Source: a virus. Taken from it: 37,261 nucleotides of DNA. A program made the position numbers and the translations under genes. The notes beneath the pieces were generated by a model. The model saw only the letters and a list, made by a program, of their open reading frames with translations, was not told where the DNA came from and did not search any database. Shown here piece by piece: positions 1 through 37,261 of this stretch (position 1 is its first letter; every line of letters begins with the position of its first letter). The stretch covers positions 1 through 37,261 of IMG/VR virus record IMGVR_UViG_3300032323_000746, one strand, 5' to 3'.

Positions 1-123
1 ATGGTGATCGACCAGCGCAATGCTGGGGCGAGTGTGACGCCAAGTGCTACTGCGACAAATGTCTATACGTTAGATCGGTGGTATGTACTTAATTCTGCGG
101 CTTCCAAATTTTCAGTTCAACAA
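1..123. repeat. Left copy of 123-bp terminal duplication
   Basis: These 123 bases are identical to 37139-37261. The repeat lies inside a protein-coding gene and joins the two halves in frame, so it looks like assembly overlap of a circular or circularly permuted molecule rather than a biological terminal repeat. A genuine short terminal repeat cannot be excluded from sequence alone. Confidence 0.95.
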
Positions 124-1011
124 AACGCTGGATCAGTTACGACTCCGGCGGGGTTTAGGAATTACCTTGGTATCACTTCTTTGGCTGCAACTTCTGTTGG
201 GAGTACGGATTATTATCAATTAGCGCAAAATATAGAAGGATTTAATACCGCTGATTTAGCGTGGGGTACAGCAAGTGCGGCCACCGTTACATTATCGTTT
301 TGGGTTCGTTCGTCGCTAACAGGTACATTTGGTGGGACAATTTTAAATTTTGGTGAAACCCGCTCTTATCCATATAGCTACACAATTTCTGCCGCAAACA
401 CATGGGAGCAAAAAAGCATAACCATCCCCGGAGATACTACGGGCACTTGGGTTGGCGCTACTAATGGTATAGGTGTTCAGGTTCGTTTTAGTTTGGGTAT
501 GGGGTCAACTTACACAACCACAGGTAACGCATGGGCGGCAGGTGTGTTTGGAGCGCCAACTGGGTCAACAAACGTCGTAGCAACCAACGGAGCCACCTTC
601 TACATCACCGGCGTACAACTCGAAAAAGGCAGCACAGCCACCAGCTTTGACTACAGGCCGTATAGTACGGAGTTGGCGTTGTGTCAGAGGTATTTGCCAG
701 CATTTAACAGTACAGGCTCTACGCAAACTTTTGGCATTGCGTACCTTTCAGCAACAACCAACGCAAATATAGTAATTCCATTTATGGTACAGCCAAGAGT
801 TGTTCCTAATGGAATTACAACAACCGCCGCATCTGGATTTGTTCTTAGCACTTCAGGATCATTTACGCCAAGCGCACTAGCCTTTAATACTGGATCGCTA
901 ATGTGTGGAACAGTTTCTGCAACCGTTAGCGGAGCAACGACAGGCAGTAGCGGAATAGTTTATGCAACTGGCTCTGGCTCACAAATTTTATTTACAGGAT
1001 GTGAACTATGA
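1..1011 (+). CDS. Tail fibre / receptor-binding protein, C-terminal part (gene wraps around)
   Basis: This is the 3' part of a gene whose true start is ATG at 37037. The ATG at base 1 is internal methionine 35, and the joined product is 370 aa. The protein is rich in Thr, Ser, Gly and Ala, as beta-structured fibres are. It carries the stretch FYITGVQLEKGSTAT followed by FDYRP near residues 200-220 of the visible part, typical of carbohydrate-binding-like domains at the ends of phage tail fibres. The upstream neighbours 34474-37030 are also fibre-like. Its stop overlaps the next ATG (ATGA). Role inferred: host recognition at the virion surface. No enzymatic motif is seen. Confidence 0.75.
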   Translation: MVIDQRNAGASVTPSATATNVYTLDRWYVLNSAASKFSVQQNAGSVTTPAGFRNYLGITSLAATSVGSTDYYQLAQNIEGFNTADLAWGTASAATVTLSFWVRSSLTGTFGGTILNFGETRSYPYSYTISAANTWEQKSITIPGDTTGTWVGATNGIGVQVRFSLGMGSTYTTTGNAWAAGVFGAPTGSTNVVATNGATFYITGVQLEKGSTATSFDYRPYSTELALCQRYLPAFNSTGSTQTFGIAYLSATTNANIVIPFMVQPRVVPNGITTTAASGFVLSTSGSFTPSALAFNTGSLMCGTVSATVSGATTGSSGIVYATGSGSQILFTGCEL

Positions 1012-1172
1012 CAACACCAAAATGGAAACTTTTGCCGTTGCAGCCAATGCAAACAACTCAAGTCGTATGGCGTGAATGGCCTGATGGCAAACAAGAAAGC
1101 TGCCTTGTAACAGCGCCTGAGTATTTAAAGTGGCTTGAAGAAGGAAACCAGCCGTTGCCTGCGGAGGAATAA
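1008..1172 (+). CDS. Small protein after tail fibre, possible fibre assembly helper
   Basis: A 54-residue ORF whose ATG overlaps the stop of the fibre gene (ATGA), so it is translationally coupled. It has many Trp, Pro and Glu residues (PKWKLLPLQP, then VVWREWPDGKQES, then YLKWLEEGNQP) and no membrane segment. Small ORFs directly after fibre genes are often fibre chaperones or attachment factors, and that is the only basis for the suggestion. I do not recognise the family. Its TAA stop is in the same frame as the next gene, which starts immediately after it. Confidence 0.6.
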   Translation: MTTPKWKLLPLQPMQTTQVVWREWPDGKQESCLVTAPEYLKWLEEGNQPLPAEE

Positions 1173-1889
1173 ATTGACCCGCTTACCCTATTAGCCGCTG
1201 CAAACGCCGCAGTTTCTGCCGTAAAGGCCGGCTGTAAACTTTATAAGGATATTAAGGGGGCAGCCGGCGAGGTCAAGGATGTACTGGATGATCTTAAGGC
1301 GCAGTATGACAAGGTAACAGGTGGGAACCCAACCCCAGCGCAGAAAGCGCAATACGTCGCTGAAGTACAGCGGGTGCAGGAGATTGCTAAGGCTGATCCG
1401 AATGATGTCTTCATTAAGATCGGCAATGATCTTGGTGTTCTGATGGATGAGTACGACAAGATTGGTAAGGTCTTTATCCAACAGGAAGCAGAAGCACAGC
1501 AGGTGTACACAGGTGCAGATTCAATTGGCAAGCGTGCTTTAGTACGCGTCATCATACGGTCAAGGTTGGACGCAATGCTTGCCGAACTCCGAGAAACCAT
1601 GGTTTACAGAGCGCCGCCTGAGTTGGGTGACCTGTGGAGTAAATACGAGAAGATGTGGCAGAAGATTGTTGTTGAGCAGGACGAGGCACATAAGCGTGAG
1701 ACAGCAAGGTTACAGATCGAAGCGGCGCAAAGACGCAGACGGATTAGAAAAAGGAAAGAAGAAGCGGTATGGGTTGGAGCAATCCTTTTCGTCGTGGCGT
1801 GGTTCGCAGGACTCCTAGTCCTCCTCCGCCTGAGTCAGACGTACCGTGGGCATTACTTGTCGCCGTGGTGGTCTTGTGTTTTGTGCTAG
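1173..1889 (+). CDS. Coiled-coil protein with C-terminal membrane segment, apparent ATT start
   Basis: The open frame runs without a stop from 1173 to 1889 (238 aa). The part before 1374 has no ATG, GTG or TTG yet reads as ordinary protein (DPLTLLAAANAAVSAVKAG, KLYKDIKGAAGEVKDVLDDL). A GGAGG at 1163-1167 lies 5 nt before ATT at 1173, so ATT initiation fits best. The alternatives are readthrough of the TAA at 1170-1172 or a GTG start at 1374 giving 171 aa. The middle is helical and charged, and the end has an Arg/Lys-rich stretch (RRRRIRKRKEE) before a hydrophobic segment (VWVGAILFVVAWFAGLLVLL). Inner-membrane anchoring is inferred. Environmental phages carry similar proteins next to lysis genes; function unknown. 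Confidence 0.65.
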   Translation: MDPLTLLAAANAAVSAVKAGCKLYKDIKGAAGEVKDVLDDLKAQYDKVTGGNPTPAQKAQYVAEVQRVQEIAKADPNDVFIKIGNDLGVLMDEYDKIGKVFIQQEAEAQQVYTGADSIGKRALVRVIIRSRLDAMLAELRETMVYRAPPELGDLWSKYEKMWQKIVVEQDEAHKRETARLQIEAAQRRRRIRKRKEEAVWVGAILFVVAWFAGLLVLLRLSQTYRGHYLSPWWSCVLC

Positions 1890-2020
1890 TGATTGCACTC
1901 CCAGTAATGGGGGTGATGTACATGGACATGAACAACGCGTTGTACCGGGCAGAACAAGAGACGCGCAAGATGAAAGAATTACGATTAAAAGTTCTACGGG
2001 AAATGAGGGGTGAAGAATGA
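1769..2020 (+). CDS. Small single-pass membrane protein near the lysis cassette
   Basis: An 83-residue ORF overlapping the last 121 nt of the preceding gene in another frame. It has a Pro-rich N-terminus (RRTPSPPPPESD), one strong membrane helix at about residues 27-50 (ALLVAVVVLCFVLVIALPVM) and a charged helical tail (EQETRKMKELRLKVLREM). Its stop overlaps the holin start by 4 nt (ATGA). The layout suggests a lysis-associated or membrane-anchoring role, but no family is recognised. Both overlapping frames encode a hydrophobic segment, so part of the hydrophobicity could be a frame artefact; the coupling to the holin supports this gene as real. Confidence 0.6.
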   Translation: MGWSNPFRRGVVRRTPSPPPPESDVPWALLVAVVVLCFVLVIALPVMGVMYMDMNNALYRAEQETRKMKELRLKVLREMRGEE

Positions 2021-2304
2021 ACGATGCAACTGACTGGATGACAACTAAGTGGCGTCCTATGATGGCGATCACTTACATGATTATCTGCCTGTGCGACTTT
2101 GTGATCTTCCCCATGCTCTGGACGGTAGTGCAGTTCTGGGAAACCGAAGCGGCTAATGATGCTTTCCGTGCGTGGACTTCATTGACCTTGCAATCTGGTG
2201 GCTTCATCCACATCACGTTCATGGCAATCCTTGGTATCTCTGCTTGGACGCGTGGTCAGGAGAAGATCGAGTCCATCAAAGCCGGGAAAGAAGACGATGC
2301 CTAA
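2017..2304 (+). CDS. Putative holin (3TM-holin-like)
   Basis: A 95-residue protein with two clear membrane helices, at about residues 15-40 (MMAITYMIICLCDFVIFPML) and 66-83 (GGFIHITFMAILGISAW), and a charged tail (EKIESIKAGKEDD). Size and layout resemble the 3TM holin family of gene-transfer agents and proteobacterial phages. A holin opens the inner membrane at a set time to release endolysin. It sits directly before the spanin pair and muramidase, and its stop overlaps the spanin start by 8 nt. Holin identity rests on topology plus context; I see no unique sequence motif. Confidence 0.7.
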   Translation: MNDATDWMTTKWRPMMAITYMIICLCDFVIFPMLWTVVQFWETEAANDAFRAWTSLTLQSGGFIHITFMAILGISAWTRGQEKIESIKAGKEDDA

Positions 2305-2809
2305 CCCTTATGTGATTGTTGGCGCGCTTGTTTTTGCTATCTGCTCGTACTTCTACGGGCATCATACAGGCGTCCAAGTCACTAAGGCGGCGTGGGAAGC
2401 AGAAAAGGCTGCAATGGCCATCGAAGCTGGCAGAGTGCTAGCAGCCGAACAGGCCAAGGTGGCGGAGTTTGAACACCTGCTGGCGAACACACAAAACAAA
2501 GTGGAGAAGGTTTATGTTGAAAAAGTTCGGACTGTGGAAGTGGAGCGTCAGCAGCTGGTTGATGTTGCTCGTACTGACGGGCTGTTCATCGACGCCGCGT
2601 GTCCAGACAATAGTAACGCCGTGCCCAGTGCTACCCCCAGTGCCAGCAGCGATCATGGAACCGCGAAAGCCCGACTTTCAGGAGAGGCTGCGGAAGCTCT
2701 TATCGCCATCGCAGCCGACGCCGACGAAATCACCCACCAACTAACTGCCTGTCAGGAGATACTGAGAAATGAAAGAGAACTTCGACGAAGCGCTCAAAGC
2801 GATCCTTAA
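2297..2809 (+). CDS. Rz: Inner-membrane spanin subunit (Rz-like)
   Basis: A 170-residue protein with an N-terminal signal-anchor helix (YVIVGALVFAICSYFYGHHTG) followed by a long Ala/Glu/Lys-rich coiled coil (residues about 30-90), as in i-spanins. It would span the periplasm and meet the outer-membrane lipoprotein encoded within it (2514-2744) to fuse the two membranes in the last step of lysis. The start at 2297 is the ATG overlapping the holin stop; upstream in-frame alternatives would add a non-hydrophobic Arg/Ser-rich leader and were not used. The end overlaps the endolysin start by 41 nt. Confidence 0.8.
   Translation: MPNPYVIVGALVFAICSYFYGHHTGVQVTKAAWEAEKAAMAIEAGRVLAAEQAKVAEFEHLLANTQNKVEKVYVEKVRTVEVERQQLVDVARTDGLFIDAACPDNSNAVPSATPSASSDHGTAKARLSGEAAEALIAIAADADEITHQLTACQEILRNERELRRSAQSDP
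2514..2744 (+). CDS. Rz1: Outer-membrane lipoprotein spanin (Rz1-like), embedded in Rz
   Basis: A 76-residue ORF lying wholly inside the i-spanin gene in another frame. It begins MLKKFGLWKW with a Shine-Dalgarno GGAGAAGG at 2503-2510. A hydrophobic core ends in the lipobox LVLTGC, placing the lipidated Cys at residue 24. The mature part of about 53 residues is short and Pro-rich (VTPCPVLPPVPAAI), as in other Rz1 proteins. The protein is exported, lipidated and held in the outer membrane, where it pairs with Rz. An upstream in-frame start at 2469 would add 15 residues but lacks a good ribosome site. The nesting is classical for lambdoid spanins. Confidence 0.85.
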   Translation: MLKKFGLWKWSVSSWLMLLVLTGCSSTPRVQTIVTPCPVLPPVPAAIMEPRKPDFQERLRKLLSPSQPTPTKSPTN

Positions 2810-3281
2810 ACATGAAGGCGGGTTTGTTAACCACCCCAAAGACCCAGGCGGCATGACCAACTTGGGCGTCACCAAGAAAGTGTGGGAAGAATGGGTCGGC
2901 AAAGCTGTTGGCGAAAAAGAGATGCGCGAATTGACCCCGGCTACAGTGGCGCCTATGTACAAGAAGAAGTACTGGGATGCGGTCAAGGCCGACGAGCTGC
3001 CAACGGGGCTGGACTATCTGATGTTCGACTTTGCGATCAACGCTGGCCCTGGCCGCGCCATCAAGACCATGCAGAAAGCGATCGGAACGACACCTGATGG
3101 CGCCATCGGCCCCAAGACGATGGCAGCGCTCAAAGCCGCCGATCAGAAGGACTTGATTGCTAAGTTCAGCATGGAGAAGGAGTTGTTCTATAAGGCGCTC
3201 CCGACGTTTGCAACCTTCGGCAAAGGCTGGATGCGCCGGGTAGCAGAGGCGCAATCACATGCGGTGACGATGCTGGCGTAA
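2769..3281 (+). CDS. Endolysin, GH108-type N-acetylmuramidase
   Basis: A 170-residue lytic enzyme. The N-terminus has the glycoside hydrolase 108 signature HEGGFVNHPKDPGGMTNLGV, with Glu16 as probable catalytic acid, and a C-terminal half resembling the PG_binding_3 domain (FDFAINAGPGRAIKTMQKAI, DGAIGPKTMAAL). It cleaves the glycan backbone of peptidoglycan. No signal peptide is visible, so release through the holin is expected. The start lies inside the Rz gene, giving the order holin-Rz/Rz1-endolysin rather than the lambda order holin-endolysin-Rz. Its 3' end overlaps a convergent minus-strand gene by 27 nt. Confidence 0.9.
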   Translation: MKENFDEALKAILKHEGGFVNHPKDPGGMTNLGVTKKVWEEWVGKAVGEKEMRELTPATVAPMYKKKYWDAVKADELPTGLDYLMFDFAINAGPGRAIKTMQKAIGTTPDGAIGPKTMAALKAADQKDLIAKFSMEKELFYKALPTFATFGKGWMRRVAEAQSHAVTMLA

Positions 3282-3443
3282 CTGCCGGCAGACCTCACGG
3301 TCGCGCGTTGACATGTCAGGCGCGATCTCAGCCACACCGCACTCAGCAGCGGTAGGCCGCCGTGGCTCTGGCACAAAGAACGCCAGAAAGCCCACGGTGG
3401 CAACCACGATGGCCGCGTAGTAGACGAGGACAAGCTCTTTCAT
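3255..3443 (-). CDS. Small membrane protein of unknown function
   Basis: A 62-residue ORF with an N-terminal hydrophobic segment (ELVLVYYAAIVVATVGFLAFF) and a charged tail with two Cys, ending in an Arg/His-rich stretch. Its ATG overlaps the stop of the upstream gene (ATGA), which supports it despite its size. It is the last gene of the leftward operon and its end overlaps the endolysin 3' end on the opposite strand. Function not recognised; a single-pass inner-membrane or secreted protein is inferred. Confidence 0.55.
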   Translation of the reverse strand: MKELVLVYYAAIVVATVGFLAFFVPEPRRPTAAECGVAEIAPDMSTRDREVCRQLRQHRHRM

Positions 3444-3622
3444 ATACTCAGCAGCCTGCCAAACAACTTCACTACAGGCGACTCCTGCTGTGGCTTAGAC
3501 CCCAGCATAATGTCCTGCACGAACCGCTCTTCCGGTGTGGAGACGCGCTGATAGAACTGCGGGATATAATGCGCGCCAATCTTAGGTGGTTCTTCTCTAA
3601 TAAAGTATCCATCACGTAACAT
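3440..3622 (-). CDS. Small protein of unknown function
   Basis: A 60-residue ORF (begins MLRDGYFIREEPPKI). I chose the ATG at 3622 because AGGAGG precedes it at suitable spacing, rather than the upstream start at 3661. No membrane segment or known motif is seen; the middle has PEERFVQDIMLG. It overlaps the genes on both sides (3612-3622 and 3440-3443), consistent with translational coupling in this compact leftward operon. Confidence 0.6.
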   Translation of the reverse strand: MLRDGYFIREEPPKIGAHYIPQFYQRVSTPEERFVQDIMLGSKPQQESPVVKLFGRLLSI

Positions 3623-3857
3623 CGTCTTTCCTCCTATCTTCATTTGCGCGGCGAGCGTCAACGCCTTTCTTTTTTATCAACGCTACCTCGTCATTAGTAT
3701 AAATCGATTTTCCCACCATAACGTTACCTGCAACCCACACCTCTGCTGAGTAGGCATTGTTCTTGCATGACGGGCACCTGCGTTGCCGCCGTACGCCGCC
3801 TGGCTGCTGCGTGGTGTTGACTACATGGGTCTTAGCGCCGCACTGCTGACATTTCAT
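3612..3857 (-). CDS. Zinc-ribbon protein
   Basis: An 81-residue protein with two Cys pairs, KCQQCGAKTHVVNT at residues 3-6 and RCPSCKNNAY at about 28-31. Together they form a zinc ribbon like the N-terminal part of NrdR or small Ogr/Delta-type phage regulators. The rest (VWVAGNVMVGKS, then a basic tail ARRANEDRRKDD) has no ATP-cone or other recognised domain. DNA binding or transcription control is the likely role by analogy only. Its ATG overlaps the upstream stop (ATGA). Confidence 0.7.
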   Translation of the reverse strand: MKCQQCGAKTHVVNTTQQPGGVRRQRRCPSCKNNAYSAEVWVAGNVMVGKSIYTNDEVALIKKKGVDARRANEDRRKDDVT

Positions 3858-4048
3858 GGCCGTACCGCCTTGGCCATCACTTCCAACCGCTCACGGGCGT
3901 CACGCAGGGCGCAGTAGCGCTGGTGCAGGCGCTGCAAGTGCGAGCTGCGGCGCTCGTTCAACGTCTCATGCGTCAGTAGCGCGAACACCTCTTCTTCAGA
4001 CAGCGACGCCAAGACATCATTCAGGGCGCGCCAGCTTTGCTTTTTCAT
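3854..4048 (-). CDS. Small helical protein of unknown function
   Basis: A 64-residue ORF, predicted mostly helical and charged (LASLSEEEVFALLTHETLNE, HQRYCALRDARERLEVM). AAGGA lies about 6 nt before the ATG. It overlaps both neighbours in the operon. No domain is recognised, and its composition would fit a small regulator or adaptor but does not prove one. Confidence 0.55.
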   Translation of the reverse strand: MKKQSWRALNDVLASLSEEEVFALLTHETLNERRSSHLQRLHQRYCALRDARERLEVMAKAVRP

Positions 4049-4190
4049 CTTCTATCCTTTGTTCAATTTCAGTCACCTTCTCGACAGCCCGCTCAAACGC
4101 CCGCGCCATCTGGTTTAGTTCTTTCTGGCGTATGCGCTCCTCTGCACGGGCGGCAGGCAGCTTCGCCTTCCAGTAATCAAGTCTTTTCAC
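4017..4190 (-). CDS. Small coiled-coil protein of unknown function
   Basis: A 57-residue ORF starting at GTG 4190 (MKRLDYWKAKLPAAR), chosen because GGAGG lies 9 nt upstream; the longer start at 4226 has no such site. The body is a continuous charged helix with heptad-like spacing (AFERAVEKVTEIEQRIEDEK). It overlaps the upstream gene by 14 nt and the downstream gene by 32 nt. No family recognised. Confidence 0.55.
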   Translation of the reverse strand: MKRLDYWKAKLPAARAEERIRQKELNQMARAFERAVEKVTEIEQRIEDEKAKLARPE

Positions 4191-4323
4191 GTTGTTCAGC
4201 CTCCAGCTCACGCAGATCGTTAGCAACGTCAGAGACGCCGTGCCAGTCGCTACGGGCGATCATGACATGCAGGTAGTCGATCAGAATCTCACGCTGCGTC
4301 TCATACTTGGTAAAGTCAGTCAT
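4177..4323 (-). CDS. Small protein of unknown function
   Basis: A 48-residue ORF read directly from the sequence (begins MTDFTKYETQREILIDYLHV, ends AEQREKT). AGGAGG lies 7 nt before the ATG, and the ATG overlaps the stop of the upstream secreted-protein gene (ATGA at 4320-4323). It is acidic and helical with no Cys and no membrane segment. Strong ribosome site plus coupling support a real gene; function unknown. Confidence 0.6.
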   Translation of the reverse strand: MTDFTKYETQREILIDYLHVMIARSDWHGVSDVANDLRELEAEQREKT

Positions 4324-4601
4324 TTTGTTGCCTCCTGTTTTGGTTTGGTAAATTTATCCAGTGCGATCACCCGCCGGCTGCCGTCAAGCATCTCAATGTG
4401 CGCAAAGCCTTGCATGGGCACCCAGCAGCCGTAGTAAGCGCGGTCTAGCCCGTCAATGTCAAACGCCATCTTCATGCCCAAACACCAGTTTGGCTTGGTC
4501 TGCGTCAAGACCGTGCGCACGTTGATGTCGTTGGTGTAAGTCAGATGGTCTGGCTCGGCGGCCATCGCCGACGCCGTCAATAATAAAAGTAGGTATCTCA
4601 T
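4320..4601 (-). CDS. Predicted secreted (periplasmic) protein
   Basis: A 93-residue protein with a short clear signal peptide (MRYLLLLLTASAMAAEP, cleavage probably after Ala15) and a mature part with two Cys (about residues 40 and 59) that could form a disulphide. GGAGG lies 7 nt before the ATG. No domain recognised. A phage-encoded periplasmic protein in an early operon could act in superinfection exclusion or envelope modification; this is speculation from location only. Confidence 0.6.
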   Translation of the reverse strand: MRYLLLLLTASAMAAEPDHLTYTNDINVRTVLTQTKPNWCLGMKMAFDIDGLDRAYYGCWVPMQGFAHIEMLDGSRRVIALDKFTKPKQEATK

Positions 4602-5935
4602 TTCAGTGCCTCCATCGCTATGTCGGAAATTGCTCGTTTGTCGTGCAGTGCTGCCCAGATCTTTTCGTCAACTGTCTTCTCGGTGAGTAGAATATAGACC
4701 CAGACATCTCGCACTTGACCGGAACGATGGAGCCTTCCGACAGTTTGTTCGTATAGTTCCAACGACCACGGCAGCGACAGAAAGACCATGTGAGCCCCTC
4801 CGTGTTGTAGATTAAGCCCATGTCCTGCGGACTTTGGATGCACAGCGAGAAGCTCGATTTGTCCGGCGTTCCATCGCTCGATGGCGTCGGTGTCGTCGAG
4901 GGTGGCAAGCTTCGGATAGCGGCGACGAAGTTCTGCCACCTCTTCCTGAAACTGGTAAACAATGAGCGTATTGGCATGTTGGTTCTCCTCCAGTAAGTCG
5001 TCCAATCGATCAAACTTGTGACTGCTAAACCACACCGCCGTCTTGCTGGAAGTGAACTGACCCGGCACGGCGGACGCAACACGGGTGCTGTCGTACACAA
5101 AGCCAGATGCCATCTGTTGCAACTTTGATGTAACAGCCGCCGCGTTCGCGGCCAGTATTTCGGCTGTTGGAAACTGCACCACAAAGTCTTTCTTCATCTT
5201 CTCGTAGGGCTTGCGGTCGTCCAGCTCACACCGCAGCTCGACCACATGGCAGGGCGGCAGCTTGTCTTTGTACTCGCCAGGCTCCAGCACGAACGTGGCT
5301 GGCTTGATGCGCTCCATGACCAACGACAGCGCGCCTGGGCGTGGCAGCCACTCGCCAAAGTCGCGGTTCATACATACAAAGTATTGCTGCAAGAACGCGC
5401 CCTTGGCACGGCCTAACAGTTTCTCATCGACGATCTTGCACTGGCCGAAGACGTCTTCCAGGCCGTTGCTGGTGAACGACCCCGTCAAACCCCAGCGTAT
5501 CTTGAACTGGTCGATGACCTTGTGCAGCGCCTTGAACCGTGTGCCGGACGGGTTCTTCAATTTGGTTAGCTCGTCGAACACGATCGCGTCAAAGTCAGAC
5601 AAGTCCTGTTCGGCTAACCACTGGATGTTGTCGTAGTTAGTGACCACTATCGCCACAAACGAGCGCAGTGCTGACGCACGGTCTTTAGGGCTGCCCACAG
5701 CCACGCGGTGATCCAACTCTGGCGCCCACTTCGGCACCTCGATCGGCCACACGTCCGTGCAGACACGCTTTGGCGCTAACACTAGGAAGCGTGACGCGTA
5801 GCCGTCCTTGACCATCGCCTGCATGGCCGTCAAGGTGATGGCCGTCTTGCCTGCACCTACGGGCGCTAAGATCATCGCCCGGTCACGCTCGTACAGGAAG
5901 TCGGCGGCTTCGTCTTGGTACGGTCTAAGCTGCAT
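4598..5935 (-). CDS. SNF2/DEAD-type superfamily 2 helicase
   Basis: A 445-residue ATP-dependent DNA translocase/helicase. Motif I is APVGAGKT (Lys at about residue 30), motif II is DELTK (about 120), and motif VI is QTVGRLHRSGQ (about 397-407), the arrangement of SNF2-like proteins. A Q-like N-terminus (LRPYQDEAADFL) precedes motif I. I chose ATG 5935, with AGAGG 5 nt upstream, over a TTG at 5962. It overlaps the upstream gene by 11 nt. Phages often pair this helicase type with the VRR-NUC nuclease, as here (6229-6501). It probably acts on replication or recombination intermediates. Confidence 0.9.
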   Translation of the reverse strand: MQLRPYQDEAADFLYERDRAMILAPVGAGKTAITLTAMQAMVKDGYASRFLVLAPKRVCTDVWPIEVPKWAPELDHRVAVGSPKDRASALRSFVAIVVTNYDNIQWLAEQDLSDFDAIVFDELTKLKNPSGTRFKALHKVIDQFKIRWGLTGSFTSNGLEDVFGQCKIVDEKLLGRAKGAFLQQYFVCMNRDFGEWLPRPGALSLVMERIKPATFVLEPGEYKDKLPPCHVVELRCELDDRKPYEKMKKDFVVQFPTAEILAANAAAVTSKLQQMASGFVYDSTRVASAVPGQFTSSKTAVWFSSHKFDRLDDLLEENQHANTLIVYQFQEEVAELRRRYPKLATLDDTDAIERWNAGQIELLAVHPKSAGHGLNLQHGGAHMVFLSLPWSLELYEQTVGRLHRSGQVRDVWVYILLTEKTVDEKIWAALHDKRAISDIAMEALK

Positions 5936-6251
5936 CGTTGCCTCTGGCAAGAATAGCGTCAATGATAGTTTGTACTCCCATTGATAGTGGTGGGTTTGTC
6001 TCTATAACATGGGTGCTGTGCCGGCAGTTCCGCGCAATCTTTAAAATTGCCTCGCGTTCTGCTGCTGCAATCGAATGTTCGTACGCCGTCCAATGGTCTT
6101 TCGTCCACGTACGGTTGCGCTCTGCTGCCAACAGCTTGCTTAGTTCGTCAACGGTTAGCGTCACCATGTCGTTATGCACGGGGTCGACCTTGTCTTTGTC
6201 AGCAACTTCGCGCACCATGCGCAGGATGTCATCTCGCTCTAATCCACTCAT
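5925..6251 (-). CDS. Protein of unknown function between nuclease and helicase
   Basis: A 108-residue ORF beginning MSGLERDDILRMVREV at ATG 6251, with GAAGGAG at about 7 nt upstream; a TTG at 6254 is the less likely start. It is charged and helical (LTVDELSKLLAAERNRTW, HSIAAAEREAILKIARNC). Similar small proteins in phage early regions lie next to nucleases, but I cannot name a family with certainty. It overlaps the nuclease gene by 23 nt and the helicase by 11 nt, so it is co-translated with both. Confidence 0.65.
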   Translation of the reverse strand: MSGLERDDILRMVREVADKDKVDPVHNDMVTLTVDELSKLLAAERNRTWTKDHWTAYEHSIAAAEREAILKIARNCRHSTHVIETNPPLSMGVQTIIDAILARGNDAA

Positions 6252-6501
6252 CAATCATCTCCTTCGACCATAAACAAACGTAGTTCTGTCGCAGCGCAAT
6301 AACGTCGTCAGCAAATCGTTTCTGTAGTTCGGACAGTCGACCACCTTTGGTTTTCAATTCGACAAACCACGTTGATCCATCAGGCATACAAGCGATGCGG
6401 TCACTCACGCCGCGCTGGTTGACTGACCTGAACTTGTAGGTCTTGCCGCCAGAGCGCTCGACCGTCCATACAAAGTAGTTCTCGATTTCTTTTTCTAACA
6501 T
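6229..6501 (-). CDS. VRR-NUC domain nuclease
   Basis: A 90-residue stand-alone VRR-NUC protein (PD-(D/E)XK superfamily). It has GVSDR at residues 31-35, the catalytic FVELK (Glu48, Lys50) and a conserved LSELQ (Gln60). Stand-alone members in phages cut branched DNA and often sit with an SNF2 helicase. The ATG at 6519 lies inside the promoter spacer and cannot be on a transcript from that promoter, so I chose ATG 6501, which falls about 7 nt after the -10 box and would be a leaderless start. No ribosome site is seen before either ATG. Confidence 0.85.
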   Translation of the reverse strand: MLEKEIENYFVWTVERSGGKTYKFRSVNQRGVSDRIACMPDGSTWFVELKTKGGRLSELQKRFADDVIALRQNYVCLWSKEMIDEWIRAR

Positions 6502-6507
6502 GTCCGA

Positions 6508-6536
6508 AATATAAGGCATCAAAAAGTATTTGACAA
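6508..6536 (-). promoter_or_regulatory. Leftward early promoter
   Basis: On the minus strand, TTGTCA (6536-6531) and TATATT (6513-6508) are separated by 17 nt. Transcription would begin near 6501, the A of the nuclease ATG. The -35 is the reverse complement of five bases of the rightward promoter's -35. Confidence 0.65.
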
Positions 6537-6558
6537 GGATTATTTTAGGGACTACAGT
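6530..6558 (+). promoter_or_regulatory. Rightward early promoter for the replication module
   Basis: Consensus TTGACA at 6530-6535, a 17-nt spacer and TACAGT at 6553-6558, about 33 nt before the first rightward gene. It overlaps the leftward promoter almost completely at the -35 hexamers (TTGACAA reads as TTGTCAA on the other strand). Confidence 0.65.
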
Positions 6559-6591
6559 CGAGGCTCAATCACTACACGGGAGTACAGTTCA

Positions 6592-6774
6592 ATGAAAGCG
6601 TTTCCAAATTTAGATTTTCATACACTCAATCAAGGCATGGATTTGCGCGATTACTTTGCGGCAGCCGCGTTGCAAGGCATGCTGGCTGAAGATGGCGGCG
6701 GTGCGGCCAGCAATAAAGACTTAGCCGAGTTTGCGTATGAGATTGCAGACGCCATGATGGAGGCGCGCAAATGA
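6592..6774 (+). CDS. Small conserved phage protein of unknown function
   Basis: A 60-residue acidic protein with the recognisable segment MDLRDYFAAAALQGMLAE, common in small ORFs of proteobacterial phages and prophages, and a C-terminal AYEIADAMMEARK. GGGAG lies 9 nt before the ATG inside the string GGGAGTACAGTT, close to that before the 7903 gene. It is first in the rightward replication operon and overlaps the next gene by 4 nt. Role unknown. Confidence 0.7.
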   Translation: MKAFPNLDFHTLNQGMDLRDYFAAAALQGMLAEDGGGAASNKDLAEFAYEIADAMMEARK

Positions 6775-7889
6775 GCCACTCTACTATCGTCGGCGGTAGC
6801 ACCGCCAAGCGCGTCATCAACTGCCCAGCGTCGGTTAAGCTTGTGCAACAGATGCCGCCCCAATCTGAGTCCGAACACGCAGCACGCGGCACTCTCCTGC
6901 ACAACGTCATTGCCGAACTATTGGAGTTCGACAAGAAGCCTGCGCAGTGCTTGGGCGCTACGTACAAAGATCAGACACTCACACCGGAGCTACTTGATGA
7001 GAAGATTATTCCCGCTCTCGCGGCACTCGACGAGATCGACCCAGAAAAACAGATGGAGTACATGGTTGAAACCAGAGTTGGTTTTGGCGACTTTTTGCCT
7101 GGTGTCTTTGGTAGCACTGACTTACTTGGGCGTAAAGATAAACGCGCCATCGTTCTTGATTGGAAATTTGGCGATGGCGTACTTGTGGATGCTGAAGACA
7201 ATCCTCAACTCTTATTTTATGCAGCTGCGGCCATGAGAACACCCGCATGTCAGTGGGTGTTCGAAGGTGCTGAAGAGATCGAGTGCATCATCGTGCAACC
7301 ACCGGCTATGCGACGCTGGGTCACCACACCGGAGCGTGTGAAGCAGTTTGAACAAGAGCTGCTGTACGCTGTGCGTCTGTCCTCATGGCCAGAGGCGCCG
7401 TTTGCAACAGGCGACCACTGCCGTTGGTGTACTGCGAAACCTATCTGCCCACGCATGACTGGCGCAGCTGACCGTGCATTGAAAGTGCAGCTAGCTAACC
7501 TGCCGGCAGAACAGATCGCAACACAGCTGCGTCAGGCCGACATGCTGGAGGACTACATCAAAGAGCTGCGTGCGCTTGCGTTCCAGATGCTTGAGAACGA
7601 GCGCGCTGTGCCAGGCTACAAACTGGTCGCCAAGCGTGGCACACGTCAGTGGGTAAACGAAGATGCTGTTGATCTATGGGTGTACAATGAAACGATACCC
7701 GACGCGTATGATGCGAAATTAAAATCGCCTGCGCAGATGGAAAAAGTGCTCAAGAAATTGGGCAAAGAATTGCCGTCGGAGTTAGTTGTATCGATTTCGT
7801 CGGGCAGTACGTTGGCACCGGACTCTGATCCGAGGCCAGCGGTGTTACAAATCGGGAAGCAGTTAACTGCCGCCCTCTCTAAACTTTAA
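6771..7889 (+). CDS. DUF2800 family Cas4-like nuclease
   Basis: A 372-residue protein with PD-(D/E)XK nuclease features: His44 (GTLLHNVIAE), Asp117 (STDLLG), Asp130-x-Lys132 (VLDWKFGDG) and a downstream QLLFYAAA helix. Four Cys (Cys18 near the N-terminus, then Cys217, Cys220 and Cys226 in HCRWCTAKPICP) match the iron-sulphur arrangement of Cas4/AddB-type nucleases. DUF2800 members lie in phage replication modules beside an annealing protein and a family A polymerase, as here. Likely role: end resection for recombination-linked replication. Iron-sulphur binding is inferred from the Cys layout. Confidence 0.85.
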   Translation: MSHSTIVGGSTAKRVINCPASVKLVQQMPPQSESEHAARGTLLHNVIAELLEFDKKPAQCLGATYKDQTLTPELLDEKIIPALAALDEIDPEKQMEYMVETRVGFGDFLPGVFGSTDLLGRKDKRAIVLDWKFGDGVLVDAEDNPQLLFYAAAAMRTPACQWVFEGAEEIECIIVQPPAMRRWVTTPERVKQFEQELLYAVRLSSWPEAPFATGDHCRWCTAKPICPRMTGAADRALKVQLANLPAEQIATQLRQADMLEDYIKELRALAFQMLENERAVPGYKLVAKRGTRQWVNEDAVDLWVYNETIPDAYDAKLKSPAQMEKVLKKLGKELPSELVVSISSGSTLAPDSDPRPAVLQIGKQLTAALSKL

Positions 7890-7902
7890 TAGGAGTACAG
7901 TA

Positions 7903-8544
7903 ATGTCCAATATGGTCACGTTCAAAGGTGCAAACCTTCCAGCAGTATCTACCCTCTCCACCGCACTGCGCGCGCTTGAAACCGCCGCAGGCCCAGCAGG
8001 TTCTGTCATCATTAAGATGGACAAGACCGGTCACTGGGTGTTTGGTGCTGACCAGACCGACGTCGAAGAAGACTCGACTTGGGCGGTCAACCCGTTCTCG
8101 TTCATCCACGGCTTTATCGCTTGGGGTGATGGTGAGGTGTTGGGCGAGAAGATGGTGTCGGTGTCCGAGCCGCTGCCTGAGATGGAAGCAGCACCACCTA
8201 ACGCCAAGCGTGGTTGGGAGTCGCAGATCGGCATGTCCTTAAAGTGCGTCTCTGGCGAAGATAAGGGCATGGAGGCGCGCTACACGGTGACGTCTGTCGG
8301 CGGTAAGAAGGCCGTGCAGGCGTTGGCTGTTGCGATCGCCGAGCAGGTTGAGAAGGACCAGAGCAAGCCCGTGCCTGTCGTGCGTCTCAAAAAAGACCAC
8401 TACACGCACAAGTCGTATGGTCGCATTTACACGCCGGTCTTTGAGGTCGTCGAGTTTGTGTCGATGGATGGCAAAGCAGATGAAGCCCCAGCTGAAGAAG
8501 CACCCGCAGCCGAAGCCGCACCTGCCCGCCGCCGTCGCGGCTAA
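7903..8544 (+). CDS. Probable ssDNA-binding/annealing protein
   Basis: A 213-residue protein between the DUF2800 nuclease and the DNA polymerase, the place held by the DUF2815 ssDNA-binding protein in related modules. The body looks beta-rich (SVIIKMDKTGHWVFGADQTD, YGRIYTPVFEVVEFVSM). The tail is an Ala/Glu/Pro linker ending in ARRRRG rather than the acidic tail of many single-strand binders. GGAGTACAGT lies before the ATG. No decisive motif is visible, so the function rests on position and fold impression. The basic end is unusual for an SSB. Confidence 0.55.
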   Translation: MSNMVTFKGANLPAVSTLSTALRALETAAGPAGSVIIKMDKTGHWVFGADQTDVEEDSTWAVNPFSFIHGFIAWGDGEVLGEKMVSVSEPLPEMEAAPPNAKRGWESQIGMSLKCVSGEDKGMEARYTVTSVGGKKAVQALAVAIAEQVEKDQSKPVPVVRLKKDHYTHKSYGRIYTPVFEVVEFVSMDGKADEAPAEEAPAAEAAPARRRRG

Positions 8545-8700
8545 GTAGCATGGGGGAAAGCGGATGCTGACCAGTTAGCTGAAATGCAAAGGCAGTGCAG
8601 CGAGTACCCCACCTTTTCTATGGCTCCTGTCATTTAATCATCAGGTTTTCCTTGGTCGGTTCGGCCTGATGCTGGCGGATGACGGGAGCCACCCCTACCT
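8545..8700 (+). promoter_or_regulatory. Structured leader before the DNA polymerase gene
   Basis: These 156 nt carry no gene but can fold into a nested stem-loop. The outer stem is GGCTCCTGTCAT (8622-8633) with ATGACGGGAGCC (8679-8690), 12 pairs including one G-U. The inner stem is CATCAGG (8639-8645) with CCTGATG (8665-8671) around a 19-nt loop. The only GGGAG near the polymerase ATG lies in the 3' arm, so the fold could limit its translation. A second small pairing (GCAT/ATGC at about 8549-8568) lies upstream. Confidence 0.5.
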
Positions 8701-10671
8701 ATGACCGTATTGTTTGCAGATTTCGAGACCCGCAGTCGCTGCGACCTTCCGTCGCGCGGTGGGTACAACTATAGCTTAGACGCAAGCACATCCATTCTGT
8801 GCTTTTCCTACGCATTTGGAGACGACGATGTACAAACGTGGACGCCAGATCAACCATTCCCTGAATCCGTATCAGAACACATTCGCGCTGGTAAACAACT
8901 GCGGTTTCATAACGCCGGTTTTGATCGTCAGATCTTTTGGAATGTCTTATGCCAAGATTTTGGCGTACCAAAGCCTGCGCTTGAACAATTCTATTGCACC
9001 GCTGCACAAGCGCGTGCTAACTGCTTACCTGGCAGCCTTGAAGACGTCGGACGAGCGATTAGCAGCCAAATGCGAAAAGACCATCGTGGAAGCCAGCTTA
9101 TCCGACTTCTTTCCGTCCCTCGCGCAGATGGATCGTTTAACAATTCGCCAGAGCTAATGGCCGAGATGATTCGTTATTGCGAGCAGGACGTCAGAGCCAT
9201 GCGCGCGATCTCCAAGGCCATGCGGCCACTGTCCGACGAGGAGCTTGCCGACTACCACACCAACGAGCGCATCAACGACCGGGGCGTGCTGCTTGACCTG
9301 CCATTAGCCCACGCTGCCATCCGCTACGCGTCGGTCGAGCTGGAAGAGATCGAAACACTGGTGCAGGAGCTGACTGAAGGTGCCATCAAGTCGGTACGCA
9401 GCCCCAAGATGCGTCAATGGGTGATCGACCGTGTCGGCCCGCAGGCTTTAAAGATGATGGAGACGTACAAGGACGGCGACTTGAAGTATTCTATCGACAA
9501 GTCTGTTCGCGCTAATTTACTGGCTTTTGCCGAGGAAAACCCCGATGAGATTCCGACCACTGTTGCGGACGTCATTCAATGCGCAGATGACCTCTGGGCG
9601 TCGTCAGTTGCGAAGTTCAGCCGCCTTGCGAGTCTGGCAGATGAAGACGATCACCGAGTACGAGGTGCTTTTGTCTTCGCTGGAGGCTCTGCCACAGGAC
9701 GTGCTTCAAGCTATGGCGCGCAGGTACACAACTTCACGCGCAAGTGCGCAGCAGAGCCAGATGACGTTAGGCACGCTATGGTCAGAGGCCACAGCATCGT
9801 CCCAAGATTTGGAAAACGCGTTACGGATGTTCTCAAAGGAATGCTCCGGCCCGCACTGATACCCGCACCCGGCAAGCAGTTCGTTGTCGCCGACTGGTCA
9901 GCAGTCGAGGCACGGGTCACCGCCTGGGCGTCAGCTGACCCACAGGCCGACGATGTGCTGCAAGTCTTCCGCGAAGGCCGCGACATCTACAAACGTGAGG
10001 CCGCCGGCATCTACCGCGTGGCCGAGGATGCCGTTGACAAAGACCAGCGCCAGATCGGCAAAGTAGCTATCCTGTCGTTAGGATTTGGCGGCTCAATCGG
10101 CGCCTTCTCAGCGATGGGTCGCAATTATGGCGTCTTCATGCCTGAGTCCGATTCCCGCCGGATTGTAGACGCTTGGCGGCGCTCAAACGCGTGGGCAGTA
10201 CGTTACTGGGGCAAGCTTGAGGACGCCTACACACGGGCGCTACGCAATCCCAATCGGGAGTTTTCCGCTGGGCGTGTTGTGTATCTCTACGACGGTCAGC
10301 ACCTCTGGTACGCGCTGCCGTCGGGTCGCGTCTTGTGCTATCCATTTGCTAAGTTTGAGGGTGACGAGATCACTTACGTCAAGGCAGCGTGGAAGCCGGC
10401 AGCGGATGCGAAGGAATGGCCACGCGCCCGCTTGTGGCGCGGTCTGGCTTGTGAGAACATAACGCAAGCGATCGCCAATGATCTGCTACGGCATGCTTTA
10501 CGCCAGCTTCCTGACGTAGTGCTGCACGTACATGACGAGATCGTAATGGAGACCGCCGACCCTGATGCACCCAATACCCTAGAGCAAGTGATGTGTACGC
10601 CGCCTGACTGGGCGGCTGGACTGCCTTTGTCCGCAGAAGTTGAAGTGATGGACAGATACGGTAAAGGCTAA
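8701..10671 (+). CDS. Family A DNA polymerase with 3'-5' exonuclease
   Basis: A 656-residue replicative polymerase. The exonuclease Exo I motif DFETRS is at residues 7-12 with metal ligands Asp7 and Glu9. Polymerase motif A DWSAVEAR starts at about 398, motif B lies in the segment DQRQIGKVAILSLGFGGS, and motif C HVHDE is at 609-613. All key residues are present and no 5' nuclease domain is seen, as in T7-type and DUF2800-module polymerases. The start follows the structured leader and lacks a good ribosome site at normal spacing. It copies phage DNA together with the primase-helicase at 10718. Confidence 0.95.
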   Translation: MTVLFADFETRSRCDLPSRGGYNYSLDASTSILCFSYAFGDDDVQTWTPDQPFPESVSEHIRAGKQLRFHNAGFDRQIFWNVLCQDFGVPKPALEQFYCTAAQARANCLPGSLEDVGRAISSQMRKDHRGSQLIRLLSVPRADGSFNNSPELMAEMIRYCEQDVRAMRAISKAMRPLSDEELADYHTNERINDRGVLLDLPLAHAAIRYASVELEEIETLVQELTEGAIKSVRSPKMRQWVIDRVGPQALKMMETYKDGDLKYSIDKSVRANLLAFAEENPDEIPTTVADVIQCADDLWASSVAKFSRLASLADEDDHRVRGAFVFAGGSATGRASSYGAQVHNFTRKCAAEPDDVRHAMVRGHSIVPRFGKRVTDVLKGMLRPALIPAPGKQFVVADWSAVEARVTAWASADPQADDVLQVFREGRDIYKREAAGIYRVAEDAVDKDQRQIGKVAILSLGFGGSIGAFSAMGRNYGVFMPESDSRRIVDAWRRSNAWAVRYWGKLEDAYTRALRNPNREFSAGRVVYLYDGQHLWYALPSGRVLCYPFAKFEGDEITYVKAAWKPAADAKEWPRARLWRGLACENITQAIANDLLRHALRQLPDVVLHVHDEIVMETADPDAPNTLEQVMCTPPDWAAGLPLSAEVEVMDRYGKG

Positions 10672-10675
10672 TAAA

Positions 10676-10699
10676 AAAGCCGCCTGGCAGGGCGGCTTT
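10676..10699. terminator. Stem-loop between polymerase and primase-helicase
   Basis: A 9-bp perfect stem, AAAGCCGCC (10676-10684) with GGCGGCTTT (10691-10699), around a 6-nt loop. The U-tract is weak rightward (three T) but six T follow on the minus strand, so it terminates better leftward. Rightward it may only attenuate or stabilise the mRNA. Confidence 0.6.
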
Positions 10700-10717
10700 C
10701 CAACTACAAGGACTGCA

Positions 10718-13030
10718 ATGGATTTCCTAGAATTTTATACTAATTTGGCACCACAGGGTGAGACTGCTTTAGTTGTCCGCCAGAAACCTAAACTCAAAAG
10801 CGGACAGATTCAGCTGCACCCCGACGGCGCGGTGATCTGCACATGGCCGGCGTACCTGCCCGACTATCCAACCAAGCCCGATTGGGCGATCTACGGCAAC
10901 ACGGCAAGCTTTATCGTTGACCGCTTCAAGGACGGCCATGTGTCTGCGTCAGCGGCCAATGCCGACTACGTGCTGGTGATGGTGCTGGACGACGTGGGCG
11001 ATCCTGAGAAGGCGCCCAACACCCCGCCCCTGCCGCCGACGTGGATCATCGAGACGTCTGCCGGGTCGTTCCAGTGGGGTTACGCATTCTCAGAGCAGCC
11101 CACCACCGGCGAGTACGCTGCGGCCATCCGAGCGATTGCGGACGCGGGTTATACCGATCCCGGCGCCTGCAACGCGGTGCGCAACTTCCGCCTGCCAGGC
11201 TCAATTAACATCAAGCCGGGGCGGGATAACTTCGCCGCCCGTCTGGTCGAGTTCCACCCCGACCGCGAATACAGTCTGCCCGAAGTGTGCGCAGCTCTGA
11301 ATGTCACGCCAGCGCCCGCCGAGTCGCTAGGCGTGCGTCCTATCCGTTTGTCGGATGATGGCGCGGATGACGTCATGGCGTGGCTCTCGCATCAGGGCGT
11401 GCTGTTGTCGACACCGAACCCTGCCGGCTGGGCTGGCGTCATCTGCCCCAATAAAGACGAGCATACTGACGGCAACCCAGAGGGGCGCTACAGCCCGTCA
11501 ACGCGCTCATACCGCTGCCTGCACAGCCATTGCGTCGATTTTGACTCGCATGCGTTTTTGGACTGGGTGTCGGCTAATGGCGGCCCCAAACACGCGCCTG
11601 GCTTGCGTGAGGAACTACTGGCTCACGCGATGGACGCGGCGCTATCCAAACTGACACCGACTGAAGCGTTCCCGGACAAAGGCGCGGAAGTCATTGCAGA
11701 GGTTGAGAAAAAACAACTGGATAGGGTCGAGAAGGAGAGCTGGTATGAGCGCTTTGCATACATTCAGAACGAAGATGCGTACTTTGACATGCTGGATCGA
11801 CGCGAGATTAGTCGCGGTACTTTTAATGCACTCTTTCGACACATTTCCTGCTATTCAATCCACAAGAGCAAAACGCCGCGCCGAGTTGAGGCGTCTATAT
11901 GCTATGACGAGAACCGACAGGCCAAGGGCGCGTTGACGATTGCAGGCATCACGTACGCCGCTGGCGAGACGGTGCTTGTGTCGCGTGAGGGGCAAGTGTA
12001 CGGCAATCGATGGGTCGACCACCGTCCGCCAGTCAAGTCAGGTGACGCGCAGGTATGGCTCGACCACGTTGAGCGCATGTTGCCCGACCCGGTTGAGCGC
12101 AATCACGTTCTTGATGTTATGGCGTACAAGCTTCAGAACCCAAACCGCAAGATCAATCACGCGGTGCTGCATATCGGTCACCCTGGTAGCGGTAAAGATA
12201 CGATGTGGCAGCCGTTCTTGTGGGGCATCGGCGGCGAGGCGCTCTCAAACGTGTCGATCGTGCGTAACGAAGAGATTCAGTCGCAATGGGGTTACGCGTA
12301 TGAATCCGAGGTCATGGTGTTTGAAGAGTTGCGTCAGAGCGAGGCGAAGGATCGCAGGGCGCTTGAGAACCATTTAAAGCCCATCATCGCCGCGCCGCCG
12401 GATTTTTTGCAGGTTAACCGCAAGGGCATGCACCCGTACCAGGCACTTAATAGAATCTTCGTTCTTGCGTTTTCCAATGAGCGCGTGCCGATCTCGCTGG
12501 CCGGGGACGACCGCCGCTGGTTTGTGACGTACTCCGAGGCGCCACGCATGACCGAGGCAGAAGCTTGCGCGATCTGGGACTGGTATAAGGCCGGCGGCCT
12601 GGCTGTGGCTGCCGGCTGGCTTTATGCGCGTGACGTATCGCGGTTCAATCCAGGTGCTACTCCACCATTGACCGAGGCCAAGATCATCATGATCGAGCAG
12701 GGCAGATCGACCGCCGAGTCGTATCTGGTCGAGATGATTGAGCGCCGGCTGGGCGAGTTCTCTGGCGGCGTGGTAGCCGCACCGTTCTACAGCCTGTGCG
12801 ACCGGCTGCAAGGTGGTGCGCCGATGAATACCCGCGTGGTACAGCAGGCACTACTGCACGCGCTGAAAGAAGCCGGCTGGATCGATATGGGACGGCTAGC
12901 GTCACGCGAACACAGCACTAAGAAACATATATTCTGTGCGCCAGAGCTAGCCGACACGGCGAGCAAGTCAGAACTGCGCCGCATGGTGGAGGAAACACCG
13001 CCGCCGTCAGCGGTGCGACTGGTGAAATAG
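10718..13030 (+). CDS. Primase-helicase (RepB-primase-like plus DUF5906/VapE-type helicase)
   Basis: A 770-residue two-part protein. The N-terminal part has archaeo-eukaryotic primase-like motifs, YVLVMVLDDVGDP (acidic pair at about 91-92) and RNFRLPGSINIKPG (about 154-167). A CHC-like zinc ribbon follows (VICPNKDEH at about 243, YRCLHSHC at about 266-273). The C-terminal part is a superfamily 3/AAA+-like helicase with Walker A GHPGSGKDT at about 487-495, an acidic EVMVFEEL and a sensor-like AFSNERVPISLAGDDRRW. It would prime and unwind DNA for the upstream polymerase. AAGGA precedes the ATG. Family names are from memory of the motifs. Confidence 0.85.
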   Translation: MDFLEFYTNLAPQGETALVVRQKPKLKSGQIQLHPDGAVICTWPAYLPDYPTKPDWAIYGNTASFIVDRFKDGHVSASAANADYVLVMVLDDVGDPEKAPNTPPLPPTWIIETSAGSFQWGYAFSEQPTTGEYAAAIRAIADAGYTDPGACNAVRNFRLPGSINIKPGRDNFAARLVEFHPDREYSLPEVCAALNVTPAPAESLGVRPIRLSDDGADDVMAWLSHQGVLLSTPNPAGWAGVICPNKDEHTDGNPEGRYSPSTRSYRCLHSHCVDFDSHAFLDWVSANGGPKHAPGLREELLAHAMDAALSKLTPTEAFPDKGAEVIAEVEKKQLDRVEKESWYERFAYIQNEDAYFDMLDRREISRGTFNALFRHISCYSIHKSKTPRRVEASICYDENRQAKGALTIAGITYAAGETVLVSREGQVYGNRWVDHRPPVKSGDAQVWLDHVERMLPDPVERNHVLDVMAYKLQNPNRKINHAVLHIGHPGSGKDTMWQPFLWGIGGEALSNVSIVRNEEIQSQWGYAYESEVMVFEELRQSEAKDRRALENHLKPIIAAPPDFLQVNRKGMHPYQALNRIFVLAFSNERVPISLAGDDRRWFVTYSEAPRMTEAEACAIWDWYKAGGLAVAAGWLYARDVSRFNPGATPPLTEAKIIMIEQGRSTAESYLVEMIERRLGEFSGGVVAAPFYSLCDRLQGGAPMNTRVVQQALLHALKEAGWIDMGRLASREHSTKKHIFCAPELADTASKSELRRMVEETPPPSAVRLVK

Positions 13031-13034
13031 GCGT

Positions 13035-13061
13035 AAAAAAAGCCCGGCACAAAGGCCGGGC
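13035..13061 (-). terminator. Intrinsic terminator of the leftward small-gene operon
   Basis: On the minus strand, GCCCGGC, a 6-nt loop and GCCGGGC are followed by seven T. The 7-bp GC stem plus U-tract is a textbook rho-independent terminator. It lies between the convergent primase-helicase gene and the leftward operon. Confidence 0.85.
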
Positions 13062-13091
13062 GAACCGAAGGACGGCTGGAGAGAAGCCGCG

Positions 13092-13151
13092 TCACAACCC
13101 TAGCACGATCGCGAGCATGGCCGCAAGTATCAATCCGATGAGAGCGAACAT
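13092..13151 (-). CDS. 19-residue one-helix micropeptide
   Basis: ATG at 13151 reads MFALIGLILAAMLAIVLGL then TGA: almost entirely hydrophobic and long enough for one membrane helix. GAGGAG lies 8 nt upstream. The ORF overlaps the end of the preceding gene by 22 nt and is the last before the operon terminator. It lies in the 84-residue frame 13092-13346, whose upstream part is a shadow. Ribosome site, coupling and hydrophobic content support it, but expression is unproven. Confidence 0.5.
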   Translation of the reverse strand: MFALIGLILAAMLAIVLGL

Positions 13152-13378
13152 GCGGCATTCTCCTCGATATCTTTGACAATGTGGCCCTTGAGCAGGTCGA
13201 CCACGTCGACACCGCCGGCAAACGCGTGGATTAGCCAAGCATTGCCGGCAAACCCGACTGACCGGTCTGCGGGTTCCCAGTCGACAAAGCAGAGCAATTC
13301 GGTATCGCCGTGCGTGTACGTGTACGGCCACAGATGCTGCGGCCATTGCAGGCCGCTGGTATCAGTTTGCGTTTTCAT
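13130..13378 (-). CDS. Small protein of unknown function
   Basis: An 82-residue ORF starting MKTQTDTSGLQWPQHLWPY, with GAGGTG just before the ATG at 13378. It is rich in aromatic residues and His (TYTHGDTELLCFVDWEPA) and has no membrane segment. It overlaps the upstream gene by 17 nt. No family recognised. Other frames covering the same bases were judged shadows because they lack a ribosome site and have biased composition. Confidence 0.6.
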   Translation of the reverse strand: MKTQTDTSGLQWPQHLWPYTYTHGDTELLCFVDWEPADRSVGFAGNAWLIHAFAGGVDVVDLLKGHIVKDIEENAACSLSSD

Positions 13379-13646
13379 CAATCACCTCGAATAGTGGCAT
13401 TGTCGGGTCATACTGTGCGGCGCTTTCGGTACTGGCGCCGGTATAGTTCACCGATTGCAGAAAATTCAGCGCATCAAACCGGCGGATGTAATCGGCCGTC
13501 GATACTGTCGGAGTCCATGTCGGAAACTTGCGGATGTCTTTCGGCTTTTTCGGTTTCCAGGCTTTGCGCGCCGCTTTGGCCAGCTCGACCGGGTCGCGGT
13601 CGAATTTCACTTTGTACGTAGTGCCGTCAATATTTATTGTTTGCAT
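13362..13646 (-). CDS. Small basic protein of unknown function
   Basis: A 94-residue ORF (begins MQTINIDGTTYKVKFDRDP) with a Lys/Pro-rich stretch KAWKPKKPKDIRKFPTW and a C-terminal acidic end. AGAGGG lies 7 nt before the ATG, within the end of the preceding gene. The basic middle could bind nucleic acid; no motif proves it. It is part of the leftward operon driven from 15453. Confidence 0.6.
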   Translation of the reverse strand: MQTINIDGTTYKVKFDRDPVELAKAARKAWKPKKPKDIRKFPTWTPTVSTADYIRRFDALNFLQSVNYTGASTESAAQYDPTMPLFEVIDENAN

Positions 13647-13648
13647 AA

Positions 13649-13882
13649 TTAAACCCTCTCAAATTGTTTGCGATCCTCGCGGATCAAGTTTGACGTCAAT
13701 ACTTTGGCCGATAAGCCCGGCCGATCCCATTCAATGGTCGCAATGTCCAGGCCATTAGATACCGGCGAGAGACTGATAATCCGGCCTTTTGCGTGCGGTA
13801 TATCGCCGGTCAATTGACCGGTTGATCTAAGCCATTGGCGCGCATACTGCACGCGATCGCCGGTTTTAAATAATGTCACCAT
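13649..13882 (-). CDS. Small beta-rich (SH3/KOW-like) protein
   Basis: A 77-residue ORF with alternating hydrophobic strands (VTLFKTGDRVQYARQW, KGRIISLSPVSNGLDIATIE, KVLTSNLIRE), giving the look of a small SH3-like barrel common among short phage proteins. GGGAGGG lies 4 nt before the ATG. It overlaps the upstream 52-residue gene by 7 nt. Function unknown; the fold is an impression from pattern only. Confidence 0.6.
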   Translation of the reverse strand: MVTLFKTGDRVQYARQWLRSTGQLTGDIPHAKGRIISLSPVSNGLDIATIEWDRPGLSAKVLTSNLIREDRKQFERV

Positions 13883-14034
13883 AAAGCCCTCCCATGGGTC
13901 TCAATTGTCGGAATTAGGCGCGTCGGTACGGGCACGCGCCGGGTGATATACCGGCCAGTGGCCGGCGGGAAATCTTGCCACTGGATGACGGCGCCAAAGT
14001 CATCCAGCCGGCCATATTGCAGGCGATAGCGCAT
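13876..14034 (-). CDS. 52-residue protein of unknown function
   Basis: ATG at 14034 shares one base with the stop of the gp88-like gene (TGATG), indicating coupled translation. The product begins MRYRLQYGRLDDFGAVIQWQ and has a Pro/Arg-rich C-terminal half (RRVPVPTRLIPTIE). It fills what would otherwise be a 150-bp gap in the operon. No family recognised and no membrane segment. Confidence 0.55.
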   Translation of the reverse strand: MRYRLQYGRLDDFGAVIQWQDFPPATGRYITRRVPVPTRLIPTIETHGRALW

Positions 14035-14786
14035 CAATAATCCCGCCCCTTAATTTGAACGAAACCGCCGGTATCGCGTTTTGCTTTGCCTTTGGCATAC
14101 AAGGCAACGACCACGCCGGCCGGCTCAATATGGCGAACATCGGTGTCGTCGCCGTCAACGACCGGCCACCCGCGAAATTCGGCCGGTATATCGCTCTGCT
14201 TTTGGAATACCACGGCCGCGCGTTTATTGGCCGGATTGATCAGGCCTTTAATTGATATCGGTTTCGGCGTGATAGCGGAAAATGAATACGTCAGATCATA
14301 GTTGCCGGCCGTTTTGCCCGTCAGGTTTCGGCTAGGGTGTTTTGTGTAATCGTAGAATTGCACGTCAGCGAACAATTGGAAAATTGTTTTCCCGTCAATC
14401 AGAATATTTTCAAACGGGATATCTGACGTGCCGTTCGGGCGAACCAAAGGGATCAGGCCAAGCTTTTCCGCACGGCGAGCGTGCGACCATACATCGGCGG
14501 CCATTGATAGCATAAACGCGCGCTGATTCTCGCGGAAAAATGCGGTTTTGGCCGCTCTGGCCGCTTGCACGGCATTAAACGCGCCACGGCCGGCCGATTT
14601 TAGACAGCCGTCGAAACAGCCGGCTAATTGTGCGAACGGACAAAGCTTTTCATCGGGCACTAGGTAGCATATGGCCGTCAAGTAGCCGATCTTTTGGCCT
14701 TTGATTGTTTTAGCGGACGATTCACCTAGAATCGGACGATAGGGTAAGCCTTCGCGTTTGAGCTGGAGTTTGAACGGGTTTTGCAT
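14034..14786 (-). CDS. gp88-like cysteine-containing phage protein
   Basis: A 250-residue protein with a Cys cluster, Cys40, Cys49, Cys57 and Cys61 (LCPFAQLAGCFDGCLKSAGR), a long helix (AARAAKTAFFRENQRAFMLS) and the segment VRPNGTSDIPFEN at about 115-127. I associate this pattern with the phage 'gene product 88'/DUF7227-type families. Their biochemical role is unknown to me; the Cys spacing would suit a metal or iron-sulphur site. AAGGGAACCGACC precedes the ATG, a leader repeated before two other genes of this operon. It is the largest gene of the leftward unit and may be its main effector. Confidence 0.65.
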   Translation of the reverse strand: MQNPFKLQLKREGLPYRPILGESSAKTIKGQKIGYLTAICYLVPDEKLCPFAQLAGCFDGCLKSAGRGAFNAVQAARAAKTAFFRENQRAFMLSMAADVWSHARRAEKLGLIPLVRPNGTSDIPFENILIDGKTIFQLFADVQFYDYTKHPSRNLTGKTAGNYDLTYSFSAITPKPISIKGLINPANKRAAVVFQKQSDIPAEFRGWPVVDGDDTDVRHIEPAGVVVALYAKGKAKRDTGGFVQIKGRDY

Positions 14787-14807
14787 GGTCGGTTCCCTTG
14801 TGATTGA

Positions 14808-15086
14808 TTAAATTGCTAATAATGCATCAAGTGCATGGCAATATATCTGCGCGTCATCAAGTAATGCAAAATCGCCGGCGCATACAGTGCCGCCGGTTTT
14901 GACGTGCAAATAAACCGAATAAAAGAAAACGGCGTCCGGATAATCCGTTGCGTTGACGTCCGCCATATCTAGCGTTGACAAGCTCTCGCACGCACGCGTG
15001 CCGTCCGACAGCGTGAATTCGGCGACTAGTGACAATTCGGTATCGTCATACTGCGATAAATCGCCGGCGTCATAAATTGTTTTCAT
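14808..15086 (-). CDS. Small acidic protein of unknown function
   Basis: A 92-residue, strongly acidic ORF (YDAGDLSQYDDTELSLVAEF, SLSTLDMADVNATDYPDAVF) with three Cys and no membrane segment. AGGGGAACCGACC stands before the ATG, matching the leader of its neighbours. An acidic compact protein in an early operon could mimic DNA or bind host proteins, but that is speculation. Family not recognised. Confidence 0.6.
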   Translation of the reverse strand: MKTIYDAGDLSQYDDTELSLVAEFTLSDGTRACESLSTLDMADVNATDYPDAVFFYSVYLHVKTGGTVCAGDFALLDDAQIYCHALDALLAI

Positions 15087-15105
15087 GGTCGGTTCCCCTA
15101 GTTAA

Positions 15106-15192
15106 TCAATAAGCAAGGCAAAGAAAAACAAAGACAGCAAGGCCGGCGAATCCAATTACTGCGCCGATTAAGTCGAGTAATGAAGGCTTCAT
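15106..15192 (-). CDS. 28-residue one-helix micropeptide
   Basis: ATG at 15192 reads MKPSLLDLIGAVIGFAGLAV and continues hydrophobic to CLAY then TGA: one membrane helix after a short polar start. AAGGG lies 6-7 nt upstream. It fits exactly between the 50- and 92-residue genes with short spacers. A second micropeptide of the same type closes the operon (13092-13151). Expression is unproven. Confidence 0.5.
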   Translation of the reverse strand: MKPSLLDLIGAVIGFAGLAVFVFLCLAY

Positions 15193-15204
15193 ATCGTGCC
15201 CTTA

Positions 15205-15357
15205 TTAGATAAAAGATAAGCCGGTAATGCGCAGAACATTGCCCATTTCGGTTTCGACGTCGATCGTGCCGAATGGATGAACCGCAAGGACGGTAACAAT
15301 GCGGATTTTGCCGTAAACGGGCATCTCAATTTTTTGGCCAACGGTAGGTTTTTGCAT
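15205..15357 (-). CDS. 50-residue first protein of the leftward operon
   Basis: ATG at 15357 with leader AAGGAAACCGACC. The product (begins MQKPTVGQKIEMPVYGKIRI) is beta-rich, with alternating hydrophobics (IVTVLAVHPFGTIDVETEMG), as in small SH3-like domains. It is the first gene after the strong promoter at 15426-15453, with an untranslated leader of about 60 nt. Function unknown. Confidence 0.6.
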   Translation of the reverse strand: MQKPTVGQKIEMPVYGKIRIVTVLAVHPFGTIDVETEMGNVLRITGLSFI

Positions 15358-15425
15358 GGTCGGTTTCCTTAAGTGATTAAAATTTAGGCAGTAAAATACT
15401 ACATAATGTTTTGCTGCTGAAAACC

Positions 15426-15453
15426 ATTATAGCGACAACAAAATAAATGTCAA
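15426..15453 (-). promoter_or_regulatory. Strong leftward sigma70-like promoter
   Basis: On the minus strand, TTGACA (15453-15448) and TATAAT (15431-15426) are both perfect consensus with a 16-nt spacer. Predicted start near 15419, about 60 nt before the first leftward gene. This is the best promoter match I see in the window. Confidence 0.8.
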
Positions 15454-15569
15454 GGATTGTTTTGCATTTATTTTCGTGTTTTTTGTAGCCGCGTTTGTCA
15501 GTTTGTTGGTAGCGAAAACGGAAGAAAACGCCAACGTGAAAACCCTGACTGAATGCGGCTTTTTGCTAT

Positions 15570-15587
15570 TTGTTGGCTATGTTGGCT
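15570..15587. repeat. Tandem 9-mer pair, inverted copy of the 15690 array
   Basis: TTGTTGGCT followed by ATGTTGGCT. Bases 15571-15587 are the exact reverse complement of 15690-15706, a 17-bp inverted repeat about 100 bp apart. Probably protein-binding half-sites. Confidence 0.75.
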
Positions 15588-15689
15588 GTTTTGTAGACTG
15601 AACCTATATAACTTCATTTTTGATATCATAATGCTAATAGAGTGTACGAATGGCAGCGCTGTCACGTTTGGCCAGCGATTTTAAACCAT

Positions 15690-15716
15690 AGCCAACATAG
15701 CCAACATTGCCAACAT
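15690..15716. repeat. Three tandem 9-bp repeats
   Basis: AGCCAACAT, AGCCAACAT and TGCCAACAT lie head to tail with no spacing. The same 9-mer recurs as part of the palindrome at 15971-15987. Tandem 9-mers of this kind are usual initiator or regulator binding arrays. Confidence 0.75.
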
Positions 15717-15738
15717 AGCAGAATGACAACACATAAAG

Positions 15739-15747
15739 TTATCCACA
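15739..15747 (+). promoter_or_regulatory. Perfect DnaA box
   Basis: TTATCCACA matches the strong Escherichia coli DnaA-binding consensus TTATNCACA exactly. It lies 24 bp before the first iteron, as in DnaA-assisted plasmid and phage origins. Confidence 0.7.
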
Positions 15748-15770
15748 GGTTTGGTAGCATTATGCTAACA

Positions 15771-15893
15771 GTTAGTGACCACTAACCTGTCATGTTAGTG
15801 ACCACTAACTTTGTAAGTGAGTACTCACTAACCTGGTTAGTTAGTGCTTACTAACTTGTTAGGCTGACAACATAAAAGTGAGTGCTCACTAAC
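15771..15893. repeat. Five phased iterons with CACTAAC arms
   Basis: Each iteron is an inverted repeat ending in CACTAAC (TACTAAC in the fourth). Two identical copies of GTTAGTGACCACTAAC lie at 15771-15786 and 15794-15809. The others are at 15813-15832, 15840-15855 and 15874-15893. Centres are 2 nt (first, second, fourth) or 6 nt (third, fifth). The right arms of the first four begin at 15780, 15803, 15826 and 15849, exactly 23 bp apart; the fifth is 38 bp on. Confidence 0.85.
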
Positions 15894-15970
15894 CTGGGGG
15901 GGGTGGGGGCCCGTGGCAGGCCGGTCGCGGTCACGGAGGTGTCAGAAGAAATTTTTTATTTTTTTAAAAA

Positions 15971-16008
15971 ATGTTGGTAGCCAACATTGCCCACAAATGC
16001 GCTAATAT
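15971..16008 (+). promoter_or_regulatory. Palindromic operator and -10 box before the late operon
   Basis: ATGTTGG-TAG-CCAACAT (15971-15987) is a perfect 7-bp inverted repeat that covers the place of a -35 box for the TAATAT at 16003-16008. No TTGACA-like hexamer is present, so a regulator binding the palindrome could activate or repress. Transcription would begin near 16015, the A of the terminase ATG. Confidence 0.5.
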
Positions 16009-16014
16009 GCATCC

Positions 16015-16470
16015 ATGTTCAAATCGATACCATTCTCACCGCGCAAAGTCGAGGCGACCGAAGCCAGGCTTCAGGCCATATATGACGCTGCTGCCTTGGG
16101 TCTGAAGGGCGACTCGCTTGCACTAGCTGCTGGTATGCTGCCCACCGAGTTCAGGCAATTGTGCGAGCTTGACCCGGCAGCGGATATGGCCGCCATGAAG
16201 GGCCGCGCCGACAGCGAGATGGAGGCCAGTGCCCACCTGCGTGAGGCAGCCCGCGCTGGCGACAGCAAGGCGGCGTTAGCTATCTTGCAGCACGCCCACG
16301 GCTGGACAGCGCGTCAGGAGATCAGCGTTGACATCACTAACAAGATCAGCATCACGCAGGCGCTGCAACAAGCACAAGAGCGCGTCTTGGACGGGCTGAT
16401 TACGGAACAGCAACCGGAGTATCTGGAACATGCCACAGCCAAAGAACGCGCTCGCGCCACCGTCGGTTAA
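16015..16470 (+). CDS. terS: Terminase small subunit
   Basis: A 151-residue protein with an N-terminal helix-turn-helix-like segment (IYDAAALGLKGDSLALAAGM) and the DSKAALAILQHAHGWTARQE segment common in phage small terminases. It recognises the packaging site on phage DNA and recruits the large subunit. No ribosome site precedes the ATG, which stands 7 nt after a TAATAT box, so a leaderless start is possible. The next gene overlaps by 41 nt. In P22-type phages the pac site often lies within this gene; I cannot locate it here. Confidence 0.75.
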   Translation: MFKSIPFSPRKVEATEARLQAIYDAAALGLKGDSLALAAGMLPTEFRQLCELDPAADMAAMKGRADSEMEASAHLREAARAGDSKAALAILQHAHGWTARQEISVDITNKISITQALQQAQERVLDGLITEQQPEYLEHATAKERARATVG

Positions 16471-17125
16471 CGTACTGCGTCAAGCAGTCGGTGCCGGCGA
16501 CTACGCCACCACACCCACTACGCCAATACAGACTTACTCGCCGCGCCCCGGCGTGACCTTTGTTGGGCAAGTGCATGGCGAACCCATGACGTTACCCTCC
16601 CGCATTAAGGCAGACGCTGCGCAATACGGCGCGTACTACGAAGGCACGGGCGGCGACAAGCTGCCGGGCGTGTCATACAAAGGATCATGGGACGACGCGG
16701 CGTCTAAGGCGGTCAAAGGCTACCCGTCAGAATTCTTGTTTACGCTGTTCACCAACACGGACGTAAACAAACAGAAAGACATACTGCCTAGCGACAAGAC
16801 GATATTTGACAGCATCTTGGAAAACCAAGACAAGTTCGGGTACTTTAAAGACCGCAAGTTTGATAGCAAGACCTTGGCGACTTTCCTGCAAAACATGGGG
16901 CCGGAATTCTTGCAAGAAGCCCAGCGCCCGGCGTCAAAGGAAAACGTGGCTGCGTTTCTGGATAGAGGCGAGCGCGACATGTGGGAGTCTGACGACACGC
17001 CCGCACGCCAGATGGCCAACAAAGCCAACGAGTACCGTCAACGCTGGTTGCTGTCGCAGCCCAAAGGCGTGTACTTTATAGGTTCCGACCACCTGCAAGA
17101 CTTGAAACGACTGCAAGGTAAATAA
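16430..17125 (+). CDS. Protein of unknown function between terminase subunits
   Basis: A 231-residue ORF that overlaps terS by 41 nt and shares one base with terL (TAATG). It is soluble and of mixed composition, with a disordered Pro/Thr-rich start (TPTTPIQTYSPRPG), a middle rich in Lys/Asp/Phe (DKFGYFKDRKFDSKTLATF) and a C-terminal helix (MANKANEYRQRWLLSQ). No nuclease, HTH or membrane motif is seen. Its place suggests a role in packaging or terminase assembly. It has no counterpart in P22 that I know. Confidence 0.7.
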   Translation: MPQPKNALAPPSVNVLRQAVGAGDYATTPTTPIQTYSPRPGVTFVGQVHGEPMTLPSRIKADAAQYGAYYEGTGGDKLPGVSYKGSWDDAASKAVKGYPSEFLFTLFTNTDVNKQKDILPSDKTIFDSILENQDKFGYFKDRKFDSKTLATFLQNMGPEFLQEAQRPASKENVAAFLDRGERDMWESDDTPARQMANKANEYRQRWLLSQPKGVYFIGSDHLQDLKRLQGK

Positions 17126-18663
17126 TGGCGCAACAGCCGATCTATGACGCCGAGGGCGAGCAGCTCCTAATGACGCGCCTTTGGGCGCCGACCATCGCTG
17201 ACGACCCCGAGGCGTTCGTGTTGTTCGCGTTCCCGTGGGGGCAGGCGAACACACCGCTGGCCAAGTTCAAAGGCCCGCGCACCTGGCAGCGCAAGATACT
17301 GCGCAGGATAGCCAGCCACATCCGAAACAACCGAGGTCAGATCGACATGGACGCGCTGCGTACTGCGGTCGCGTCCGGTCGAGGCATCGGTAAGTCGGCT
17401 CTGGTTAGCTGGCTCATCTTGTGGATGCTGACCACCCGCATCGGCTCCTCCGTAATCGTGAGCGCCAACAGTGAAGCGCAGCTGCGCTCAGTGACCTGGG
17501 GTGAGCTGACCAAGTGGCAGGCGATGGTGATTAACAACCACTGGTGGGAGATCAGCGCAACGAAACTGATCCCAGCTAAGTGGTTAACTGAACTGGTCGA
17601 GCGGGACTTGAAGAAAGGTACGCGCTACTGGGCAGCCGAGGGCAAGCTGTGGTCGGAAGAGAATCCGGACAGCTACGCGGGTGTGCACAACCACGACGGC
17701 ATGATGCTGATCTTTGACGAAGCGTCCGGTATTCCAGACGGCATCTGGTCGGTCGGTGCGGGCTTCTTTACAGAACCCATTTTAGACCGGTACTGGTTCG
17801 CGTTCAGTAACCCCCGGCGTAATCAAGGCTACTTCTACGAGTGCTTCCACGCCAAGCGTAACTTCTGGCACACGGAGAACATTGACTCCCGAACGGTCGA
17901 GGACACGGACAAGCAGATATATGAGCAGATCATTGCGGAGTATGGCGAGGATTCGCCACAGGCTAGGGTTGAGGTCTACGGTGAATTCCCATCGGCTGGC
18001 GAAGATCAGTTTATTGGTGCGTCTGCTGTCGACGATGCCGCCCAAAGGCCACGCTACAAGGACGAGACGGCGCCAATTGTTGTCGGCGTTGACCCAGCTC
18101 GCGGCGGCGCGGACGCAACCGTCATCGTCGTCCGGCAAGGACGGGATCTAATTGCGATCAAGCGGTACCACGGCGAGGACACCATGACAACAGTAGGCCG
18201 GGTGATTGACGCCATCGAAGAGTACCGCCCGGCACTGACGGTGATCGACGAAGGTGGTCTGGGCTACGGGGTACTTGACAGGCTAAAAGAACAGCGTTAC
18301 AAGGTGCGGGGAGTGAACTTCGGATGGAAGTCGAGCAAGCCTGTTATGTGGGGCAACAAGCGTGCTGAGATGTGGGGCGCGATGCGGGACTGGTTGAAAA
18401 CAGCCAGCATCCCTAACGATAGGCAGCTAAAAGCCGACCTGACTGGCCCGATGAAGAAGCCCGACTCGTCGGGAACAATCTATCTGGAAGGCAAGAAAGA
18501 GATGAAGTCGCGTGGCCTAGCCTCACCTGACGCAGCCGACGCGCTGGCAGTGACGTTCGCGTTCCCGGTAGCTGCCCGTGAATCAAGCTACGAACGGGCG
18601 GCACGGTCAACTCCGCGAGGGTACCAGCAGACGACAGTAGCAACTGGATGGATGGGGCACTAA
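17125..18663 (+). CDS. terL: Terminase large subunit
   Basis: A 512-residue packaging motor. ATPase Walker A is SGRGIGKSA (84-92) and Walker B MLIFDEAS (Asp198, Glu199). The nuclease domain has VGVDPARGGAD (Asp323), TVIDEGG (Asp375) and SPDAADAL (Asp469, Asp472), the acidic triad of RNase H-fold terminase nucleases. It pumps DNA into the prohead through the portal (19517) and cuts the concatemer. Complete, with all catalytic residues present. Headful cutting is inferred from the P22-like setting and circular assembly. Confidence 0.95.
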   Translation: MAQQPIYDAEGEQLLMTRLWAPTIADDPEAFVLFAFPWGQANTPLAKFKGPRTWQRKILRRIASHIRNNRGQIDMDALRTAVASGRGIGKSALVSWLILWMLTTRIGSSVIVSANSEAQLRSVTWGELTKWQAMVINNHWWEISATKLIPAKWLTELVERDLKKGTRYWAAEGKLWSEENPDSYAGVHNHDGMMLIFDEASGIPDGIWSVGAGFFTEPILDRYWFAFSNPRRNQGYFYECFHAKRNFWHTENIDSRTVEDTDKQIYEQIIAEYGEDSPQARVEVYGEFPSAGEDQFIGASAVDDAAQRPRYKDETAPIVVGVDPARGGADATVIVVRQGRDLIAIKRYHGEDTMTTVGRVIDAIEEYRPALTVIDEGGLGYGVLDRLKEQRYKVRGVNFGWKSSKPVMWGNKRAEMWGAMRDWLKTASIPNDRQLKADLTGPMKKPDSSGTIYLEGKKEMKSRGLASPDAADALAVTFAFPVAARESSYERAARSTPRGYQQTTVATGWMGH

Positions 18664-18664
18664 G

Positions 18665-18925
18665 ATGGCAACTAAAAAGAGTGTGTCGTTAAGTGTAGGC
18701 CGGGGCGAGAAGCTGCCGGTCAGTAAAGGCGCTGGCTTGACTGCCAAGGGGCGGGAGAAGTACAACCGCGAGACGGGCAGCAACTTGAAGGCGCCGGCAC
18801 CGAGTCCGAAGACGAAGGCAGACGAAGGGCGCAAGAAGTCGTTCTGCGCTCGAATGGGTGCCGTGGCGGCCAAGGCTAAAGACGGCGAACGAGCGAAAGC
18901 AGCTTTGAAAAGGTGGAAATGCTAA
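18665..18925 (+). CDS. Small basic protein near terminase (DUF6321-like)
   Basis: An 86-residue, Lys/Arg-rich protein with GLTAKGREKYNRETGSNLKA, SPKTKADEGRKKSFCARMGA and a terminal RAKAALKRWKC. I recognise this pattern from small proteins next to terminase or portal genes in many environmental podoviruses (DUF6321 in my memory). Possibly a nucleic-acid-associated packaging or head factor. It starts 2 nt after terL and its stop overlaps the next ATG by one base. Confidence 0.7.
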   Translation: MATKKSVSLSVGRGEKLPVSKGAGLTAKGREKYNRETGSNLKAPAPSPKTKADEGRKKSFCARMGAVAAKAKDGERAKAALKRWKC

Positions 18926-19080
18926 TGGCTACTAAACCAGGACTCTACGCAAACATTCACGCTAAACGCGAGCGCATTAAGGCTGGCTCTGGCGAGAAGA
19001 TGAGGAAACCCGGCGCACCCGGCGCGCCAACCGCAAAAGATTTTAAGCAGTCTGCTAAGACGGCTAAAAAGGGGAAGTAA
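18925..19080 (+). CDS. Small Lys/Gly-rich protein of unknown function
   Basis: A 51-residue ORF beginning MATKPGLYANIHAKRERIKA, rich in Lys, Gly and Pro, probably disordered. Its ATG shares one base with the previous stop (TAATG). Similar small basic ORFs cluster between terminase and portal in freshwater and marine podoviruses. No function known to me. Confidence 0.7.
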   Translation: MATKPGLYANIHAKRERIKAGSGEKMRKPGAPGAPTAKDFKQSAKTAKKGK

Positions 19081-19081
19081 G

Positions 19082-19390
19082 TTGAAGCATAAATTTGCAA
19101 ATAACGGCACTTTGCCTGCAAATTTGCGCTTAAATCAGCTTCGCTATGACGCAAAAAAGAAATACGGATTAAGTCTTGAAGATGTAAAATATTTGCGTGA
19201 GCAGCCTTGCGAAATTTGCGGGGCTAAAGCAAAAAAGATGTGTATTGACCACAAGATACCCGGCACATACCGAGGCGTATTGTGCCAACAGTGCAACACT
19301 CGTTTGGGTTGGCTTGAACGATTTGAAGATTTAATTTTGGACTACAAGGAAAGGGGGCCTCAAAATGCCACTAGTAAAAAGTGCAAGTAA
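19082..19390 (+). CDS. Endonuclease VII-like HNH nuclease
   Basis: A 102-residue protein with the phage T4 endonuclease VII signature: zinc ligands PCEICGAK (Cys43, Cys46) and LCQQCN (Cys68, Cys71), catalytic CIDH (Asp56, His57) and RGVLCQQCNTRLGW. Family members resolve branched DNA before packaging. Start is TTG at 19082; no in-frame ATG precedes the catalytic region, and a GGGGA ribosome site lies just upstream. The end overlaps the next gene by 26 nt. A homing role is possible but less likely, since it lies in a dense packaging operon. Confidence 0.85.
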   Translation: MKHKFANNGTLPANLRLNQLRYDAKKKYGLSLEDVKYLREQPCEICGAKAKKMCIDHKIPGTYRGVLCQQCNTRLGWLERFEDLILDYKERGPQNATSKKCK

Positions 19391-19517
19391 AGAGGCGTTC
19401 CGCAAAAACGTAGCCGCCGAAGTAAAATCCGGAAAACCGATAAAGCAAAGTGTTGCGATTGCATACGCCACCAAGCGATCAGCACAATCTAAGGCGCCAG
19501 CTAAAGGCAAAAAGTAA
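19365..19517 (+). CDS. Small conserved head-region protein
   Basis: A 50-residue basic ORF (MPLVKSASKEAFRKNVAAEV, KPIKQSVAIAYATKRSAQ). I recognise the MPLVKS...SV/AVAIA pattern as one of the most frequent small ORFs beside portal genes in uncultured aquatic phages. Function unknown. GGGGG lies before the ATG, and the stop overlaps the portal ATG by one base (TAATG). Confidence 0.75.
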   Translation: MPLVKSASKEAFRKNVAAEVKSGKPIKQSVAIAYATKRSAQSKAPAKGKK

Positions 19518-21793
19518 TGGACTACACCGGCATAAATTCGGCTGCTAAAGTTGCTGCGATCGGCGGTAACCCACCCACCAAAAAGGGTGACGAGAGCGAC
19601 AGCGACACGCTGGCAACCATGCGGACGCGTCTGCAAATGACGCTCTCCGCGCTGTCTGAGTCCCGTGAAGATGAACTAGATGACCTGCGCTTTTATGCAG
19701 GCTCGCCAGACAACCACTGGCAGTGGCCAGCAGACGTCTTGGCTACCCGTGGCGCAGTGCAGGGGCAGACGATCAACGCCCGCCCTTGCTTGACCATTAA
19801 CAAGCTGCCCCAGCATGTCCGACAAGTCACGAACGACCAAAGACAAAACCGTCCGAGCGGCAAAGTTATACCCGCTGACGACCGCGCCGACCCCGAAGTC
19901 GCCGAAATCTACAACGGCATGGTCAGGCACATCGAGTACATCTCTGACGCCGACGTCGCCTACGACACCGCCTGCGAGAACCAAGTAAGCTACGGCGAGG
20001 GCTACATCCGCATCATCACCGAATACTGCGACGACACCACCTTCGATCAAGACATCAAGATCATGCGGGTGAGGAACTCGTTTTCGGTCTACATGGATCC
20101 AACCATTCAAGACCCCTGCGGTGCAGATGCTAAGTGGTGTTTCATCACGGAAGACTTGCAGCGCGAAGAATACGAGCGCCTGTTCCCTGACGCGTCGCCG
20201 ATCTCCAGCCTGCAAACGCTGGGTATTGGCGACCAGTCGATCAGCATCTGGATCAATGAAGACACGGTGCGTATTGCCGAGTATTACTACATCGAATACG
20301 AAAAAGCGACGCTGCATCTGTACCCTGGCAACATCACGGCTTTCGAGGGTTCGCCCGAAGCCAAGCAATTAAAGCAGATGGGCGTCAAACCCGTGCGTAC
20401 TCGTCAAGTGGACGCCAAGCGGGTCAAGTGGTGCAAGACCAACGGCTACGAGTTTTTGGAAAAAAGCGACTGGGCAGGCGACTACATACCGGTTGTGCGC
20501 GTGGTTGGCAACGAATTTGAGGTCGATGGCAAGCTGTACGTGTCTGGATTGGTCAGAAATGCCAAGGATGCGCAGCGGATGTACAACTATTGGACGTCAC
20601 AAGAGGCAGAAATGCTTGCTTTGGCACCAAAAGCGCCATTTATTGGCTACGGCGGCCAGTTTGAAGGCTACGAAATGCAATGGAAGACGGCCAACACGCA
20701 AAATTGGCCGTATTTGGAGGTAAATCCGGACGTAACGGACGGAAATGGTGCAGTGCTACCGCTACCACAGCGCGCGCCGCCTCCGCTGCCACAAACTGGC
20801 TTGATTCAGGCCAAGATGGGTGCCTCAGACGACGTCAAATCGACCACAGGGCAGTACGATACCAGTCTTGGAGCGACATCCAATGAGCGTTCGGGCAAGG
20901 CGATTATGGCGCGCGAGCGTCAGTCTGACACTGGCACTTATCATTACGTCGATAATCTGGCGCGGGCTATCCGGCATGTCACTCGTCAGCTGGTTGGCTT
21001 AATTCCTAAGATTTACGACACCCAGCGTGTGGCTCGCATCATTGGTCTGGACGGCGACACCGAAATGGTCAAGCTCGACCCGACTCAAGCAGAGCCGGTC
21101 AAAGAAATCAGGGATGAGAACAATATCGTCATCGACAAGATTTACAATCCCGGCGTGGGTAAGTACGACGTGGTGGTCACCACCGGCCCGTCTTACATGA
21201 CCAAGCGTCAGGAAGCATTGGATGCAATGGGCATGATCCTGCAATCCAACCCGCAGCTCTGGCAAGTGGCTGGTGACCTGTTCATTAAGAACATGGACTG
21301 GCCAGGCGCGCAGGAGATGGCCAAACGGTTCGAGAAGATCATCGACCCGAAGATTATGGCCGAGTCGGACGAGTCGCCCGAGATGCAGCAGGCCAAGATG
21401 CAGATGCAGGCTATGGCGCAAGAGCTGGATCAGATGCAACAGATGCTGCAAAATGTCGGCAAGTCGATCGAGGTGCAGGACTTGGAGCGCAAGAATTTCG
21501 AGGCCGAGATCAAGGCGTATCAGGCAGAAACTCAGCGTCTGACCGCCGTATCTGGCGCCATGAACCCCGAACAGGTGCAAGAAGTCGTCATGCAAACGCT
21601 GCGGGATGTCATGACTACCGGCGACTTGGTCATGCAGCAGCAAGGTCAAGAATTGATGGGCGACATGGCTATGCCGCAAGGGATGCCACAAGAAATGCAG
21701 CAAATGCCGCCTGAAATGGGTATGATTCCACCTGAATCGGCTGAAATGCCGCCAGAAATGATGAATATGCCGCCCCAGGAGCCAATGGTATGA
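19517..21793 (+). CDS. Portal protein, P22-like
   Basis: A 758-residue protein of the P22 gp1-type portal family (P22 portal is 725 aa). Telling segments include DDLRFYAGSPDNHWQWPADV, RPCLTINKLPQHVRQVTNDQ and VSYGEGYIRIITEY. It forms the dodecameric DNA gate at one capsid vertex and gauges headful filling. The C-terminal region is a long coiled coil (about 620-680) and then a Met/Pro/Gln-rich tail (MPQGMPQEMQQMPPEMG), perhaps the portal barrel and a flexible end. Its stop overlaps the next start by 4 nt. Confidence 0.9.
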   Translation: MDYTGINSAAKVAAIGGNPPTKKGDESDSDTLATMRTRLQMTLSALSESREDELDDLRFYAGSPDNHWQWPADVLATRGAVQGQTINARPCLTINKLPQHVRQVTNDQRQNRPSGKVIPADDRADPEVAEIYNGMVRHIEYISDADVAYDTACENQVSYGEGYIRIITEYCDDTTFDQDIKIMRVRNSFSVYMDPTIQDPCGADAKWCFITEDLQREEYERLFPDASPISSLQTLGIGDQSISIWINEDTVRIAEYYYIEYEKATLHLYPGNITAFEGSPEAKQLKQMGVKPVRTRQVDAKRVKWCKTNGYEFLEKSDWAGDYIPVVRVVGNEFEVDGKLYVSGLVRNAKDAQRMYNYWTSQEAEMLALAPKAPFIGYGGQFEGYEMQWKTANTQNWPYLEVNPDVTDGNGAVLPLPQRAPPPLPQTGLIQAKMGASDDVKSTTGQYDTSLGATSNERSGKAIMARERQSDTGTYHYVDNLARAIRHVTRQLVGLIPKIYDTQRVARIIGLDGDTEMVKLDPTQAEPVKEIRDENNIVIDKIYNPGVGKYDVVVTTGPSYMTKRQEALDAMGMILQSNPQLWQVAGDLFIKNMDWPGAQEMAKRFEKIIDPKIMAESDESPEMQQAKMQMQAMAQELDQMQQMLQNVGKSIEVQDLERKNFEAEIKAYQAETQRLTAVSGAMNPEQVQEVVMQTLRDVMTTGDLVMQQQGQELMGDMAMPQGMPQEMQQMPPEMGMIPPESAEMPPEMMNMPPQEPMV

Positions 21794-22152
21794 ACGCCGC
21801 AGACTTTGTAGGTACGCTGTTTTTAGGCCGTGATGTGGCTCATTCAGTGCATCTGAACACCCGCAGTTACGCCAAACACAAAGCGCTGCAAAAGTTTTAC
21901 AACGGCGTTATTGATCTGGCAGACAAGTTTTCTGAAGCCTACCAAGGCAAGTATGGTCTGATTGGCCCCATTTCGTTGCAGTCTGCCAAAAAGCAGGGCA
22001 ACATTGTTGAGTTTTTAGAAGACCAGCTGGACGAAATACATTCTGCGCGCTACAAGGTCGTTGATAAGGATTGCACGGCAATCCACAACATTATCGATGA
22101 GATTGAAGCGCTGTACATGTCAACGCTCTATAAATTGAAGTTTCTTGCTTGA
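21790..22152 (+). CDS. DUF5856-like protein
   Basis: A 120-residue helical protein (NAADFVGTLFLGRDVAHSVH, KALQKFYNGVIDLADKFSEA, DEIEALYMSTLYKLKFLA). The regular His/Asp/Glu helices recall a ferritin-like four-helix bundle, and I associate the pattern with DUF5856 of tailed phages. Role unknown; its place between portal and scaffold suggests a head-associated or DNA-protecting protein. The ATG overlaps the portal stop. Confidence 0.7.
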   Translation: MNAADFVGTLFLGRDVAHSVHLNTRSYAKHKALQKFYNGVIDLADKFSEAYQGKYGLIGPISLQSAKKQGNIVEFLEDQLDEIHSARYKVVDKDCTAIHNIIDEIEALYMSTLYKLKFLA

Positions 22153-22160
22153 GGTAAAAC

Positions 22161-22427
22161 ATGGCAAATTACACCTACATCACGGCTTCGGCCAACATTA
22201 AACCCGCCGCAGGCAAACTAAAGGGTATTTTTGTCAGCGCTGCCTCCAGCACACCGACAATCACCGTTTACGACTCAGCAGCAACTACCACCACCGCAAC
22301 GCTTTTGGGCGTGTTTACCCCGACCGCCGCAACGTCATACATATTGCCGTTAGAAGGCGCGTATGCTAAAAATGGCATTTATGTTGTGATTAGTGGTACA
22401 GTTTCTGCAACCGTACTCTACGAATAA
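22161..22427 (+). CDS. Small beta-rich structural protein
   Basis: An 88-residue protein rich in Thr, Ala and Val with alternating beta strands (GIFVSAASSTPTITVYDSAA, GIYVVISGTVSATVLYE). This resembles small head-decoration proteins. GAGGT lies before the ATG. No family is named with certainty. Confidence 0.65.
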   Translation: MANYTYITASANIKPAAGKLKGIFVSAASSTPTITVYDSAATTTTATLLGVFTPTAATSYILPLEGAYAKNGIYVVISGTVSATVLYE

Positions 22428-22443
22428 TTTTTGCATTACCGTA

Positions 22444-22476
22444 CTGACGCGGTACGTCAGGGATTCTTTAGGAATC
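22444..22476 (+). promoter_or_regulatory. Two tandem hairpins before the scaffold gene
   Basis: CTGACG-CGGTA-CGTCAG (22444-22460) and GATTC-TTTAG-GAATC (22462-22476) form two perfect small stem-loops in a 53-bp gap. The scaffold ribosome site (AGGA, 22470-22473) falls in the loop and arm of the second. Control of scaffold translation is possible but unproven. Confidence 0.45.
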
Positions 22477-22480
22477 GACA

Positions 22481-23260
22481 ATGTCTGATGAAGTACAAAA
22501 CGAGTTAGCGGAAGTACCCGCGCCAGAACAGGCACCGACGGCAGAGCCTGTAGCTGAAGAAACACATGCGCCGGAGAATGATGAGTCAAAGCCAGCTAAA
22601 GTCTTCACACAAGAAGAACTAGACGCTGCCATTGGCAAAAGGCTTGCAAGAGAACAGCGTAAGTGGGAAAGAGAACAGGCACGTCGAGCGCAAGAAGCGC
22701 CTGCCGCACCTGCCGAACTCCCGCCGGTTGAACAGTTTAACTCTGTTGATGAGTACGCCGACGCGTTGGCGATACGAAAGGCAGAAGAGCTGCTCGCCAA
22801 ACGTGAAGCTGATCGCGAACGCATGAGTATGCTTGAGGCGTATCAAGATCGTGAAGAGGACGCGCGGGCTAAGTATGAGGACTTCGAACAAGTCGCATAC
22901 AACCCTGCACTGCCCATTACGAGAGAGATGGCTGAGACTATTCAATCGTCCGATATCGGCCCCGATCTGGCCTATTACTTGGGTACCCACCCAAATGAAG
23001 CCAGCCGGATTTCACGTCTGTCGCCAATTTTGCAGGCTAAAGAGATCGGCAAACTAGAAGCTAAAATTGCTTCAGAACCGGTCTTAAAAAAGACAACTAG
23101 CGCCCCACCACCCATCGCGCCCATTAGTGGCCGTGGCTCTGGCTCACCGTCTTACGACACAACTGACCCTCGTTCTGTAAAGAACATGAGTACGTCAGAG
23201 TGGATCGAAGCGGATCGCCAGCGTCAGATGAAGAAGTGGGAAGCTCAACGTAATCGCTAA
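22481..23260 (+). CDS. Scaffolding protein
   Basis: A 259-residue protein placed directly before the coat gene, as in P22 (gp8, 303 aa). Its N-terminal 40 residues are acidic and disordered (EVPAPEQAPTAEPVAEE), followed by a charged coiled coil (TQEELDAAIGKRLAREQRKW, KAEELLAKREADRERMSMLE) and a basic C-terminus (DRQRQMKKWEAQRNR), the usual place for coat binding. It shapes the prohead and leaves before DNA fills it. Identity rests on composition and position. Confidence 0.8.
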   Translation: MSDEVQNELAEVPAPEQAPTAEPVAEETHAPENDESKPAKVFTQEELDAAIGKRLAREQRKWEREQARRAQEAPAAPAELPPVEQFNSVDEYADALAIRKAEELLAKREADRERMSMLEAYQDREEDARAKYEDFEQVAYNPALPITREMAETIQSSDIGPDLAYYLGTHPNEASRISRLSPILQAKEIGKLEAKIASEPVLKKTTSAPPPIAPISGRGSGSPSYDTTDPRSVKNMSTSEWIEADRQRQMKKWEAQRNR

Positions 23261-23280
23261 CTTTTTTTAGGATATAAATC

Positions 23281-24492
23281 ATGGCAAACTCGATTCTTAC
23301 CATCGACATGATTACCCGCAAGGCTCTCGAAATCCTTGAGAACAACCTGGTAATCACTCGTAACGTCAATCGTCAGTACGACGATTCTTTCGCCGTTGAA
23401 GGCGCAAAAATTGGTTCCACACTGCGTATCCGTTTACCGGATCGCGCTCTGGTAACCGACGGTGCCGCCCTGCAAGTTCAGGACGACAACGAACAGTTCA
23501 CCACACTGACTGTTGCTTCGCAAAAGCACATCGGCGTGAACTTTACCTCCGCCGAACTCACCATGCAGTTGGATGACTTCGCAGAGCGAGTTCTGAAGCC
23601 TCGTATCTCTCAGCTCGCATCGTCGATCGACGCTGACGTTGCTAACGCGTACAAGACCATCGGTAACTCGGTCGGCACGCCTGGCACCGTACCTTCGACT
23701 TCGCTCGTTCTGCTGCAAGCCCAGCAGAAGCTGAACGAAAACGCAGCTGTTATGTCGCCACGCTATGCAACTGTTAACCCAGCTGCTAACGCTGGTCTGG
23801 TTGAAGGCATGAAAGGTCTGTTCAACCCAACCACTACCATCTCTAGCCAGTTTAAGAACGGTATGATGGGTATGGGTGTTCTGGGCTTTGAAGAAGTCAA
23901 CATGTCCCAGTCAATCAAGCAGCACACCACTGGTTCGCGCGACGCTTCTGCATCCACTGCGGTTAAAACCCCAGGCGTAACTGCTGAAGGCGCATCCACG
24001 ATCCTGCTGGAGCAGGGTTCTGTGACAACCACCATCAAGGCTGGCGACGTGTTCACTATCGCTGACAGCTTTGCGGTCAACCCACAGACCCGTGAGTCCA
24101 CTGGTTCGCTGTTCCAGTTCGTTGCTCTGGCTGACGCCACTGCCGTGTCTGGTACTTGGACTGTGACTGTGGCACCGATGTACTCGGCAAGCCACGCTCT
24201 GGCCACTATGACCGCTCTGCCTGCTACTGGCAAAGCTGTGACCTTCTTGGGTGCAGCCAGCAGCCAGTACGCTCAGAACCTTATCTACCATAAGGATGCG
24301 ATCACTTTCGCTACCGCCGACCTGTTGCTGCCACAAGGCGTCGACATGGCTTCGCGTCAAGTACACAACGGCATCTCGCTGCGTGTTGTTCGTCAGTACG
24401 ACATCAACAACGACCGTCTGCCTTGCCGTATTGACGTGCTGTACGGCTTTAGCACGATCCGTCCGCAAATGGCTTGCCGCATGTGGGGTTAA
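23281..24492 (+). CDS. Major capsid (coat) protein, P22 gp5-like
   Basis: A 403-residue HK97-fold coat protein of the P22 type (P22 gp5 is 430 aa). N-terminal features are ITRKALEILENNLVITRNVN and GAKIGSTLRIRLPDR; the C-terminus has VRQYDINNDRLPCRIDVLYG. It assembles with the scaffold into the icosahedral shell. Codon choice is regular and C-rich at third positions, as expected for a highly expressed gene. It is followed by a UUCG hairpin. Confidence 0.9.
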   Translation: MANSILTIDMITRKALEILENNLVITRNVNRQYDDSFAVEGAKIGSTLRIRLPDRALVTDGAALQVQDDNEQFTTLTVASQKHIGVNFTSAELTMQLDDFAERVLKPRISQLASSIDADVANAYKTIGNSVGTPGTVPSTSLVLLQAQQKLNENAAVMSPRYATVNPAANAGLVEGMKGLFNPTTTISSQFKNGMMGMGVLGFEEVNMSQSIKQHTTGSRDASASTAVKTPGVTAEGASTILLEQGSVTTTIKAGDVFTIADSFAVNPQTRESTGSLFQFVALADATAVSGTWTVTVAPMYSASHALATMTALPATGKAVTFLGAASSQYAQNLIYHKDAITFATADLLLPQGVDMASRQVHNGISLRVVRQYDINNDRLPCRIDVLYGFSTIRPQMACRMWG

Positions 24493-24499
24493 GTCTTGG

Positions 24500-24532
24500 T
24501 GGGGGCTTCGGCTCCCATTAACAACATTTTTT
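24500..24532 (+). terminator. UUCG tetraloop hairpin after coat gene
   Basis: GGGGGC-TTCG-GCTCCC, 24501-24516, plus a closing T-A pair, gives a 7-bp stem with one G-U and a UUCG loop. A T-rich stretch (ATTTTTT) follows 7 nt later. Partial terminator or mRNA-stabilising hairpin. Confidence 0.65.
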
Positions 24533-24546
24533 AAAGGATATTTATC

Positions 24547-24945
24547 ATGGCACTTCCTAATGGCGCTGGTGGATACCAGCTTGGTGATGGTAATGTCGGC
24601 GAAGCCCAACTGTTTGTTCAGGGCGCTCCGACCGCACTGACAGCTGCTGCAACCGCAACTGCTGCTCAGCTCGCAAACGGTCTGTTTACTTTCAACGGCT
24701 CGGCTGGCAATCTGACTCTGCCAACCGTTGCTGATCTGGAAGCAGACGTGTCTAGCGCAGCTAAAGTCAATGCAGCTTTTGACTTCTTCGTTATCAATAT
24801 CGATGCTGGTACTGACGACGTGACTGTTGCAACAGCTACTGGCTGGACTCTGGTTGGCAACATGGTGGTGACTGAAACTACTTCAGGTCACTTCCGCGCT
24901 CGCAAAACTGGCGACGGTACTTGGACTTGCTACCGCATTTCTTAA
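24547..24945 (+). CDS. Probable head decoration or structural protein
   Basis: A 132-residue Ala/Thr/Gly/Val-rich beta protein (PTALTAAATATAAQLANGLF, FFVINIDAGTDDVTVATATG). AAAGGATATTTATC precedes the ATG, resembling the coat gene's ribosome site, so high expression is likely. It is boxed by two near-identical UUCG hairpins. Abundant minor capsid or decoration role inferred from position and composition only. Confidence 0.7.
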   Translation: MALPNGAGGYQLGDGNVGEAQLFVQGAPTALTAAATATAAQLANGLFTFNGSAGNLTLPTVADLEADVSSAAKVNAAFDFFVINIDAGTDDVTVATATGWTLVGNMVVTETTSGHFRARKTGDGTWTCYRIS

Positions 24946-24949
24946 TGCT

Positions 24950-24972
24950 TGGGGGCTTCGGCCCCCATTTTT
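24950..24972 (+). terminator. UUCG hairpin terminator
   Basis: TGGGGGC-TTCG-GCCCCCA followed by TTTTT: a perfect 7-bp stem, UUCG loop and U-tract. It is almost a copy of the hairpin after the coat gene and is the strongest rightward terminator-like structure in the late region. Confidence 0.75.
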
Positions 24973-24984
24973 AAAGGATAGACT

Positions 24985-25398
24985 ATGTCATCGAATACCA
25001 AACCAATTGGTGTGGCTTTTGAAGACCAGAACATCATTGGGTCTGATTCAGTGATGTCTGGGGGCGAATTAGGCTACACCGCAGAAGCAAGCGGTACCGT
25101 AACTCAAGCAACTAGCAAATCAACTGGCGTGACTTTAAACAAGTCTGCCGGTCAAATTACTATGAACGACGCCGCGTTAGCTAATGCTACCAACGTCTCG
25201 TTTACTTTGACTAACAACACTATTACCGCTAAAGATGTTGTAGTTTTGAGCGTTGCAGCTGGTGCTACTGCCGGTGCGTACAACTGCTGGATTTCTGGCA
25301 AGGCCACTGGAAGCTGCACAATCACATTGCGCAATCTTTCAGGCGGTTCGTTGTCTGAAGCGGTTGTAATCAATTTTGCTGTAATTCACGTACTGTAA
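24985..25398 (+). CDS. Structural protein, probable decoration
   Basis: A 137-residue Thr/Ser/Ala-rich protein with Ig-like alternating strands (NVSFTLTNNTITAKDVVVLS, CWISGKATGSCTITLRNLSG). Similar proteins follow the coat gene in other environmental podoviruses. AAAGGATAGACT precedes the ATG. No enzyme motif. It could decorate the capsid surface; low certainty on exact role. Confidence 0.7.
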   Translation: MSSNTKPIGVAFEDQNIIGSDSVMSGGELGYTAEASGTVTQATSKSTGVTLNKSAGQITMNDAALANATNVSFTLTNNTITAKDVVVLSVAAGATAGAYNCWISGKATGSCTITLRNLSGGSLSEAVVINFAVIHVL

Positions 25399-25402
25399 AA
25401 CC

Positions 25403-25420
25403 ACGGGGCTTTGGCCCCGT
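25403..25420 (+). terminator. UUUG hairpin after third head gene
   Basis: ACGGGGC-TTTG-GCCCCGT, a perfect 7-bp stem with a 4-nt loop, directly after the stop. No U-tract follows, so it is more likely an mRNA end-protection or attenuation element than a full terminator. Confidence 0.6.
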
Positions 25421-25427
25421 CTACCCT

Positions 25428-25622
25428 ATGCTCATATACCTACAACACCCCGTTCACGGCACCAAAGTTGCCACAATGGAGTTGGAAGCAGAATTTGATG
25501 AACAAAATGGCTGGGAACGCTATAATCCCGACACGCCTTCAGCTCCTGAAGCGGCGGCACCAGCCAATGAACTGGAAGTTAAACGTCGTCGTAGCCGCAC
25601 TACTGTACAGGCGGCAGCTTAA
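25428..25622 (+). CDS. Small head-region protein
   Basis: A 64-residue ORF (begins MLIYLQHPVHGTKVATMELE) with an acidic middle and a basic Arg-rich end (VKRRRSRTTVQ). I recognise the N-terminal HP.HGTKVA..E.E pattern from small ORFs between coat and tail genes in phages of this type. No clear ribosome site before the ATG; the UUUG hairpin ends 7 nt upstream. Function unknown. Confidence 0.7.
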   Translation: MLIYLQHPVHGTKVATMELEAEFDEQNGWERYNPDTPSAPEAAAPANELEVKRRRSRTTVQAAA

Positions 25623-25632
25623 AGGAGTGTAA

Positions 25633-26343
25633 ATGGCAACCGCCTTCGACCAGATTAAAGCGTCGCTTCGGCTCATAGGCCAGCTGGCTGAAGGTGAAGA
25701 GCCCTCCCCGCAGGCAGCACAGGACGCGCTGTCGGCCATGAATCAGATGATTGATTCGTGGAATACTGAGCGCCTAGCCGTGTTTTGCACGGAAGATCAG
25801 GTGTTTAACTGGCCGCCTGGCGAGATCACTCGCACTCTGGGGCCGACAGGTAACTTCGTGGGCAACCGCCCCGTTTTGATTGACGACGCAACGTACTTCC
25901 GTGACGCTAGCACCAACGTGTCCTACGGCATCAAGCTGATTAACCAGCAGCAGTACAACGGCATTGCGGTCAAGACGGTGACCAGCACCTATCCGCAGGT
26001 TATGTTTGTGAACAATACGTTCCCAGACATCACCATGACGATCTACCCCCAACCAACACGCGTTCTGGAGTGGCACTTTGTGTCGGTTCAACAGCTGACT
26101 AAACCTGCAACACTTGGCACCGTGCTGTCGTTCCCGCCAGGCTATCTGCGTGCGTTCAAGTACAACTTGGCAATGGAAATTGCCAACGAGTTTGGTGTCG
26201 AGCCTATGCCGCAAGTGCAGCGTATCGCCATGACGTCTAAGCGTAATTTGAAGCGCATCAACAATCCTGATGACGTGATGTCCATGCCGTACTCGCTGGT
26301 TGCTACTCGTCAGCGGTTTAACATTTACGCTGGTAATTACTAA
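25633..26343 (+). CDS. Tail accessory factor, P22 gp4-like
   Basis: A 236-residue protein (P22 gp4 is 166 aa) with features of the gp4 head-completion family: ALSAMNQMIDSWNTERLAVF near the start and a C-terminal half ending LVATRQRFNIYAGNY. gp4 binds beneath the portal after packaging and starts tail assembly; some gp4 proteins also have muramidase activity, which I cannot confirm here. AAAGGAG precedes the ATG. Confidence 0.8.
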   Translation: MATAFDQIKASLRLIGQLAEGEEPSPQAAQDALSAMNQMIDSWNTERLAVFCTEDQVFNWPPGEITRTLGPTGNFVGNRPVLIDDATYFRDASTNVSYGIKLINQQQYNGIAVKTVTSTYPQVMFVNNTFPDITMTIYPQPTRVLEWHFVSVQQLTKPATLGTVLSFPPGYLRAFKYNLAMEIANEFGVEPMPQVQRIAMTSKRNLKRINNPDDVMSMPYSLVATRQRFNIYAGNY

Positions 26344-26346
26344 ACT

Positions 26347-27780
26347 ATGCAGACGCCAATTCTTGGCCAAGCGTATGTTGCCCGCAGTATTAACGCTGCG
26401 GACAGCCGCATGGTTAATCTGTACCCCGAACCGCTACCCACGCCAGAAGGCAAGACCGGCGGGTTTCTAAACCGTGCCCCAGGCTTGCGTAAACTTGCCA
26501 CCGTTGGCACCGGCCCTATTCGTGGGTTGTGGTCATACGGTGACTATGGCTACGCGGTATCGGGCAACCGGCTGTACCGCGTGGACTCCACATGGAACGT
26601 GCAGCCAATCGGGCCAATCGCTGGCACAGGCCCCGTGTCGATGGTAGACAACGGCACACAGCTGTTTATCGCCACAAACCCCGTAAGTTACATCTACGAC
26701 GCCGCTAGTGAGACGTTAGCTCAGATCACCGATATTGACTTCCCCGGCGCGGTGACTGTTGGGTATCTGGACGGCTATTTTATTTTCCAAGAGCCCAATT
26801 CAGACCGTTTTTGGACGTCTGAGTTGCTGGACGGCACCCAGATTGACCCGCTGTCGTTTGCCAGCGCTGAAGGTATGCCAGACAATTTGGTGTCGCTGTT
26901 TGTTGACCACCGCGAGGTGTGGCTGTTTGGCACTCAGTCGGTTGAAGTCTGGTACGACGCTGCGCTAGAAGGCTTTCCTCTAGCGCGTATCCAAGGTGCG
27001 GTCAACGAGTTTGGCTGCGCGGCTACTTTTTCAGTGGCCAAGATGGACAACTCGCTGTTTTGGCTGGGCGCAGACGCCCGTGGCCACGGCATCGTGTTTC
27101 GCGCTAACGGCTACGCAGGGCAGCGCATTTCGACCCACGCGGTCGAGTATGCCATCCAGAGCTACGAAATCATATCGGACGCTATTGCGTTCACCTACCA
27201 ACAAGACGGCCATTCGTTCTATGTGCTGACCTTCCCCTCGGCGCAGGCCACTTGGGTGTACGACGCAGCTACCGGCGCTTGGCATGAACGGGCAGGATTT
27301 GCTAACGGGCAGTTTATCCGCCACCGGGCTAACTGCCAGATGTTTTACAGCGAAGAAGTGGTGGTCGGCGACTTTGAAAACGGCAACATCTACGCTTACG
27401 ACTTAGACCAGTTTTCTGACGGCGACTTTGCTCAGAAGTGGCTGCGGTCGTGGCGCGCGCTGCCAACTGGCCAAAACAACCTAAAGCGTACTGCCCAGCA
27501 CTCGCTGCAAATCGACATGCAGACCGGTGTGGGGCTAAACACTGGCCAAGGCAACAACCCGCAAGTTATGTTGCGCTGGTCGGATGATGGCGGCCATACA
27601 TGGTCAAACGAGCATTGGATGTCGGCTGGCAAGATCGGGGCTTACGGCACCCGTGCGATCCGTCGTCGGCTGGGCATGACGTTGAAACTGCGTGACCGTG
27701 TCTATGAAATTTCCGGCACTGACCCGGTCAAGATATCGATTGTGGGTGCCGAATTAGTTTTGTCGGGCACCAATGCCTAG
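26347..27780 (+). CDS. Packaged DNA stabilisation/tail hub protein, P22 gp10-like
   Basis: A 477-residue protein, almost the size of P22 gp10 (472 aa), with a repetitive beta-propeller-like pattern (GLWSYGDYGYAVSGNRLYRV, VGYLDGYFIFQEPNSDRFWT, REVWLFGTQSVEVWYDAA). It forms the hexameric tail hub below gp4 and carries needle and spikes. It starts 3 nt after gp4 and its end overlaps the next start by 8 nt. Confidence 0.85.
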   Translation: MQTPILGQAYVARSINAADSRMVNLYPEPLPTPEGKTGGFLNRAPGLRKLATVGTGPIRGLWSYGDYGYAVSGNRLYRVDSTWNVQPIGPIAGTGPVSMVDNGTQLFIATNPVSYIYDAASETLAQITDIDFPGAVTVGYLDGYFIFQEPNSDRFWTSELLDGTQIDPLSFASAEGMPDNLVSLFVDHREVWLFGTQSVEVWYDAALEGFPLARIQGAVNEFGCAATFSVAKMDNSLFWLGADARGHGIVFRANGYAGQRISTHAVEYAIQSYEIISDAIAFTYQQDGHSFYVLTFPSAQATWVYDAATGAWHERAGFANGQFIRHRANCQMFYSEEVVVGDFENGNIYAYDLDQFSDGDFAQKWLRSWRALPTGQNNLKRTAQHSLQIDMQTGVGLNTGQGNNPQVMLRWSDDGGHTWSNEHWMSAGKIGAYGTRAIRRRLGMTLKLRDRVYEISGTDPVKISIVGAELVLSGTNA

Positions 27781-29425
27781 CGATAACGAACCGCAAATAC
27801 CCCGTATTCAATCGCAGATTATTGACGAGCGATCGGGGTTTGTTGCGCGCGATTGGTACCGGTTCTTCCTTAACCTGCTCAACAAGGCCGAATCAGGCGG
27901 CGGTGGGGGTACGGTCACGTCGGTCAATGTTTCGGGCGGCACAACGGGTTTAACGGCCTCTGGCGGCCCCGTAACCACGTCAGGCACGATTACATTAGGC
28001 GGAGCGCTGAACGTCAGTAACGGCGGCACAGGCGCTGTCAATGCGACGAACGCTCGCATCAATCTGGATGTGCCAAGAACAGACGGCACCAACGCGACAG
28101 GCACTTGGGCAATCAGCGTCACCGGCAACGCTAACACCGTCACTGACGGCGTCTATACGTCTGGCAGCTATGCTGACCCGACATGGATTACGTCGCTAGC
28201 CGGCAGCAAAATAACAGGCAACATTAGTGGCCAAGCAGGTAGCGTAGCTAACGCTTTGACTGCTGGCACGGGCATCTCGTACAGCGCGGGCACGACGTAC
28301 AACGGGTCAACGGCTATTACCATCAGTAATTCTGCGCCAGACCAAACCGTGGTATTGACTAGCGGCACAGGCATTAGCACGTCGGGCACGTACCCCAGCT
28401 TTACGATTACCAATACAGCACCAGACCAGGTTGTATCGTTAGCTGCCGGTACAGGCATTAGCACGTCGGGCACTTACCCTAGTTTTACGGTCACCAACAC
28501 CGCGCCTGACCAGATAGTGGCGTTGACCGGGGCGGGCACAACCAGCATCTCTGGCACCTACCCTAACTTCACCATTACGTCAAACGACCAGTACGCCGGT
28601 ACGGTTACCAGCGTCTCCGGCACCGGTACGGTCAACGGCATTAGTTTGTCGGGCACGGTGACGTCCAGCGGCAGCCTGACACTAGGCGGCGCGCTAACCG
28701 GCGTTGATTTGGCCACCCAAGTGACCGGCACATTGCCAATCGCTAACGGCGGGTCGGGGCAGACAACGGCTCAGACAGCCATGAATGTGTTTGCTGGGGC
28801 AGTCACATCTGGCCAATACTTGCGCGGTAACGGCACCAACGTTGTTATGGCGGCCATTCAGGCAGCTGACGTACCAACGCTGAACCAGAACACCACAGGC
28901 ACTGCCAGTAACGTCACCGGCACCGTGGCCATAGCTAATGGCGGTACAGGCCAGACGACTAAATTGGCTGCGTTTGACGCCTTGTCGCCAGCCACCACCA
29001 AGGGTGACTTGATTGCGTATGACGGCACGGACAATGTGCGTCTGCCGATTGGCACCGACACGTTTGTTTTGACGGCAGACTCCACGCAAGCCACCGGCAT
29101 GAAGTGGGCAACGGGCGGCGCTAGCATCAACATTTCTAACGACACAACAACGTCAACTAACCTGTATCCGACGTTTGCTGCCGCGACCACCGGCACGATG
29201 TCGACCATCTATACCGGCAACGCAAAACTGCTGTACAAACCCAGCACAGGTGAATTAACATCCTCGCATGTCGTAGCGTCTAACGGCATTTTTGTTAACA
29301 GCCTGACAATAGCTACCAGCTACACTATTCCAGCAGGATCGTCGGGTATGTCAGCTGGCGTTATATCGGTATCAAACGGCATTACCGTAACAGTGTCTAA
29401 CGGTTCTCGATGGGTGGTGGTGTGA
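27773..29425 (+). CDS. Tail needle/fibre-position protein with 28-aa repeats
   Basis: A 550-residue protein in the place of the P22 needle gp26, but of a different type. A short N-terminal domain (FVARDWYRFFLNLLNKAES) is followed by GGGGGTVTSVNVSGGTTGLT and many Gly/Thr-rich beta repeats, including three 28-residue repeats from residue 185 and two ANGG(S/T)GQTT motifs. The end reads ITVTVSNGSRWVVV, like the end of the fibre gene at 34474. Such proteins are trimeric fibres; whether it plugs the tail as gp26 does is unknown. Confidence 0.7.
   Translation: MPSDNEPQIPRIQSQIIDERSGFVARDWYRFFLNLLNKAESGGGGGTVTSVNVSGGTTGLTASGGPVTTSGTITLGGALNVSNGGTGAVNATNARINLDVPRTDGTNATGTWAISVTGNANTVTDGVYTSGSYADPTWITSLAGSKITGNISGQAGSVANALTAGTGISYSAGTTYNGSTAITISNSAPDQTVVLTSGTGISTSGTYPSFTITNTAPDQVVSLAAGTGISTSGTYPSFTVTNTAPDQIVALTGAGTTSISGTYPNFTITSNDQYAGTVTSVSGTGTVNGISLSGTVTSSGSLTLGGALTGVDLATQVTGTLPIANGGSGQTTAQTAMNVFAGAVTSGQYLRGNGTNVVMAAIQAADVPTLNQNTTGTASNVTGTVAIANGGTGQTTKLAAFDALSPATTKGDLIAYDGTDNVRLPIGTDTFVLTADSTQATGMKWATGGASINISNDTTTSTNLYPTFAAATTGTMSTIYTGNAKLLYKPSTGELTSSHVVASNGIFVNSLTIATSYTIPAGSSGMSAGVISVSNGITVTVSNGSRWVVV
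28325..28576 (+). repeat. Three 84-bp coding repeats
   Basis: Three tandem 28-codon units, each built as xNxAPDQxVxLxxGTGISTSGT-like text and ending YP(S/N)FT(I/V). The first two are closest (shared GTGISTSGTYPSFT); the third is diverged (GAGTTSISGTYPNFT). Probably made by unequal exchange within a fibre shaft. Confidence 0.85.
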
Positions 29426-29895
29426 TGCAAATGACGTGGCAACAAGATACGGCGGGAAATGTACTTGTGCATGAAAACATGCATGAGAAAGTACAGCATT
29501 TGCAAGCAGAGCTGTCAAAGTTGCCGCAGTATCAGCCGGAAACTAAACATTATTTTCATGGTGGAATGTATTGCCGCGAGGTGTTTCGGCACGCTGGAGT
29601 GTTGGTAGTTGGGGCTGTTCACAAACAAGAACATTTTTATATTATTGTGTCAGGCACTGTTGCTATTACAACCGATGATGGAGTTCAAGAGTTTACAGGG
29701 CCACATTTGTTTTTAAGTAAGCCCGGCACTAAACGGGCGGTTTACGCTATCACCGACGCTTTGTGCATGACCTTTCACGCAACCAAAGCTACTACGGTTG
29801 AAGAAGCCGAAGCTGAATTAGTTAAAGTCGATCCGGAAAATACATACAGCCCCGGTAATCTACTAAAAAATCAATCTTTTGAGGTGTTGCCATGA
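29425..29895 (+). CDS. Cupin-like protein in the P22 gp14 position
   Basis: A 156-residue ORF starting at ATG 29425, which shares one base with the preceding stop (TGATG); an upstream start at 29410 is less likely. The middle looks like a small beta barrel of cupin type (GVLVVGAVHKQEHFYIIVSG, VAITTDDG, FLSKPGTKRAVYA), with His residues that could bind metal. In P22 this place holds gp14 (172 aa), needed for ejection-protein assembly; I see no sequence sign of homology to it. Cupin-like virion or host-modifying roles are both possible. Confidence 0.6.
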   Translation: MQMTWQQDTAGNVLVHENMHEKVQHLQAELSKLPQYQPETKHYFHGGMYCREVFRHAGVLVVGAVHKQEHFYIIVSGTVAITTDDGVQEFTGPHLFLSKPGTKRAVYAITDALCMTFHATKATTVEEAEAELVKVDPENTYSPGNLLKNQSFEVLP

Positions 29896-30641
29896 CTTTT
29901 TGGGTAGCTGGGGCAATTGTAGGCTCCGCAGTAATTGGCGGCGTAGCGGCTAACAAGGCCGGTAAAGATCAAATAAGAGCCGCCGAAACCGGGGCGCAAG
30001 CGTCGCGGGAGACTACGCAGGCGAGTATTGAATCGCAAGAGCGCATGTTTGACCGACAGGTTGAACTGCAAGAGCCGTTTCGTCAAACGGGGCTAACCGC
30101 ACAAAATCGGCTGGCCGATTTGCTTGGGATTAGCGGGCGTACTGACCAGCCTGGCTATGGCTACGGCTTGCAGCGTTTTACGATGGATAATTACCAAGCT
30201 GACCCTGGGTATGGATTTAGGCTAAAGCGTGGGCTTGACGCGATGGAACGCACGGCTGCTGCACGCGGCGGTCTGCTGTCAGGCAACCAGCTGCGTGGTG
30301 CTATGGAGTTTGGCCAAGATTTGGCGTCACAAGAATACGGCAACGCGTTTAATCGTTTTCAGACTGAGCGGTCAAATATTATTAACCCGTTGCAAAGCTT
30401 GGGTGGTGTAGGGCAAACCGCGACTAATACGTTGACTAATGCAGCAGGAAATTTAGGTGCGGGTATGGCAAACGCTTACGGCAATTTGGGTAGCGTTTTA
30501 AATGCTAACGCAATTGGTGCAGGCAACGCCAGAGCGTCCGCTTACATGGGTACGGCAAATGCTTTGTCTAGCGCAATAGGTCAAGGGTTGAACTATTACC
30601 AGAATCAGCAACTAATGGATATTTACCGTAATAGGGGCTAG
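29892..30641 (+). CDS. DNA ejection protein, P22 gp7-like
   Basis: A 249-residue protein (P22 gp7 is 229 aa) with an N-terminal hydrophobic Gly/Ala helix (WVAGAIVGSAVIGGVAANKA), a charged coiled coil (QIRAAETGAQASRETTQASI) and a Gly/Asn/Ala-rich C-terminus (NAAGNLGAGMANAYGNLGSV), the usual layout of this family. It is ejected with the DNA and helps build a conduit through the cell envelope. ATG overlaps the previous stop (ATGA). Confidence 0.8.
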   Translation: MTFWVAGAIVGSAVIGGVAANKAGKDQIRAAETGAQASRETTQASIESQERMFDRQVELQEPFRQTGLTAQNRLADLLGISGRTDQPGYGYGLQRFTMDNYQADPGYGFRLKRGLDAMERTAAARGGLLSGNQLRGAMEFGQDLASQEYGNAFNRFQTERSNIINPLQSLGGVGQTATNTLTNAAGNLGAGMANAYGNLGSVLNANAIGAGNARASAYMGTANALSSAIGQGLNYYQNQQLMDIYRNRG

Positions 30642-30643
30642 TT

Positions 30644-32239
30644 ATGGCACAGATCGATCCATCTATCGCAATGGGGTTTCGCCCGGTTCAAATTGAATCG
30701 CCGGTAAACCAAATGACAGCTATTGCGCAGCTTGAAAGCGCAAAAAATCAAAATGCATTGGCTAAATATCAGTTAGGCGCCGCAGAGCGAGCCGAAAAAA
30801 AAGACATCAGCCGAATGAATTTGTTATCAAAGGCCGGAAGTGATGAACAGGCTGTTGCTAGTGCATTGCTAGCGTCGGGAGATATAGCGGGCTATTCCGC
30901 GTATGTTAAAGCGATGGAAGACCGCAAGACTCAAAAACTTACGCAAGCTAAAACTACTAACGACATTGTTACAACGCGGCTATCGCAATTTAAAGATTTG
31001 CTTAATACGATTGACCCAAACGCCCCCGATGCAGGCGCTAAGTACCTTGCGTGGCATGAGGCAAATCATAAAGATGAGTATATCGGGCCGCTACTAGCCA
31101 GCCGGGGGGTAACTGCTGACCAATCTCGCGCCAGCATAAACGCCGCTATTCAGCAAGGGCCAAAAGCAATTGCTGAAATGATAAATAAATCTCGCCTTGG
31201 CATCGATAAATTTAAAGAAAATGAACAAAAGCAAAGCGACCGCACCGCACCCAAGCCGGAAAAATTTGAGTTGGGCGGAAAAATTGTAACGCGGGATGTG
31301 AACCCCAACAGCCCCACGTATTTAAAAGATATATCGACAGACGAAAAAACCGCCGCGCCTGCTGCAATTGTAGAGAGCCCGTTAGCTAAACTTGTGCGTG
31401 AAAAAAGCGAGTTGGAAGTTAAAGATCCAAAAAGCCCCACGCTTAAGATATACGATGAGGCTATTAGCAAAGAAACTGGCGGCGCGCCGCCTGCGCTTGT
31501 CCAAGAATATTTGTACGCTCAGAAAAATAACGGGTTTAAAGGCACGTTGCTAGACTTTAAAAAACAAGTGGCGATGGCAGGGCGTAACATAACTAATAAC
31601 GCCCCGCCGGTGCAAACTGTAACGGTTATGGGGCCAGACGGTAAACCCGAACTGCGTGACGCAAGAACAGGTCGTCGGATTACGGACGACCGAGGTCAAC
31701 CGTTGGTGCCTTTTGACGCAAGCACTAAACCGCTTTCGCCAGTCCAAGAGCAAAAACTTAAAAAAGACCGCGCTGCTGACACCAGTAAAATTGTTGCTGC
31801 TAAAGATATGGCAGATGACGTTGAAAAAAATGTTGACGCTTTACTAGGAAATCCAGATAAAAAGATACCTCGGCACCCAGGATACAGCGGCATTACAGGT
31901 TACAACGCTTTGTTACCTTCGCTCCCCAGCGGCAACGCGCGCAGCGCGCAACAATTGCTAGACAACGTTAAAGGTAAAGTTACCGTGTTGGGCAAAAATT
32001 TGGCTTCGCAAGAAGGAAAATTGGGTAACATGGCGGTGCAAGAATGGAAAATTGTAGCTGACGCGTTAGAACGTATTGACCCTGCGGCGCCTAACTTTCC
32101 AGATCAATTGCGCAGCATAGCCACGCAAGCAAGAAGGTTAGAAACCAACTTAAAAGCGCGCAACGCCGAACTTTACCCTCCTGCGCCTAGCAGCGGCGGC
32201 GGCATACTTGAAGAAGCTGATGCAGTTTTGAGGAAGTAA
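30644..32239 (+). CDS. DNA ejection protein, P22 gp20-position
   Basis: A 531-residue, Lys/Ala/Gln-rich and helical protein (P22 gp20 is 471 aa), starting MAQIDPSIAMGFRPVQIESP. The opening SIAMGF-PVQ--S---M is common in ejection proteins of P22-like environmental phages. The long helical middle (AIAQLESAKNQNALAKYQLG, SKAGSDEQAVASALLASGDI) fits an internal virion protein. Position between gp7- and gp16-like genes supports the call. It is AT-richer than the gp10-like gene upstream. Confidence 0.75.
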   Translation: MAQIDPSIAMGFRPVQIESPVNQMTAIAQLESAKNQNALAKYQLGAAERAEKKDISRMNLLSKAGSDEQAVASALLASGDIAGYSAYVKAMEDRKTQKLTQAKTTNDIVTTRLSQFKDLLNTIDPNAPDAGAKYLAWHEANHKDEYIGPLLASRGVTADQSRASINAAIQQGPKAIAEMINKSRLGIDKFKENEQKQSDRTAPKPEKFELGGKIVTRDVNPNSPTYLKDISTDEKTAAPAAIVESPLAKLVREKSELEVKDPKSPTLKIYDEAISKETGGAPPALVQEYLYAQKNNGFKGTLLDFKKQVAMAGRNITNNAPPVQTVTVMGPDGKPELRDARTGRRITDDRGQPLVPFDASTKPLSPVQEQKLKKDRAADTSKIVAAKDMADDVEKNVDALLGNPDKKIPRHPGYSGITGYNALLPSLPSGNARSAQQLLDNVKGKVTVLGKNLASQEGKLGNMAVQEWKIVADALERIDPAAPNFPDQLRSIATQARRLETNLKARNAELYPPAPSSGGGILEEADAVLRK

Positions 32240-32244
32240 TAGAC

Positions 32245-34473
32245 ATGGCTACAGCAGAAGAATACGCAGCGTGGATTGTCAAAAACGCGGACAAAAAAAA
32301 TACGCCCGACTTTGAAAAGGTTGCTGCTGCGTACAAACAAGTGCGCGCGCAAGCGGAAGAGCAATCTTTGCCCGCAGTAACGGTTACGCCCGAAACTTCA
32401 GGACAACGTGTTAACGAAGTACCTGCACCGCGCAATTACAGTTTAGGTGAAGTGCCAGGCGCTATGATCCGCAACGCGCCAGCCAGCGGGCTAAAAGTAA
32501 TTGGTGATGTTGTTACTGCTGTTACAAGCCCAGTACAAACCGCAACTGCCATAGGCGATTTGGTGGGCGGCGTTATGGAGCCGGTCACACCCAATATTTT
32601 ATACGGCGGCGACTCCCGTGAACGTGCAATAGCGGCGCGCGAAAACTTTGCCAAGTATTTGGCTGAAAGATTTGGCGGTACGGAAGAGCTTAAGCGCACA
32701 ATGGCCGAAGATCCAATTGGCTTTTTGGGTGACCTATCTACCGTACTTAGCGGCGGCGCAGGGGTGGCTAAACTTGCGGGCAAAGGCACGCGCGCTATAA
32801 CCAAAACCACCGACGCAGTGCCGCTAGAAGCCGCGTTAGTTAAGGGTTTTGACACCGCAGCCAAATACACCAACCCACTAACGCCAATTGCAGCAGGCGG
32901 CGGTTACGTGGTAGATAAGTTTAGGGGCGGCGCTGAACGTTCTGCGGCCAAGATTGCGCGCGAAGCTGCTGGTGAAGACCTGCCAAAAATTGAAGCGCTG
33001 ATAAGAAATAAACAAGGTAATTTAAGTGCAGCGGAAATGTTTGCTGATCTTGACCGCAACCAAATTCAAGCGTTGGGTGAATTAGCGCGCATTAAAGACA
33101 CCAAGAATTTTTACTCTAAGTTAGATCAATTTCGTGAGCAGACTCGCCAAACCACGCTAAACAATTTGGCAGGCGGCGCAACAAACACAGAAATCTTAAA
33201 CAATCTTGCCGGGTCAAAGCAAGCGCTGACTGACGTCACCACGCCTATGCGTGATACTAGCTTGACGGCAGCTAACACCGGCAAGTTAAAGCAAGGGTTA
33301 GAGACTCAGGCTGCTACGTTAGGTAAGGTTGCTGCTGACAAAGTAGATGATGTGCGTCGGTTTACGGCTGCGCGAGATCGTTTAGCAACTGCTGGCGCTG
33401 AAAAAGGTGCGGCTAAAACCGGCATGCCAACGCCTAACAAGTATACGTTGGAAGGTGAAATGTCGGACGCAGCCGAACGCGTGGCCACCAAAGCGGCAGA
33501 TGATTCGCTTAAATACGGTGAAGGTGCCCGGTTTGCACAAGCGCGCGCCGACAGTCTGGCTGCTTACAATTTAAAGCCGTTGGATACCGACGGCGTTATC
33601 CGCGACATTAACGCCAAACTAAACAACCCTAAAATTGGCGTGTCGGATGTTAACCGCAAAGTGTTGTCTACCGTTGCTAACAAAATTAAAGAGTGGACTG
33701 CGCGCAACGGCGGTGTGATTGACGTTGACGCGTTGTACACTATTCGTAAAGATACCGTTAACGAAGTTATTGACGGTCTAGGCAAAGACCCTAAGACGTC
33801 AGCCAAGTACGCAGCTAAATTGTTAGGTGAAGTGCGTCCTTTAATTGACGACGCCATTATTAAGGCAGGCGGCACCGGCTGGAAAGATTACCTTGAAACA
33901 TTCTCTAGCGGCATGGATGTCATCAATCAGCGCAAGATGGCTCAGACAGCCCGCGACTTGTACAAGAAAAACCCAAATGAGTTTGTTGCGTTAGTGCGGG
34001 GTGAGCGGCCTGACTTGGTAGAGGAAATATTTGGCAATGGCCGCATCGACATAAAAGCCGAAATGGGCAGCAAGTTTAAAGCGCTTGACGACGTTGCGGG
34101 CGAATTAGAACGCGGGCAAAAAATAAAAGCGGGCGCCGAAAAAGGTGCGGCGGACGTTAAGGATATATTTACGCGGAATGAATTTAAGTTGCGCGTCCCA
34201 TTCTTTGGTGTCAAAGCTACGGTTAGCAACGCTATACTAGGCGAGTTGTCCGGCAAAATTAACGCTAAAACCGCAAAGATACTGGAAAAAGGGTTTGAGT
34301 CCGGCAAAGCGTTTGAGGACATGCTGAACGAGGTGCCTTTTGGCGACCGGGGCAGGGTTTACAAGGCTTTTGAGCGGTACGGCCCTGAGTTAACCGCAGG
34401 GAAATTTAACGCGGCTCGAACTTTAAGCAACGCTTTGGCACCACAAAACCAGAACAATTTGAGGAATGACTAG
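32245..34473 (+). CDS. DNA ejection protein, P22 gp16-position
   Basis: A 742-residue helical protein, the largest of the ejection set (P22 gp16 is 609 aa). The N-terminus (AEEYAAWIVKNADKKNTPDF) and Ala/Lys-rich helices (DKVDDVRRFTAARDRLATAG) are typical. Moderately hydrophobic stretches (VVTAVTSPVQTATAIGDLVG, at about residues 86-110) could insert in membranes. No lytic transglycosylase motif is seen. GAGGAAG precedes the ATG; the stop abuts the next ATG directly. Confidence 0.75.
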   Translation: MATAEEYAAWIVKNADKKNTPDFEKVAAAYKQVRAQAEEQSLPAVTVTPETSGQRVNEVPAPRNYSLGEVPGAMIRNAPASGLKVIGDVVTAVTSPVQTATAIGDLVGGVMEPVTPNILYGGDSRERAIAARENFAKYLAERFGGTEELKRTMAEDPIGFLGDLSTVLSGGAGVAKLAGKGTRAITKTTDAVPLEAALVKGFDTAAKYTNPLTPIAAGGGYVVDKFRGGAERSAAKIAREAAGEDLPKIEALIRNKQGNLSAAEMFADLDRNQIQALGELARIKDTKNFYSKLDQFREQTRQTTLNNLAGGATNTEILNNLAGSKQALTDVTTPMRDTSLTAANTGKLKQGLETQAATLGKVAADKVDDVRRFTAARDRLATAGAEKGAAKTGMPTPNKYTLEGEMSDAAERVATKAADDSLKYGEGARFAQARADSLAAYNLKPLDTDGVIRDINAKLNNPKIGVSDVNRKVLSTVANKIKEWTARNGGVIDVDALYTIRKDTVNEVIDGLGKDPKTSAKYAAKLLGEVRPLIDDAIIKAGGTGWKDYLETFSSGMDVINQRKMAQTARDLYKKNPNEFVALVRGERPDLVEEIFGNGRIDIKAEMGSKFKALDDVAGELERGQKIKAGAEKGAADVKDIFTRNEFKLRVPFFGVKATVSNAILGELSGKINAKTAKILEKGFESGKAFEDMLNEVPFGDRGRVYKAFERYGPELTAGKFNAARTLSNALAPQNQNNLRND

Positions 34474-35364
34474 ATGGCATCCCTAACCCCAACCCCCAAG
34501 CAGCAATTCTTTGACGACAACGGCAATCCGTTAGTCGCCGGTAAGGTTTTTACCTACGCTGGCGGCACGACGACCCTGATTGCGACGTTCACAGACCAGA
34601 CGGGCTTGACTGCTAACACCAACCCGATCATCTTGGATGCGTCGGGTCGCTGCGACATCTGGCTCTTGGCAACGCTCGCCTACAAGTACGTCGTTACCGA
34701 CTCCAACGACGTGCAGCTCTATACAGTCGACAACATCGTCGTGCCACCAGACATCCTGTCGTTCGGCTCGCCACCCCCGATCGGTAACGTCGCCCCCAAC
34801 ACGGGCGCCTTCACCACCCTGTCGGCCTCTGGCGACGTGGTGACGTTCTCAGGCTTTGGTGCGACTCGTCTGCAAAACGGCACAACGTCTGACCGCCCAG
34901 CGCCGTCAAGCTCTGGCATGATTCGCTACAACACGTCGTTGAATCAGTTTGAGGGTTACGGCTCGTCAGGCTGGGGCGCGATCGGTGGTGCGGGTGCTAC
35001 AGGTGGCGGCACCAACCAGGTGTTCTACCAGAACGACCAGACGATTACGACCAGCTATTCGTTGACCGCAGGCAAGAACGCCATGTCAACTGGCCCGATT
35101 ACTTTTGCCTCTTCTTTTGCTGGCACTGGTAGTATTGCGGGCACAACATTGACAATTTCGGCGGTCACCGCTGGCGTCTTGGCTGTTGGTTCTGTGATTG
35201 CTGGTAGCGGTGTGACCGCAGGCACGACGATCACGGCCTTGGGCACGGGGTCAGGTGGTGCAGGCACGTATACTGTTGGCACCTCGCAGTCGGTGTCCTC
35301 TACGGCCATCACCTCGGATATTGTCATCACGGTGCCAGATGGCGTCCGTTACGTCGTCATTTAA
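34474..35364 (+). CDS. Tail spike/fibre with phage head-binding N-terminus
   Basis: A 296-residue protein whose N-terminus ([55 protein letters not shown]) is the common particle-anchoring domain of podovirus tail spikes. A Gly/Thr-rich part follows and the end is [12 protein letters not shown]. No pectate-lyase or depolymerase helix is seen, so it probably binds rather than cuts a receptor, or acts as the base for the following fibres. Its C-terminus resembles that of the 27773 protein. Confidence 0.8.
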
Positions 35365-35373
35365 GGAGAAAGT

Positions 35374-35991
35374 ATGGCAAGCACTATCACCGCCGGTAAT
35401 GCAACGAACGGCCTAGCGCTGTCTTGCGACAATACGGGCATTCTGGAGCTAAAGACTGGCACAGGCAGCGGCACGACCGCAGTGACGATTGGTACAGGGC
35501 AGCAGGTTGCTGTCACGCTGGGGTCTGCTGCCGCGCCGTCGATTACGTTTTCTGGTGACACCAACACAGGTATTTATTCCCCCGGCGCCGACCGAATTGG
35601 TTTTGCAGAAGGTGGCGCGCAAGTAGGTGAGTTTGACGCAAGCGGTAATTTTCTTTTTAATTCCGGTTATGGTTCTGCGGCTGTGGCCTACGGTTGCAGA
35701 GCATGGGTCAACTTTAACGGCACAGGTACAGTCGCTATTCGTGCTAGTGGCAATGTATCGAGTATTACTGACAATGGTACGGGTGATTACACTGTAAACT
35801 TTACTACGGCTATGTCTGATGCGAATTACAACGCTGTTGGTGCTTTAGGCGGAAGTACAGTTTTAACTGTTGATATTGGAATTTTGGCGGCAAACGCTCC
35901 AACTACAACAGCATTTCGATTTGGTTCCAGAAGAACTACAGATGGCGTATTAATTGACGTTACTTATACAAATATTTCCATCTTCCGCTAA
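35374..35991 (+). CDS. Tail fibre protein
   Basis: A 205-residue fibre-like protein. The N-terminal half (SFTGDTNTGIYSPGADRIGF-like segment at about 50-75, here with ITF at its start) matches a motif frequent in phage fibres. The C-terminal part (SITDNGTGDYTVNFTTAMSD, NYNAVGAL) is a frequent terminal receptor domain in environmental phages. GGAGAAAGT precedes the ATG. Codon use becomes more AT-rich after about 35620, suggesting a swapped C-terminal domain. Confidence 0.75.
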   Translation: MASTITAGNATNGLALSCDNTGILELKTGTGSGTTAVTIGTGQQVAVTLGSAAAPSITFSGDTNTGIYSPGADRIGFAEGGAQVGEFDASGNFLFNSGYGSAAVAYGCRAWVNFNGTGTVAIRASGNVSSITDNGTGDYTVNFTTAMSDANYNAVGALGGSTVLTVDIGILAANAPTTTAFRFGSRRTTDGVLIDVTYTNISIFR

Positions 35992-36003
35992 TCAGGACTA
36001 ATC

Positions 36004-36195
36004 ATGAACTCACGCATAATTTACCCAACAGATGACGGCGGTGTAGCTGTCATAGTCCCAGCCGCTGAATGTGGCTTAACCATTGAAGAAATCGCTGCTA
36101 AGGACGTACCAGCAGGTAAACCTTACGAGATCGTAGACGTAGCCGATATTCCTTTAGACAGAACTTTTCGTGGAGCATGGTCATGGGCATCGTAA
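36004..36195 (+). CDS. Small fibre-associated protein
   Basis: A 63-residue protein (MNSRIIYPTDDGGVAVIVPA, CGLTIEEIAAKDVPAGKPYE, ending DRTFRGAWSW). I recognise this family as a frequent partner of the next small protein in tail-fibre loci; homologs are thought to be fibre attachment or chaperone proteins. It overlaps the next gene by 13 nt. Confidence 0.75.
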   Translation: MNSRIIYPTDDGGVAVIVPAAECGLTIEEIAAKDVPAGKPYEIVDVADIPLDRTFRGAWSWAS

Positions 36196-36422
36196 TTGAC
36201 TTAACCAAAGCCAAGGCTATCGGTCACGATATGCGTCGTGCTGCTAGGGCTGAAGAATTTAAGCCCTACGACGAGGCTATAGCCAAGCAGATACCGGGTC
36301 AGGTAGACGGTGCAGAAGAAGCTCGCCAGGCTATTCGTGAGAAGTACGCGGCTATTCAAACTAACATCGATGCAGCAACCACGCCAGAAGAAATTAAGGC
36401 GGCACTAGAAGGAGCAGCATAA
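36183..36422 (+). CDS. Small helical fibre-associated protein
   Basis: A 79-residue helical protein (IDLTKAKAIGHDMRRAARAE, EFKPYDEAIAKQIPG, AATTPEEIKAALEG). I chose ATG 36183 because GGAG lies 7 nt upstream; the ATG at 36177 would leave no room. It pairs with the preceding gene in related phages and probably helps fibre assembly. The stop overlaps the next ATG by one base. Confidence 0.75.
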   Translation: MGIVIDLTKAKAIGHDMRRAARAEEFKPYDEAIAKQIPGQVDGAEEARQAIREKYAAIQTNIDAATTPEEIKAALEGAA

Positions 36423-37030
36423 TGCCAATCGGGTTGAAAGGTAACACGGATGGGTCGGGTGCCGTCCAGATCGGTGGCTCGGATGCGATCACGATCAGCA
36501 CAGGGCTAAATACCACGTTCGCGGGCACGGTCACGGCCAGTGGCGGTGTGCTGTACCCACTCACCTCCGGCACCGCGATTGCTTCCACGTCTGGTACAGC
36601 GCTTGACTTCACCGGCATCCCGTCGTGGGTGCGACGCATTACGCTGATGTTAAACGGCGTTAGTCTTAACGGATCGGCCAACCTACGTTTTCAACTTGGT
36701 GATTCTGGCGGCGCGGAAACCAGCGGGTACGTGTCAATATTTTCCTATAATGGAGCGTTAAATAACGGCGGCACATCTTCATCTGGATTTGATTTAGTTG
36801 GCGTTGGTAGCGCGCCCTTAGAAGTTAGTGGGCAAGTTATATTTTCGTTGCTTAACTCGTCCACAAATACATGGACTGCAATGGGGATACTTGGCGCGGC
36901 TGGGTCAGCTTATACGTTATTGACAACCGGATCAAAATCGTTGTCCGCAACCCTAGACCGCGTCCGCGTCACCACGACCAACGGCACCGACTCATTCGAT
37001 GCAGGCTCCATCAACATTCTTTACGAGTAA
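36422..37030 (+). CDS. Tail fibre protein with receptor-binding-like C-terminus
   Basis: A 202-residue fibre protein. The N-terminus (GNTDGSGAVQIGGSDAITIS) is a common fibre attachment motif. The C-terminal domain (DFTGIPSWVRRITLMLNGVS, ending TNGTDSFDAGSINILYE) is a frequent jelly-roll-like end domain in aquatic phage fibres. The AT content rises inside the C-terminal part (about 36660-36930), as in the neighbouring fibre genes, suggesting exchange of tip domains. Confidence 0.75.
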   Translation: MPIGLKGNTDGSGAVQIGGSDAITISTGLNTTFAGTVTASGGVLYPLTSGTAIASTSGTALDFTGIPSWVRRITLMLNGVSLNGSANLRFQLGDSGGAETSGYVSIFSYNGALNNGGTSSSGFDLVGVGSAPLEVSGQVIFSLLNSSTNTWTAMGILGAAGSAYTLLTTGSKSLSATLDRVRVTTTNGTDSFDAGSINILYE

Positions 37031-37036
37031 ATAGCC

Positions 37037-37261
37037 ATGACGATGATTATCGATGGGACAAATGGGATCACGTTCCCAGACACCAGCAAGCAGTACAACA
37101 GCTATTACAACTTCAAGAACCGCATCATTAACGGTGCGATGGTGATCGACCAGCGCAATGCTGGGGCGAGTGTGACGCCAAGTGCTACTGCGACAAATGT
37201 CTATACGTTAGATCGGTGGTATGTACTTAATTCTGCGGCTTCCAAATTTTCAGTTCAACAA
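37037..37261 (+). CDS. Tail fibre / receptor-binding protein, N-terminal part (gene wraps around)
   Basis: ATG at 37037 opens the 370-residue gene completed at 1-1011. The N-terminus, MTMIIDGTNGITFPDTSKQY, is the common short trimerisation/attachment motif of phage fibre proteins (DGTNGITFPD). YYNFKNRIINGAMVIDQRNA follows, of which NRIINGAM-IDQRN is another widely shared fibre motif. Bases 37139-37261 repeat 1-123. The reading frame is continuous over the join. Confidence 0.85.
   Translation, partial: MTMIIDGTNGITFPDTSKQYNSYYNFKNRIINGAMVIDQRNAGASVTPSATATNVYTLDRWYVLNSAASKFSVQQ
37139..37261. repeat. Right copy of 123-bp terminal duplication
   Basis: Identical to 1-123; see the left copy. After removing one copy the circle is 37,138 bp. 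Confidence 0.95.

Follow-up and report, generated by a model that had tools for sequence, protein, structure and literature searches.

A candidate pac-type packaging-initiation region with a separate palindrome array upstream of the terminase genes of a P22-like phage

Iteron origins of replication such as P1 oriR and RK2 oriV combine a DnaA box, repeats placed about two helical turns apart, and an A/T-rich stretch. Few phages have a known packaging start site, and recognition of pac by the small terminase subunit (TerS) is hard to demonstrate in vitro. In the Bacillus phage SPP1, a headful packager, several contacts within pac flank the site of the first cut by the large terminase subunit (TerL), and in P22 pac is a 22-bp asymmetric sequence within the TerS gene (PMC9611059). 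The locus described here can be compared with each of these. Like P1 oriR and RK2 oriV, it has a DnaA box by a repeat array of about two-turn spacing and an A/T-rich stretch; unlike them, its array is independent of the replication protein, its spacing is not conserved, and its A/T stretch lies in a terminase-linked core. It resembles SPP1 pac in having several putative contacts on either side of a proposed TerL cut site, but the sequences differ, and the site has a G-tract/CACGGAGG/A-T core linked to TerL as well as an extra palindrome array and a DnaA box. The likeness to P22/Sf6 headful packaging lies in a P22-type portal and coat and in TerL, which is 37-40% identical to P22-like and epsilon15-like TerLs, the nearest isolate TerLs in the phage collection; unlike P22 pac, the site is outside the TerS gene. 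We put the probability at about 0.58 that this interval is the pac-type packaging-initiation control region of a P22-like lytic phage, just upstream of its terminase genes. On this reading, the region is organized like SPP1 pac.

We analyzed a stretch of 37,261 nt (the window), a phage genome assembled as a circle, with a terminal repeat of 123 bp. Its head genes are P22-type (portal PF16510, coat PF11651), and its replication genes encode PolA, a DUF5906/RepB-type primase, an exonuclease, and an SNF2-type helicase. No close cultured relative was present in the phage collection. The head genes and the affinity of TerL to P22-like and epsilon15-like enzymes make headful packaging the default expectation. 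The interval 15358-16014 is flanked by small leftward genes on one side and, on the other, by a rightward cluster that begins with a probable TerS and TerL. An earlier note, made from the letters of the window, had singled out a gene-free stretch here as a candidate replication origin; the stretch is real, strongly conserved, and correctly placed. The note had listed the DnaA box, the palindromic repeats, and the A/T run, and had overlooked the G-tract element, the 9-mer repeats, and the leftward promoter. No tRNA and no intrinsic terminator were found in the region. From left to right, the interval holds the leftward promoter, inverted 9-mers, three direct 9-mers, the DnaA box, five palindromes, the G-tract element, the A/T run, and two further 9-mers; these and the two terminase genes are as follows.

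15426-15453, minus strand: putative sigma70-type promoter TTGACA-16-TATAAT (12/12 consensus match), upstream of the small leftward genes
15571-15587, minus strand: two inverted 9-mers, AGCCAACATAGCCAACA on the minus strand; 17 nt, 100% complementary to 15690-15706
15689-15715, plus strand: three tandem 9-mers, TAGCCAACA / TAGCCAACA / TTGCCAACA; candidate TerS contacts left of the core
15739-15747, plus strand: DnaA box TTATCCACA, the sole TTATNCACA in the window
15771-15786, unstranded: palindrome 1, GTTAGTGACCACTAAC, a 16-mer
15794-15809, unstranded: palindrome 2, GTTAGTGACCACTAAC, a 16-mer
15813-15832, unstranded: palindrome 3, GTAAGTGAGTACTCACTAAC, two 16-mers offset by 4 bp
15836-15855, unstranded: palindrome 4, GTTAGTTAGTGCTTACTAAC, which fits the 20-bp form GTTAGTNAGTGCTNACTAAC
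15878-15893, unstranded: palindrome 5, GTGAGTGCTCACTAAC, adjoining the core
15892-15968, plus strand: core of about 75 nt (G-tract, GGGCC, spacer, CACGGAGG, A/T run), the proposed packaging-initiation site
15896-15909, plus strand: G-tract GGGGGGGGTGGGGG, the conserved G-rich start of the core
15949-15972, unstranded: A/T-only run of 24 nt at the right end of the core
15978-15995, plus strand: two 9-mers, TAGCCAACA / TTGCCCACA, right of the core
16015-16470, plus strand: probable TerS (151 aa), directly upstream of TerL
17125-18663, plus strand: TerL (512 aa), matching phrog_2 terminase large subunit (E 4e-44)

The product of 16015-16470 had no match in PHROG, Pfam, or NCBIfam. It is 33% identical over 72 aa (E 5e-4) to a protein of locus L178 that matches the PHROG terminase small subunit, and from its position and this distant similarity it is probably TerS. 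A gene of unknown function at 16430-17125 (plus strand) lies between TerS and TerL in the window and upstream of TerS in L076, L100-L104, and L106, and appears to move between phages.

To compare the region among relatives, we used the primase and the protein encoded at 16430 as queries. These retrieved 118 related viral loci, from which the region upstream of TerS was extracted as 70 distinct sequences, window included. The part from the G-tract to the A/T run is conserved farthest, even in relatives with a primase just 54-60% identical. We searched a profile of this core in all loci and in 80 more added via TerL alignment. It lies upstream of TerL, in the same orientation, in 134 of 134 TerL-bearing loci (138 distinct core-bearing loci, related by descent and unweighted), at a distance of -4 to 2391 nt (median 620) from a TerL that is 57-100% identical to that of the window. 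Strong matches number at most one per locus, with one in each of eight whole genomes searched and one in the window.

The core is also present in six loci (L178, L180, L187, L202, L208, and L211) whose TerL is 77-79% identical to that of the window and in which the window-type primase and polymerase are absent from the ~8-10 kb upstream. Other replication modules take their place, namely Prim-Pol/DUF3987 in L202, Toprim/AAA_25 in L211, and Prim-Pol/AAA_25 in L178. TerS is swapped too (Sf6-type, PF20901, in L202 and PHROG 309 in L178), such that the core is kept with three TerS types. In L174, L175, and L178, the core adjoins TerL, and TerS is to its left. Conversely, the core had no match in 11 primase-bearing contigs where a related TerL was not found (L037, L040, L053, L054, L055, L058, L068, L070, L073, L074, and L077), several of which are short, so that a core may lie beyond their ends. 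Because the core is kept upstream of TerL through exchange of both the replication module and TerS, we conclude that it stays with TerL. The AT-only stretch of the earlier note is present, but it belongs to this TerL-linked core, which survives replacement of the replication module.

Two other identities for the core were considered and rejected: an RNA element, for which we found no consensus structure and no Rfam match, and a coding sequence, which is ruled out by gaps and by the variable length of the G-tract. In the first 190 bases of L098, a reading frame resembling AP2/HNH proteins, read from the sequence, stops a short way before the A/T run, at the place expected for the G-tract. TerL relatives 79% and 71% identical occur on short bacterial-MAG contigs (L130 and L131, respectively), which are probably co-binned phage DNA.

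The short repeats beside the core appear to follow the TerS family instead. Tandem CCNACA 9-mers near the core were found in 53 of 100 loci with a window-type TerS and in 0 of 26 with an Sf6-type TerS, while CCCANTGGG palindromes were found near the core in 21 of the 26 and in none of the 100 (Fisher tests, 1e-7 for the 9-mers and 2e-19 for CCCANTGGG, phylogeny not being controlled). Both kinds of repeat occur on either side of the core; among loci with a TerS at least 75% identical, 33 of 52 have tandem 9-mers downstream of it. If the core tracks TerL and the side repeats track the TerS family, the part read by each terminase subunit can be predicted at the level of sequence.

The palindromes are a separate terminase-associated element that follows neither TerS nor the primase. 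Their 16-mers start at 15771, 15794, 15817, 15840, and 15878 in the window. A search with up to two mismatches returned 13 matches, 11 of them inside the array, where 0.36 were expected, and this number was never attained in 100 shuffles; the array is far above chance. The five CACTAAC iterons reported previously correspond to these five palindromes, with the exception that the right arm of the fourth is TACTAAC. Both reported layouts of the centers, GTTAGTG-AC-CACTAAC (center 2) and GTNAGTGAGTRCTCACTAAC (two 16-mers with a 4-bp offset), were borne out, as was the 23-bp distance between right arms at 15780, 15803, 15826, and 15849; the fifth right arm is at 15887. The suggestion that this phase stacks a protein on one face of the helix does not extend to the family. 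Spacing in relatives is most often 23-24 bp but also 26-30 and 37-40 bp, and hence one-face stacking is not conserved.

Two or more palindromes are found in 40 of the 70 upstream regions. In the same loci, GTNAGTnnnnACTNAC has 251 copies in 110 kb around the core, always to its left, versus 2 in 1.45 Mb elsewhere; where TerS is of another type, six of the matches, lying at about -310 to -390, are a different motif. L202, which has neither the primase or polymerase of the window nor its type of TerS, retains two genuine copies (GTTAGTCAGTGCTCACTAAC). By contrast, palindromes are lost or replaced in L071, whose TerS and primase (C-terminal two-thirds available) are 94-100% identical to those of palindrome-bearing L091 and L095. 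The palindromes are therefore not sites for the primase of the window phage, and the comparison of L071 with L091 and L095 rules out TerS and the primase alike as their binder. Homologs of the 7903 protein and of the small leftward proteins, also put forward as binders in the earlier note, were not found in the stretch of L202 searched (~21.5 of 37 kb).

A scan of viral contigs for GTTAGTNAGTGCTNACTAAC gave at least 120 stretches. We examined 74 such loci, of which 39 belong to the family of the window and 35, forming 17 groups, lie outside it. In at least 7 of these 17 groups, a TerL of another kind lies ~0.35-1.5 kb downstream of the 20-bp palindrome in matching orientation, a count of positives and not an unbiased rate, as large neighboring genes were hand-picked for testing. 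In L391, three copies 24 bp apart precede an Sf6-type TerS. That one palindrome precedes unrelated terminases suggests that these phages have a factor in common. A separate observation concerns an 81-aa, NrdR-like zinc-ribbon protein encoded at 3612-3857 (minus strand; PF22811, just over the gathering score), which is found in the palindrome-bearing genomes compared and is 38% identical in G007; it is a possible DNA-binding regulator and a weak candidate for the palindrome binder.

How far, then, does the origin proposed in the earlier note account for this arrangement? Host DnaA would bind at 15739, an initiator would occupy the palindromes, and the A/T run would melt. The perfect DnaA box is there, next to the repeats, and the array with its A/T run resembles theta origins. 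A single copy of the box is not above chance, with at least one in 58 of 100 shuffles; it is conservation, not mere presence, that matters, and the box is the one origin-like feature with strong conservation. TTATCCACA occurs within the extracted 1 kb in 37 of 40 palindrome-bearing loci, has 38 copies in 63 kb beside the core versus 2 in 953 kb elsewhere in the same (related) loci, and is found also in L182 and in the replication-swapped L208 and L211. A repeat array plus a DnaA box does not, however, by itself make an origin. The A/T run is part of the TerL-linked element, the palindromes are replaced in L071 with the same primase and retained in L202 with another, and no Rep-type initiator gene for the repeats was recognized besides the primase. 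The 23-bp phase of the window becomes 23 to 40 bp in relatives, and cumulative GC skew, suggested as a check on the origin, shows no turn at 15.7 kb, its detrended extremes being at 3.3 and 29.3 kb (weak evidence). What stands of the proposal is a selected control region with a conserved DnaA box; an origin as such we consider unlikely, but it is possible that one site serves replication and packaging, with an overlapping origin. A cos site, at which the core would be cut to give fixed staggered ends, could explain why a G+C-rich and A/T-rich element lies upstream of the terminase genes and accompanies TerL whatever the TerS. We find it quite unlikely, as the head module is P22-type, most contigs continue across the core, and the few ends nearby lie at different places. 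Contig ends were discarded as evidence for cos because breaks near the array differ in position and one contig folds back, which looks like an assembly effect.

The palindromes invite two further explanations. They may be operators at which a regulator controls the terminase/head operon and the divergent leftward genes, an unlikely alternative that fits the divergent promoter region and the same palindrome upstream of unrelated TerS-TerL genes. Nevertheless, a promoter scan found no rightward promoter, the core also precedes TerL or other genes with no fixed gene start, and a gene-content search found no protein common to five or more palindrome-bearing groups, among contigs that are partial. 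Alternatively, the palindromes might recruit the host division inhibitor SlmA, many phage copies blocking FtsZ-ring assembly or SlmA acting as a tether or activator. The E. coli SlmA consensus GTGAGTACTCAC (PMC3116907) is matched exactly once, by the inner 12-mer of palindrome 3 (15817-15828), and the palindrome at 15878 is one base off. In E. coli cells expressing SlmA, tandem SlmA sites in multicopy block division (PMC3573117). In one sampled bacterial order, 30 of 38 genomes have an SlmA that passes the family cut-off, and such a binder would account for palindromes common to unrelated phages. But the match is a post hoc one, random palindromic 12-mers fit the arrays equally well in 0.25% of cases, and known motifs are many. 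Most copies deviate from the consensus, the phage palindromes are longer than enterobacterial SlmA sites (16/20 bp) and tandem, and SlmA-type sites are not enriched over a reversed-pattern control in the sampled order, which may not be that of the host. The exact 20-bp palindrome was present in 0 of 369 and 0 of 392 bacterial genomes searched (class and order of one MAG; the sets overlap and may not be those of the host), so a host binder, if any, does not use this 20-mer as a mark on its own chromosome, at least in the taxon sampled. We regard SlmA binding as a speculative lead only and as distinctly doubtful. More doubtful still is the wider proposal that a 20-bp palindrome array, common to unrelated aquatic phages and placed ahead of their terminase genes, is bound by a host protein, possibly the nucleoid-occlusion factor SlmA; if true, replicating or packaging-ready phage DNA would recruit a division inhibitor, coupling division arrest or DNA positioning to packaging.

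We therefore return to packaging initiation. The best-conserved part of the region stays with the packaging motor genes and not with the replication genes, and hence is most likely a packaging start site; it is near the terminase genes, in fixed orientation, and present once per genome. As to recognition by TerS, the flanking repeats follow the TerS family yet the 9-mers drift even among phages whose TerS proteins are almost the same. We suggest that TerS binds the short repeats flanking the core and that the first cut, by TerL, falls in the core or close to it. Packaging would then run rightward into the terminase and head genes and terminate by headful. The palindromes would be bound by a factor other than TerS or the primase, and through the DnaA box the site may also serve in replication or timing. 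Against packaging, the genes concerned form linked genome blocks, and an origin that needs host factors only, placed beside TerL, could also remain after primase exchange. The conserved DnaA box has no explanation in packaging, and a check of the DNA upstream of P22-like and epsilon15 terminases did not find the core.

Several minor observations concern the surroundings of the array. The first 120 bases of G001 (the contig of L004) are an inverted copy of its own end, with the break inside palindrome 1, and this start is probably a fold-back artifact. At 14034-14786 (minus strand) and at equivalent sites in relatives, there are GP88-like cysteine-rich genes or genes of another cysteine-rich family; in several phages, some of them from groups whose terminases are unrelated, these genes run divergently from the array. 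A 48-aa ORF at 4177-4323 (minus strand) is 77-98% identical in the seven palindrome-bearing genomes compared (98% in six), a conservation above that of most neighboring genes, and was not found in G007. Finally, upstream of TerS in L017, L018, L061, and L071, there are outward-facing parS-like halves, CGTGRAACA ... TGTTTCACG, with the gap present or absent, which lie beside or in place of the CACTAAC palindromes.
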